This document shows positions 1 through 64,000 of a stretch of DNA of 64,000 bases, one piece after another. The position numbers and the translations under genes were made by a program. Numbering within the stretch: position 1 is the stretch's first letter; every line of letters starts with the position of its first letter. The stretch is from contig CM057141.1 in NCBI GenBank assembly GCA_029964075.1, positions 9,238,001 to 9,302,000 of the forward strand. Reading direction: 5' to 3'. Under the pieces are notes generated by a model, which made no database searches, was not told where the DNA came from, and saw only the letters and a list, made by a program, of their open reading frames with translations. Origin of the DNA: Patiria pectinifera (lineage: Eukaryota > Echinodermata > Asteroidea > Valvatida > Asterinidae).

Positions 1-392
1 GGTGGCCATGTGACCGCATTAGAAACTGCTGAGGATGCACACGAGATAGCCCAGTTGCAAGTGGTGCGCCATCTATCTATTAAATAGGACCGGCCATGCG
101 ACCGTGTCGCACATTGAAAAAAAAAACGAGGGTGGTGCGTTGGTATTAACAAACAACATGAAAGAAAGATTTACTACACATTGTTACACAACTTGAGTGG
201 TTTATTGTCATGTTTTATGTAAGAACAATGTGAAATCTGAGTAAAACAATGCTTGGTGACTAAAAATAAAACATTAGAATTTAAAAACAAAAAGGAAAGT
301 GGTCAAATGTTAACACTGTGAATGGGAATGGGAAAATTTGTGACAGGAATTCGAGTTCCCCTTTCGCATTGGCATTTCCGCTTTCATGAAAA
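1..392. other. No gene recognised
   Basis: AT-rich sequence with short A-runs. I see no coding potential, splice-supported exon or recognisable repeat end. Confidence 0.4.
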
Positions 393-398
393 TGTTCT

Positions 399-597
399 CC
401 ACCTGTGTGAAAAGGGTGTGAAAATATTTTTCCACTTGTGTGAAAAGGTGTAAATATTTTCCCACTTGTGTGAAAAGGTTTGAAAATATTTTCCCACTTG
501 TATGAAAAGGTGTGAAAATATTTTCCCACTTGTGTGAAACGGTGTGAAAATATTTCCCACTTGCGTAAAAAGGTGTGAAAATATTTTTCCAATGTGG
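399..597. repeat. Minisatellite, about six units of 30-33 bp
   Basis: Units start at about 399, 432, 462, 494, 526 and 557. Each begins CCACTTGTGTGAAAAGG and continues GTGTGAAAATATTTT. Unit lengths of 30, 31, 32 and 33 bp show small indels. The repeat is open in several frames on the minus strand, which gives low-complexity ORFs rich in F, H, T and K; these are by-products of the array and not genes. Confidence 0.85.
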
Positions 598-689
598 GAA
601 GACATTTTCATACTTTGTGAAATAAAAATGTGTTTCCTGGGAAGAGAAAAAGTGTGACAGAATTTCCCACTGCCGGGTTAACTTTCAGT

Positions 690-1075
690 TGCACTGTACT
701 GTATAATGACGCCACTTATTTCATCTATAACGTACCCCATCCCAGGTAAGGTACCTACCAAATTAAAACCAAACCAATGGACATACCATTCTTTGGATAT
801 AGACATTTGAAAATGACTTGTGTTGACATCATCAGGATGTCACTTCAATTTTCATCTATTCCACATCCCTGTCTATATACATACCATTTTTCAACCCAAT
901 CGGATGTGTACTTTGGAAGATATAGCAACTGGAAAAATGCACCTTTTGTATGACGTGATGTGACACAATTGTAGCAAACCATCTTCGGATGGAGGTCTAA
1001 ATGTCTGCCAAGCCTTAAGTCAATCAGACATGGGAAAGTGCCAGAGGGTATGGTTGGGGGGGAAAAAAACATGTT
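690..1075 (-). repeat. Body fragment of the TGACGTCA-rich Helitron-like family
   Basis: It carries the family's signature blocks in minus orientation: 'tctatTccacatccctgtcta' at about 855, 'tacataccatttttcaaccc' then 'aatcggatgtg' at about 880-905, 'gaagatatag', and 'cttcggatggaggtctaaat' at about 983. The same blocks recur at 8.3, 17.9, 18.4, 20.6 and 23.9 kb. Neither end of the element is present. Confidence 0.6.
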
Positions 1076-1189
1076 CAAACCCTATAGATAGAGAACAAAT
1101 TAAAAATAATAACCTTTGTGTTGAAATTCCATTAAAAGTGTTAAATTTTGTTAGCAGAATAAAATCGTGGGTGTGTTTTATTTTCTCTG

Positions 1190-2168
1190 TACACCAGTGA
1201 TTATATCTTAGGGAGCGACGTTTGTGCTCTGAACAAATATGCAGATGATACTGCATTGTCTGGGACGATTTTTAATGAACGAAACAGCCTACAGGAATGA
1301 AGTTCTGAAACTACTTCAATGGTGTGAACATAATTCCTTAGTTCTTAATGTGAAGAAAACAAAAGAAATTGTATTTGATTTTTGGACAGAAATCAGATTG
1401 AGCCAATTGTAATTAATGACGAAACTGTGGATATTGTGACGGAATACAAATACTTAGGTACATGTATTGACAATCGGTTGAACTGGAATTCTAACACGGC
1501 GAACATATTCAAAAAGGTCAATCAAAGAATGTATTTCCTTTATAGGAAACTCAGTTTTTTTAGGATAGATGAAACAATTTTAAAGTTATTTTATCAAAGT
1601 ACTATCCAATCCGTCATTACTTTCTGTTGTGTTGTTTGGTTTAACTTACTTCATGTGAGTGACGGCAAAAAGATTGAGCGTGTAAAGATCATTGGCTGCG
1701 AATTGAATGATGTGTGGGATATTCTGGAGGGCACAATGCGTGCAAAGTTTGAACAGATCAAAGGTGACATTACCCATCCACTCAATTCATCTATTGTTGT
1801 TAATCATTCTGGGAGGGTCCGCCAAATTGCCACTAAAACCAATCGTTTCAAGAATTCTTTTCTGCCTTGTGCAGTCAGTATATTCAATTCTAGCTTTTGC
1901 CGATAGTTTACATTATGTTATGGATTCCTGGTGTTTTTATATGGGTTTTTACATACATGTATCTTACAATGGGATCGAATTTATTTGTATATTGTATGTA
2001 TGTGGATGCTGTGTTATACAGTTGGGTTTTTTTTGGTTGTTCGTTAATATGTCTTTTTAAAATTTTAGTGTTTAATAACTTGTACATCAGGAAAACAATT
2101 TTCATGTATTTTTCTTTTTAATGCGTGACGAATAAATAATCTTTATCTTGATCTTAATCTTAATATTT
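1190..2168 (+). mobile_element. 3' fragment of a CR1/Jockey-group LINE
   Basis: The piece begins inside the reverse transcriptase. At about 1232 the + strand reads KYADDTA, the catalytic YADD box, followed by frameshifted RT-thumb sequence. An open stretch 1382-1906 follows, with EYKYLGTCIDNRLNWN and an FYQSTIQSVITFC block, both typical of the C-terminal part of CR1/Jockey-type ORF2 proteins. It ends with short A/T-rich repeats of the atctttatcttgatctt type at about 2140-2165, usual for a LINE 3' tail. Endonuclease and most of the RT are missing, so this is a dead 5'-truncated copy. Assignment to a particular clade is uncertain. Confidence 0.75.
1382..1906 (+). pseudogene. LINE ORF2 C-terminal remnant
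   Basis: This 174-codon open stretch is the RT-thumb and C-terminal domain of the LINE described at 1190-2168. The start codon is only the first ATG in the frame; true homology begins upstream at the YADD box (about 1232) in other frames, so at least one frameshift or stop separates them. The YKYLG motif and the conserved block around SVITFCCVVWF are visible. There is no CCHC or other C-terminal domain. It is not a host gene. Confidence 0.7.
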
Positions 2169-2221
2169 AAAAAAATCGTAAAAAAATCTATGACGTCATT
2201 TCAAATTTTGTTTATTAGTAC

Positions 2222-2330
2222 TACAGTGGAACGCCGCTATACCGAACACCACTATACCGAACATTCGGCTATACCGAACATCATCCTTGGATCCTAGTTT
2301 TTGTGTACAAAACGTACCGAACATTGTTGT
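2222..2330. repeat. Possible pogo-like terminal fragment
   Basis: The sequence ACTACAGTGGAACGCCGCTA is followed by three iterations of CTATACCGAACA spaced about 16 bp. A CAGTGGAAC start with CTATA(A/C)CGAA iterations resembles pogo/Tc1-group terminal repeats. No opposite end was found in the window, so this is at most half an element. Confidence 0.35.
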
Positions 2331-2689
2331 TAAAAAAATTCAACAGATTTACAAAAAACCTACTAGTTACAAAATCTATATAAAACGCTGTTTGGGCCAT
2401 TTGTTTTTATTCCCAAACATCAAACAACACATAAACATAGTGTTTGAATGTTGAAGAGTTATAGATGTCGTGTATTTCCCCAGAAAGATAGAAGGGAAAA
2501 GTCGATCATGACGATTGGACATTCCCTTATATGTGTTTTTAAAAATGGCATTTTTGATGACTTCATTGTGACGTCACACATTTTTCAAAATTTTGTGGAT
2601 ATACCTATTGCCTAACAAACCTAATACAAAAAGAATTTTGATTTTTAGCATATTACGTTCGTGAGATAATGGCAAATGTCCCTGACAAT

Positions 2690-2746
2690 TTTTTGGATCC
2701 ACCGTGCTAGCCCCCCCCCCAAATATTGGTTCTAGAACCACCCCTG
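2690..2746. repeat. Remnant of hAT-A MITE right end
   Basis: It contains 'ggatccaccgtgctag', a C-run, 'aaatattggttctagaacc' and terminal 'cccctg'. These match the last 60 bp of the complete copies at 28321-28692 and 55392-55712. The left part is absent. Confidence 0.7.
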
Positions 2747-2832
2747 GACGTCACATGTCCCATGATGACGTCACATGTCCCATGATGACGTCACATGTCC
2801 CATGATGACGTCACATGTCCCATGATGATGTC
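2747..2832. repeat. Four-copy 20-bp tandem repeat
   Basis: GACGTCACATGTCCCATGAT is repeated four times almost exactly, starting directly after the hAT-A remnant. The unit contains the GACGTCAC half of the CRE-like motif that fills the surrounding Helitron-like body, so it looks like a local expansion of that body. Confidence 0.85.
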
Positions 2833-3334
2833 ACCACTGCATCTATCTTCCCGAACGACCTTTGCTATGTGCTTCATAACCATGTTAAGTTTCATTGTCA
2901 TACGACTTTGTTTTATGCCCGAATTGTTCACGAGGAAAAAAATGTGTACAAAGTCTACGGCATTTGGGGTAAAAAAAAGATGAAGAAGTAAAAAAAAAAA
3001 AAAAAAAAAAAAGTAAAGAAACAAAGGCTTTTCCGCAAGGTTTTGCCGAAAAGCCAAAAATGCACATTTAATGTGACATCACACGACTTGTGATGATACC
3101 ATCATCATGGGCCTTATTCACAAGTTTCCCATTTTTGTTGAAATCCCTGAACATATATCACTAATTCTTAACTGTTGAATGAGATTGCGCCAGACTATTT
3201 TTGCAGGCATAATGCAGCCTTTTTTAACTGTCATTTTTTGTAATCAGGCTTTAAACATTAGGGAACGTTTAATTACAAATTTTAAATTATTCATTTAAGC
3301 AGACTGGAATTAATTAGTAATTAACTTGCTTTCA

Positions 3335-3545
3335 AATTAGGTTTTGCCCTTCACCGACGTTTAAACACTGTATACTCAGTGTGTTACCTCCCAAGTGAAA
3401 GCTGGAAAAAATCACTCGGGTGGGACTTGAACCCACAACCTCCTGCTTTCTAGTGCAGATGTCTTACCACTCCACCACCGAGCTAATGGGATCGGTTGGC
3501 TGGTTCGAATCTGATGTACATAGCAGCGGATACCGCATAAACTAT
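3335..3545 (-). repeat. tRNA-derived SINE-like repeat, copy 1
   Basis: On the minus strand, 3419-3487 reads as a tRNA-like segment: a CTCGG/CCGAG acceptor remnant, an A-box-like TGGTGGAGTGG, a CTGC/GCAG anticodon stem with an oversized loop, and a B-box-like GGTTCAAGTCC. The 8-nt loop and mismatched acceptor argue against a functional tRNA. A conserved non-tRNA part follows (about 3335-3418). A second B-box-like GGTTCGAATC lies on the opposite strand at about 3502. Copy 2 is at 14545-14835 and a junction fragment lies near 59720. Confidence 0.7.
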
Positions 3546-3737
3546 TATAAGATGGAATTTTGCTTTCATTTTTCTACACGAGTTCCAAAAATGAAGATAT
3601 TACCTCACTCTCAATCCAATATGGCCAATTCGTGAATAAGGCATGTGACATCACTTAAATTTCCATCTATAACACATCAATGTCTATGTACAGACAAAGT
3701 TTCAAAGTTAAATGATTCACAATGTTATTTTTTTTTC

Positions 3738-3770
3738 ATGACTAGTTGTCAATTTGTCACAACTAGTCAT
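3738..3770. repeat. 12-bp inverted repeat
   Basis: ATGACTAGTTGT and ACAACTAGTCAT flank a 9-nt spacer, a perfect hairpin. I see no link to a gene; it may be a terminus of an unrecognised element. Confidence 0.6.
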
Positions 3771-3907
3771 TCAATTATGCAAACGTGTATTTTCTTTTCT
3801 TTTACATATCGTGATTCTTTTTTTCAAGATTTTTGTTTTCAAAACAAAAATCACCAAATCCCAACACAGGTTACGGTTCGTTGTGAAAAAAAAAAGTCAC
3901 AAAAACT

Positions 3908-3963
3908 CAAAATATTTCACAATTAGTTTGAGAAACAAAATATTTCACAATTAGTTTGAGAAA
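3908..3963. repeat. 28-bp direct duplication
   Basis: The 28-bp segment that begins CAAAATATTTCACAATTAG occurs twice, perfectly and without a spacer. Confidence 0.85.
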
Positions 3964-4044
3964 TTCAAGATGTCCAAAAAATTTACTCAAGTATTTTACA
4001 ACTTCACTGCCACCAGATGTTGGTGATATAAATATAATGAAAAA

Positions 4045-4480
4045 ATAGACTTGCACTTGTGTACAAACACATGGCTGTTTCGGCAACTTTTTTGTGTGAC
4101 ATGTAACATGTAAAGTTTCAAGTATAAGTTCCATCCAAGAAGGATGTGTTGTTCCGTTTATAATAAGTGATTACATGCTCATAGGGCTTTGAATTATGAT
4201 GTCATCATGATGTCACATCAATTTTAATCTATAACACATCCCATTTGAGGTACACACCAAGTTAAACCAAATCATATACACAGTAGGAAATTGCAGAGTG
4301 ATGAGTTATGCAGACAAATAGTTATGCAGACACATACATGTCGGCCGTAGTAAAATGCTTATTTAATGTGATGTCACATGTCTAGGTGCATACCAACTTT
4401 CAACTCAATCAGACCTGTAGTTCAAATTACGATACACTTCGGTTTAAACCAGAAAGAAGGGTCACATGATTTTGCACGTA
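4045..4480 (-). mobile_element. Helentron-like unit, 3' end only
   Basis: The 3' terminus lies at the left. Read on the minus strand it is TTGCCGAAACAGCC, a degenerate TGTTTGTACACA hairpin, then a CTAT in place of CTAG at 4045-4048. Further right come the family blocks: 'aagtataagttccatcc' at about 4120, 'tagggctttgaatta' at about 4181 and TGATGTCA boxes near 4200. These match the 3' parts of the units ending at 25368, 57060 and 58244. No head palindrome is seen, so the 5' side is truncated. Confidence 0.65.
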
Positions 4481-5468
4481 ATATCAGAAATGAAGATCCT
4501 GGATTATTCTATTAACTCCCATAAAAAGAAAATCATGCCTCTCACAGTTGATTTTATATTGATTTTCAAAGATTAAATCTAGAAATCTTTGGTTGCTTGT
4601 AATCTAATACTTGATGTCATAACCAAAAAGCTTGAGAGATAATGTTATTCACTGTTCGATTTGAAGCAATTTTGGATTAAATCTCTCGCATCCGATTTTT
4701 CAGAGCTAAGGTTTCAAGGCATGTTCAATGTAACTTCTGGTCTAGTGATGTCATCAATCTCCCCCCCCCCTCAACTTGTTGTTAGCATGAAGTTGGTTGC
4801 ATGTTCATCAATTATAAAAAAAAAACGATTTCAGCAAATTTCGCCCCACTCATCAACTGATTATTCATTTTAAACCTTTTTCCAACTTGCCTCTAATAAT
4901 AATGATAACAGATAATTTATAAGGCGCACAGTATCTGGAGAACCATTCAAAGGCGCCGGTCACTAGCAAATCACTGTGGTTTAAATGATAGATTGAAAAG
5001 ATGAGTCTTAAGATGGCATTTGAATGATGACATCAGTTTGTGTCCCTTAACTCGTCTGGCAAGGAATTCCAGAGACGCTGTGCACAGCTGGGTTTTGTGG
5101 GCATTGAGTTTTAGTAGATTGGCCGCCATCCACCTGCGTATGTTGTCTAAGCATGTTTCAAGGATGTGCTGTGTGTTGGTATCATCGTCGGGTATACTGT
5201 GAAAAAAAAGGTGGCGTACAAAATTTATTTATAATCCACATCCAACAGCAGAAAAAAACGCCAATTACTGGACTGGGTTAAAAATATTAGTAAAGCCGTG
5301 TGTCATCTGCATAAAAGTGGCAATGCGGCCAAGGGGAGATATATATATAAGGTAAAGAGCAGAGGCCCTAAAACAGATCCTTGTGGCACACCATACAGCT
5401 GAGCTTGGAGTCTTTGGATAATTCCCCTGATAAATGAACAGACTGAAAACGATTATGTAAATATGATT

Positions 5469-6389
5469 TTAACCAATCGAGAGAAATTCCATGAACCCCA
5501 AATTGATGCTGTAATCTATGCAAGAGGATGTCATGGTCGATGGTGTCAAAGGCTGCTGATAGGTCAAGTAGAACCAACAGAATGGCCCTTTTGTTGTCAT
5601 GTGGAACCTGGTATATGCGGATTGGAAATCATCACGCAAATGGTGCTCAGTGAGATGGGCGTTCAACCTGGCAGCAACTACCTTTTCAGCAGCATTCGAC
5701 ATAAATGATAAGTTGGAAATTGGGCGATAATTATTTGGATCGTTATGGTCAAGTGATTGTTTCTTCATAACCGGTGTGATGAGATCGCTCTTGAAGCAAT
5801 CTGGGAAGTGGCCAGAAATGAGTGATCTGTTAATTATTGCCGTTATAGGCCCAATCAACACGTTGATGTGTTCCCTCACCATGGATGTTGGAATCGGATC
5901 AAGGGTGCAGGATTTCGTGGGTGAGTTCTTGATGACCTTCATCACTTCCTTGTCAGAGGCGGTGGTTAAGGTTGTGAGGGGGGGTTGATGAAACTCAAAA
6001 TCTGCTTCAAACGGGTCAATGTTGGGGCCAGCGTGTAGGGGTATGTCGTCTCTGATTTTGTTGATCATGTCTTTGAAAAAATCAGAGAAGCTGTTGACCA
6101 TTGCTGTGGCGTTTGGGAATGATGGGAGACTAGGTGTGGTTTTCCTGTGCATGAGATGGTTGATAACCTGGAAAAGGGCTTTTTGATTACCCTCACAGTC
6201 ATGTATTTTATCGGAGTAATAGTTGGCCTTGTAGTTGTTGAATTTGGCTTTAACCAATTCTCGCTGAGTTTTGAAAAGATCGCGGTCTACCTGGAGGTCA
6301 GATAAACGCCAGCGTTGTTCAAGTTGTCGGTGCTGGCGTTTAGCTGAAGCTATGTCCTCGTTGTACCAAGGAACCTTAGGTTTGACCAA
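5469..6389 (-). pseudogene. LINE linker and reverse transcriptase N-terminal half
   Basis: This 306-codon open stretch starts with the post-endonuclease linker (VPWYNEDIASAKRQHRQ, residues about 6-22) and enters the RT fingers: FPDCFKSDLITPVMKK, then NNYRPISNLSF and the QSAYTRFHMT box near residue 255. Around 5570 the frame breaks. The continuation, LLDLSAAFDTIDHDILLHRL, is found in another frame at 5368-5577. That segment carries RT motif A with its catalytic aspartate. Homologous host genes are not expected; this is transposon coding debris. Confidence 0.85.
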
Positions 6390-6534
6390 GATTGTGCTGG
6401 TTTTGGTTGGAGCAATGTACTGAGAACAGTGTTATACTGATCAATTAGGGGGTCGACTGGGTCAGTGATGAGAGAAGATGCTGTAATGTCGCGTTTAAAT
6501 TTGGCCTGGTCTATTGTCTTCATTTTGCGATAGG

Positions 6535-6963
6535 TTAAACCTGACGCCTTATGTATTTGGGTTTCTCTATGTCAGGCTGGCAGTGGATTGCGCAGTGGTC
6601 AGAGATAAAGTCTGCTGTTGTAATGGACTGTATGAGGGAATGAGGTTGTCGAGTAATCACAAGATCTATCGTGTGACCAGACGTGTGAGTACCGGTATTG
6701 ACTCTTTGCTGCATGTCGTACTGCATGAGTAGATCACTGAGCCGTCTGTGGTCAGTGGAGTTGTCACCCCAATAGACGTTAAAGTCACCGAGAATAATGA
6801 GGTCCCCAGTGAACAATACCTGGCTGTCAAGCAGATCAGCAAACTCGTCAATGAACGTACTGAATGGGTAGTTCACTTTCTTAGATGGTGGTGGCCGATA
6901 TTCAACAACAATACGGAAATGTTTGGCATTGGTTGTGAGTGAAGTCTGCTTCGATGTATTCAA
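6535..6963 (-). pseudogene. LINE APE endonuclease C-terminal half
   Basis: This 142-codon stretch contains VVEYRPPPSKK, LIILGDFNVYWGD (the APE GDFN metal-binding motif) and FISDHCAIHC (the catalytic SDH motif). It belongs to the LINE at 4888-7720. The N-terminal half of the domain lies in another frame at 7382-7500 and beyond, separated by a disrupted region at about 6964-7380. Confidence 0.85.
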
Positions 6964-7381
6964 AGGAAGGTGGTGGTTGGTTATTGGTGAGAAATGTATT
7001 CATGTAGTACATAATGGTAATAATGAAATTAGCCGAAAAGAATTAGTACAGTGACCTTAAAGGTACACTATACCAACTAATTGTACATATTAAATGAACG
7101 GCAAATTTTCATGGGGATCACGTTGTAACCTGTGTGAAGTATTTCCGGCAGAGTGTCCGCCTAATGGATTTTGCCAAGTCGGCAATCCTCACTTTCTCGC
7201 TGTTTGCTTGGCAGCAGACGCTGAGAGGTTTGATTTGTAGAGGAGTGCCACACCACCACCCCTCCGTCCTTTCCTGGGCATGTGGATTAATTTGAAACCT
7301 CTAGGGGTAACATCATGGGTGTGTTTGTCTTGTTCCAATTTTCCGTTAATGCCAGTACATGTATGTCAATGTTGTGATCAT

Positions 7382-7714
7382 TTATGTGATCTTTGATGAG
7401 ATCAGGCTTGTTGCATGCAGATTGGCAATTATTAAGCCAAGGTGCGTCGTGTCGTCGTTCGATAGGCGATCAGCAGTAATTATGTTCTGATGGGATGTGA
7501 GGGTGCGGGTACGTTTTCCTCCTCGTACATGGAGCTGACCATCAGGAGTAGTGACTGGAATTAAGTTGGGTGTGTGACTTTGATGATGTTTGGCCTTGCG
7601 AGTACCAACAGGAGTACCCCTGTGTTGGTGGTTTGTCACATTATATGCGCTCTCATAGAAGACCTTACGGCGACCAAAAATATTTAATAGATTTAACAAT
7701 CGCAGCGAGGACAC
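7382..7714 (-). pseudogene. LINE ORF2 N-terminus / endonuclease start
   Basis: This 110-codon stretch ends with LIIANLHATSLISSKIT, which matches the beginning of APE-type endonucleases in CR1-like LINEs. The preceding 80 residues are basic and not recognisable. It marks the 5' side of the LINE at 4888-7720. Confidence 0.6.
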
Positions 7715-7744
7715 AAGAAAATGACAATTTTCTGTCTCAAGTGG

Positions 7745-7925
7745 CCAGAAAGTAGCTCAAGCTACGCTCATACTGCGCTCATCCTTCACTTACGATGCGC
7801 TCAACTCGCTTTCTATGCGCCCCTGTCAAGCTCAATTACTCGATCTAGTCACTGCCACTGCGCTGTCACTGCGCTCACACTACGCTCTGCTCGCTGTTGA
7901 TACGTCCTAGTAGCTCACGTCGCGC
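7745..7925. repeat. GCGCTCA-iterated block
   Basis: Short words such as TGCGCTCA, TACGCTCA and CTCGCT recur about ten times in 180 bp (for example 7770-7805 and 7857-7895). No strict period exists. It sits directly upstream of the LINE 5' boundary; origin unknown. Confidence 0.5.
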
Positions 7926-8004
7926 TTGCCCATCCGACCAAAATACGCTTATGTGACGTCACTTGCGGTCTTATAAATACCACAACAAAACAGTCATCAT
8001 GATG

Positions 8005-8235
8005 ACAAAATCGGTTACTCACGTTTTGAAAATGTAATGTGAGTAACCGATTTTGTGCGTCTTGTTTATCATACATAACACATTTTTCTGGATGTCATCT
8101 TTGGTACTTAGGTAAGGTCTAGGACTACTCTATCTACCATGGGGATAACGGTTATTAAACTTTTTCAGTAAGGTAATTACAGCCCAAGGAAATGCAAAAG
8201 TACATCAAAAATGTAACGTGAGTAACCGTGGAATT
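8005..8235 (-). repeat. Short inverted copy of the GGTTACTCACGTTAC element
   Basis: Positions 8034-8227 are the reverse complement of about 35870-36063, sharing 'ttatcatacataacacat', 'ctggatgtcatctttgg', 'accatggggataacgg' and 'cagtaaggtaattac'. The boxes GTAATGTGAGTAACC (8034) and GTAACGTGAGTAACC (8213) bound it. The left edge is an 18-bp palindrome, ACAAAATCGGTTACTCAC facing its complement around 8005-8055. Confidence 0.75.
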
Positions 8236-8239
8236 GCCC

Positions 8240-8680
8240 ATAAGCCCATATGTTGGGTTCACGAGATTTAGTGATAATATTCAAAACTTCAAAAATCGAT
8301 ATAAAATCACACAATGACGTCTGATGACGTCACCTCAATTTTTATCTATAACACATCCCGGTCTACCTACATACCGGGTTTGAACCCAATCGGACTTACA
8401 GTTCTTTAGATAAAGGGTCTTAAAGTTTGAACATTTGAGATGACGTCACGTTACCCATGATGACGTAATCATGACGTCACTCTTCGGGACGCAAACTCAC
8501 TATAGGGTCTTTACATAGGTTAGGTTTCATTAGAATACAAGTTTGTTTAAGGTCCAAAATGCCGCAGTTAAAAAATCGTGTACAAAGTCTATGGGATTTG
8601 GGGGTGGAACAAACAGAAAAAAAAAACTAGAGGTCTATGTCTGTTGGAAACAGAACATAGGGCTTTTCTGCAATATGATT
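8240..8680 (-). mobile_element. Two abutting Helentron-like fragments
   Basis: On the minus strand a 3' terminus runs GCAGAAAAGCCCTATG, a TCTGTTTCCAACAGA hairpin, then CTAG at 8627-8630. Immediately after it comes the post-head block of a second unit (CCCATAGACTTTGTACACG at about 8578-8596). The second unit continues left with the 'ataaaatcacacaatgacg' and 'tataacacatcccgg' blocks to about 8270. The first is reduced to its tail. Confidence 0.7.
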
Positions 8681-8689
8681 TTTTATAGG

Positions 8690-9220
8690 ACTTTTTATGA
8701 CTCATCTGAATTTGATTTGTCAATTAACCGAATGGAATGTAATGAAAAATGTTTAGCCTTGAAATGAGGCTAATCATCTGAGGATGTTCGTATTTGAATA
8801 AATATGATTGTGTGCAGAATTATTATTTCGGGAAACAAAAACACTTTGTGCAATAGCCTAGTATACATGTATTTAGCCTTGAAATATGACTAGCTGTCAG
8901 TGTACTAAATTCAACAGTGACCGAACCCAATTGTACGCATGCGAATTGGCTGTATGCTCTCAAGTGAGTGATTAACTGGGCCAATTCCCCTGCATTGTTA
9001 ACTACAGTAAGAGTTCAAGTTCATCAGCCTTGAACACAAACTGTAGCCATCTTATATTATCTCACAATACCCGTGACCCGACCCATGTAATTGTATGTGA
9101 CATTTTGTCGACAACTGTATTCCAGTTTAGAGATTTTTTTTCCGTTGAAAAGCGTAATAATGAAGGAAATTCTGTAAAATTTACCTGTGTTTAAATGTAC
9201 AATTCCCGTCACTTGTTTAG
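8690..9220. other. No feature recognised
   Basis: AT-rich sequence with 'tttagccttgaaat' occurring twice (about 8753 and 8874). No supported ORF or element end. Confidence 0.35.
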
Positions 9221-9224
9221 GCTC

Positions 9225-9559
9225 TGTTTGGAATCACGAATGGTTGGATTTCATTATGCGATGCTCAAAATTTTGTCCACGTGGTCCGCAGTGAAACACA
9301 AATCACATCCAGTATGAAACGTGTGCATTTCTATGGGAAGTTTTCGGATAGCATTTGCGCACATTGTCTAGCTGCGGTTTTTGAACAGCTGCAGCCAGAT
9401 GCTTTATACTTAGGTCAAAGGCCACGTCCTTCACAAGATTCTGTGAAACTCATCAGCGTATCCCAGTGTCCTGTTTGCAGGGCGGACAAGTACGAGCGAA
9501 TGCTGGCAGATCATGTACTTGACATATACTGGTGTTATTCAAAAATCCGACTCCTATGA
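9225..9559 (+). CDS. Unexplained ORF, possible exon
   Basis: The frame is open from after a TAG at about 9222 to a stop at 9557, roughly 111 codons. It has two CxxC pairs (ICAHC and CPVC) near the middle and end and no low-complexity composition. A plausible acceptor (CACTTGTTTAG) precedes it, but no good donor or ATG was identified. I do not recognise the protein. It could be an exon of an unknown gene, an old transposon piece or chance. Confidence 0.2.
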
Positions 9560-10100
9560 AAATCGGACACCTTTTCCCTATTATTGGTTAATCCCTCGCA
9601 CGTGACAGGTCACTCTCCCATTATGATCCTAAAAATAGCATATTATCGTACATATACGCATGCGCGCAATACTATCAACGAGTCCACATTTCAATGAGTA
9701 GGATATTAAAGCTACACCGGCACACTTGGCATTTCCCATGCATTGAAAACTGCAAAATTATAATGCAACTTCATTAGCCGCGTAAAAACACTGGCATTCA
9801 GATCACTTTCACATCAGCCACACAAAACGTATATACTTTGGAAACTATGTACGGGGCACAGGAAAACGTGAAGAAAGATTGCATTACTTAAAAGCCGGAG
9901 TCCATCATTTGCAGCTATCCAAAAAGTAACTGGCGTAATTACACTCAGACACGAATACAATCCAAAACATCAATAACCATAATATTGGGTTTGCCGCAGC
10001 CTGAATGTGTTTATTAATTCTTCATGCCAAATCAAAGCATGTTTTGTTTTCCGTTTCACCATACGCACCACCAACATAAATAGACGGCCAGATACCAGTC
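9560..10100. other. No feature recognised
   Basis: Non-repetitive AT-rich sequence without a supported ORF. Confidence 0.35.
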
Positions 10101-10435
10101 TTTCATTGCTGAAATCCTGCTTACAAACCATTGGGTTGATCAGGCCCACTGAACCTGGGGTACATGATCAGGCCCCCACTCCAGATCCACTTTAAACTGT
10201 ACCTGGGGTAATAACGGTCCCCCACTCCAAAAACCACCTGTGGTATATCCACGCCCCTTCTAAATTGCTCCGAAATTGATTGATAGGACACTTGTAAAAA
10301 CTTTCGGTGTGTAGGAAATTTTAGAAATCTTTTCAATCCGACTGATACGTCTTATGAGACTGGTCTGATAAGGCCCGATGAAGTAAGCGCAATAATTTGT
10401 CGGTTACTGACTGAGATGGAATACGGGAAGAGGCG

Positions 10436-10958
10436 TCATGGACGATTCCTCACTCGGCGCGGCCTGTCGAAAACGATCCATCTGGAAACGTGATAGAGAG
10501 TCAGCAATAACATTGAATCGACCGGAAACATGGACCGCCTTGAATGAAATATTATGGCATAGACACTGACAGACGATAATGAACGGACTAGCTGCATAAG
10601 TTTGTCACATCGCGACGATTGCTTGTTAATAATATGAACTACAGCGCTGTTGTCAGTGCGGAATATGACTTTGCGATTTGTGAGAAATGACCCCCAGCAA
10701 TAAACAGCTACGACCAATGGATAAAATTCTAAGTATGCTATAGACAGGTGACTGACCTATCGACCCGGGCCATTTCCCTTGTAACCATTTTCCTTTGAAG
10801 TACGCCCCGTATCCTATACTACCAGCAGCATCTGTATAAAGCTCAAGTGTGTCATTTGACTCCCAACCATTAGTCAGAAACGGAGAAACCCAATTAAAAT
10901 GGTCAAGGAAATAAAGCCACATCATGAGGTCCATTTTAGCCCCATGATTAAGACGCAC
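10436..10958 (-). pseudogene. YR-retroelement RNase H
   Basis: Two overlapping frames form the RNase H domain. The upstream one (10653-10958) has LELYTDAAGSIGYGAYFKG with the first catalytic aspartate. The downstream one (10436-10717) has KVIFRTDNSAVVHIINKQSS with a further acidic residue. The frame changes near 10700. It belongs to the element at 10120-13235. Confidence 0.7.
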
Positions 10959-11148
10959 CTTGTGATGCGGCTGAGATAACCCCGGGTCTAAGTGATGAGA
11001 CGCCGCAGAAATGCACGTCCCGGAGCGACCGCTTTACACCCAAAGTTAAGGGAGCCTATCAGGGATTGTATTTCCACCAATGTTAGCAGATTGACGCAGT
11101 GCCTTGGAAAGTTGTTGGCGAAGAGCCTGCACTTTTAACTCATGAACT

Positions 11149-11986
11149 CTAACCTGCTGTTGTTGAGAATTGTAATTGTTGAGTAATTGTTTGCGATGGG
11201 CCCGCTGTTTTTTCTTCAGCAATTGGTACCCCCAAACGCGCACATACCACTTTTAAAGCTTGGAGTGAATCATGACATGCATTTAGAGAATGGCCAACGA
11301 AAAGAAAGTCGTCCAAATAGTGGGTTATTGGCGATGTGGTTGCCATCCATTTGGTCATGAATTCAAGGAAAGAACTAAATGTTTCGAATAGAGAGCAACA
11401 TATGGAACAGCCTATCGGTAAACATCTATCATAGTAATACAACCCTAGAAACGTAAACCCAAGTAGTTCATAGTCAGATGGGGCTACTGGGAGTAAACGG
11501 AATGCAGACATTATGTCCGATGTTGCCAGCCAGGCATTGGGTCCTGCCTCCATGACTAATTCTACTGCCCTATCAAAAGTTGCATAATGTACGACACATT
11601 TGTCTTTGTCGATGTAATCATTGATAGATGTTCCTTCGGGATAGGGTTAGTGGTGAAAAAGTCGAAAGGAGTTGGCTGTTGTTTAGGCACCAAGCCAATG
11701 GGGGAACACTGCAGATTGGGAAGTGGGGGTTTGTCAAAGGGACCCGCTACATGACCTAAGCTAATTTCTTTATTGATCTTTTCGATGACTATTTTTGGCT
11801 GTTGTGAGGGGGAGGAAAGGCATTTCGCCTCACGCGACACACGGGGACCTTGGTAATGTAAAGTAAACCCATCAGAAATCCTACACGTAGTAATTCCGCC
11901 GTTCTAGCATCGGGATAAACGGAAAGCCATTCAGTTAAAATGTCAAATTTAATTGTGGTTGGAAGAACGAAAATTGTCCCCAGCAC
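11149..11986 (-). pseudogene. YR-retroelement reverse transcriptase
   Basis: Three frames give one RT. The N-terminal part (11562-11986) includes GLVPKQQPTPFDFF and a KEHLSMI segment. The core (11149-11553) has ATSDIMSAFRLLPVAPSDYELLGF (motif A) and ITHYLDDFLFVG (the YxDD catalytic box). Stops and frameshifts lie near 11560 and 11800. The continuous match order supports a single decayed gene. Confidence 0.75.
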
Positions 11987-12033
11987 GCGATTCTCTGGTT
12001 CTAGCCCCCTGCAAAGCCGTCGGAGGGGGGTTC

Positions 12034-13232
12034 CTAGTACAAGCTACGCCAGCAGTTTTGTGCGGCGCAGAAGTCATCCCTGAAGAGGGCTGCCGTTTCG
12101 GCTCGAAAAAAAACTACACAGCAAGTTAGCGCCCCATGTCCAAAATGGTTACAATTCGTGCACTTATGAGCGAATTTACAAATCGCCCAGTGGCAACCCT
12201 TCGCCTGGTTAAGGGCGAAGCAGAAGCCACCGCCTTTGGAGGTACGATGCGCAAAAGTGGCACCAGAACTAGGTGGTGCAGATGGAGTGGAATTGGCGAG
12301 TACGGCAGCAGCTGCTACCGTAACCCACAACTCCATGTCAATGGCCCCCCAGGAACGGCTCGTATTAGCTTCTTGGCGCAGACGAAACTGTTCGTCATAC
12401 GCGCACCATCCTAAGCCGCTAAACTGGGAGGCAGCCATCCTCACCGTCTCCGCGTATTTGAGTAATTCGCCTACCCGGAGAGGGTGGCGCACCACATAAA
12501 TGGCCGTAAAGGTGTGAAAGGCAGTTACCCATTTATCAATGGTATCGAGTTTCCTTTTGGGAGGCCTGGGCTTGCAGACAATAGCCCCATTTCAAGCACT
12601 AACTTTAAGGTTTTATCATTTGGCTGCACCAGAGAAGTCGCAGCCGGATCTTAAAAAAGTAAAGAAAGATCTATGTACCTCCCACTCCATATTTTCTCTT
12701 TAACCCCAATGGGTACTAGAAACCCTAACGGAGCCTCGCCCTGGCCTGAAAAGACCGGGTCGGGCCTAGACAAAGACTGGTCAAGTGCTGGGGCCAGTAC
12801 AGGCCAAGTATCGCCAAGCTGGGAGACGGAACCGTCAACCCGTGCAAAATTACTAGAACTATTAATACTACCACTACTATCTAGTGAGCCAGTCGTGGCT
12901 GGCTCGCAAAAAGAAGCGCGATCAATGTTCATTGCAGGCAATGATTACACCACAGACTCACCCCGCCTTGCTCGTTAGCTCTCAGCTCCACTCGGTCCTG
13001 GTGCAGGTTCGATCAGCAGCTCCGGTTGTTCTAACGCCGGCTGCTGACTTCTGACCACCGGCGTCAGCACATCGTCAATCCGAACACGATGTGCCCTCAC
13101 CCCAGACTGCGTAGCCCGTGTACGGGGTCTCCCACGCGGCCTCCTGGCAATGCCGGCATACATCCTGCTCGCCTCTGGAGTTGATGACCTGGCGGATTTA
13201 GGCATTCTTAGAAAGTTACTCGACGAGATCAA
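12034..13232 (-). pseudogene. YR-retroelement Gag
   Basis: The N-terminus (12975-13232) holds a basic GRPRTR stretch and ends with PAPGPSGAES at a stop. The next segment (12651-12941) ends in SGRYIDLSLLF. The last (12034-12495) contains HPLRVGELLKYAETVRMAA, YDEQFRLRQEA and a Cys/His cluster of the form C-x8-C-x4-C-x3-H-x1-C-x2-C-x4-H-x5-C. In-frame stops separate the blocks. Similar Gag proteins occur in DIRS-like elements of marine invertebrates; that comparison is from memory. Confidence 0.6.
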
Positions 13233-13249
13233 ACTTCAACCAGACAACG

Positions 13250-13945
13250 AAACTACTTGAAGAAATTCGAAGATAACTTCGCGTGAAATTCGAAGTATAA
13301 ACTTGAAGCTGAACAGGAGAATAGCGATAACGATGTTTCCACATTCAGTTACTGCAACAAATTGGTCTTCTCCACGTGACAACAGCCCACACCTTGCCTC
13401 TGTCTAACCACGTTGCTGCTGGGATAGCCAATCCGCTCATTAATGCATTATTCATGATCTCCAATTCATCCCTTAAACATAAAACCCATCCGTGCTGCGT
13501 GTAAAATATTTTATCGTTCAGTCAATAAAATTGATTATTTTTGAAAAACATACTTGGTTGAAAGATAGTAAGGGGATTAAACTCCCTGTGAAATTATTCC
13601 TTCTGGCAAGCTGTCATTTTGAAGAAATCAACGAAAGAAGGCCTTTCCAACGACTTAAGAAGCACTGTTGGAAATTTCCATTTGAAAGCGCGCGCAAGCG
13701 TTGACATGACGCTCATGCACACGCGGTGCTATAATTCGTGTGATCAATGCGCGACATCGCCCAATTCAAAACGTGATTCAGCAACTTTTGATTTTAAATC
13801 GATATTCTAAAATGTTGTTTTTCTCGAAATATACAGCTGAAGCTGAGCTGAAACTTCATCAGGTTAGTTGTTTAGCATCCTTCTTCAGATATTGAGCACT
13901 TTTTTTGCTTCAAACGAACAAAATGCACAAATTACAATTGATAGA
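13250..13945. other. No feature recognised
   Basis: Mixed AT-rich sequence. Short ORFs (13492-13810) lack recognisable motifs or splice context. Confidence 0.35.
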
Positions 13946-13949
13946 CTTT

Positions 13950-14350
13950 ACCTTTAACAAATGACCCACACATTTGTACACACATTTCAGAAGTTCCCTA
14001 AAAACCTCACTGTGACGATATGAGAACTTCACATAAATGTAACCTAAATACATCACTTTATACCACACTTCAACGCAATGAATCAAACTTACAGTTCTCT
14101 AGAAATGGGATATTGAAATATGCACACTTTAATGAGATGACTTCACATGAGGTACGATGACGTCACTCGTAGGCGCAGGAAATCACAGTGGTTTATTTAC
14201 ACAAGTTGGGTTTCATTGGAATTTCACTTTAGTACTGTTATGTCAAAAGTGGCGGCAAAAATGAAACATGTACAGGGTTAGAACAAAAAAATGTCTCTTT
14301 GGATAGATCCTTGTCTCCAACAAAAACAGGGAGGGTTAATAGTTTTTTGT
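13950..14350 (-). repeat. Diverged Helitron-like body
   Basis: Contains the family blocks 'cttacagttctctagaaatggga' (about 14090) and 'gatgacgtcactc' (14157), and the 'tttacacaagttgggtttcat' segment that also occurs at 8.5 and 20.8 kb as 'acata(g)gttaggtttcat'. No terminus is visible. Confidence 0.5.
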
Positions 14351-14544
14351 CTTCGGCCAAAATGTGGTCTGGGCTTTGCCTTTCTTTGTTACCACCCAAA
14401 AAACACTAGCAACTTAATGTTTATTATCAATACCATGGCAACAATGGGCCCCTGACAATGAAAGAAATAAAAGGAATAACAGCACAAAGTATTTATTAAA
14501 TTTAATGACATTTATTGAAGTGGAAAATGAAATATAAATCAAGT

Positions 14545-14835
14545 TAGGTTTTGCCCTTCACCGACGTATAAACCCTGTATACTCAGTGTGTTATTTCCCG
14601 AGAGAAAGTTGGAAAAAATCACTCGGTTGGGACTCAAATCCACAACCTTCTGCGTTTTAGTGCAGACGTCTTACCACTGGACCACCGAGCTAACGGGATC
14701 GGTTGGCTGGTTCGAATCTCACGTACATAGCAGCGGGTAACTCATTACCTATTCATAACATGGAATTTTTCGTCGGGGTGATGTAAATCAAATTAGGTCT
14801 TCACCGACGTATAAACACTGTTTACTCAGAAATAT
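14545..14835 (-). repeat. tRNA-derived SINE-like repeat, copy 2, with direct terminal repeats
   Basis: A tRNA-like segment lies on the minus strand at about 14626-14697, with an A-box-like TGGTCCAGTGG and a B-box-like GATTTGAGTCC. On the + strand GGTTCGAATC lies at about 14709. The block CTTCACCGACGTATAAAC occurs on both sides (about 14563 and 14807), so the unit is flanked by direct repeats about 243 bp apart. The same junction arrangement appears at 59700-59790. Confidence 0.7.
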
Positions 14836-14839
14836 AGTT

Positions 14840-15730
14840 CAATAAATGTAGCTCCATTGAATTACTATACCCTGTTCTGTTATATTCATTTTATTTCTTG
14901 CATTATCCAGATCGAGGCCTATTGTTACCATAATGTTTTTACTTGCATATTGGGTTTTTTTCCTCTTTTTTTTCCTCTATACTCACTATAGATGATTTTC
15001 TGTTTTTAAATTTGTGTTTTTATGTGCAAAACCGAGAAGTAGAGTTTCATGCTGGCATGATTGAATAACTAAATTGAAATTGAAATTGAAATGCTGCAGT
15101 CTTACGTCCCCACGGTGAATGTTGATAACACGATCAGATGAAGTTTCAAGAGCCATGAGTATTACCTGCAGTAACTAATATATTGATCAGCCCTGTAAAA
15201 GACTAGGGGCCAGATCATTGAATTCACCCCTGACCTGCATTCTGATGGTAAGCTAGTGGAGTAGTACAGTATACGTAGGCTTGGAATAGCCTACGCCCGC
15301 CAAATCACGACTGCCCCGGCCAAATCACAATTTGCATGCCCTCAAATTCTTCGTTATTAGAGGGTATTGTGGATGATGGATTTGAGGGTTTGTAAAAAAG
15401 AAGGGTGGAAGCCGTGAACGGGACTGTGAGCGTGCATGTCTGTGAACTTCGGATGGAATTTGGCATAATAATATCGCTATATTTTTGCACGAAGCGCAGG
15501 CATTGCTTTTCATAATGGCTTTGGAATACAGTACATTGACTACTTGTGGGGATAATTTATATTCATTAGCTTTGGAAGTCCCCCCCCCCCCATGGAAACT
15601 ATTGATTTAACCCCGTGCATTTTAACAGACAATGACAAATTATGACGAAACAGATTATGAAAGATAAAAAAAATTCAGGTTTTCCCATACATTATTTATA
15701 TACTTTATTTTTCGATGCGTGCAGCCGTGC
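14840..15730. other. No gene recognised
   Basis: AT-rich with a short (TTGAAA)n run at about 15070-15090 and a C-run at 15581. A minus-strand ORF at 15305-15513 has no recognisable features. Confidence 0.35.
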
Positions 15731-15734
15731 AAGC

Positions 15735-15810
15735 TGCGTTGGCCTTACGGTTAAGCCTCTCGCCTACCATGTAAAGTCTGGATCAAGTTCGAAGCCCGGG
15801 TGGGCGGTGA
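15735..15810 (+). repeat. tRNA-like SINE head
   Basis: GCGTTGGCCTTACGGTTAAG resembles an A-box region, and AGTTCGAAGCCC at about 15787 a B-box. The spacing is tRNA-like, but the arms do not form a good cloverleaf. A T-rich tract follows at about 15830. A relic SINE is the likeliest explanation. Confidence 0.45.
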
Positions 15811-15959
15811 TGATTGGTTTTCTTTTTGAATTTTTTTTTTTTTTTTTGCAGTGGGATCCTCTTTCCAATCACAAGATACCTTTGTTTTTTTGCTTGACTG
15901 GTTTCGCCATGGTATATTCTTTCTTTGTTTAACTCAAGAAATATAACAAATAAATCGAA

Positions 15960-17156
15960 AATCTTATATTAAATCACATGATGACGTCATCACGAGATTT
16001 GGCAATGAACGTTAACATGTAACATGTGGTCTTGGTTTGGTTCACATTTGGGCTTGATCGGAACAAAAAAAATGTATAATTTGCATAAAAGTAAGATAAT
16101 TTTTTTATTTCAATTTATTTTTTTAAATTAGCCCATGACGTCATTACGATATAATTTGAGATTTTGCATGGAATATCAACATCTTACCGTTTGCCAAGTT
16201 TCGTGACGATCCAACCTTGGCTTGTATGTGTTTTGAAAAATGGTATTTTTGATGACTTCACCATGACGTCACATGTTTATCATTTTTTTGTGTAAGTAGG
16301 TATGACCCCAATAAAACCAAATACAAAAAGAATTGTGAATTTAGCGTGTTGCGTTCTAGAGATATGGAAGTGCATCTCAAAACTTCAAAATTCCCTATAA
16401 AATTGTGTGATGACGTCATCATAACGTCCCCTCAAATTTCGCATTTAACACATCCTGGCTTAGGTACATGCAAAGATTCAACCCCATTGGACAAGTACTT
16501 GAGGAGATATTGGCCTGCAAAGAATGCAACTATACCGCCGTGTCACGTGACCAGCGATGACGTAATCTTGCCGTCATGCTTCGAGACACGAATTGACATA
16601 GTGGTCTTAGAGTATGCCAAGTTAGAAGTGGATCAGATTTTAAAAAGTTGCAAAAGTGTCGTGTAGAAAAATCAGTTTTTGAAAAACACTGAAATAAAGG
16701 GTAGAGTGTAGTTCATCTTTTTAGTGTAAATTGTGTTCACGTTAGCATCTGGGGAGTTTGATTATTCCAAAATGCATTTGTGGATCTAAAGTAGTCTTCC
16801 TTGAATCCTAATGACACCCGCTTGTGTATTTTGGAAAAGTTTTTCAAGGCGCAAAATGCGATTTTCTTCCGCGAGTCACGTGTCAGCATAGTCAAAATTC
16901 ACCTCACCCCCATTTTGGGACCAGGCGTATAGACGTGCATTAAGGAGTATTGCGCAATCGCGTATTTTCCGCCCTCCAAACGTCCGATTTTCTGGCGGCA
17001 AAACCATGCAGACTGAGTACGACTTGGCTATTTGTTCCGAAATGGGGCACAACATACAAGGAAATTGTGTTAGGAATGATGAAAAGTGCCCTGAACTTCA
17101 CACTGGCTTGAACAGAACAAAAACCAAAGGCTTTTCTGCAAGTATGCAGACAAGCC
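15960..17156 (-). mobile_element. Helentron-like unit(s) with 5' palindrome at 17129-17156
   Basis: The head GGCTTTTCTGCAAGTATGCA...GCC (17129-17156) is an imperfect palindrome adjoining the CTAG of the next unit. To the left, family blocks appear at 16180-16460 ('gatgacttcaccatgacgtc', 'aaatacaaaaagaattgtg', 'tgatgacgtcatcataacg') and at 16540-16580. The stretch 16600-17100 is more diverged. No 3' terminus is identified on the left. Confidence 0.5.
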
Positions 17157-17158
17157 AA

Positions 17159-18595
17159 CTAGAGCTATTCCTGTTCGCTGAACAGGACACAGGCTTTTCC
17201 GCATTTTTTAAATAATGCATGTAAAGAAATACTTTTAAAAAATACTTTGTCCAAATTTGTATTAGAAGAAAATGAAAAAAAGTTGATAAATTAATTTAAA
17301 AATTAGGTGATGACGTCATCATGACGTCACTTCAGATTTTGCATACTATTAACACTATCTACCTACCCACCAAGTTTCCAGACAATCGGACTTCATCATC
17401 ATCCTTCGGCTGCGGAGCAGTCGACTACAAGCTTCTTCCATTTACTGCGATCTTGGGCAAGTGTTGCGATTTAGTCTGGTCGCAGCATGCCATCACTATC
17501 TCCAAGCAAGCGTTGAATATAAGTTAGGTATGATGTGCGTTGTCTTCCTGGTTTCCTTCTCCCCTGGGGTGGTGTATAAAGGGCATACACTTTTCAGTGT
17601 TTTTAAAAATCACATTTTTGATGACGTCATCGTGACGTCACATATTTTTCAAAACAAATTGTGCATATACCCGGTGCCTATTACATAATAAACCTAATAC
17701 AAACAGAATTTTGGATTTAGCATGTTTGAAGCCAATCGGATGAATCTATCTACGACCTATCAAACCTTTTGCAAAAAAGAATTTCGAATTTACCACGTTC
17801 CATTGATGAAATATGAGTGAAAAGGTCCAAAAATTGTATATTTCATATAAAATCACATGATGACGTCATCGTGAAGTCACCGCAGTTTTTGTCTATAATA
17901 CTTCCTGGAATATCTGCATACCGACATTTAACCCAATCGAACATCAGTTTCTCTGAGGTCGATCGGACCTTATTTTGTATAATTTTTGCAAAATTTGAAG
18001 AAAATACTAAAATTTGAAAAAGTCATAAAAAATCAGACGATGACGTCATGATGACGTCACTTCAGATTTTGAATGCTTTTATCTATACCTACCTACCCAC
18101 CAAGTTTCATAACGATCGGACATACCCTTATATGTGAATCAAAAAATCACATTTTTGATGACGTCATGATGACGTCACACATTTTACGAAATCTTGTGCA
18201 TCTATGTATGACCTAACAAACCTTTTACAAAAAGAATTTTGAATTTACCACATTCCGTTTATGAGCTATGAGTAAAAATTGAATAATTTATATAAAATCA
18301 CGCGATGACGTCATCATGACGTCACTGCAATTTTCGTCTATAACACGTCCCGGAATACTTGCATACCAAGTTTGAACCAAATCGAACTTCCGGTTCTGTA
18401 GATATAGGGCCTTAAATTATGCTCTTTTAGGATGACGTCACGTGGCACGTGATGACGTCATGATGACGTTATGATTCGGCACTCATCTTCAGATGGTGGT
18501 CTAAGTGTGTGCCAGGTTTAAAGTCGATCGGATTTGAAAAAAGTCCAAAAGTGCCTTGTAGAACGAAAACACGTGTTATCCTATGAGAAAAAAAA
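17159..18595 (-). mobile_element. Helentron-like unit, 3' terminus intact
   Basis: The 3' end on the minus strand is GCGGAAAAGCC, TGTGTCCTGTTCAGCGAACAGG (a perfect 7-bp hairpin), then CTAG at 17159-17162. The body holds at least eight TGACGTCA-type boxes (17307, 17621, 17861, 18041, 18158, 18304, 18434, 18449). Its right edge, 'gtgttatcctatgag' plus an A-run, meets the next unit's terminus with no head palindrome. An unrelated insertion-like segment rich in CATC and TTCGGCTGCGGAGC lies at about 17390-17580. Confidence 0.65.
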
Positions 18596-19960
18596 GGAGA
18601 AATTGTGGTTGTGAACAACCACAGAGCTGTTCCCAATATTGATTATCTGTTGGACCCATGCATAGACATATAAGTAGAGATCTATGTCTGTTTGCAACAG
18701 AAGATATGGCTTTTCCGCATTATGATTTGGTTTTATCAATAATACGTCCCTGACTATGCATGAACATAAAATCTGTCAAAGTTAGCCGGAAATCGGCTAA
18801 AACGGTCACTGTCGACAGGATTTGACCTCAGCAACACGTGCGCTGTGCGCGGGCTGACTGACATACGATATGTACAACGTACGTGCATGTACATGTACAT
18901 GTACAAAGCAGAGTTATTGTCAACCTGAAGTTTTAAGCGTGCGCAGGGCATGTCCAAGTTTGCTTATTGCCTCAAAGCTTTGAAATGTTTTAGACCTACC
19001 CTTAAATAGACAATTAAAGTAAAAACTAATACAAAAACTGCCATGGTTGATTTTTCAAGAATTTTCTAAGGAAAAAGAGTCTTTTCATTATAACTTCCGG
19101 TCTGATGATGTCATACACCTTAAACTTTGCACACATCTTAAGTGGGTCAAGGTCATCCTATACACCAATATTTAGGCGATTCTGACAAACTTCGCCACAG
19201 ACATCTATTCAAAATACTTTTTTGAAAATTTTCAACCTGTCGCTAGAGGGCGCTCGAAGATTGCATGACGTCATAGGTAGATGATTTGAAGAATACTGTC
19301 AGCCAAGAGACTAACACCGTTAAAAGCAAGTTCATCTCTATAACCACTTTCAAATAATAAGCCACTTCCGGTTTTGGCCTTTTTCGACCGGAAGGAAGGG
19401 TCACTTGATTTTACGCACACTGAATGAAATAAAGACCTCAACCTACTCTACCACTTGCCAACAACAGAATGCTGCGGACGCGTACGGTTGATTTCTTATG
19501 CATTTTTAAATATTAAAAGTGTCACAATTTAATTGCCTATAAATAAACACCGGGTGACGTCATCATGACATCATCATTACACAATGTTTTTTTAAATTAG
19601 GGTCATTGCTTGGACAAAGATTGGTGTAAATGAATTACTGTCAAAGTGTCGAAAATGCCCTCTGAAAATTGACATTTTTTTTTTAATTTCTGTGTACAAA
19701 GTCTATGGGAAAAATTAAATATTCAAAAATCTATAAGAAATCACGTGATGACGTCAGCATAACGAAAAGTTTCGGCATGCATCCTCAGATGATGGTCTAA
19801 GTGTGTGCCAGGTGTGAAGTCGATCGCATTTGAAAAAAAGCCAAAAGTGACTTGTAGAACGAAAACACGTGTTATCCTATGAGAAAAAAGTCTGAAAAAT
19901 AAAAGAGAAAAAAAAAAATCACAGAAACAAGAGCTGTTTCGGTGTGTACACCGAAACAAC
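18596..19960 (-). mobile_element. Helentron-like unit with two successive 3' terminators
   Basis: Reading the minus strand, the outer 3' end is ATTGGGAACAGCT, then the hairpin TGTGGTTGTTCACAACCACA, then CTCC (in place of CTAG) at 18596-18599. About 60 bp upstream of it lies a second terminator, GCGGAAAAGCC plus a TCTGTTGCAAACAGA hairpin (18690-18722). The 5' palindrome is at about 19933-19960 (GTTGTTTCGGTGT facing ACACCGAAACAGC). The unit is an inverted relative of 49364-50765, with which it shares its whole length. Confidence 0.7.
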
Positions 19961-20880
19961 TAAAAATTGTAAAAAATCGTAAAAAATCTACCAATGATGT
20001 CATCGTGACATCATTTCAGATTTTGTGTACTAGTACTATTATCTACCCACCGACCAAGTTTCATGACAATTGGACATTCCCTTATATGTGTTTTAAAAAA
20101 ACACATTTTTGATGACGTCATAATGACGTCACACAATTTTTACAATTTTGTGAATATACCTGTTACCTAACAAACATAATACAAAAAGAATTTTGGATTT
20201 AGCATGTTTGAAGCCAATCGGATGAATAAAAGTGTTAACTTTTGTAATCAGAATACAATTGTAAATATTTTTAAAAATCGTTAAAAATCTACCAATGACG
20301 TCATCGTGACGTCATTTCAGATTTTGTGTACTAGTACTATTATCTACCCACCAACCAAGTTTCATGACGATTGGACATTCCCTCATATGTGTGTTAAAAA
20401 ATCACATTTTTGATGACGTCATAATGACGTCACACAATTTTTACAATTTTGTGAATATACCTGTTACCTAACAAACATAATACAAAAAGAATTTTGGATT
20501 TAGCATACTGCGTTCGTGAGATATGGCTTAAAGGTCCAAAACTTTGAAAAACCGATATAAAATGACACGGTGACGTCATGATGACGTCACCTTAATTTTT
20601 ACCTATAACACATCCCGGTCCGCTTTGAAGCAGAAAAGCAAATAAGAAAAAAAATATTCATAACAAAAACAAAGGCTTTTTGCAAATTTGCGAACCAAGT
20701 TTCAACCCAATTGGACTTACAATTCTCAAGATATAGGATCTTAAATATGCACCTTTAAGATGACCTCACTTGACCCATGATGATTTTGAGGCAGGTTTCC
20801 AATATGGGGGTTTTTACATAAGATAAGTTTTCTGGGAATATGTATATATAGGCTGTCTATCACTAAGCTATAAAGACGAT
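19961..20880 (-). mobile_element. Helentron-like body, internally duplicated
   Basis: Two near-identical blocks of about 310 bp follow each other (19965-20220 and 20272-20520). Each has 'accaatgaYgtcatcgtgac', 'ctagtactattatctaccc', 'ttcatgacRattggacattc' and 'tttttgatgacgtcataatg'. A damaged head palindrome (GCTTTTTGCAAATTTGCGAA) sits near 20670-20695. The right side runs up to the LINE tail at about 20880. Confidence 0.6.
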
Positions 20881-20949
20881 GTTATGCAAATGAGAAATAA
20901 AACAACAGATGCGGGTTATCCAGCTGATGCAGGTTAACTCGATGGAATC

Positions 20950-22350
20950 AGAAAGGAGGTAGGTAGTTCATCAAACAAAGTGAGTTCTGCCACAGGCCCG
21001 CTAGTAAGAGATGAGACCAATTCTGGCGGTGAATTTACGTCCGCAGAACTGACAAGAGAATGACCATGGCCCAGTCGTCGTGTTAGAGGGGGCACGTCAT
21101 TCGTGTCGGCGTTCTCGTGCAGTTTCTGCAGCATCACGGCGCCTCTCCTCTGCAATCTTTGTGCCAATGGACACTGCGGACCGCCATTTGGTGCGTTCAC
21201 CTGTGAGTGCCTCCCAATTGTCTGTATCGATGTTTGCCGCTTTAAGATGTCGTTTCACCCAGTCTAAGTAGCACAGCTTTGGGTGCCCAACATTTCTGTG
21301 ACCACAAGCTATCTGACCATACAGGATGGATTTGGGAAGTTGGTCATCCCCCATACGTGCAATGTGACCAGTCCATTTCAGCTGTCTATTGAGCAGGATG
21401 CTCTCGATGCTAAGGCTATTGTTGGCTCGAGTCAGCACTTCGTTGTTGGTTATGTGGTCCGAGTATTTGATGCCAAGGAGAGACCGCAGCTGCCTTATGT
21501 GGACTCGGGAGAGTCGTTTGATGTGGCGCCTGTAAAGCGTGTACGCTTCGGCTGAGTAGAGTAGGCAAGGTAATACGGCGGCTTAGTAGACCTTAAGTTT
21601 TGTCGAGAGTCTGATACCCCGTCTGTCCCAGAGTCTCTTTCGCAGGCGTCCGAAGGCAGCCCATGCTGATTGAGTGCGGGCAGCAAGCTCAGCATCCAGA
21701 GTGAGGTCACAAGAAACTGCAGATCCAAGGTACTTGAAGCGATCGATGGCATTAGGAGGATTTCCGTTGATCATGATGGTGGGTGGAGAGTAGGCAACAC
21801 CAGGCGTTGGCTGGCACATTACCTCAGTTTTCTTAATGTTGACACGAAGACCAAAGGCAGTGGACGCAGTTACAAATCGGTTTAACATCAGCTGCAGTGC
21901 TGTTTCTGAGTGTGCGACTAATCCTGTATCATCTGCGTACATCAGGTCTCTCACCCAAATCTTGTGCACTTTCGTCTTCGCCTTGAGCCTTCCAACATTG
22001 AAGAGCTTACCATCATTCTGAAATGTTACCCTAATGCCGTCTTCAGTCCCCCGGTTGGCAGTGAACATCACAGCGGAGAGAAATAACGTAAACAGGGTTG
22101 GAGCCAGAACACAGCCCTGCTTTACCCCATGCTCCACGTTGAATTCTTCACTAGTTGTTCCGCAAACTGAGACACTGGCCCTCATGCCATCATGGAAGCT
22201 CTGCAAGAGACTGATGAGTTTGTCTGGACATCCATACTTAGAGAGCAGAGACCACAGAAGTGGGCAGCTGACCGTGTCGAATGCTTTAGAGAAGTCTACA
22301 AATGCAACATATAGTGGCTTGTTCTGTTCAGCACATTTCTCCTGAAGCTG
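20950..22350 (-). pseudogene. LINE reverse transcriptase and C-terminus
   Basis: Downstream of the stop at about 22355 the frame resumes with AFVDFSKAFDTV (RT motif A, about 22290), then HGVKQGCVLAPTLFTLF (motif B, about 22130) and DLMYADDTGLVAH (catalytic YADD, about 21930). A further stop is at 21580. The C-terminus (21097-21438) has QLKWTGHIARMGDDQLPKS, typical of this family. After another stop, CQFCGRKFTARIGL (about 21040) resembles the family's terminal C2H2 finger, but its first histidine is lost. All core RT residues are present; inactivity comes from stops. Confidence 0.75.
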
Positions 22351-23253
22351 TCACAAGGTGAAAATCATGTCAATGGTACCTTGGGATGCTCTGAAGCCAC
22401 ACTGCGGCTCTGGCAGGACCTCTTCAGCGATTGTTTTTAGATGTTTTAGGAGGAGTTTTCCAAGGAGTTTCCCAGCGATTGATAGAAGCGAAATACCACA
22501 ATAGCCAAATTTTCCAAAGGTACGAGACCAGGTTTGATGGTCCTTTCCAACACGAGCATTGAAATTGTCGGTATTGGGTACTGCCTTTAGGACTCTTGAC
22601 AATTGTTCGTAAAAGGTGTCCTTCACCTCATCAGATGCTTGTAATGTTGGTGCATAAACACTTATGATCATCATATTCACTGACTTTTTGACAGGGAATG
22701 TGAGAGTCATGATCCGATCTGAAACTGTGTTTGGCGTGTTTGGTAGATTGTTGACAATACGGTTCGATATTGCAATGTCGACACCAGACGTTCCTTTGTG
22801 GATGGCAGAGCAAGTGGGCCAAAAGAACGTGTGCGTGCTCTCCTTAACCTCACCGGCTGCTTCAAAGCGTGTTTCTGACAAGGCTGCCAGATCGATGCCG
22901 TATTGATCAAGTTCTTTTGCAACTAGGACTGTCAGTCTGCGGGCCCGGTGATCTGCGTCGAGCAGTGTTCTCACATTCCAAGACGCAACGGACAGCTTTA
23001 CTAGGGCTTTTCTGCACTGATGTTGTTTAGTGCTAGGACGCACTGCAGCCAGTCCTTTAGTGACGTTCTCAGGAGCAGTCCTCCCAGGTGGGTTAAGGGC
23101 TGGCCCGTCATTATCGGCACCAAAAGCAGGTACTGTGTTTCCCTCTCTGGTAGCAGCTGCACCAACCATGGCCCCAGAGGAAAAACCTGAGGTTGGTGAT
23201 AATGAGTTCAAGTTGTTGAACATCATGTTGTAGTTAGTTTGGTGCCTGCGCAA
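22351..23253 (-). pseudogene. LINE endonuclease fused to RT start
   Basis: The N-terminal 95 residues are linker. The APE domain starts at VASWNVRTLL (about residue 90), with LAALSETRF and MMIISVYAPT following. Where GDFNARVG is expected the sequence is NTDNFNARVG, so the segment containing the glycine and aspartate is deleted. After KFGYC (about residue 250) the protein jumps in frame to GISLLSIAGKLLGKLLLKHL, the RT fingers, and the last third of the endonuclease is missing. The frame stops at TGA where an arginine would be expected (about 22355). Confidence 0.75.
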
Positions 23254-23590
23254 AAGTTGTTTAAGGTACCAGCAAAGACACGCCTCCCTCGGCTGATACC
23301 CTCTGGACCAGCATGGCGCTACCCAGTGGAGAGCAAGAGCCCGACGACTGGAAACCGTGTTGGTTGCCCTGCAGCATTCCCTTTACCTGGGTGGGTGACC
23401 TCTGCCGTTGTCCTGCAATAGGATCTTTTGCCAGACGTCAGAGGTGGAGAGACCGGGAAAGACGATATCAGGTCTGCGCTTTCTGCCACCTACGTCACCC
23501 TGCTGCCAGCAAGCGGGTGCAGTTTAATGTCATGCCCAGGACCACTGGGAATATGACGTTGTTTAAGGGTCAGAGTGTTTAGCGGAATAA

Positions 23591-24050
23591 AACAGGTGCA
23601 AAGTTTGTACAAAGTTTGTGGGATTTGGGCGAGAACAAAAAGAAAGAAATAGGAAAACTAGATCCCTATATGTTCCATGAACAGAGCATGGGGCTTTTCT
23701 GTGTTAAGTTTTATTTATGAGTTTTATGTTTTGTTTTCATGCATTGCAGTCAGGAAACTTATATGCAAGATTATAGTTCTATGACTTATTAAGCTGTTCT
23801 CATTGTTTTCAAGATATAATAAATATAAAATATGCACCTTTAAGATGACTTTTCATGACCCATGATGTTGTCATGATGACGTCACTCTAATTTTAGTCTA
23901 TAACAATTCCCTTTATATGTACATACCAAGTTCCCACCCAATGGGACTTACAGTTCTCTAGATATACAAATCTTTAGATACACTTTAAGGTGATGTCACA
24001 TAACGATTGATGACATCATCATGACATTGCTGTTACATCATGATGACATC
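23591..24050 (-). mobile_element. Helentron-like 3' fragment
   Basis: The 3' terminus on the minus strand is CAGAAAAGCCCCATG, a TGTTCATGGAACA hairpin and CTAG at 23658-23661. The body to the right has 'cccatgatgttgtcatgatgac', 'tagtctataacaattcc' and 'gttctctagatata' blocks. Left of the CTAG lies the 'acaaagtttgtgggatttggg' post-head block of the neighbouring unit into which the LINE inserted. Confidence 0.65.
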
Positions 24051-24084
24051 ATCATATGATTTTATCTTGTTTTATTTATTTATT

Positions 24085-24350
24085 ATATATTTCATAATAA
24101 AGTGGTGCTTATATAGTGCTTTGCAATTATTATCCCTGTTTATCAGGAATGAGACCATTTTTCTGCAGCAGCTTGAGATCAGCCCAATTTGGTTTGTACC
24201 TTCCCAGGTATCCATTTATACTCCTGGGTGAAGAGAGGCACTTGTAGTGAAGTACCTTGTCCAAGATCACAAGTATCATGTTGCCCTTCAGTGATGGAAC
24301 CCACGTACCACCGCACGCGAGTCAAACACCATAACCATTGGACCACAGCA
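24085..24350 (-). repeat. tRNA-headed SINE with LINE-like tail
   Basis: On the minus strand, 24350-24290 is tRNA-like: GTGGTCCAATGGTTATGG (A-box region) and GTGGGTTCCATC (B-box). Next is a body with TGATCTTGGACAAGGTACTT and CCAGGAGTATAAATGG, a segment resembling a SINE central domain seen in several invertebrate lineages. It ends with GCACTATATAAGCACCACTT, which mimics a LINE 3' end. Confidence 0.65.
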
Positions 24351-24373
24351 CAATAGACTTTTATTTTTTGGGG

Positions 24374-25368
24374 GGCCGTTTCGGCATGCATGCCGAAACA
24401 GCCTTTGTTTTCGTAAAAGTGTTTGTTTTTGTTGTTTTTTTTCCCCCCCAAGACTTTTGTCCATAGAATTTGTACACATTTTCCTCTTGCCCAGCACTTT
24501 GGGCACTAAAATCAGTCCGATTGCCTTCATACTTGGCACACACTTAGATCAGCACCTGCCACTGTGTGCTGAACATTGACGTCATCATGACGTCATCACG
24601 AGTCAAGTAACGTCATAATATAGGTGCATATTTTGAAGGGCTATATCTCCAGAACTACAGTTCCGATTGGGTTGAAACTTGGTATGCACTTAGAACAGGA
24701 TGTGTTATAGATGAAAATTGAAGTGATGTCACGATGACATCATCACATGGCATGTGACGTCATATTAAAAGTGCATATTTTAAAGGCCTATATCTACAGA
24801 ACTACAAGTCCGATAGGGTTGAAAGTTAGTATGTACCTAGACCGGGATGTGTTATAGATGAACACTGAAGTGACGTCACGATGATGTCATCACGTGACGT
24901 GATATCATATTAAAAGTGCATATTTTAAAGGCCTATATCTACTGAACTACAGGTCCGATTGGGTTGAAAGTTAGTATGTACCTAGACCGTGATGTGTTAT
25001 AGATGAAAATTAATGTGGCATCACTATGACGTCATCTCATGTTAGTGAAGCCATATTAAAATTGTATCTTTTGAAGGCTAATATCTACAGAATGACAGCT
25101 TTGATTGGGGTGAAAGTTGGTATGTGCCCAGACCGAGATGTTTACCGATGAACATTGATGTGACGTCATCATGACGTCATAATATGACATGTGACATCAT
25201 AATTCAAAGCCCTAGGGAGAATGTGATCACATATTATATGCCACCATTTACTATAAGCAGAACTACACATTCTTCCTGGATGGAACTTATGCTTCAAACG
25301 TCACATGTCACATGTCACAAAAAAAGTTGCCAAAACAGCCCTGTGTTTGTCCACAAACATAAGTCTAG
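24374..25368 (+). mobile_element. Complete Helentron-like non-autonomous unit (995 bp)
   Basis: The head is a 30-bp palindrome GGCCGTTTCGGCATG facing CATGCCGAAACAGCC, one mismatch (24374-24403), followed by TTTGTTTTCGT and a T-run. Three or four internal ~180-bp subrepeats follow, each with 'atatctacagaactacaRgtccgat' and 'tgacgtcacgatgaYgtcatcac' blocks. The tail is TTGCCAAAACAGCC, the perfect hairpin TGTTTGTCCACAAACA, and CTAG at 25365-25368, flanked by T. The 3' hairpin plus CTRR-T ending is the Helitron hallmark; the 5'/3' inverted half-repeat fits Helentron/HINE structure. No protein is encoded. Confidence 0.75.
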
Positions 25369-25379
25369 TTTTTAGTATT

Positions 25380-26570
25380 CGCTTGTTCTAGCAAACAAAT
25401 CATGCTTTAATCTTAATTCACTTTGTAACATGTTTGGTAGATCATGATCATGAGCACAAGTTTGTCAAAATAATGTGTGCTGCATGACAATTTCATAAAA
25501 AAAAATTAATATAGAATATATTGTCATCTGGCATGTTCAATAAATGAAACTGATATTTTACACGACTTCACATGTAAACTACACATAAAGGTGCATTCTT
25601 TTAACCCTTCGTCTTCAGTTTGAGGAGATTTTAGGCCCCCAACTTCTGAAACTCCAGCTACATTTTGGTGCCTGTTATGCTTCAGGAACATTCAGTCGGT
25701 TGATTTAAAGCCAAAAGTTGGAATATTTTTGTTTAGTTTGCCTCTCAGTGATTCAGAAGTTGGAGGCAAAGCCAAAGCGGAAGACGAAGCAAACATTTTT
25801 AAAAACCCTATAGACAAACAAAATACAAAGTATTTTAAATACAAAGTGTTTATCCTTGTGACACATTTTTAGTTTGTTTTTGTTTTTGAGACATAGTGAT
25901 TGGAGACAAGATAATGGGTCCTATGTATAAAAAGTAACATATGTTTTTGAGCATTTACTAACATATCTGTTTGAGTAAAAATTAAACATATTCTTTTACT
26001 GGAAAGTATTTGCAGCCTTTTGCTAGACATTTGCTTCATTTGTTGTGAATAAAAAGTAGAAAATGCTTCATATTTAGGCTATTTACATGTACTAGTCAAT
26101 TTTAAACTCTTGTTCGGGGCATCCTTAATAAGGGAGAGGTAAATACTAGCATTCAAAATAACAGCTTTTGTAAATGTGGTATGGCAGGAAAAGGTATATC
26201 ATGGAGGAGGGAGTGCCTACAATCAAAATACCAGCAGCTTTTTCAGTTTGAGGAAATAAATGTGGCAATGGTAGTCAACTATTTCTTGGGACATTCTAGG
26301 GAGTGGAGAGAGGGAGCAGTGACTGCAGAGCAGCAACTGGAGGTTCATTTCATTTAACCATCCCTGTTCACTTAAGGGTTGCTGAGTTTGTTTCTGCATT
26401 CAATAGTGGATGTTGAACACTAGAGCATAATAGGGTCCCCAATTTCCTGACGGTCCCCAATTAACAATCTTGTACAAAACATATGGGAGGTCTTCCTAAA
26501 AAGTTAGAGTACAAACAAAAGAGGGACAATAGGGGTCCCTGATTGCAGGCAAATACACACTTGGGTGCGT
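25380..26570. other. CNTRL-intron sequence without recognised features
   Basis: This is the longest stretch near the first visible exon without the CRE-rich repeat. It contains short duplications ('caaagtattttaaatacaaagt' at about 25830), but no ORF or splice-supported exon. Confidence 0.35.
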
Positions 26571-26576
26571 TTGTTT

Positions 26577-26723
26577 ATGGTGTAAATCGAGGACACACAT
26601 GTGAATCGAGGTCAGAAACCGAGTGGAGGACTCCTCGGTTGGAAAATGTGTACAAAACCAATAAGAGCTGTTGCAAAAAAGTTAGAAATATACAAACAAA
26701 AGAAAATCCTCGATTTACACCAT
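26577..26723. mobile_element. MITE-D copy 1
   Basis: Terminal inverted repeats ATGGTGTAAATCGAGG and CCTCGATTTACACCAT bound a 147-bp element with the internal block 'gtacaaaaccaataagagctg'. Copy 2 starts on its last two bases; copy 3 is at 49069-49224. Target duplications are not clear. Confidence 0.7.
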
Positions 26724-26900
26724 GGTGTAAATCAAGGACACACATAGCAACATCATCGGTGAATCGAGGACAGGGACCAAATCGAGGATGACCTCGATTA
26801 GAAAACTCGTATAAAACCAATGAGAGCTGTGGCGAAAAAGTTAGAAGTACAAACAAAGGAAAAGGGAAGAGGAACCAAAGAAAATCCTTGGTTTACACCC
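26722..26900. mobile_element. MITE-D copy 2
   Basis: Begins ATGGTGTAAATCAAGG at the very end of copy 1 and ends with CCTTGGTTTACACC at about 26899. It has the internal 'aaaaccaatgagagctg' block and an extra 'aaagggaagaggaacc' segment. Same orientation as copy 1. Confidence 0.7.
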
Positions 26901-27451
26901 TAAACAAACATGTTAGCGTGCGTGTGTGCTCTTTATGGCTTTACGACCGAGGATTACACTCAAAGGGAGCACAAAGGTTCTTTTGTGGTCTCGATTGAAG
27001 GTCCCTTTGTCCTCAAATGCTGGTTTGTGAGGTCTATGGGAAAGGTTTAGATAAGGGAACAAAGGAAAACACCAAGCCGATCCTGGGAAGCATAGCAAAA
27101 AATGACTGTGTGTCTGTATGCACACACAATAGAGACCCTATTGTTGTAAACCATTGGTTTCCAAGATGAAGGTCATGTACATTTGAGACATTCCACACAC
27201 TGCCATATATGTACAATAGCTGGCCTCACCCTTGCAGCATGTGATGACTTGCAGTCTGCGATATAGCTAGCATGTATTAATTAGATAATTTATTGTAAAC
27301 TTGACAAGTATTTGCGGAAATCTCCCCTTTCAATTCTTGTGAAGATCTACCATATTGTATAGTTTGTATTTTTGTTTTTATTTAAAGGATAATAAGCTAA
27401 TTTTTGTCATCATTGCTTTTGTTTTTACATGTATGTTATCCCTCTTGTCAG

Positions 27452-27786
27452 GAACTCAAGGTATTGTTCAAGAAACCCCAACAGTCCAATCGGGAGTGGT
27501 ATCCCCTACCAGTCAACCAGTCATTACCCAGGTACCCATATCACTAGCGGGGATTTTGCAAGGGGCCCCCACACCTGGAGTTGTGCTAAGAACCACAGTC
27601 CCTTCACAACCAACTCCACTTAAAGACTCTGGTCATAATTCTGAGGAAAATACCCACACTTGTGATGGAATGGCAGGAACAGAGGGGGAATCAGAGAGTG
27701 CTCAAACAGAGAGGGGCAAGAATAGCAGGACCATTATTTTACCCCAAGGGAGTCTGTTCTGCAATGTCCATGAACACCATTGGATG
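27452..27786 (+). CDS. CNTRL: Centriolin exon (pre-coiled-coil proline/serine-rich region)
   Basis: The exon opens after a T-rich tract ending CTTGTCAG and closes at the strong donor GTAAGT. It is 335 nt; the first codon is split (two bases here) and it ends in phase 0. It encodes about 111 residues: a low-complexity segment rich in P, T, S, Q, V (ISLAGILQGAPTPGVVLR), an acidic/glycosylated-looking stretch, then ILPQGSLFCNVHEHHWM. The last block matches the point in vertebrate centriolin where a proline-rich region gives way to the C-terminal coiled coil (CNVPEHH, from memory). Centriolin is a maternal-centriole protein needed for late cytokinesis and abscission. Preceding exons are not found; the upstream intron is filled with transposons. 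Confidence 0.8.
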
Positions 27787-27839
27787 GTAAGTAGGTTATC
27801 CCTGGCATTTTAGACATGGTGGTATTTTTTTTGTATCAT

Positions 27840-28320
27840 ATTCACCAGAATTAGTTACTGAAATAGTGTTATCATGGACCCACTTGTACAACTGCACACA
27901 AGACCTAACATATATTCATGGAATAATTTCTAAATTTAAACCCCATTGTTTCACAAATTTGTTTAAACGAGAACTAAGCTTCTTAGCACTTTAAATTGGT
28001 TTGTTTACTTAACATCTTAACATTTTGATTTTCCATTCAATAAAAAAAACATAACAAATGTCCGGTTCAGTGACGGTGGAATTCAGCTGCAGCCCGTGTA
28101 CGATACCTTACCAACAGCACAGCCCACTGGCATTCCCGTTTGTAGGGAATCCACCTGGAAACATGTAAAACTAGTGATAACATAGAGCTATAAAAAGGAG
28201 CTCCATGGTGATAATAAGTATCAGCTCGCTCTAAACAAAAATTAACTATTGTCTTGGCGTAAAGAGGTGTAATGAATCCCATTTTTCATGGAGTTTATTT
28301 AGAAATTTCATTCGTTTTGG
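27840..28320. other. CNTRL intron, no recognised feature
   Basis: AT-rich intronic sequence between the exon donor and the hAT MITE. Small minus ORFs have no motifs. Confidence 0.4.
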
Positions 28321-28692
28321 CAGGCGCGGTTCTACGGCGGGGCTAGGGGGGGCTTTAGCCCCCCCCAAATTTTGTCTAGCCCCCAAAATAAATTCCTTAA
28401 AAAAAAAAATTGCATTAGCAAAAAGAAGGATTGTGATGTACATGCGAACAGTCTCCCCCTGAAGAAATAGTCGTGACAAGGGTGCATTAGTTAATACAGT
28501 GTGAATGATTTTAGGATTTTATTGGCGCTCCCCATTGAAAATATGGCATGAGCCCCCTATTGATTTTCGGAGGCCAAAGTGTCTGGAAAAAATAACCGGT
28601 CTACAATTTAGCACGCCTCCCTGAAAAAAATTCTGGATCCACCGTGCTAGCCCCCCCCCCCCAAAAAAATATTGGTTCTAGAACCGCGCCTG
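28321..28692. mobile_element. hAT-A MITE, complete, with 8-bp target duplication
   Basis: Termini CAGGCGCGGTTCTA and TAGAACCGCGCCTG are perfect inverted repeats. The flanks CGTTTTGG (28313-28320) and CGTTTTGG (28693-28700) form an exact 8-bp target-site duplication, as hAT transposases make. The interior has C/G runs and no ORF; a related copy is at 55392-55712. Confidence 0.93.
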
Positions 28693-28719
28693 CGTTTTGG
28701 ATGGAAAAATAAAGATTGA

Positions 28720-29155
28720 ACTCTCGAATTGAGCTTTCCAGGCATGGGTGCTGCCTCGTTTATTGAAACCGCAGGTAATACACACGTAATGCACACTAAC
28801 CATGCAGGTTGCCCAAGTAGTCTTAGTTTATTTCGTTGTCGCGTTTGGAAACCGACGCTCGAGCCGTGTATTAAGACAAATGAACCTGGTATTCCGCTTC
28901 ATTTGCACAGCCCACTGACTTTACGTGTGCTTTAAGTCTATACTTAACTGGTCCCCATGCATATGGTGCTTCGATAGACGTATACAATACACAGAACATT
29001 GTGCATGTACGGTACATAGGATACTACCAGATGCATGTACCCCCGTATAACAGGCAAAGGGTTAAAAGCAAATGAATTGGAATGCAGGGAGTTGAATTGG
29101 CAAGTCAAAAGAGCTTTTGGGTTTTTTTGTCAATCTTTTTAATTATTAAAGAAAC
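28720..29155. other. CNTRL intron, no recognised feature
   Basis: No ORF with recognisable motifs or repeat end was identified between the MITE and the next LINE. Confidence 0.35.
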
Positions 29156-29169
29156 CAGGTGCTCAGACA

Positions 29170-30366
29170 TTGGCCAAGGACTTTGTGGATTTCCTCTACA
29201 CCAAGATCAAGACTCTTCGCAGCAATCTTGACATCGCACAGCCGGTAGTATGTGCCGAGATATCGGAATCTTGTGCAAGTACATTCAACTCGTTTCGTGC
29301 AGTTTCCGAAATCGCAGTCCGCAACATCATCAAGGAATCAGGAACGAAGTCATGCCCCCTTGATCCACTTCCTGGCACACTCCTCAAACAATGCCTAGAT
29401 TCATTACTACCTTGCATCACTGGCATCATCAACAAATCGCTGACCACCGGGCAAATGCCACCAGAACTTAAAATTGCTAGAGTTGTTCCACTGATCAAGA
29501 AACCATCCCTTGATACCAAACAACTCAACAATTACAGGCCGATATCAAATTTGAAATTTGTATTCAAAGCAATAGAACGGGTTGCATCTTTCCAGCTGAA
29601 TGCCTACCTACAGCAGAATGGTTTGTTTACCCAAAGACAATCGGCATATCGTAAACTTCATTCAACTGAGACAGCACTTGTCCGAGTGCAGAATGATCTC
29701 CTCCAAGCAGTTGATCGCCATCAGGAAGCTATTTTAATGCTGCTTGATTTCTCTGCGGCCTTTGATACGATTGATCATCGTATCTTACTCAGACGCCTGC
29801 AATGCCGCTATGGGATCTCAGGCACTGCACTAGATTGGTTCACTTCATATCTACATGGCCGTCGTCAGTACGTAGACATCTGTGGAGTTTCATCAGCAGA
29901 ACTTCCTCTTGAAGAGGGTGTCCCACAGGGCTCTGTGCTTGGACCTACCTTGTTCACACTGTATTCTGCTCCGATCAGCGACATCATCAATAATCATGGA
30001 ATTAACCACATGATCTACGCAGATGATACGCAGCTGTATCTGGTATTCGACCCATCGACACGCTCTGAAGCTATTACGACCCTTGAGAGATGTGTCACTG
30101 ACATCAAAGCCTGGGCTGTTTGCAACAAAATGGTGTTCAACGACTCTAAGACAGAGATTGTTCATCTCAGCTCCCGTTTTGTAAAAGCACCACCCTTGCC
30201 CCCCATCATGGTTGGAGAAGTAGGTATTGAAGCATCAAGCTCGGCCAGAGATCTTGGTGTCGTTATAGACAGCACTTTGGAAATGAAATATCATGTTCGC
30301 GCCATCACAAGATCAGCTTCATTTGCCCTGCATAAGATTAGTAAGATTCGCAGGTACCTCAATTAA
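29170..30366 (+). pseudogene. LINE reverse transcriptase (large intact ORF)
   Basis: This 398-codon ORF begins with AKDFVDFLYTKIKTLRS of the pre-RT linker, then LKIARVVPLIKKPSLD and NNYRPISNLKFV (fingers), QSAYRKLHSTETAL, LLDFSAAFDTIDHRILLRRL (motif A), EGVPQGSVLGPTLFTLY (motif B) and HMIYADDTQLYL (catalytic YADD). It ends at TAA after KIRRYLN, where the family normally continues. The RT core is unusually well preserved compared with other elements here. The 5' endonuclease half is missing, so the element cannot be autonomous. Confidence 0.88.
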
Positions 30367-30877
30367 AGTACTACAGAACAACTCCTACATGCATTTGTGA
30401 CATCTCGGTTGGACTACTGCAACAGTCTCCTCTGTGGTCTCCCTGCGTGTGACATTTCCAAGTTGCAGAGAGTTCAAAACTCTGCTGCTAGGCTGTTGAC
30501 AGGCACCAAATATCATGACCACATACAACCTGTGCTTTACAATCTGCACTGGTTGCCTCGCGCAAAGAATCCACTTTAAAATCTTGCTACTCACCTACAA
30601 AACCTTGAATGAGCTTGCCCCAGTCTACTTAAATGAGATCATCACCCGGTATCAACCAAATCGCAGTCTTTGGTCATCATCACAACGCCTCCTTCAACAA
30701 CCTCACAGAGGACGCACTGCTTTTTACAGTGATCGTGCGTTCTCGCTTTCAGCTCCCCGGCTCTGGAACACCTTACCGGCCTATATTCGGGATTCAAACT
30801 CACTTGATCACTTCAAAAAGGTTCTTAAAACACATCTTTTTAAAATTGCCTTCAGCTTGATAAACCGCTTCAAATAA
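30367..30877 (+). pseudogene. LINE ORF2 C-terminal domain
   Basis: Directly after the TAA the same frame continues with HAFVTSRLDYCNSLLCGLP and LQRVQNSAARLLTG to about 30575. A frameshift then leads to ILLLTYKTLNELAPVYL, SDRAFSLSAPRLWNTLP and FKKVLKTHLF (30590-30860). These are the conserved C-terminal motifs of CR1/L2 ORF2. Confidence 0.85.
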
Positions 30878-31259
30878 TGTACATGTACTTTTATTTATCC
30901 GCTGCAAAGGATGAAAGTAAGTTTTTAAGCCAGCACTAAAACTTATTATTATTATTATTATTTTTATTTTTATTAAGTAATCATCCAGCCAGGTGATTGT
31001 GATTTTTAATGCATTTTTTTATGGGTCTTACCGTATATATTAATTAACTTTTTGATGTATTAGTAGTTTTATGAGCTTTTTAAATGTATTCAAATAACAT
31101 TCAAACTAAACATTTTAATGGACTAGTAATATATATTTAGCTTTTTATAAGTATTGAAGTAATTTCTTTGTAAAGCGCATTGAGATTTCGTATGTAATGC
31201 GCTATATAATATATAAGAACTAATTATTATTATTATTATTATTATTAAGAAAAAAAGTG

Positions 31260-31675
31260 ATTTTTGATTTTTGATTTTCAATAATTTAACTTGACCAACC
31301 CACCCACATTTTCGAAATTTTAAAACTTTGAAAATGTTGAACGGCCTTAAAATCTCATAATTGCTCAACAGTTGTAACAAACTGAGGGATATGTGCTTGG
31401 CAAAATATCCTGCGAGGCAAAAATGACCTAATTAGCATCTTTTAATCATGCAGGATTGGTGCCTTAAAAAGGATTGGAATTTATCATCTGGTCAGATACC
31501 CTTTGCGCTGCTGTGTACCCTAGGAATTTTGGGCTTCCTCTTGATTCAGTTTCATGCCATGTTCTGCAGTCTCCGCATACTCAGATTTTTGTCATGTTTA
31601 GCTTGCGTGTTACCATACATAATGACATCATCTAATAGCACTGTACTCGTTCTGATCAATTCAGAACAATACTAA
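31260..31675. other. No recognised gene between LINE and Penelope element
   Basis: AT-rich. A 75-codon ORF (31448-31675) is hydrophobic and unrecognised, with no splice support. Confidence 0.35.
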
Positions 31676-31683
31676 TCATTTCC

Positions 31684-32105
31684 TTGAACTTTGTGAATGA
31701 TACCTTTCACAAGGACCAGATTCCCAGCACAGCCATCATTGGGACTTTCGACGTCTCATCTCTGTACACCAACATCCCACATGAGGAGGGTGTTCATGCT
31801 TGCTCCTTGGCTCTGGCCAAGGCAGGACACACGACTCCTCCCATCAGTGATGTTGGCACCCTTATGAGACTTATACTAACGAAGAACAATTTTCCCTTCC
31901 TTGGTGAACACTATCTACAGGTACACGGCACTGCAATGGGCACTCGCATGGCTCCCTCCATGGCTTGCCTCTTCATGGGTGACCTCGAAGAACGCATTCT
32001 TGCCTCGGCCCCATGTCGCCCTTGGATCTGGTGGAGATATATTGATGATGTTTTTTTTCATCTGGACCAGTGATGAGGACAGTCTCTTGACCTTCACTAA
32101 CCACA
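31684..32105 (+). pseudogene. Penelope reverse transcriptase core
   Basis: Motifs in order: IIGTFDVSSLYTNIPH (motif A), HYLQVHGTAMGTRMAPSMAC (motif B) and WRYIDDVFF (catalytic YxDD at about 32037-32058). A T-run shifts the frame right after IDDVFF; the other frame continues with IWTSDEDSLLTFTNHIN and stops at about 32112. The thumb and connection region that should follow is mostly missing. Family assignment is firm because DVSSLYTNIPH and GTAMGT are Penelope signatures. Confidence 0.85.
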
Positions 32106-32109
32106 TCAA

Positions 32110-32573
32110 TTGATTCCCTTGGTTACCACGTTTCACCCCAATCTCCCTCCCCTTCGCAAAATCACTAATGATAATCATCATATCCTCCATACTTCAGATC
32201 GCCTTGCCCGCGCCATCCCCAACGGCCCCACATTGGCTTACAGGCGTCCTCGAAATCTACGGGACTTGATTGTTCGAGCTGAAGTCCCATCCTTAGATGC
32301 ATCACCTCCCACCCAGCATGGTACTTTCAAGTGCAGTTTCAGATGTGTTGTCTGCCAGATTCATATCCAGGAGTCTGACTCCTTTTCTGGCCACTCTTCT
32401 GTCACTACACACAGAACCATTGGTAACATCACTTGTAACACCTCTAATGTCATATATCTCATTTCTTGCAGGGTCTGTGGAGTGCAGTATGTAGGTGAGA
32501 CTAAGAATACGCTCAAGAAGCGTTTCTATGCCCACCGGTCAACGGTCAACACCAAGAAACTAGACACCCCTGT

Positions 32574-32609
<36 letters not shown>

Positions 32610-33110
32610 CAAGCATTTATATGGCGCTCTACAACGATCACAGCGCCTCACAACAAACAGCTTAAACAGTTACTGAAAATTACAAAGAAATCATATACAC
32701 ACAAAAAAACAAGAACTATCATGCATTGGGAAATAGGTGTGTTTTGAGTAGGCGCTTGAAGATCGCTGTAGACGCAGCTTCCCTGATGTCAACCGGTAGT
32801 TGATACCACAATTTAGGGGCAACAACAGAGAATGAATTGTCACCCGCCTTCTTGTTGGAACGAGGAACAACCAGCCGGGTGAGATCAGAAGAGGAGCGGA
32901 GTCTCCTGCGATCTTCAGATCCATTCAAGTTGTACAAGTTGTACATCACTTCAACCTGCCTAACCACTCCATTTCTGATATGATTTTGCAGGGCATTGAA
33001 TCTCTTGGCCATCGCAAGGACTCAGTTCGCCTCAGCAGAGAGAAAGTGTGGATGAATCGTCTTCGAACTATTCAACCACATGGTCTCAACATCCAACTTG
33101 GAAATTATTA
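32110..33110 (+). pseudogene. Penelope C-terminal GIY-YIG endonuclease, split by LINE
   Basis: The first part (32110-32577) has RLARAIPNGPTLAYRRPRN, a Cys-rich CSFRCVVC linker and then NVIYLISCRVCGVQYVGET, the GIY-YIG core, followed by KKRFYAHRSTV. After the inserted LINE the reading resumes at about 32946 with HFNLPNHSISDMILQGIES and ends REKVWMNRLRTIQPHGLN. The catalytic arginine (RFYAHRS) is present. Confidence 0.82.
32578..32945 (-). mobile_element. 5'-truncated LINE inserted in the Penelope element
   Basis: The 3' tail is the (AAT)n run at 32578-32608 followed by TATGGCGCTC, the complement of a GAGCGCCATA LINE end. The minus strand encodes LYNLNGSEDRRRLRSSSD, SFSVVAPKLWYQLP and IFKRLLKTHLF (32719-32945). 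The boundaries are set by the Penelope frame, which breaks after VGN and resumes at HFNLPN. Confidence 0.85.
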
Positions 33111-33647
33111 ATCCTTTTCTTCCTCCATTGTCTTCGGTTACAGATAATCCATCTGGTATTCCTTGTTTGTGTTTACCCATCTTCCCCCATCTTTCATCCC
33201 TTTCCACCTCCATACTGTTCCCCCCCCCCCCCCCGCATCATCCCCCTTTACTCTCACACTCCTTTGTCCGTTCCCACTCCCTGTGACCTTTGATGCTTCC
33301 CCTTTCTGGTCCCTACCCTGTTTATACAAGATCCCTTGTGGTTTGCCATCTCCCTTTGTTTCTTTGTTCTCTCATCCACCCTCCCCTGCATCTTTCCACA
33401 CCTTTCACCCCTAATCCTCCTTTTGTGTTTCTTCTTTCAGCCCTGCATGTTTGTGTGCACCCCCATGTTAATGTATGTACCAATGTCATTTCTGTTTTAG
33501 CCTCTGAAGAAGAACTTGCTAAGTTCGCAACGTCAGGCCACATTAATTTTTAGATTTACCTTTCACTCTTGGTAGTTGCTCAGTGGTAGTGAACACTTGA
33601 GCGTACAACTTTCCTTTCACTGTATCATCAGTGTTGTAAAACTCATT

Positions 33648-34047
33648 ACTACACCTCATAAATATTCATGATCCTATTGGAGCGTGTCATTGGCTGATTC
33701 CGCCGCGCTTCTGGGAAGTAAAAATGATATGCACCCAGGTGACATCATCCCGGTGAGTATCCAGCTTGCTGCCGTGCGGTATTTTTTCTGGTAGCACCAA
33801 AAATTCCCTCTGGAACCCGCCGTGTAGACATGTAGTCTAACTTGTAATCTTTCCGGAACCAGTCTGTTGTTGTAATCTTTTACTACTGAAGTAAAGACAC
33901 ATTAAAGAGTGTTGGCAGTGCACCAGACTATTTCATGTACTTGTGATGAAGAACTTGAATTGTGCTGAGTAAATGAAGATCGTTATGGACATGGCAGTGA
34001 GGCTACTAAAAAGACAGTGAGGCTGCTAAATATTTATGAGGTGTAGT
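33648..34047. mobile_element. 400-bp MITE-E with 19-bp inverted ends
   Basis: ACTACACCTCATAAATATT at 33648 faces AATATTTATGAGGTGTAGT at 34029-34047. The inner sequence has no ORF. I could not define a target duplication, so its superfamily is open. Confidence 0.75.
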
Positions 34048-34049
34048 AA

Positions 34050-34820
34050 AACAAATACAGCAGTGTTTATTTATGGAAAATAGTTGGAATTACTGGTCCC
34101 TCAATTATTGTAAGGTATTGTAAGGTAGTTAGGAACATAGAGATGAAGAACTGCACATGAACCCCAAAATGACTTTAATAACATTTTTTCTTTCTTATAC
34201 ATGTACAATGTCTTTAGAGAGACCAAACCAACCAAACCAACTATTCAAATAGCCAATGAGAAAACAGGAGTGTTTTGTGTTTCGTTTACTGAAAACGGTA
34301 CAATGGAAATGCACTTACCAAGAATTCATAAATGTTTTGTATATTTGTATGTATTCAGGTTCTGATGCTGTCATATATCTGTACAAAGCATTTGGTAGCC
34401 AAAGAGGATGTTTGATATATAATTGAGTGTTTGCTATAAACATGTAGTGGTGTATATTGAAGCGGTGTTGTTTTAACTGATGTTGTAACATTAATGTTGT
34501 CATCTTATTTTATGGTACCTGCCTTGCCCCCCTTTAGCATCTGCAAAAGCGCCCCCATTCGACCATGCTGCATAGTTCAATAGGTCATGTCACATTACAG
34601 AAGTAGTACCCATTCACTAACTTCTTGAGTGGTCTCATTCTTTGTTCCTAAACCCACAAATATTTCACTGGTGATCAGGATGTGACCTGAACACACAAGC
34701 ATTAAGATCTTCACAGTCAAGTGAGCCTAATAGTAGCTTTGCAGTCCATAGCAACAGGGATTTTCAGACATTGTTCCGTTCACATTTCTGCACATTCACT
34801 AGACGCGGACACACGTGTAT
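34050..34820. other. No recognised gene; may include Gypsy 5' LTR remnants
   Basis: AT-rich sequence between MITE-E and the Gypsy gag start. I could not find a matching copy on the 3' side of the Gypsy element, so no LTR is claimed. Confidence 0.3.
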
Positions 34821-34827
34821 AGCCAAC

Positions 34828-35870
34828 ATGGCGTCTGCTATGCCCACAGTGCCTCCGTTCGAAGCACACAGCAAACCAACAGCTCTCAGCATTAAGTGGG
34901 AAAATGGATCAAATGCTTTGAAGGAGTGATGGTAGGATTTAACATCACCACAGCATGGGCGTCGCGAGGGGGGGGCGTCGCTTGCCCCCCCCCTTGAAAA
35001 GCAAAAAAAAAGAAGAAAAAAAGGGAAGAAACAAAAGAAAAAAAGAAAAGAAAAAGAGGCGCGAAGTCATAGTGGTGTAAATTTAATGAGTTGGGGGGGG
35101 GGCAAAATGTCCCTGCCCCCCTTTAAAAAGTGATAAATCGAGAATATGTCGAGAAATACGGGAATTATTTGGGGAAAATATGTTTTGCCCCCCCCCCCTC
35201 TAGAAAAAAATCCTGGCGACGCCCATGCACCACAGGCAAGAGAAAACAAGCATTCCTACTGCATTATGGAGGTGAGCAACTCCAAACTGTCTTTGACACA
35301 CTCTCTGATACGGGTGAAGAGAATGACTATGAAAAGCCTAAAGTTGGCATTGACAAATCACTTCACTTCCAAAAGAAACCCTGTCTATGAAACAATCTTC
35401 TTCAGGCATCTCACACAAAATCCTGATGAAAGTGTTGATCAGTTCTGCACCCGACTCTGAAAAGCTGCAGAAAAGTGTGAATTTTCTGACCTGGACCGTG
35501 AACTATTGACACAATAATTGGGTGCATAACAAAGAAGCTGTGCTGCAGATCACTTGAGAAGCCGTACACGAAGCCTCAGTTATTAGAAGTCGCTAGATCA
35601 CTCGTACTGTCAGAGAAAAGGGCCGGTGACGTTGAAAACCAAATCGCAACTCACCAAACTGACCAACTCGCCATGCTCCAAAAACTGTGGGGAACAATAC
35701 CCGCATGCCCGAGAATGCCCTGCTGCAGGCAAAGAGTGTAGTTCATGTGGTAAGCTCAACCACTTTTCGTCTGTGTGTCGATCCAGCAAATACAAACAGC
35801 GATCACAGAACAAACCACAGACAGTGAGAAATGTGGACGAGGATGACCCATCATCATCAGGGCAATTCCA
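34828..35870 (+). pseudogene. Gypsy gag remnant
   Basis: ATG at 34828 begins MASAMPTVPPFEAHSKPTAL, which stops after ALKE. After the hAT-B insertion the gag resumes as LLHYGGEQLQTVFDTLSDTG in one frame, then NPVYETIFFRHLTQNPDESV and DQFCTRL in another. The nucleocapsid-like end (35640-35800) has a cysteine set C-x3-C-x9-C-x6-C-x2-C-x4-H-x4-C. Stops at 35458 and near 35510 prevent expression. Confidence 0.75.
34954..35227. mobile_element. hAT-B MITE, copy 1, with 8-bp target duplication
   Basis: Ends CATGGGCGTCGC and GCGACGCCCATG are perfect inverted repeats. The flanks CACCACAG (34946-34953) and CACCACAG (35228-35235) are an exact 8-bp duplication inside gag. The interior contains G/C runs and an A/G-rich tract, no ORF. 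Confidence 0.93.
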
Positions 35871-35871
35871 T

Positions 35872-37205
35872 GGTTACTCGTGTTACGTTTTTGATGTACT
35901 TGTGAGTTTCCTGGGGTGTAATTACCTTACTGAAAAGGTTTAATAACTGTTATCCCCATGGTAAATATAGTAGACCTAGACCTACCTAAGCACCAAAGAT
36001 GACATCCAGAAACATGTGTTATGAATGATAAACAAGAAGCACAAAATCGGTTACTCACGTTACATTTTCGGACATGCATAAAAAGCCATAAACATGCTTT
36101 GATCAAAACGTGTCCTCATACAGGCAACCTGTGGAAATTTCTTTTAAATGGATAAAAGACCATGCCATGGGGCACACACAGTAAAACAAATCCTCCAGAA
36201 TCTTCCATTTTTTTGCAATCCACAAAAAAACATGGTTACTCACGTTATGGTTACTCATGTTACATTTTGTCCCACCCATCTCAGAATTTTATGGCATGAT
36301 GTTGTTTTTTTTACTAAATTATCATAATTAGTATGTTTTCTACCCAATAGGCATCAGAACTGCTAAAAAGTCTGACTTAAATTTGCATTTTGGATCTCCA
36401 ATGGCAAGTACTCCAAGATAAAGGTTTTCATCTGACATTATATGATCTTCTATCAAGAATTTGATGTTTCCTCTTAAGTCCTCTGTAATTTAGTTGTTTT
36501 TTTAACTAATGCAGAGCCATCAGAACAAACCTCTCATGTTCTGAGAGTCTGCCAAAACTTAATGTATGCCACTATAGAACAGAATATAGGTTCCATGGAA
36601 AGGCCACACTATCAGAGATCATGATGTGGAGAGTGGGTTCCAGGGTATACCATTGTACCGGATAGCTTAGTGTGAAGTGCCTACATGTAATGTAATTTAG
36701 CTTTTGTTCCAAATAAACATTTTTATTTCAATGTAGGGACGTACAGCAGTCTTCCGTATTCCATTAAACAACAAAAACTTGATAAAATACTGTAATTTGA
36801 TTCAATTTACAACAATTATGCTGTCTCAAAGACCATTTTGCACCATAAACAGGATAAAATATCCTTAAAGTATCTCTAATGCTTGAGGTTCTTTGGTTTA
36901 AGATAATCAGTTATCAACAAAATCAACATTATCAAGCAAAAGTCAGTTTGGGTATAGTTTGGGTGACTTGGGATAAAAAAACCTTGGTTACTGACGTTAC
37001 ATTTTTGGTTACTCATTTTACAAAAGTTCCTCACGTTACCAGATTTAGTTGCCTTTTATTCTTAAATGTGTGTATTAGTGTAAAAAAAACACTTTTTTTT
37101 TTCTTTATTCATGCAAAGAATGATAATCCTGAATACCAAAATTTAATTCATTAGAAATGTTGGTGAGAAATTTTTTTTTTATGTCTTTTCGGTTACTCGC
37201 ATTAC
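35872..37205 (+). mobile_element. Element with iterated GGTTACTCACGTTAC motif
   Basis: The 15-bp motif GGTTACTCACGTTAC or close variants occur at 35872, 36049, 36234, 36249, 36986, 37007, 37026 (partial) and 37191, all in one orientation, including both ends. The block lies between Gypsy gag and protease, so it is an insertion. No transposase is encoded. Part of it recurs inverted at 8005-8235. No inverted termini or duplication were found; the class is unknown. Confidence 0.65.
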
Positions 37206-37539
37206 GTTGACAATCAAAATGTAAAATGCTACTTTTTGACATCTAAAAATGGATGACGGCTGTGAATTGACATATGGTTCAGAGATAAAGACTATCATTA
37301 ATGCTAGAAAATAGGTCATGATTGAAATATCTCTAATTGCATTAATAGCAATCAATGTTTAAACTTTAGCAATTTTTTGGAGTTCTTGTGGTAAAAAAAT
37401 ATTTTCACTTTACGACACGATTTCTAAAAAAAAAACCTTTGATAAAATTGGGTTTTCTTTGTTAATTTCTCATACTTGAATGTATAATCTGTAATAAAAA
37501 TGTGAAACTGGGTTAAAAAATCAAAAAAATTTTTCTTAG

Positions 37540-38100
37540 CCATGTCCATCAAACCTTGGAGTTGCCCAGCAGACCATGAATACATCTTCGCAGTCAATAC
37601 CCCTTCTCACAAGCCTCGAACCACGATTGATATCAAAGGCATTGACTCATCAGTTATCATTGAGTCTGGAGGCACTTTTCAAAGCACCTTTCCATCTGTA
37701 AAAACAGATTGAAAAACACATTCAAGATCTCTAAGATAAGAATGAATGAACTCATAGCCGAGCTTCGAGCTCAATGGCTCACAAGTTTTCGCCAAACTGG
37801 ATCTTTGGTCTGTATACCATCAGCTTGTACTAGCGCTGGAAAGTAGATATATCACAATGTTCGCCACACATGTCGGACTCAAGCGATACAAACGACTCAT
37901 CTTTGGTATCTCTTCAGCCAGCGAAGTATTCCAAAACACTATCCGACAAATCATTGAAGGCATACCTGGTGTGCTCAATTTCTCAGATGATATTCTGATA
38001 CATGCCACCACCATGGACGAGCACAACCAAAGGCTACACATGCTTCTTGAGTGCCTGCAGGGGAAAAAAAACTCACAGTCAACCAAGAGAAGTGCCAGTT
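37540..38100 (+). pseudogene. Gypsy protease and reverse transcriptase remnant
   Basis: RTTIDIKGIDSSVIIESGG at about 37620-37675 is a protease segment in which the DSG(A/T) active site reads ESGG. RT follows: FAKLDLWSVYHQLVL (motif A, about 37790) and YKRLIFGISSASEVFQNTI, then GVLNFSDDILIHA, where the YxDD box has become FSDD (about 37970-38010). The N-terminal RT is largely deleted. Confidence 0.75.
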
Positions 38101-38770
38101 AACACAATCTTGCGTTCACTTCTTCAGACTTGTCTTCAGTGAACATGGCGCCTCCCCAGATCTTCAAAAAGTTGACGCTATCTAAAATGCTAGTGCCCCA
38201 CAGAGCCCAGCAGAAGTCTGCAGCCTACTTGCTATGGCAAGCTACAGCTCAAGCTTAATCATACCAAATCTCTCGACCATCACTGATCCCCTTTGCTCTT
38301 ACCGAGAAAGACGCAAAGTTCGAATGGAACTCGATGCACAACGTAGCACTCCAATGACTAAAAGACCCCCTCTTACGGGAAGTAGTCGGCACATACTTTG
38401 ATCCAGCGAAAAACACGGAAGTATGGGTTGATGCAAGTCCTGTTGGCCTTGGTGCAGTGCTAACACAAAGCCAGTCGTGCTTTGACACCCACTGAACAAC
38501 GCTACAGCCAAATCGAGCAGAATCCCTTGGAATCACCTGGAGAATTAAACGCTTCCATATGTACCTCTTCGGTCAAGCATTTACAGTTGTCACTGACCAC
38601 AAACCGCTCATCTCCTTATTCACCAAGCCTCAGGCAAACCCATCTCCACGCATACAGAACTGGCAACTCAAACTGCAGTCATACGACATGTCTGTTGTTC
38701 ATTGCACCAGAAAGAACAACAGACTACACATCCAGACATCCTTGCCCGAACAGCGACATTGGTAGTCTGT
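38100..38770 (+). pseudogene. Gypsy RT connection and RNase H remnant
   Basis: Recognisable pieces are LTEKDAKFEWN (about 38296), VWVDASPVGLGAVLTQ (about 38423, first catalytic aspartate), RIKRFHMYLFGQAFTVVTDH and KPLISLF (about 38545-38620) and IQNWQLKLQSYDMSVVH (about 38650). At least three frames are needed. Confidence 0.75.
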
Positions 38771-39660
38771 CAAAAGAAGCTGACGAGTTTGTCAACTTCA
38801 TTGCCAACTATTCAATTCCCAAAGCCATCACGCTTGATGAGATTCACCGCCAAACTGACAAAGACCTTGCTCTCCAACCAGTCATCCAAGCATATCGCGA
38901 TGGACAGCGGTTCAAGCTCAAGGATGACTCAACGCCTAATGGGCAATTTGCGACAGCATAGAATGTGGTGTAGTCCTGCGAGAACAAGGCATTGTAATCC
39001 CTGCCAGCTTGCAACAGCACATTCTCAATCTTGCCCACAGCAGTACTCAGGAAATATTGAAAACCTAGTCGCTGCTACGCGAAAAGGTGTGGTTCCCAAA
39101 CATCGACCAGAAAGCCGAAGAAATTGTCAAACACTGTCTTGCCTGCCAAGCTTCCACACGGACAAAATCATGGACAAGATCTTTGCTGCACACGGTATTC
39201 CAGAAACTGTGAAAACCGACAATGGTTCTCCATTCAACAGTACAGAATTCAAAACATTCTCAGAATATCTCGGTTTTCATCACAGAAAAATCCCCCCCCC
39301 CCACTGGCCAGAAGCCAATGGTCAAACAAAAAACTTCATGAAAACTCTGTAGAAAGCTGTTTGTTGTACAGAAGCAGAAGGAAAACCGTGGAAACAAGAA
39401 CTTTGGTCATTTCTTCGCACATACTGTTCCATCCAACACTGCACTAACCGCGGGCTTTGGTCGCAACATCAACACTCCAATTCCTCAAATGAACAAAACC
39501 GACCATGACCAATCTGCTAAACTCCGTAAACAAGATCAACTAGCGAAGCAGAAAATGAAGCAGCATGTTGATCAACGCCACGCTGACATACTGCATTGTC
39601 AAAAATTGCAGTTGGTGATACTGTCCTTGTCAAGAACCTTGACAGTCTCCGCAAAACGAC
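38770..39660 (+). pseudogene. Gypsy integrase remnant
   Basis: The zinc-binding HHCC domain shows QQHILNLAHS and HCLACQ (about 39010-39145). The core retains ETVKTDNGSPFNSTEFKTF (about 39208-39260), with the second catalytic aspartate, and a PEANGQ-like segment near 39310. The C-terminus reads LRKQDQLAKQKMKQHVDQRH (about 39520-39580) and continues as AVGDTVLVKNLD. Multiple stops and shifts. Confidence 0.75.
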
Positions 39661-39665
39661 CCCTC

Positions 39666-39847
39666 CATACCCTCCCCCTCCATTTTTTTCTAGGGGTGCA
39701 AAGCACATTCCCCCCCCCCAAAAAAAAAAAATCACTGTACTTTTCAAGCATATTCTTGATTTATCATTTCTCTCTTCTTTTTTTTATGACTTTTTTTTTG
39801 GAGGGGGAAAGCGCCCCCCTCTTGCCCCTCCCCTTGCAACGCCAATG
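39666..39847. mobile_element. hAT-B MITE, copy 2, inverted and diverged
   Basis: In reverse complement it aligns with 34954-35227: it starts CATTGGCGTTGCAAGGGG, shares 'gataaatcRagaatatg' and ends near TAGAAAAAAATGGAGG. It breaks the Gypsy C-terminal coding region after KNLDSLRK. The flanks share CCCCTC but not a full 8-bp duplication. Confidence 0.7.
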
Positions 39848-40035
39848 CCCCTCTCGACTTCCCATGATGCAATTTGGTGTTTACAATATTAGTGCTGTAA
39901 TTATTGAAGGGTTATGATATTAAAAAGGCACATGGAAAAAAGCAGAGAGGGTTGTGAAAATCCACTGACAACTATACAAATCGACTGAAAATTTGACTTT
40001 CATTCTAAAACTAAAATGTTGTTCTTCTACATTAG

Positions 40036-40089
40036 GAAGATGAAGTTGCACGTCTTAAAAGGCTTCTGGCAGAATACAGGAAATATGAG
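40036..40089 (+). CDS. CNTRL: Centriolin exon, coiled-coil start
   Basis: This 54-nt exon follows CTTCTACATTAG and precedes the donor GTGAAA. It is phase 0 at both ends and encodes EDEVARLKRLLAEYRKYE. Joined to the preceding exon it gives ...EHHWM then EDEVARL, matching the vertebrate order EHHN-LENEVSRL (from memory). Heptad-like hydrophobics (V, L, L, Y) suggest the start of a coiled coil. It lies only about 100 bp downstream of the Gypsy remnant. Confidence 0.8.
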
Positions 40090-40248
40090 GTGAAAACTAA
40101 CATTCATGCTTTTGATTATTGTGTCAATTGATTTTAACATTCAGAATTTACTTTTATATTTTTTTTTTTAAATATTTGTTAAAAATATGCTTTGTAGCTT
40201 GTTTTTAATATTGTTTTTGACCAATGATGACATTGTCACACTTTACAG

Positions 40249-40296
40249 AGGAAAAGAGCAGATTCAGAAACAGAGAAACTTGAATCAGTCCTTGAG
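40249..40296 (+). CDS. CNTRL: Centriolin microexon, coiled coil
   Basis: This 48-nt exon follows ACTTTACAG and precedes GTAAGAAA. It is phase 0/0 and encodes RKRADSETEKLESVLE. It is separated from the previous exon by a 159-bp intron, the only short intron in the visible gene. The charged pattern continues the coiled coil. The small size makes it easy to miss, but the splice signals are strong on both sides and the phases agree. Confidence 0.75.
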
Positions 40297-40329
40297 GTAA
40301 GAAAATAACAGAAAAATCCAAACTCCAAA

Positions 40330-40410
40330 AATATATTTCATATTTAAAACATATGTAGCACCAAACATAATGACTGGAAAACCAATTTCATAAGCTTCTT
40401 TTAGATGAAA
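40330..40410. repeat. Left arm of a ~60-bp inverted repeat around the DIRS element
   Basis: The reverse complement of about 40340-40405 aligns with 47235-47295, sharing AAGCTTATGAAATTGG, TTTCCA, TTGGTGCTACATAT and TTTTAAATA. The element itself begins 200 bp further right, so this is host intron and not a terminal repeat. Confidence 0.65.
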
Positions 40411-40635
40411 AAAAATTACTCAATCCGTTCAAAGAATTTCACCATTTTAAAAAGCAATGATCCTAAAGTCTGTTTTGTCCACAAAAAAGCAGTTTATTGT
40501 GTATTCTGACTGTTTGGAACAACAAAGAAAATGACACAGAATACTTGTTTCAACAACTATCAACAACTGTAGTACACAATATCTTTATTAACAACCCTGG
40601 TTAGGCAAACAATATGGTCCACTTCAGGGACTCCC

Positions 40636-40769
40636 TTACCTGTTAAACCTACAATTTGCATATTTCTCTAAGCCTTAGGCTTCCACGCTAGATTTTAATA
40701 CCACACAAGGGCGCCCTCCATCGCCCGCCCCCACTCCCGCCTACGGCCAACTCGTCCTCTTTTCTCTAG
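40636..40769. repeat. DIRS left inverted terminal repeat
   Basis: It starts TTACCTGTTAAACCTAC and ends TTTTCTCTAG. It is the reverse complement of 47037-47170 with about four substitutions in 134 bp. Confidence 0.93.
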
Positions 40770-41186
40770 CGTTCATGGAAGATGGACGTGTTTACGAATC
40801 TCCTACGGACATATCCTCTGCTAGATTTTTTTTTTTTTTTTACATTTCGAAAGAAATTTGTGAGTTATTTCTTTCGTGAGTTATACTACAAGATTCGGTG
40901 CTTCTGGTAGAGTGCCAGGTTTTGTTTTTGTTACGTTTACAGGTTAGTGTACGGAGTACATTTGCTGTTGATTTGTTAATAAAGAAGTCAAACACGAGGT
41001 GTGTCGTTTTCTTCTTGTTTTATATACCGCATGGTGTGCTTGCGTTGTTTTGTATAATACGTTCAGAATAAAATAATATGTACAGAGTACGCTGGTTATC
41101 TGTTTATTAATAAAAGAAATACACGGGTTGTGTCAGGTTTTCTTTGGGGTTGTTTTGTGAATCTACAGTTTATTTTCACGTTAGTA

Positions 41187-42035
41187 ATGGCAGACACACA
41201 TCAAAGTAAGTGTGGTGTGACGCCAAAGAATTTCGTTCCATGTTCTTCTTGTCGGTGTATTAAGCCCCGCCCCAAACAAGATTTGCATGATTTATGCCCC
41301 CGTTGCAGACCGTGTAACCGGCGAGTGCCGTGCTCGGTTTGTAAGAAGTGGGAGTCAGCAGAGTGGGAGGCCGTAGCAGCATGGATGCGTTCCCGGTCTC
41401 CTTCGGGTGATTCGGCAGCCAGTGTGTCTTCCGGGGCACCAAGCAAGGTGACATCGGCGGTACAATCCCCGCTTTCTGGGGTCATGCCTAAAGGGTCTCT
41501 GGCCACCAGTAAAGCATCGGGCCATACTACTAAATCCGTGCCGGTGAGGCCTCCGGAATTTAGTTTAGTCACTGGCACCGGGAGTCCGAGCCTTACCACT
41601 CAATCGGGGGACATGCCCCAGGCAGGTTTGAGTGAGCCTGTGCTCGCTTCCAAACGTAAGCCGGGGAAGAAAAAGGATAAATCCCGGGCCAAAGCTATGC
41701 CGGTGGGGCATATAGCGACTGGCCACGTTAGCCCCGGTGTGACCGGAACAGCCCCCGAAACCCGTGTGGTTCCCGGTGGGTCCGGGGCAGGGACCGGTGC
41801 GACCGACACCGGAGCCCGCCCGAAGACGGCATTGGGTGGCAGAAAACACGGGATGCAGGCTGCGGACGCAGCCACTACGGAACCGGGCTCGATTGCCGGT
41901 CCCTCGGCTGAGGTTTTGGTTGGTCCGGCTCCGGCTCCGAGTCGCGGACGCAACTGGCAGCGTAAGAGACGGCGGAGATATACTAGTTCAAGCTCTTCAT
42001 CGTCATCCGCTAGCAGATCGCCACGAGGCCGTTGA
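41187..42035 (+). pseudogene. DIRS Gag N-terminal ORF
   Basis: The frame is open from 41130; the ATG at 41187 (MADTHQSKCG) is the likelier start because the upstream 19 residues are hydrophobic leader-like read-through. Residues 15-60 hold a cysteine cluster (CSSCRC, CPRCRPC, CSVCKKW), probably zinc-binding. The middle is long, P/S/T/G-rich and disordered, and the end is basic and serine-rich (RKRRRRYTSSSSSSS, RSPRGR). It stops at 42034. Similar Cys-rich N-termini occur in DIRS Gag proteins; the role is presumably RNA packaging. Confidence 0.7.
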
Positions 42036-42065
42036 CGGCATCACAGCAGGCGGGAAGATCCCACG

Positions 42066-43056
42066 TTGGCCCTGTTATTACAGGGGTTCCGTGAATTGAC
42101 GGCCAGTATTACGTCACTGATACCGAAACCGACAGCGCTGGCTCAAACGGTGACTCCACCGAAGCCCGGGCAGGCTTTGCTGGAACCGAGGGCTGAGGAT
42201 GAGATGTCAATCCTCGTCTCGGATAATTTTTCCGACCCGGGGAGTGTGTCAGATAGAAACCCACGCCGGGTTTTGGCAGCGGTAGTGGTTCCCAGTACCG
42301 AACAACCCTTAGGGAATGAAGAAACTTTTCCCTCAAGACAAAAACGTGATTGCCGGGAACAGCCCCCAAGAGGGAGGGTGATTCCTCGGTGGATTCGGAT
42401 GAATCATCCTACCAATCCACGACCGACCAGCGATTGCGCGTGGTCATGAAGGATATGGTACGGGTGCTACATATACCGTCGAAGGACGAAGAAGAACCGG
42501 TAGAGGGCGCTAGACAATTGTTTAAGCACCGGACCGCGCCGGTCGAACCGAAGGAATTTTTTCCGGTTCTTCCGATTGATCGGCTGTGCGCCGATCGCAT
42601 GAGCGCACTTTCGGAGGTTAAAAAAATACGTCCGTTCGTGCACCGTGAAACTCGCCCGTTCAGAGTACCTTCAATAAATTTTTATCAGTGCCGCCCATGC
42701 CCGCTACGGTACGTGATAAAATCGCGGCGGATTCGGGTGGCCGAAGTTCGGTGAAATCACCTTTTCCATCAAAAGAAAAGAATGTTTTTGACGAGTCATT
42801 ACTGAAGATTGACACAGCTTCACGTGCAGGAATTCGAGTGACATGTTTTCTGCAACCCCTGTCAGAATACTTGGTGTGTTCTTGTAAGGCAGACTCGCCG
42901 GTGTCACCAGAGGCAACTGAGACAGCGTTTCGTTGCCTTGACGACGGGCTACGGCTGTGCATGGACCAGTTTATGCGGCTGTCCTTGATGACAATCAACG
43001 CACGCCGAGCTAACGTGCTGGCACCCTTCCCACGGCCCCCTATCCAGGGCCCGTAG
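42066..43056 (+). pseudogene. DIRS Gag C-terminal part, frameshifted
   Basis: Three overlapping frames: 42066-42449 (FRELTASITSLIPKP, acidic end), 42350-42754 (VMKDMVRVLHIPSKDEEEP, FFPVLPIDRLCADRM) and 42688-43056 (MPATVRDKIAADSGG through NARRANVLAPFPRPP). Their order and spacing suggest one protein continuing from the upstream Gag ORF. No known catalytic motif is present. Confidence 0.55.
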
Positions 43057-43149
43057 GGGGTCGACTCATACGTTTCGCAAGGACTAGGGCCCTTTTGTGC
43101 AACGACAGGTGGGTACTCAAAACAGTAACTTCCGGCTACGAAATAGAGT

Positions 43150-44605
43150 TCACGAGTACTCCCCCGTCTGTGTACCTACCGAGAATAACACTGATTCCAT
43201 CTGCTGTAGAGTCAGAGATATCCGCCCTCTTAAAGAAAGGGGCAATACGCAGAGTGCCGACAGAGGATTTTTCTCGACATTCTTTCTAGCGCCAAAGAAA
43301 AAACCAAGAGAATGGCGACCAATTTTGAACCTTCGGCCTTTAAACAAATATGTCCGACCCAAACGGTTCCGGATGGAGTCACTGAAGACAGTTTTGGATT
43401 CATTACCCATTCCAACTTGGGCGGTGTCGCTCGATCTCAAAGACACCTATCTACATGTACCGCTGTGGAACGAACATCGGGCATTCCTTCGTTTTCGTTA
43501 CAATCAGCGGACTTACGAGTTCCTCAAGTTACCCTTTGGCCTTTCCACTGCCCCGAGGGTATTCACACGACTGGTGAAGGTCGTAGCTGGAATCCTCCGA
43601 CAATGCCAGGTGCAAATCTTTGTTTGCCTGGACGATTGGCTCATTGCGGGGGAGACAAAGGAGGAAACGAGTTGGGCACTTGAACTCACTTGCAACATCA
43701 TTTCAGAGTTGGGGTTCCTGGTCAACGTTGAAAAATCCCAACCAAACCCAACGATGCACCCAGTTTTCTTAGGAGCAAAGTTGGACCTCCAGCGAGGGCT
43801 GGCTTTCCCGACCGAGGAGCGAGTCCAAAATCTTGTGGACTGCATCGCCCTGTTCCAGACTGCCAGCGTGGCCCCGGCAATAGCCTGGCTTCGGCTATTG
43901 GGCCTAATGGCAAGCATGGTGGATGTGCTTCCATGGTGCAGGATGCGGATGCGCCCACTACAATTACATCTAATTGCCCACTACCAACCGTGCATTCACC
44001 AAATCCAACGGCCAGTGCCAATCCCAAACATGATTCGCCCCCATCTGGACTGGTGGTCTCAGCGAACAAACGTCAAGGCAGGACTGATTTTTCCACGACC
44101 ACAATCTTCTGTGACTCTGGTGACGGATGCCTCCAACACAGGTTGGGGGGCACATATTGGAATAGAATCAGCAGCAGGGTCTTGGTCCCAGGCGGACAGA
44201 CAGTGCCACATCAATATCCTGGAACTGCTTGCGGTCTTTTGGGCTCTGAAGCACTTTGTCGGACGGGTGACAGGGGAAGTAGTCCTCATAAAATCGGACA
44301 ACTCAACCGTCGTGTCTAACATAAACCGCCAGGGCGGGACACAGTCCCCGCAGTTGTGCATGCACACGTGGGAGCTCCTGCTGTGGTGTCAAGCGAGACA
44401 GGTTACGCTTACAGCAGTCCACCTGGCGGGGAAACTGAATATCATGGCGGACGCTCTGTCCCGGGGGAAGGTCCTTTCAACGGAGTGGACTCTTCACCCG
44501 ACAGTAGTTCAGTCGATCTTCCAAGTATGGGAAGATCGACTGAACTACTGTCGGGTTCGACCTTTCCGTCAAAACGGTCTTCCTGTTAGCCACGGCCACG
44601 GCTAG
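43150..44605 (+). pseudogene. DIRS reverse transcriptase-RNase H
   Basis: The open frame runs 43097-44605 (502 codons). RT motifs: FFLAPKKKPREWRPILNLRP, WAVSLDLKDTYLHVPLWNEH (motif A), LKLPFGLSTAPRVFTRL, and VQIFVCLDDWLIAG, where the YxDD box is CLDD. RNase H: VTLVTDASNTGWGAHIG, INILELLAVFWALKHF and IKSDNSTVVSNINRQGG with the expected acidic residues, then ADALSRGK. After residue 465 the frame enters a palindromic junction (44497-44555) and loses homology. Confidence 0.9.
44497..44555. repeat. Perfect 26-bp palindrome at a deletion junction
   Basis: Positions 44497-44522 (CCCGACAGTAGTTCAGTCGA then TCTTCC) are exactly the reverse complement of 44530-44555, with a 7-nt spacer. To its right the sequence is already late in the recombinase (TARRRSEIHAL at about 44600), so the N-terminal recombinase is missing. 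Confidence 0.95.
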
Positions 44606-44666
44606 ACGAAGAAGCGAGATTCATGCCCTTTCGATGGAACCGGGGCATATCCGATGGGAACCCAAC

Positions 44667-46194
44667 CAGTGTTCTAGCCAGGGCGAAATTATAGCGTAGG
44701 GGTAATTTTGGTTCGACGACTAATGCAAGCGCGGAGCGCGAAGCCCTTACGGCGTGGGGTCCGGGGCCCGCTTAAGGGCCCCGGAAAATTTTGGACTCTA
44801 GATGCTCTGTGGTGCAATCTGAGGCGATTCCCTGCCACTTTCCCCTGATTTTTTTGTAGCAGAAGTGTTTAAAATTATAAGAAATTTTGTTTTATTTGTT
44901 TCAATGATTAATACTCTTGCTCCTGTAAAGTTTCTTCTGTTTTCAAATTTTAGATTACGTTTACAATGTATAAGTTGTTCCAAGATCGATGCTTTCTGAT
45001 GTTTAACCATTTTTAGTAGTTCCTCAATGTTTTATAAAAAATTGGGATTTACTTTGTCAATATTAAGTGTGAGAACAAATCGCATGAACATTTCATATTT
45101 CAAGAAGCCTTGTGTTGTGTAGCGCTGCCGTAGTAGCAGTAGTTCCGATTTTAAATTTGTAAATAAAACCATCCGATCGGCAGGGAGAGAAATTGTAAAA
45201 CCATGGAGGTCTCAGACATAAAAAGTCGTTTCAATATACTACAACACAATGTGAAGGAGAAATCTCATTTTTGTTATGTTAACAAATATAATTGTAGATA
45301 ATGACGATGAGAAATAATCACCGGGAATTGCTTCCTATCCCGGCCGCGGCCGGCCCCGGCCGGCCCGGCGTGCGGGCGCGGCGCGGGCCAGCCCACACCG
45401 GCTACGCCGGCGAACTACGCGACCAAATTTCCCTCAGCATTCGAGAAAACTACGCATTCGTGGAGCGCTAAAAACTTGTTTTGTTGCAATACTTGCTGAT
45501 TGGTTTTGTCCTAAGAACAAACAGATCCGTTTTTACTACCAAACTTATTGAACTGTTATTATCAGCAACGAGTAGTGTAGTCAAAAATCCAAATTTTCGA
45601 CAGCGACATTCTTCGAGAAGAATTCTTCACGTGCGGCCATCTTTAGGGACGGATCCATTGATATCGTAGGGGTGTTTAACCTTTCTTTGGACATCGTTTC
45701 TCGAATAAATTACGAAAATTATGTTCCGACGTTGAAGGACTTATTTTCAAACAGTTATATGTTTCGGACTTGATAAAAAGTATTATTTATAATTTTAAAA
45801 CAGTTGAAATGCTTGTAAATATTGACCTTAGGAAAGCACACCCGATAGTGCAAAATGGTGTGGTCCATGTACGTCCGTACGGAGCGCTGTATCTACGCAG
45901 CACAAAACAGCACGTGCTTATTGCTATCATAGCGAATGCGTGTGGCGCAGCATCACAGTAGGGGTATCGTACGGGGTACGTGCGGTGGGATCGTTGTTTA
46001 TTTTTCGCTGTGTCGTACGGCCAGTGCGCAATGCTCAAAGTCGCTGCGCTTGTATACGAACAAACGGCAGATATTTTTTTTTCGCAACCAAAATTTATAG
46101 CGAAGCGGTAGCGTAGCGGTGCGATTTAAGCGTAGCGCTTATTTCCGAAAGCGTAGCGGGTGTTAGCGCTATTTGATGCCTGGCTAGAACACTG
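44667..46194. mobile_element. hAT-C non-autonomous element, 1528 bp, with 8-bp target duplication
   Basis: Ends CAGTGTTCTAGCCAGG and CCTGGCTAGAACACTG are perfect 16-bp inverted repeats. Both flanks are AACCCAAC (44659-44666 and 46195-46202). The interior has no transposase ORF; it includes subterminal GCGTAGCG words near the right end and a GGCC-rich core (45338-45420). Confidence 0.93.
45338..45420. repeat. GC-rich palindromic core of hAT-C
   Basis: CCGGCCGCGGCCGGCCCCGG and following GCGC/GGCC words give a strongly GC-rich, CpG-dense patch in an AT-rich element. No ORF crosses it. Confidence 0.7.
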
Positions 46195-46890
46195 AACCCA
46201 ACGGGGTACGACTGGTGCCTCGTCATGGGTTTTTAACGAAGAATCAATCTCCATCCTTCTTCCCTCCACCGATTTTTGTTCCGGATCTTAAAGGGTTTTT
46301 CTCCGTCCCACAAGATAAATTATGGTGTCCAGTTCGAGCACTGAAATGGTACTTGGCTCGAACAAAAACCTTGAGAGGAGACACCACCCAACTATTCATT
46401 TCAACAAATAAACCGCACGGGGCAGTGTCGGCAGACTCTATTTCCCGGTGGATTGTTACGGCTATCCAAGCGTCAGTCAAAGACTGGCCGAATTCACCAA
46501 CCAATCCGGTCAAGGCACATGACACGAGAGCCATGACAACGTCATGGGCTTACTTCAAGGGGGTCCCTATTCCGGACATTTTACAGGCAGCCGCCTGGAA
46601 AACACCGTCAACTTTCACGGCCTGCTACCTGCGGGATGTTCTCCAAGCAGAAGGACAGACAGGCCGTACAGCCATCTCAGTAAGTGCATCCAGGGAAGGT
46701 TCTACCCGGGAGTGATGGGATGTTCCCTCAGGGTCATTAGAGAACACCAGTTACTGGTGAGTTCTTTAAGTTGCCATGTACACCACTGGTTAGGGAGAAC
46801 GTGAAGGAACAAGGTTTAGGTTTCCCGAAGCGTGTTTTTTTGGATAGGCTCGCTCTGAAGCCCACCATCCGTTTTTCGGTGCTAGTCTAT

Positions 46891-46989
46891 GCAAATTGTA
46901 GGTTTAACAGGTAAGGGAGTCCCTGAAGTGGACTCCCCCAAATCAAAGGTGATTTGGGAGTCCGCGAAGGGACGATACTCACCTGTTAA
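46891..46989. repeat. DIRS internal complementary region
   Basis: 46891-46932 is the exact reverse complement of the left end 40618-40659. From 46933 to about 46989 it is the reverse complement of the right end (about 47160-47216) with two or three differences. The two halves meet as they would in a circular junction. Confidence 0.92.
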
Positions 46990-47036
46990 CACCCCCCCCC
47001 TTCCTTCCCCACGGTGGCTTGCCCTAAAGTTAGATA

Positions 47037-47170
47037 CTAGAGAAAAGAGGACGAGTTGGCCGTAGGCGGGAGCGAGGGTGGGCGATGGAGGGCGCCCTTG
47101 TGTGGTATTAAAATCTAGCGTGGATGCCTAAGGCTTAGAGAAATATGCAAATTGTAGGTTTAACAGGTAA
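47037..47170. repeat. DIRS right inverted terminal repeat
   Basis: CTAGAGAAAAGAGGACGAG at its left edge through TAACAGGTAA at its right edge is the inverted partner of 40636-40769. Confidence 0.93.
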
Positions 47171-47228
47171 GTATCGTGCCTTCGCGGACTCCCAAATCAC
47201 CTTTGATTTGGGGGAATTTATATAATCC

Positions 47229-47300
47229 ACTTTTTTAAAAAGCTTATGAAATTGGCTTTCCATTCATAATTATTTTTTGGTGCTACATATTTTTAAATAA
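47229..47300. repeat. Right arm of the inverted repeat around the DIRS element
   Basis: Pairs with 40330-40410. A third, direct-oriented relative of the left flank follows the foldback element at about 47462-47530 (CATTCATAAATACC, TCAAACAATTCGTTCAAA versus TACTCAATCCGTTCAAAG). Confidence 0.6.
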
Positions 47301-47304
47301 GTGA

Positions 47305-47461
47305 ATAAATGTGTGCTCCGGAGGTTTTTATCACTCTGTTTAATACCACTTAGAGTCTGGGTGCTGATAATTACCCGAGCCGGAGGCGAGGGTAATTATC
47401 AGCACCCAGACTCTAAGTGGTATTAAACAGAGTGATAAATACTGACCGAGCACACATTTAT
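47305..47461. mobile_element. Foldback/hairpin MITE
   Basis: Arms of about 72 bp (47305-47376 and 47391-47461) are inverted copies that match except for a small patch (CGGAGG versus CGGTCAG). The 14-nt spacer is GAGCCGGAGGCGAG. The whole 157 bp can form one long hairpin; no coding capacity. Confidence 0.88.
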
Positions 47462-47539
47462 TCCCATTCATAAATACCTTTTTGGTAAAAAAAGATCAAA
47501 CAATTCGTTCAAAAAATCCTGATTTTGTTCAGCAAGTTC

Positions 47540-49060
47540 ACTTCATGCTTTTTGAAACATCCCTCTAGAAAAATAATGGAATATTCAGCTGGCGAGTAAG
47601 ATGTAAACAACCCTTTTATGGACATTGACGCGCGCGTAGCATGTTCTGCGGGACATGGACGCGATGTCGCGCATAACGCACCTGGGGCGTTGCGTTTTGA
47701 ATTTAGAACTATAAAATTTTGACTCGCTGGTAGTGTTGCGCATGCCTACGTGAGGACTGTGAACGTTCAACCAATAAAACGGTAAGAGGCACTGGATTTT
47801 TAGGAGTCCACATTTTATGTGACACTGGAAAAGTGTTTTAGACCAGCTAGCCATGTCTTTATCATCCGTTTAAGACCGGCCACGTGACGGGCTCTCGACC
47901 AATAGGAATAGCTAAACTGTCTGAGGTATTTATGAATATGAAATATAATTTTTGGGGTTCAGGTTCCGCTTGTTTTACCTGCCTTGTATTGTGAGATAAT
48001 GTATACTACATGTATTAAAGTCTTGACTCATTATTACTCACATGGCCTTTTTTTCACACGCAAGAAGAGAGAAGACTCACATGGCTGCTGTTTATACTTG
48101 GACTAACTAATGGATGAAACCCAAAACATAATTCCTTGTGTGTGTCTTGCCACAGCCTCAAGCAGTTTATTGAAACCTATTTGCCAGATACCAAATTTGT
48201 TTGGGCGAGCTGGCATCAGGAATATGGGCTACCAGGCCCAAACATATCAACCACACACTCGATGGACACCCAGGTCCAATGTACATGTACATAAATTACC
48301 ATTTGGCACCCAGGCCAATTATTAATGAATGAGCATCCAGGACAGATTCAAATTATCTGGTTAACATTTTGGGGACAGCCATGGTTGTGTTTTGGAAGAT
48401 ACAGCACACCCAGCCCCCTGGGTACATAAGAGAGAGTGGCTGGCCCCTTACAAAGTTCACATCACAGTGTATTATAACACTCATCAATATCCATAACAGT
48501 ATCAACTGGTGACAATAACCATAACAATAATGATACATGTCAAATCATGTATGTATTAGGAGAGTGCTGTCCTCCAATCCTGTTAAAACGCCACTTTTAA
48601 ATAAAACTTGCAGGAGAAGGCAGGAGCTGGGATGGTGGGCAAATTGATCCAGCTTGCTCAGTCATCAGCAAAAAAAATGTAAACCATGAGAAGCAGTAGA
48701 CCTGTGCTTGCCAAGTATAAAGGATTGTGTGACAAAATTTCCAAGTTTTTGTTTGCTGGGTTGATTGTTGTTTTTTTTATCACCCTGGCTGTAAGCCAGA
48801 TGGGGGGATATTGCGATAGCATACTCCTTCTGTGTGTATTTGTGCACTTACATATTGGCACTTATGGGGTACTGGGAACAAAGGGCAACAATAGGGACAA
48901 TGGTACCCCGGAAGTCTGTCTTTAGAAATTGAAGTACCCCATCAACATAATACTATGTGTTTTGAGATTTCTAAGGGGACAAAGGAGAACAAAAGAAAGG
49001 GATTAGGGTCGAGCAATAGTGGTACCCCATAAACCCCATATGCTAAGTGTGAGTGGGTGC
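47540..49060. other. CNTRL intron without recognised elements
   Basis: Mostly non-repetitive AT-rich sequence. Segments with GGGGTACC/GGTACCCC words (48868-49030) resemble flanks of MITE-D near 26430-26570. Small ORFs have no motifs. Confidence 0.35.
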
Positions 49061-49068
49061 GTGTGTTC

Positions 49069-49224
49069 ATGGTGTAAATCGAGGACAAACACATGCAACA
49101 TCATCGATAAATCGAGGACAGAAACCGAATCGAGGACTCCTCGGTTGGAAAACATGTACAAAACCAATGAGAGCTGTTGCAAAAAAGGGAAGCAGAACAA
49201 ACAAAATTCCTCAATTTACACCAT
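49069..49224. mobile_element. MITE-D copy 3
   Basis: ATGGTGTAAATCGAGG at the left and CCTCAATTTACACCAT at the right, 156 bp, with the internal 'gtacaaaaccaatgagagctg' block shared with the copies at 26577-26900. Confidence 0.75.
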
Positions 49225-49363
49225 AAATAAACCTGCGCTGGTATGTTTGTGTGTCCAAAGACTATTCAAACAAAGAAGCTGAATGGTTTCTTTTGACAAA
49301 TGATGAGGTCGTAAGGCAATATGCAAAATTTCTAATGCAATTTAGTGAGCTGGGTATTTAATT

Positions 49364-50765
49364 GGCTGTTTCGGCAACCAGCCGAAACAGCCTTTGTTTT
49401 CGTTAAGATTTTTATTTTTTTGGCTTTTTTTTCCCCCCCCCCCACTTTTTCCCATAGGTTTTGTACACGTTTTTTTTTCAGAGCCACTTTGGCAATTTTT
49501 TTAAAATCCGATCAACTTTAAACTTGACATTAACCATCATCTGAAGATGTGTGCCAAAACATTTCGTCATGCTGACGTCATCAAGCGATTTATTATAGAA
49601 TTTTAAATATTTAATTTTTCCCATAGACTTTGTACACAAAAATTTATAAAAAATTGTCGATTTTCAGAGGGCATTCTCAACTCTTTGCCAGTAATTCATT
49701 TACACCATTCTTTGTCCAAGCAAAGACCCTAATTCAAACAACATTGTGTAATGATGACGTCATTAGGACGTCACCCGGTGTTTATTTATAGGCAATTAAA
49801 TTGTGACACTTTTAATATTTAAAAATGCATAAGAAATCAACAAAACGCGTCAGCAGCAATCTGTTGCCGGCAAGTGGTAGAGTAGGTTAAAGTCTTTATT
49901 TCATTCAGTGTGCGTGAAATCACGTGACCCTTGCTTCCGGTCGAAAAAGGCCAAAACCGGAAGTGGCTTATTATTTAAAAGTGGTAATAGATATGAACTT
50001 GCTTTTAACGGAGTAAGTCTCTTGGCTGATAGTATTCTTCAAATCATCTACCGATGACGTCATGCAATCTTCGAGCGCCCTCTAGCGACAGCTTGAAAAT
50101 TTTCAAAAATGTATTTTGAATAGATGTCTGTGGCGAAGTTTATCATTCCGCTAAATATTGGTGTATATGATGACCTTGACCCACTTAAGACGTGTGCAAA
50201 GTTTAAGGTGTATGACGTCATCAGACCGGAAGTTATAATGAAAAGACCCTTTTTCCTTAGAAAAGTCTTGAAAAATCAACCATGGCAGTTTTTATATTAG
50301 TTTTTACTTTAATTGTCTATTTAATGGTAGGTCTAAAACATTTCAAAGCTTTGAGGCAATAAGCAAACTCGGACATGCCCTGCGCACGCTTAAAACTTCA
50401 GGTTGACAATACCCCTGTTTTAAAACATGCACAGGACGTCCACAATGTACATGTACAATGTACATATACAATGTACATGCACGTACGTTGTACATATCGT
50501 ATGTCGGTCAGCCCGCGCGCAGTGCACATGTTGCTGAGGTCAAATCCTGTCCACAGTGACCGTTTTAGCTGATTTCCGGCTAAATTTGACAGATTTTATG
50601 TTCATGCATAGTCAGGGACGTATTATTGATAAAAACAAATCATAATGCGGAAAAGCCCTATCTTCTGTTGCAAACAGACATAGATCTCTATTCATATGTC
50701 TATGGGTCCAACAGATAATCAATGTTGGGAACAGCTCTGTCGTTGTTCACAACCACAATTTCTAG
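49364..50765 (+). mobile_element. Helentron-like array unit 1
   Basis: Head palindrome GGCTGTTTCGGC-AACCA-GCCGAAACAGCC, perfect 12-bp arms (49364-49392). The body is related, inverted, to 18596-19960. It has two successive 3' terminators: GCGGAAAAGCC with a TCTGTTGCAAACAGA hairpin ending CTAT (about 50648-50691), then GTTGGGAACAGCT with a TGTCGTTG/CAACCACA hairpin and CTAG at 50762-50765. Its head is of the GGCTGTTTCGGC type while its outer tail is of the AGCTGTTCCC type, so here they do not match. Confidence 0.75.
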
Positions 50766-50772
50766 TCTTTTT

Positions 50773-52229
50773 GGCTGTTTCGGCACTTTTGCTGAAACAG
50801 CCTTTGTTTTCGTTAAGATTTTTAGCTGTTCCCAATTTCAATTGGGAACAGCTCTTGTTTTCGTTAAAGTTTTTTTTTTTCCTTTTTTTTTTCTTCTTTT
50901 TTTTTCTTCTTTTTCTTTTTCCACTTTTCCCCATAGGTTTTGTACACGTTTTTATAGTACAAGCCACTTTGGCAATTATTTTACATCCGATCAACTTTAA
51001 ACTCAGCATAGTCATTAACCATCATCTGAAGATGTGTGCCGAAATTTTTCGTCATGCTGACGTCATCACGTGATTTATTATAGAATTTTGAATATTTAAT
51101 TTTTCCCATAGACTTTGTACACAGAAATTTAAAAAAAAAAATGTCGATTTTCAGAGGGCATTTTCGACTCTTTGCCAGTAATTTATTTACACCAATCTTT
51201 GTCCAAGCAAAGACCCTAATTCAAACAACATTGTGCGATGATGACGTCATGATGCCGTCATCCGGTGTTTATTTATAGGCATTTAAATTGTGACACTTTT
51301 AATATTTAAAAATGCATAAGAAATCAACCGTACGCGTCCGCAGCATTCTGTTGCCGGCAAGTAGTAGAGTAGGTTAAGGTCTTTATTTCATTCAGTGTGC
51401 GTGAAATCACGTGACCCTTGCTTCCGGTCGAAAAAGGCCAAAATCGGAAGTGGCTTATTATTTGAAAATGGTAATAGATATGAACTTGCTTTTAACGGTG
51501 TTAGTCTCTTGGCTGATAGTATTCTTCAAATCATTTACCGATGACGTCATGCAATCTTCGAGCGCCCTCTAGCGACAGGTTGAACATTTTCAAAAATGTA
51601 TTTTGAATAGATGTCTGTGGCGAAGTTTGTCGGAATCGCCTAAATATTGGTGTATATGATGACCTTGACCCACTTAGGACGTGTGCGAGGTTTAGGTGTA
51701 TGACGTCATCAGACCGGAAGTTATAATGAAAAGACCCTTTTTCCTTTGAAAATTCATGAAAAATCAACCAGGGCAGTTTTTACATTAGTTTTTACTTTAA
51801 TTGTCGATTGAAGGGTAGGTCTAAAACATTTCAAAGCTTCGAGGCAATAAGCAAACTCAGACATGCTTTGTGCACGCTTAAAACTTCAGGTTGACAATAC
51901 CTCTGCTTTAAAACATGCACAGGACGTCCACAATATACATGTACATGCACGTACGTTGTACATATCGTATGTCAGTCAGCGCGCAGCGCACGTGTTGGGG
52001 AGGTCAAATCCTGTCCACAGTGACCGTTTTAGCCGATTTCCGGCTCACTTTGACAGATTTTATGTTCATGCTTAGTCAGGGACGTATTATTGATAAAAGC
52101 ATATCATATTGCGGAAAAGCCCTATGTCCTGTTGCAAACAGACATAAATCTCTAGTTATATGTCTATGGTTCCAACAGATAATCAATATTGGGAACAGCT
52201 CTGTGGTTGTTCACAACCACAATTTCTAG
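50773..52229 (+). mobile_element. Helentron-like array unit 2 (nested heads, double tail)
   Basis: A GGCTGTTTCGGC-type head (50773-50802, one mismatch) is followed within 22 bp by a second head, AGCTGTTCCCAATT-TC-AATTGGGAACAGCT (50824-50853, perfect 14-bp arms). The outer 3' end is ATTGGGAACAGCT, hairpin TGTGGTTGTTCACAACCACA, CTAG at 52226-52229, so it matches the second head. An intact inner terminator, GCGGAAAAGCC, TGTTGCAAACA hairpin, CTAG (52152-52155), lies 74 bp earlier. No ORF. Confidence 0.78.
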
Positions 52230-52245
52230 TTTTTTTCTTCTTTTT

Positions 52246-54541
52246 GGCTTTTTCGCAATTTTGCGAAAAAGCCTTTGTTTTTGTTCTGATTTTATTTTTT
52301 TTTTAATTTCTTTTTGTCGCCAAAATCCCATAGACTTTGTACACGTTTTTTCTCAGTGCCACTTTTGGCATTAATCTTTGTCATACATCATTGAAAGTTA
52401 GCACAGGCATAGTCCCTATAGCAAAGATGTGTCCCGAAGAGTGACGTCATGGTGACGTCATCAAGTGATTTATTATAGATTTTTGAATATTTAATTTTTC
52501 CCATAGACTTTGTACACAGAAATTTAGAAAAAATTGTCATATTTAAAAATGCATAAGAAATCAACCGTACGCGTCCGCAGCATTCTGTTGCCAGCAAATG
52601 GTAGAGTAGGTTGAGGTCTTCATTTCATTCAGTGTGCGTGAAATCACGTGACCCTTGCTTCCGGTCGAAAAAGGCCAAAACCGGAAGTGGCTTATTATTT
52701 GAAAATGGTAATAGATATGAACTTGCTTTTAACGGTGTTAGTCTCTTGGCTAAAAGTATTCTTCAAATAATTTATCAATGACGTCGTGCAATCTTCGGGC
52801 GCCCTCTAGCGACAGGTTGAAAATTTGCAAAAATGTATTTTGAGTAGATGTCTGTGGCGAAGTTTGTCGGAAGCGCCTAAATATTGGTGTATATGATGAC
52901 CTTGACCCACTTAAGACGTGTGCGAAGTTTTAGGCGAATGACGTCATCAGACCGGAAGTTATAATAAAAAGACTTTTTTTCATTTGGAAATTCCTGAAAA
53001 ATCAACCATGGCAGTTTTTATGTTAGTTTTTACTTTAATTGTCGATTTAAGGGTAGGTCTAAAACATTTCAAAGCTTCGAGGCAGTGTTTTCGGACATGC
53101 CCTGCGCACGCTTAAAACTTCAGGTTGACAATACCTCTGCTCTAAAACATGCACAGAACGTCTATATGTACATACACGTACGTTACGCACATACATCGTA
53201 CATGTATGTCAGTCAGCCTGCAGAGCACGTGTTGCCGAGGTCAAATCCTGTCCACATCACAGTGACCGTTTTAGCCGATTTTCGGCTAACTTTGACAGAT
53301 TTTATGTTCATGATGCGCATAGTCAGGGACGTATAATAAAAAATCATAATGCCGAAAAGCCCTATGTTACGTATTTAAAGGTGCAGTTTTTCTGCAGTGG
53401 GATTTTCCACAAGTCTTTTCCTATACAACACTGATATCTTACTGAGTAGTTCTGAACTTCAGCCGAGAATTACTATGAGAAGGAAAAAGAAATTGTATTT
53501 TTTTTTTGCGCTGTCATTCGATTGAACATATTCCTAAGGGTCAGAATATCAAGTAATATTTCATAAAAATGTTTCAGTTCAAAGGCAAATTACAAATTTA
53601 AAGGTGCAATTTTTCTGCAGTTGGATTTTTTTAGCCCGTTAATTTTGTACATGTGTTAACCCATTGACTTTGTACACGTTTTCAAGCCACCATTTCTATA
53701 ACTTGGCGATCTGGAATCGTTATCAATGTTACAGCCAAGGAAGACCCTCATACAAAAATTATGCCAAGACTATGACGTCATGATGACGTCATCACCTAAT
53801 TTTTTTTATTGATTTTTGAAAATTTACGTGGATATTATGAAGTCCTATATCTACAGAACTGTAAGACTTGGTATGTGGCTAGTCCGGGATGTGTTATAGG
53901 TAAAAAAAAAGTAGGTGACGCCATGATGACGTCATCCGGAGATTTTATATGAATATTTGAAGTTTTTGACCTTTTAGCCATATCTCATGAACGTAACATG
54001 CAAAATTCAAAATTCTTTGTGTATTTGGTCTGTTAGGTAAAAGGTATTTGCACACAATTTTGAAAAAAATATCTGACATCATTATGACGTCATAAAAATG
54101 CGATTTTTCAAAATATATATAAGGAAAGGTCTGACTGTCATGAAACTTAGTGGGTAGGTAAATAATGGTACTAGTATACAAAGTTTAAAGTGACGTCACG
54201 ATGACGTCATCGTTTGGTTTTTATAATTTTTAGATATTTATAATTTTATTCTGCTTCCACAAATTGCACACTTTCTTTCATCCGATTGACATTAAACTTG
54301 GTTCAAACCAAAACCACAATGACAAAATGTGCATTGAGAAGGGTCTTAAGGATGAAGTCATTGCAGGGCAAGTGACATCATTTGATAAAATTATACTTTA
54401 GGAAATATTTTAAGCGTTTTGAACAACCTTTAACTGCATGAAGCACTCTGAAAAGTGACTGCAAAAAGGACAAACGAAACAAATATTTGTAAAATGCGAA
54501 AAAGCCCTGTGTTCTGTTTGCGAACAGACATACAGCTCTAG
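52246..54541 (+). mobile_element. Helentron-like array unit 3 (matching head and tail)
   Basis: Head GGCTTTTTCGCAA-TT-TTGCGAAAAAGCC, perfect 13-bp arms (52246-52273). Tail TGCGAAAAAGCC, hairpin TCTGTTTGCGAACAGA, CTAG at 54538-54541, so 12 of the 13 head-arm bases recur at the tail. The body again includes a damaged inner tail (about 53350). From 53370 to 54480 it includes sequence also found at 56090-56640. Confidence 0.78.
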
Positions 54542-57060
54542 TTTTTTTTTTTGTTTTTTTTTTCTCCCCAGTCATTTTGCCCATAGCATTTGTACACGTT
54601 TTTTTGTTACCGGCACTTTGGGCACTAAAATCAATCCGATTGACTTTATACTTGGCACACACTTAGACCAGCACCTGAAGTTGTGTGCCGAACATTGACG
54701 TCATCGTGACGTCATTGACTTATTTATTATAGAATTTTGAATATTTAATTTTTCCCATAGACTTTGTACACAGAAATAAAAAAAAAATTGTTGATTTTCA
54801 AAGGTCATTTTAGACTCTTTGCCAGTAATTCATTTGCACCAATCTTTGTCCAAGCAAAGACCCTAATTCAAACAACATTGTGTAATGATGACGTGATGAT
54901 GACATCATCCGGTGTGTATTTATAGGCAATTAAATTGTAACACTTATAATATTTAAAAATGCATAAGAAATCAACCGTATGCATCCGCAGCATTCTGTTA
55001 CCGGCAAGTGGTAGAGTAGGTTGAGGTCTTTATTTCATTCAGTGTGCGTGAAATCACATGACCCTTGCTTCCGGTTGAAAAAGGCCAAAACCGGAAGTGG
55101 CTTATTATTTAAAAATGGTAATAGATATGAAATTGCTTTTAACGGTGTTAGTCTCTTGGCTAAAAGTATTTTTCAAATCATCTACCAATGACGTCATGCA
55201 ATCTTCGAGCGCCCTCTAGCAACAGGTTGAAAATTTGCAAAAATGTATTTTGAATAGATGTCTGTGGCGAAGTTTGTCGGAATTGCCTAAATATTGGTGT
55301 ATATGATGACCTTGACCCACTTAAGACGTGTGCGAAGTTTTAGGCGAATGACGTCATCAGACCGGAAGTTGTAATAAAAAGACCCTTTTTCCAGGTGCGG
55401 TTCTACGGGGGGGCTGGGGGGGGGGCTGTAGCCCCCCCCAAATTTTGTCTAGCCCCCCCAAAATAAATTCCGTAAAAAAAAAATATTGTATTAGCAAAAA
55501 GAAGGATTGTGATGTACATGCGAACGGTCTCCCCCTAAAGTAGAAATAGCCGTGAGAAGGGTGCATTAGTTACTATAGTGTGAATGATTTTAGGATTTTA
55601 TTGGCGCTCCCCAATATAAAATAACCGGTCAACATTTCAGCACGCCTCCCTGAAAAAATTCTGGATCCACCGTGCTAGCCCCCCAAAAATATTGGTTCTA
55701 GAACCGCGCCTGCCTTTTTCATTTGAAAATTCCTGAAAAATCCACCATGGCAGTTTTTATGTTAGTTTTTAATTGTCTTTTTAAGGGTAGGTCTACAACA
55801 TTTCAAAGCTTCGAGGCAATAAGCAAACTCGGACATGCCCTGCGCACGCTTAAAACTTCAGGTTGACAATACCTGTGCTCTAAAACATGCACAGAACGTC
55901 TTTATGTACATACACGTACGTTACGCACATACATCGTATGTCAGTCAGCCTGCAGAGCACGTGTTGCCGAGGTCAAATCCTGTCCACATCACAGTGACCG
56001 TTTTAGCTGATTTTCTGCTAACTTTGACAGATTTTATGTTCATGCATGTGCATAGTCAGGGACGTATAATAAAAAATCATAATGCCGAAAAGCCCTATGT
56101 TACGTATTTAAAGGTGCAGTTTTTCTGCAGTGGGATTTTCCACAAGTCTTTTCCTATACAACACTGATATCTTACTGAGTAGTTCTGAACTTCAGCCGAG
56201 AATTACTATGAGAAGGAAAGAGAAATCGTTTGTTTGTTTTCGCGCTGTCATTCGATTGAACATATTCTTAAGGGTCAGAATATCAAGTAATATTTCATAA
56301 AAATGTTTCAGTTCAAAGGCAACTTACAAATTTAAAGGTGCAATGTTTCTGCAGTGTTTTTTTTTTAGCCCATGTTAGCCCATTGACTTTGTACACGTTT
56401 TCAAGCCACCATTTCTATAACTTGGTGATCTGGAATTGTCATCAATGTTACAGCCAAGGAAAACCCTCGTACAAAAATTATGCCAAGAGTATGACATCAT
56501 GATGACGTCATCACCTATTTTTTTGTATTGATTTTTGAAAATTTACGTGCATATTACGAAGTCCTATATCTACAGAACTGTAAGTCTGATTGGGTTGAAA
56601 CTTGGTATGTGGCTAGACCGGGATGTGTTATAGGTAATAAAAAATTAGGTGGTCGAGACCTGAACATGATTTTTGCGGGAATTGATAGAATTATCGAGGG
56701 TCTTAATTTTTTAAATATGTGCAAATAAATCACGTGACCCTTTCTTCTGGTTGAAACCGGAAGTGCTTTGTAATTTAAAATTGGTAAAAGACGCGAACTT
56801 GCTTTCAACGATGTTTGCTCTGGCTAAGTTGTTCTTTACCATAATATTATAGTAATATATGAAACTTTATGTGACATCATCATGACGTCATCACGTGACA
56901 TGTGACGTCATAATTCAAAGCCCTATGCGAATGGAATCACATATTATATGCCACCATTTATTATAAACAGAACTACACATCCTTTGTTGATGGAACACAT
57001 GTCACATGTCACAAAAAGCTACCGAAACAGCCCTATGTTTGTCCACAAACATATGTCTAG
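54542..57060 (+). mobile_element. Helentron-like array unit 4 (no head palindrome)
   Basis: Starts directly after the CTAG of unit 3 with a T-run and the post-head CCCATAGCATTTGTACACG block. It ends ACCGAAACAGCC, hairpin TGTTTGTCCACAAACA, CTAG at 57057-57060. It is interrupted by the hAT-A MITE at 55392-55712. Confidence 0.7.
55392..55712. mobile_element. hAT-A MITE, second copy, 8-bp target duplication
   Basis: Ends CAGGTGCGGTTCTA and TAGAACCGCGCCTG. The flanks CCTTTTTC (55384-55391) and CCTTTTTC (55713-55720) are identical. Unit 1 shows the empty site as GACCCTTTTTCC at about 50245. No coding capacity. Confidence 0.95.
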
Positions 57061-58244
57061 TTATTTTTTTTTAAATTTTTCAGCCCATGCCCATAGTATT
57101 TGTACACTTTTTTTGTCACTGGCACTTTGGGCACTAAAATCAATCCAATTGCCTTTATACCTGGCACACACTTAGACCACCACCCACAGATGGTCGCCGA
57201 ACATTGACGTCATCATGACGTCATCATGAGTCACGTGACGTGACATTATATGCGATTTTTTTGTTGTGACCATATTCTGGCAGAATTCGGCTAGATCTGA
57301 CAGATTGGGCAATATCTCCAGAACTACAAGTTTGATTGGGTTGAAAGTTGGTATGTACTTAGACCGGAATGTCTTATAGGTGAAAATTAACTTGCCGTCA
57401 TGGTGATGTCACCACGTGACAAATGATGTCATATAAAATGAACATATTTCGAAGGCCTATATCTCTTGAACTACAGGTCCGATGGGGTTGAAAGTTGGTA
57501 TGTACCTAGACCGGGATGTCTTATAGATGAAAATTAACTTGACATAATGATGACGTCATCACGTGACATATGACGTCATATAAATTAAACATATTTTGAA
57601 GGCCCATATCTCCAGAACTACATGTCCGATTGGGTTTAAAAGTGGTATGCACCTAGACCGGCCTGTGTTATAGATGAAAATTGAAGTGAAGTCACAATGA
57701 CGTCATCATGAGTCACGTGACGTCACGTTAAATGTTATTTTTGAAAATCAATATAAAATCAACCGTGAGAGACCTGAACTTGATGTTTGCGAAAATTGAT
57801 AATAATGCAGGGTCTTCATTTTTAAAATTACGTGCGAAAATCACGTGACCCTTTCTTCCGGTTGAAACCGGAAGTGCCTTGTAATTTAAAATGGGTAAAA
57901 GATGTGAACTTGCTTTCAACAATGTATGCTCTGGCTTAGTTGCTCTTCACAGAAAAAAACGGTGACGTCATAAAATGTTAGAGCGCCCTCTTGCGGCAGG
58001 TTGTTATAGATGATTATAGATGAATATTGATGTTACGTCTTCATGACGTCAGCACGTGACATGTGACGTCATAATTCAAGGCCCTTTGAGAATGTAATCA
58101 CATATTTATATGCCACCATTGATTATTTATAACAGAACTACACATCCATTTTGGATGGAACTTATACTTGAAACTTTACATGTGACACATGTCACAAAAA
58201 AGTTACCGAAACAGCCCTGTGTTTGTCCACAAACATAAATCTAG
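57061..58244 (+). mobile_element. Helentron-like array unit 5 (no head palindrome)
   Basis: Begins right after CTAG with a T-run and CCCATAGTATTTGTACAC. It has three ~180-bp internal repeats with 'gaactacaRgtccgatKgggtt' blocks, as in 24374-25368. The tail is TTACCGAAACAGCC, hairpin TGTTTGTCCACAAACA, CTAG at 58241-58244. A CNTRL exon lies 204 bp downstream. Confidence 0.72.
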
Positions 58245-58447
58245 TTGAACATGTTTTTGTTGAGAAAATCTATAAAATTGTGAATATTCAAAAGTTACTT
58301 TACTGTGCTGCCCTTTTTCTAGATATTTAAAGTATCAATTGTCCACAACTTTAAAATGATTGAAGTTATGGGTGCTTATTTCTTATAGGTAACCAATTTC
58401 AAATTCTGCGTAGAGTTTAGTTATTATTGATAAGTCTTTTCTTTCAG

Positions 58448-58611
58448 AATCAGAATAAGGAGCTGAAAATGTTAGAGCTTGCTATCCAGAGACAGCGTGA
58501 AACTTTGAGGGTGCTGCACAATGCTGACATTGATATAAGACGTGAGAGAGATGCTGCAGTGAGGGAATTGGAAGAACTCAACAGTAACATTGATAGGAAA
58601 ACATGTCGAAG
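58448..58611 (+). CDS. CNTRL: Centriolin exon, coiled coil
   Basis: The exon lies between CTTTTCTTTCAG and GTAAAA, 164 nt, phase 0 at the start and two extra bases at the end. It encodes NQNKELKMLELAIQRQRETL, then VLHNADIDIRRERDAAVREL, ending EELNSNIDRKTCR plus a split arginine codon. The charged heptad pattern and the 'EELxxxIxRK' stretch correspond to the coiled coil preceding the DFI/DFL block in vertebrate centriolin (from memory). The upstream intron is 18.2 kb and holds the DIRS element and the Helentron-like array. Confidence 0.82.
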
Positions 58612-58699
58612 GTAAAACCAAATCTGCTTGCAAATGTTGTTATCTGCATATAAATACAAGTCTACATTTAGGCCAAATTGAATTGGAAGTGTAATTATT

Positions 58700-59690
58700 G
58701 GTCTGTGAAAGCTGTGGAAGGATAATTTTGGCTAAAAATGTCTATAAAGCTTTACACTACTGCTTCCTTTCAGACCCACCTTTCTGTTAAAATTAGTAAC
58801 TTCGTTTGATGCATGCGCAGACTTGAGCCAATTTCAATCCACTGTACAAAGCTTCAAATCACATTTAGCAATGAAACGAAACATGTTAACAAAGAGGTGT
58901 TCAGACACTTTTGGGATTTTTCTCAGAACAGAAACTTGATTTTACTACTAGAATGTGTGAAAGGTTTTAAGATAAACCAAATTAGGTTTAACATTTCAAA
59001 AATGGTTATGATTCACCTAGTCAGTTTCCCTTTGTGGTTCATTTTAAAATTTGTTATAAAAAGCTGTATCCTCTCTGAGTGTTTCCCGTTTGCTATTTCC
59101 CAGGTCTGCATCGTGGCTTGGGGCTTGATCCCTGGCTGCATGGCATATATGGGTTTATGGCTTCTGACTAGCAACCCTTAAACAAAGACATTGATGAATT
59201 GGGGAACCGCTAACTTGATAGGGTTGAATAACTCATTTTTTGGATAAGTTACCTAGTCAGTTTCCCTTATGGCTCAGCTGAAAAATGTGTAATTAGCAGG
59301 TAGCCTACAAAGAAATCGCGATAAGTCAAAATCTGTTTACTCAAAACCCTTCTAACTCAAAGTGAAAACTTATTCCCGTCAATTGTTGAATAGAAAAGCC
59401 ATTGGAAAACTCAAAACTCTGCTTAACTCAAAATTTGAGCCATTTCCCCAGAGGTTTGATTTATTGATATTCCACTGTATATCATCTCAGAGTGATCCCT
59501 GTTTGCTATTTCCCAGGTCTGAATCATGACTTTTAGGGTGATTCCTACCTGTATGGTATAGGCTATTATACAAATAATGAATGTTTATGAGTGCAATGGT
59601 AAAAATAATTTCTTGAGGTGACAGATGAAATGTTTCATTTCACGAGGCGAAGCCAAGTCGAATGGAACATTTCATCTGAAACCATTTGAA
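58700..59690. other. CNTRL intron without recognised elements
   Basis: The block 'cctagtcagtttccctt' occurs twice (about 59018 and 59251) and 'tttgctatttcccaggtctg' twice (59090 and 59501), which suggests a 230-400 bp duplication. A 122-codon ORF (58813-59181) spans one copy but has no motifs. Confidence 0.4.
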
Positions 59691-59694
59691 TGAA

Positions 59695-59790
59695 ATGATT
59701 CTTATTCATGAGATGGAATTTTGCGTCGGGATGATGTAAATCAAATTAGGTTTTGCCCTTCACTGACGTATAAACACTGTATGCTCGGTA
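59695..59790. repeat. Fragment of the tRNA-like repeat (junction region)
   Basis: Shares 'atggaattttgcgtcggg', 'atgatgtaaatcaaattagg' and 'ccttcactgacgtataaac' with the right side of 14545-14835. The tRNA-like part is missing. Confidence 0.65.
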
Positions 59791-60150
59791 TATTGTATAA
59801 CTGCAAATGTTATTGAAACTTCACACAATCATTCAAGTTAGTACGTGCTCAGATAATTAGTCTCATTTAAAGGATACAAATTTGGCATTGTATTCATCTT
59901 GGTTTATTGACAAAGTGAATTTATTATTAATACCAAACAGGGAACATCACATATTGAAACTTCAATACTAAATTCAAAATTATTAACAACTTGGACATAA
60001 CATGCACTTTGAACTTTGTGAGTATATTAAATTTTTAATATTAATTTACATAATTTACATGTACATTTATATAAACTCAAAAGCATAAAGTAATACAAAA
60101 ATCATAATGCGGAAAAGATTTTATGTTGATTTTTGAAGTTTTGAAGATTA

Positions 60151-60529
60151 GGCCAAAAAAAAAAAGTCTCCGGTTTCTGGTATGCGCGCGCGTCGCCGTA
60201 GCCATGCGCGTCGGCAAAATGAAAAAGTTGTTTTTTCAATACAAGATGATGTCTCAAAACCGCCAAACTCATTGGTTTGACTGGAATCCTGCTGCTGCAC
60301 AATTTTAACGTGTTTTTAGATGGGGTTATGATCGAGAATAAGCTTTATGTGGCCTCTCTGGACTCCCATATATTTGCACTAAGTTTAGTCGGGCACCATT
60401 TGCAGTCATCAGCCGACATTTGAAGCCAAAAAAAAAAAAACAGGTAAAAAAAAAAAAAAAAAGCCGCGTCGCTGCACCACTTTTGGGGCAAGCTCCATAC
60501 CAGAAACCGGAGACTTTTTTTTTTTGGCC
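60151..60529. mobile_element. PIF/Harbinger-like MITE (379 bp)
   Basis: GGCC, an A-run and GTCTCCGGTTTCTGGTATG at the left face CATACCAGAAACCGGAGAC, a T-run and GGCC at the right, about 35-bp inverted repeats. TTA flanks both ends (60148-60150 and 60530-60532). GG-start ends with a 3-bp TTA duplication fit PIF/Harbinger. Confidence 0.7.
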
Positions 60530-60539
60530 TTATCACCAT

Positions 60540-60790
60540 TAAATTAATTTTTTTTGTTGTATTATGTTTGTTAGGTAATAGGTATATGTACAAAAATGTT
60601 GTGTGACTTCACAATGACGTCATACAAAATGTGATTGTTCAAAACACATATAAGGGTAATTCCGCTTGTCTTGAAACTTGGTGGGTAGGTAGATACTGTT
60701 AATAGTATGGAAAATCTGAAGAGATGTCATGATGATGTCATCACCTAATTGTTGTGTTAATTTTTAAACTTTTTTTCATTTTCTAAACTG
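60540..60790 (+). repeat. Helitron-like body fragment
   Basis: Contains 'tgtttgttaggtaataggta', 'acttcacaatgacgtcatac' and 'cttggtgggtaggtag', matching 54000-54180. Together with 60100-60150 it suggests the MITE inserted into such a fragment. Confidence 0.6.
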
Positions 60791-60799
60791 TTATAAACT

Positions 60800-62040
60800 G
60801 TTTACAGGGAGATTGAATACAGTTTTGCGAAGTCTCTTTTCAGAACTTTGCACCAGCCTTTTTAAAATATATTGTGCTCTTCTTCTGGTGATCTATTTTC
60901 CACCATTACACAACGTTATAATTTTTATGACTTACCCTATCGTGGTTAGCAATGGTTTAAATTGTCATTGTTTTAACTAATACACTGTTTGAGCAAAGCC
61001 AAACAGACATAAGTTACAAGCAAAATTGTCAAAAAAGAAAAGAAATTGCTTTAAATTATATCCAGGAGCAACCCATAAAAAAAAATTACTTAATAATAAC
61101 CTAGCTTTACATTGAAGTTCTCATAATACATGGTTCAAAATTAGCGGTAGCCTGCTAGTCAAATGCTAGTCAAAACAGCAGCTGGCTTGTCAAACTATTC
61201 CTTAAGTAACCCGGCTGGCCTTAAGTAACCCGGCTGGCAAGTCCAAAATTATTGGGATACGGTAAAGATGAAAGGAAAAAAAGAAATCCTGAAATTCAGA
61301 GAGCAAACCTGTACTAATTTGTGTCTAATTGTATCAACTGTTAAATAGGGTTAAATTTTTAGATCTGTTTATTAAAAACACTGACAAAGTTGCCTTAGAA
61401 TAGATGAGAAATCAGTTTTAAATGGGTAAAAACAATGTTATTTTAATACAACCTATTTCATTCTAAGGTCGCCTTGTTGGATCACGTCTGTTTTCACATT
61501 GTATACACTTGCGTGAGAACAAATGTGATAATGACGCAAGGTTACCTAGGTACATCCGATGGATTTTAGATTTATTCAGGCTCGTTTGGATCATGTTTTA
61601 ATACAGTTCTTATCAGCCACCATTTTAGATTTGTTTGTAAATGAAAATAAATCCTTCAAGTTTACTAAAAAAAAATTGTCTGTCCCCAAAGACATATGAG
61701 TCTCCTGTTTAAGTTTTTACCCAATGCCCGCCACAAATTTAATTCATAAATTGTCATGCTTCCATGAGTCCACACGGAAGTTTTCAGAAGTTAGAGGTCT
61801 TTTTTTTTTTGCACGTTATTTCTCTTTCACTTCATGCGATTTTCCAGTTTCCATAAAATTCCGAGGGTGATTCTCCTAAAGAAATCAATGTACCATAAGA
61901 AATTTCAAAAACTCTGACTTATACACGTTAATTTTCCATTCCGAGGGGCCCTGAAACGCGCCACCAGGGATCAACTTACATTGTATGCACATTGTTGTTT
62001 ATGAGACACTCTATAAAAGAAAAAAAACAAACATGCGGGC
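60800..62040. other. CNTRL intron, no gene recognised
   Basis: AT-rich. 'taagtaacccggctggc' is duplicated at about 61203-61238. No element end or exon is supported. Confidence 0.4.
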
Positions 62041-62049
62041 TGGTGGACA

Positions 62050-62625
62050 AAACAAGGGTCGAACGCTGCAGCTCGTCTCATCACACGCACGAGGAAACAC
62101 AAACACATAACCCCAATCATCCGTGCCCCAAACTGGCTCCCCATTCCACAACGCATCAAATTCAAGATCCTCCTTCTCACTTACAAGGCTCGGAACGGAC
62201 TAGCACCATCATACATCAAAGAACTCATCCCACCCAAACTGCAAACCTCTTCCATCCATCTCCGCTCATCATCCACAGCACACTTGCAACTTGCAACTTG
62301 CTCCTGGTCCCTGTACCCATACTTGATACGGTGATCGAGCCTTCTCCATCTGTGCTCCCAAACTTTGGAACATACGGAATTCCCAAACTCTGGACACTTT
62401 ATAAACTAGATTGAAAACACACCTATTCAACTCCGAGTCAACTCAGACACATTTGACACTTTTCTTTAGTTGTTTACGCTTGTTCATGTTTTTTTGTTAA
62501 TACCTGTATATTTTGGTGCTATATAATTTGTTTTTGCTTTTTTGTTTTACTTTTTGTAAAGTGCTAAGAAACAATATGTGTGAAGCACTATATAAATGTT
62601 AATTATTATTATTATTATTAATCAC
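62050..62625 (+). mobile_element. LINE 3' fragment (CR1/L2-like)
   Basis: Frameshifted ORF2 C-terminus: NWLPIPQRIKFKILLLTYKA, RNGLAPSYIKELIPP, then DRAFSICAPKLWN and RLKTHLFNSES. The 3' tail TTGTAAAGTGCTAAGAAACA, then CACTATATAAATGTTAATTA and ATT repeats ends at about 62622. Confidence 0.82.
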
Positions 62626-63118
62626 TTTGGAGTTAATTCTAAAAGATCATAAATGCCTGAAAATGTGAAAGTTTTCAAGAGGCCAAGTTTTGAATATCCA
62701 ACAGGTAGTTCAGCATATTTTGTTATCTTTCTATATCACATAACATGAAGTTGTATGGGTATTTAATATGAAGGTCTACAGAGGTGAAAATGGACAATGT
62801 ATTTAGACAGAAAAGGCTGTCACATTGACTCTCTGCCACTGTATGCCTGATGCCCATATCAAGATTCTGCAGGTTAAAATAGTCCTGTGTACTTTGTGTA
62901 GTGGAAATCTAGTACAGACATGTGGTGTGTGTGCACATTGAACTTTGTGAGTAGTCGCAACATGCCATCTTCTGTTTGTGCACAGAACCCATATTTGAGC
63001 AACTTCAGTTCTGAGGTACTATTTACTGGTTGTTTTATGTTGTCATATATATAGTTTGCTGGAGTTATGAAAGTCAAAACCTAGTAAGAAACTAAATGGT
63101 TACCTGCTTTTTTTTTAG

Positions 63119-63317
63119 GGATTTCCTTGAGGGACGAAAGACAATCACACCAGAGGAAACAGATTACAAACTACTGGATGCATATATACATCAAGACCAC
63201 CAAAATGATGAGATTGAGTGTCTTGGGAGGACCTTGGTCAAGAGAAGAGCAGAGCTACGGGTTGCTGATCAGCTTCTTCAGGAATGCCAAGCTGAACTCA
63301 AAGATGCAACAGAAAAG
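63119..63317 (+). CDS. CNTRL: Centriolin exon, diagnostic coiled-coil block
   Basis: The exon follows GCTTTTTTTTTAG and precedes GTAAGG, 199 nt. It supplies the last base of the split arginine codon and ends in phase 0. It encodes DFLEGRKTITPEETDYKLLD, then IHQDHQNDEIEC, LGRTLVKRRAELRVADQLLQ and ECQAELKDATEK. The run from DEIEC through KRRAELR to ADxLL is nearly identical to vertebrate centriolin (DEIEC...KRRSELREADRLL, from memory) and is the main reason for the gene name. The protein must continue downstream outside the window. Confidence 0.87.
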
Positions 63318-63448
63318 GTAAGGTTCCTATGGAATTAGCTCCAAAAGGTATGTCTTGTGGTGCATTCCTGGAATCAGACTCAAACTTGCCTTGTTTTGCA
63401 ATTCCATTGTGTCCCATTGACTAAAGACTTTGACTGAGATTTGAGTAT

Positions 63449-63508
63449 CGTGACTCTGACTTCACAATTGGTACTCGTATACCACAAGTACTAATTGTGA
63501 AGTCTGAG
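63449..63508. repeat. 24-bp inverted repeat
   Basis: GACTCTGACTTCACAATTGG and GTACT face AGTACTAATTGTGAAGTC with TGAGTC around a spacer of about 11 nt, one or two mismatches. A small hairpin in the intron. Confidence 0.7.
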
Positions 63509-64000
63509 TCAAATACAAATAATATCTTTTACTGAAAATTAAAAAAAAAAATCAATGTTATGTATGTAAGTACACGAAGTACATGAAGTAAGTGTCCAGC
63601 TGCACAACGATGTTCGTATTAAAGAGTCCCAGACACTATACAAGAACAAAGAGACTTGTGACCTGTACTTGCAGTGTTCTCCAGGAGGTGAACATTTAGC
63701 AGGGCAGTAAAGCGAGCAAAATCCATGATAGCATGTGCAATTAAAATAAAGGTCAAATAAAATGCATCTAAGCTTCCTTAGATTATCCCCACTGTTGCCA
63801 AAACATTTTATTTGCCAAAATAAAATCAGCTGAAAAAGTGGAAATGATGGTTATTTGATTCTGAAACAAAAACAAGAAATTAAAGAAAACGATAAAAAAA
63901 ATTAGAGTGGCAACAGCCATGGTTAAAAAGACTTACCAATGCTTGGTTTGACACAAAAAAAATGAACAATCTTACTGTGGTCTCTGGGAAAAAAACCTGG

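Follow-up and report, generated by a model that had tools for sequence, protein, structure and literature searches.

Type-matched ends and probable nested insertion of Helitron2/Helentron-type elements in the sea star Patiria pectinifera

The elements of the Helitron2 group are marked by asymmetric terminal inverted repeats, in which a 5' hairpin is formed from the 5' repeat and the 3' repeat lies just 5' of the 3' hairpin, and they insert after T's (Bao and Jurka, 2013; PMC3627910). In the sections of that account drawn on here, pairing between the two repeats is proposed to end replication, and compensatory changes in two Culex elements are described. Elements of the Helentron/HINE type (DINE-1 group) have palindromic subterminal repeats, a 3' palindrome and a TT target; some copies contain tandem repeats, non-autonomous members are found, one family carries a Rep in reverse orientation, and arrays have been related to bypassed termination (Thomas et al., 2014; PMC4067079). 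Likewise, multiple stacked 5' termini, self-insertion at the 5' end and composites have been reported for FoHeli of Fusarium oxysporum, with a model in which replication from an outer head can stop at whichever 3' end comes first (Chellapan et al., 2016; PMC5148889). In Helraiser/Helibat, which represent Helitron1, the 3' hairpin is followed by CTAG and is described as a terminator (PMC5876387). The portions of these papers considered already describe arm pairing as an end signal, TT targets, multiple 5' termini, self-insertion and arrays formed by bypass. The choice of the 3' end in Helitron-type elements is ascribed there to a general hairpin terminator, or is proposed, from few elements, to depend on repeat pairing. 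No genome-wide account of end-type pairing, or of heads and tails closing in bracket order, was found in the literature searched, a search that left subscription papers largely outside its scope.

The window analysed here is a stretch of 64,000 nucleotides of Patiria pectinifera (assembly GCA_029964075.1, contig CM057141.1, positions 9,238,001 to 9,302,000), and its positions 49364 to 58244 hold an array of elements which are non-autonomous rolling-circle transposons of the Helitron2/Helentron type. Their heads are short palindromes, with stems of 12-13 bp in all five head variants when folded, and their tails consist of an inverted copy of the left arm of the head, followed by a hairpin and CTAG. 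The head left arm reappears inverted 5' of the 3' hairpin as an asymmetric terminal inverted repeat, the 5' hairpin is built from the 5' repeat, and the 27-38 bp from the end of the tail arm to the end of CTAG agree with the ~20-40 bp of Helitron2/Helentron. A T is found 5' of 47 of 52 heads and 3' of 64 of 68 tails (some overlapping loci on C7 were counted twice), and in split elements no target duplication could be distinguished by eye from the T-run, as is expected of insertion between T's. At least four end types exist, namely A, B, C and, outside the array, D (in loci L029 and L030/L036). The palindromic heads, the tails of arm, hairpin and CTAG, and the three end versions of the original prediction are all present where they had been placed. 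Computed with DNA parameters, the duplexes of the A, B1, B2 and C heads are strongest when formed with the matched tail arm. The D head is the exception, the A tail (-14.9) being a slightly better partner than its own D tail (-13.0).

This end plan is the published Helitron2/Helentron plan, as far as the consulted parts of both descriptions go (PMC3627910; PMC4067079). Repeats, hairpins and T targets are shared with Helitron2; palindromic repeats, the TT target, tandem repeats and the non-autonomous state are shared with Helentron/HINE; and stacked 5' termini, self-insertion and composites are shared with FoHeli. Unlike Helitron2 in the sections covered (PMC3627910), the Patiria elements have at least four coexisting end types, whose pairing could be counted over many copies, together with nested stacks of mixed type and fossil tails inside differently ended composites. 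Unlike the FoHeli model (PMC5148889), foreign inner tails persist as fossils between matched outer ends. For the units, which had been termed Helentron-like, Helitron2/Helentron-type is the better wording: no endonuclease domain was found in the one partial RepHel frame scanned, and no Rep was linked to the ends, unlike Helentron in the part of the description used (PMC4067079). The Helitron1 features (a 5' TC start, an AT target and the absence of inverted repeats) are not seen, and the hairpin-CTAG end is the sole feature in common: by the excerpted account (PMC5876387), Helitron1 is devoid of inverted repeats and inserts between A and T, whereas the Patiria elements have a T-rich target and matched arms.

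Strict tail patterns occur genome-wide (613.5 Mb) 234 times for A, 860 times for B and 465 times for C, and strict head patterns 168 times for A and 680 times for B. Chance occurrence of these patterns is excluded, since the reversed-pattern controls gave 0 matches for tails and heads alike. Among the matches listed (100 per type), all 85 consecutive same-type tail pairs less than 6 kb apart (8 A, 27 B, 50 C) lie on the same strand.

In the array, the ends follow each other in the order head A1, tail C, head A2, head C, tail C, head B, tail B, tail A, tail A (Table 1). It had been described as five head-to-tail units with usually matching ends. There are indeed five units, with CTAG meeting T at the joins, but nested insertion is a better reading than five independent units, which is rejected because units 4 and 5 read as the right-hand parts of A elements that have their heads further upstream. 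No head adjoins unit 4 or unit 5, and unit 2 has two stacked ones (A, then C). Ends are matched in units 2 and 3 and mismatched in unit 1, which has an A head and a C tail. The C head of unit 1 seems, from comparison of the sequences, to have been lost: a relative in locus L002, 96.9% identical over 1.18 kb, shows an A head and then a decayed C head. In the best reading, the C head in the window is closed by a C tail and the B head by a B tail, and the tails ending at 57060 and 58244 close heads A2 and A1, respectively. Unit 4 is composed of an A-type body start, a centre common with unit 3, and an A tail. A stretch resembling the hAT-like MITE of this unit is also found at 28315-28698 of the window.

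Table 1. Features of the array and of a simple element elsewhere in the window; partners and element halves follow the nested reading.
Feature	Position	Strand	Remark
Head A1, palindrome	49364..49392	+	Left part of outermost A element; bracket partner, tail ending 58244
Unit 1, C-type body behind head A1	49393..50765	+	Own C head missing
Fossil B tail in unit 1	50646..50681	+	Arm and hairpin, without CTAG
Tail C of unit 1	50725..50765	+	Arm, hairpin 50738-50757, CTAG 50762-50765
Head A2	50773..50802	+	Left part of second A element; body and tail, unit 4
Head C of unit 2	50824..50853	+	21 bp behind head A2
Unit 2, body and tail C	50854..52229	+	Arm 52189-52200, hairpin 52202-52221, CTAG 52226-52229
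Fossil B tail inside C-ended unit 2	52110..52155	+	With own CTAG
Head B of unit 3	52246..52273	+	
Unit 3, body and tail B	52274..54541	+	Arm 54495-54506, hairpin, CTAG 54538-54541
Unit 4, headless right part of A element	54542..57060	+	Tail A CTAG 57057-57060; partner, head A2
hAT-like MITE in unit 4	55392..55712	+	By eye; terminal inverted repeat CAGGTGCGGTTCTA, 8-bp duplication CCTTTTTC
Unit 5, headless right part of outermost A element	57061..58244	+	147-bp internal repeats
Tail A of unit 5		+	Arm 58206-58216, hairpin 58220-58235, CTAG 58241-58244
Simple un-nested A element, head A to tail A	24374..25368	+	Elsewhere in window

Beyond the window, the type of a head predicts the type of its tail above chance, as was proposed. 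End types in the pairing counts were called by fuzzy matching, after the exclusion of any fossil B tail lying within 110 bp of a C tail. In the fetched loci (23 arrays, 52 heads, 44 tails), 26 of 30 direct head-tail pairs are of the same type; global shuffles average 9.3 and reach 26 in 0 of 5000, while shuffles within arrays do so in 5 of 5000. Since loci L009-L028 were picked only for the presence of an A tail (A-tail listing, odd rows 1-39), their heads are unselected. The count left out L001 (which lies in the window), the overlapping C7 loci L003, L004, L006, L008 and L035, and L037-L041; L042 was fetched later. A count by coordinates alone on contigs C1-C4, without C heads and with 3 fossil B tails dropped, gave 39 of 45 direct pairs of the same type among the matches listed (shuffled mean 20.6; 0 of 3000 reach 39). 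The tails listed on these contigs were 96 B, 49 C and 31 A, and a listed tail followed within 10 kb after 10 of the 31 A heads (9 A and 1 B). Pairing at the level of B subtypes (head arm against tail hairpin, as coded) was not supported: 22 of 34 agree, against an expected fraction of 0.56.

Such pairing may reflect descent rather than recognition. If the copies of a family simply inherited both ends, the ends would correspond with functional matching absent, and this reading, though somewhat doubtful as the full explanation, suits the observations that the correlation within a type extends over head, body start and tail and that much of the sample consists of copies of one family. Against common descent alone, central bodies that are 88-99% alike are flanked on either side by end modules of type A, B or C. 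For example, units 2 and 3, which had been noted to carry different matched ends over related bodies, do so: compared in 120-bp steps, the identity of unit 2 (C ends) to unit 3 (B ends) is 70-75% in the first ~180 bp, rises to 88-98% where the centre can be aligned, and is 63-68% at the 3' end. Likewise, the centre of unit 4 (A tail) is 92-99% identical to that of unit 3, and the last ~400 bp drop to 64-76%; the same ~400 bp are 84-93% identical to unit 5.

Fossil B tails inside C-ended units and in one A-ended locus also speak against descent alone, and with the modular identity of units 2-5 they support the proposed exchange of ends. In units 1 and 2, a B-type tail starts 79 bp 5' of the C tail arm, and a fossil B tail is found just 5' of 11 of 13 distinct C tails. 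It is reduced to a remnant at the C tail of L005+1327, and is absent at that of L038, a locus which matches units 1-5 only at the 3' end and the following head. The strict pattern detects a fossil B before only 3 of the 49 C tails listed on C1-C4; the fetched fossils show that many have decayed past it. A second fossil-B junction is common to L009, L031, L033 and L034; 641 bp past the junction there is an A tail in L009, and the other three were covered for ~500 bp beyond it. These dead tails suggest that foreign tails are ignored by replication starting at a given head, and we infer that they were passed by replication begun at an outer one. The mobilising RepHel would probably start at a head and end at a tail whose arm pairs with the left arm of that head, foreign inner tails would be read through, and composites with matched outer ends and dead inner tails would then amplify, which would give related bodies their different end pairs. 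Hundreds of natural end copies, together with fossil tails that were apparently read through, make the choice of the 3' end testable. The wider proposal is put forward tentatively, as a reasonable possibility: several mutually exclusive head-tail pairs may coexist in one genome, with the replication stop set by arm-arm DNA pairing, foreign tails ignored, end pairs swapped over a common body by nested capture, and arrays recording the order of insertion.

For the array itself, the best explanation as a whole, and one considered probable, is nested insertion of elements with type-matched ends and arm-directed termination, whose composites amplify. New copies would enter between T's, frequently in the T-run that directly follows the head of a resident element, whose orientation they would share. 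The older element would thus be left in two parts, a stranded head upstream and, downstream, a body that has no head. The stacked heads and the bracket-like closing of tails would follow, because a later insertion splits an older element. Bracket order would thus yield relative insertion ages, and a possible route for the exchange of ends between elements. Gaps from a head end to the next head are 9-52 bp in the loci (23 gaps), and neighbouring strict A/B heads listed on C1-C4 are 49-58 bp apart in 19 of 32 pairs; there, balanced stacks occur, for example four B heads followed by four B tails. Split A, B, C and D elements agree by eye with intact ones placed side by side, and serve as natural empty sites which uphold CTAG as a true boundary.

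The stronger evidence for nesting is the resumption of bodies and two predictions that were borne out, rather than the matching of tails to the top of the stack. The body that resumes after an inner tail is of the type of the open upstream head in 10 of 11 cases (permutation, 21 of 100000), one of the ten matches, on the minus strand of the window, being doubtful since the D start also lies directly behind its D head. Five more resumed bodies (L007, L014, L016 twice, L028) had no open head in the stretch examined. Of four predictions written before fetching, two came true. A D tail was found in L030/L036, after a D body start had been seen in L030 (P1), and in L042, the one case on C1-C4 in which the listed tail after an A head is of type B, a B head lies behind the A head and an A body follows the B tail (P4); a second B head there is extra, unclosed by any tail in the 1.9 kb examined. 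The A tail predicted in P2 was absent from the 2 kb examined. The type of the head on top of the stack matches the tail in 31 of 38 cases in the loci and in 51 of 64 among the matches listed on C1-C4. The seven failures in the loci are L021 (twice), L022, L025, the tail at 50765 of the window and two on its minus strand, some of them accounted for only post hoc by decayed heads; both the B head in L021, which is degenerate, and the start of a D body in L030 were spotted by eye. Since the nearest head alone already matches 28 of 38 tails, only the eight tails that follow another tail discriminate: the bracket rule holds for five and the nearest head for two, a result weak by itself, as shuffles reach five in 108 of 5000 globally and 450 of 5000 within arrays.

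Termination bypass, in which copying runs past the tail and tandem units arise together as rolling-circle concatemers, is the cited cause of Helitron tandem arrays in bat and silkworm in the portion of the source considered (PMC4067079), but is unlikely to explain this array. Headless C units spaced ~1.34 kb apart are frequent among the C-tail matches listed, and in the C7 array they outnumber the heads, as bypass would have it; under nested insertion, the excess of tails over heads there requires head loss or another process. Bypass gives no account, however, of a different type resuming after a tail with the head of that type upstream. In addition, seven C7 units are 98.0-99.6% alike and a unit on C5 is 97.9-99.3% like them, so that the similarity of neighbours does not clearly exceed that of copies far apart. 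These values do not support a main origin of the C arrays by recent local tandem duplication. That the stacked heads came from slippage or tandem duplication of a ~50-bp head module, and the headless bodies from deletion of heads between T-runs, is very unlikely: the tight head spacing, the T-runs on both sides of heads, the apparent loss of the C head in unit 1 but not in L002, and extra heads in L042 and L015 whose tails are not in view would suit it, but several mixed-type stacks (L011, L030/L036, the window) close in reverse order, and tails after stacked heads (mean 1.47, n = 17) exceed those after single heads (0.51, n = 67; permutation p 0.00015).

The elements would be mobilised by a Rep, and each pair of ends may, as had been suggested, have a Rep variant of its own. 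The genome contains 148 Helitron_like_N matches, many in long open frames. The one partial frame scanned, of at least 1859 aa, combines DUF6570, Helitron_like_N and PIF1. Full RepHel elements would probably be longer than 15 kb each. In a candidate on C7, 14.7 kb separate a C tail from a related Rep; its head was not found in the 3.8 kb examined beyond this Rep, and none of the candidates inspected was a RepHel element delimited with both ends. The similar Rep-tail distances of 14,747 and 14,724 were set aside as proof of one autonomous C element, the L039 tail being that of a fossil-bearing unit. A position of Rep upstream of the tails on the opposite strand is suggestive, with many rows coming from one array: among the tails listed, 24 of 41 tail-Rep rows within 40 kb (69 typed Rep matches) have this arrangement, and the other rows comprise 5 upstream on the same strand, 10 downstream on the opposite strand and 2 downstream on the same strand.

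One minus-strand unit, at 18604-19961, begins with a D head followed by D-type sequence yet closes with a C tail, and is possibly a true end hybrid. The tandem repeats within the simple A element have a counterpart in oyster HINEs with satellites, which likewise carry such repeats according to passages of PMC7492417.

Features in the window and on contig C7 of the same assembly
Feature	Position	Strand	Remark
D head and D-type start, C tail	18604-19961	-	
145-bp tandem repeats	24577-25209		within simple A element 24374-25368
hAT-like MITE	55392-55712		insertion within unit 4; by eye
Retroelement-like fragment	6535-6999	-	
Retroelement-like fragment	21583-22350	-	
Retroelement-like fragment	29143-30366	+	
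Retroelement-like fragment	32101-32676	+	
Retroelement-like fragment	43088-44605	+	
Long array (loci L029 + L035)	C7:44395300-44421699		

In the long array, headless C units are spaced about 1.34 kb apart, and C tails outnumber C heads. Contig C7, perhaps a repeat-rich chromosome, carries the majority of the Helitron_like_N matches (marking RepHel genes) among the matches listed.

The MITE in unit 4, a headless right part of an A element, shows by eye terminal inverted repeats CAGGTGCGGTTCTA and an 8-bp duplication CCTTTTTC; within the window, 28315-28698 resembles it. Endonuclease, reverse transcriptase and GIY-YIG domains occur across the five retroelement-like fragments.
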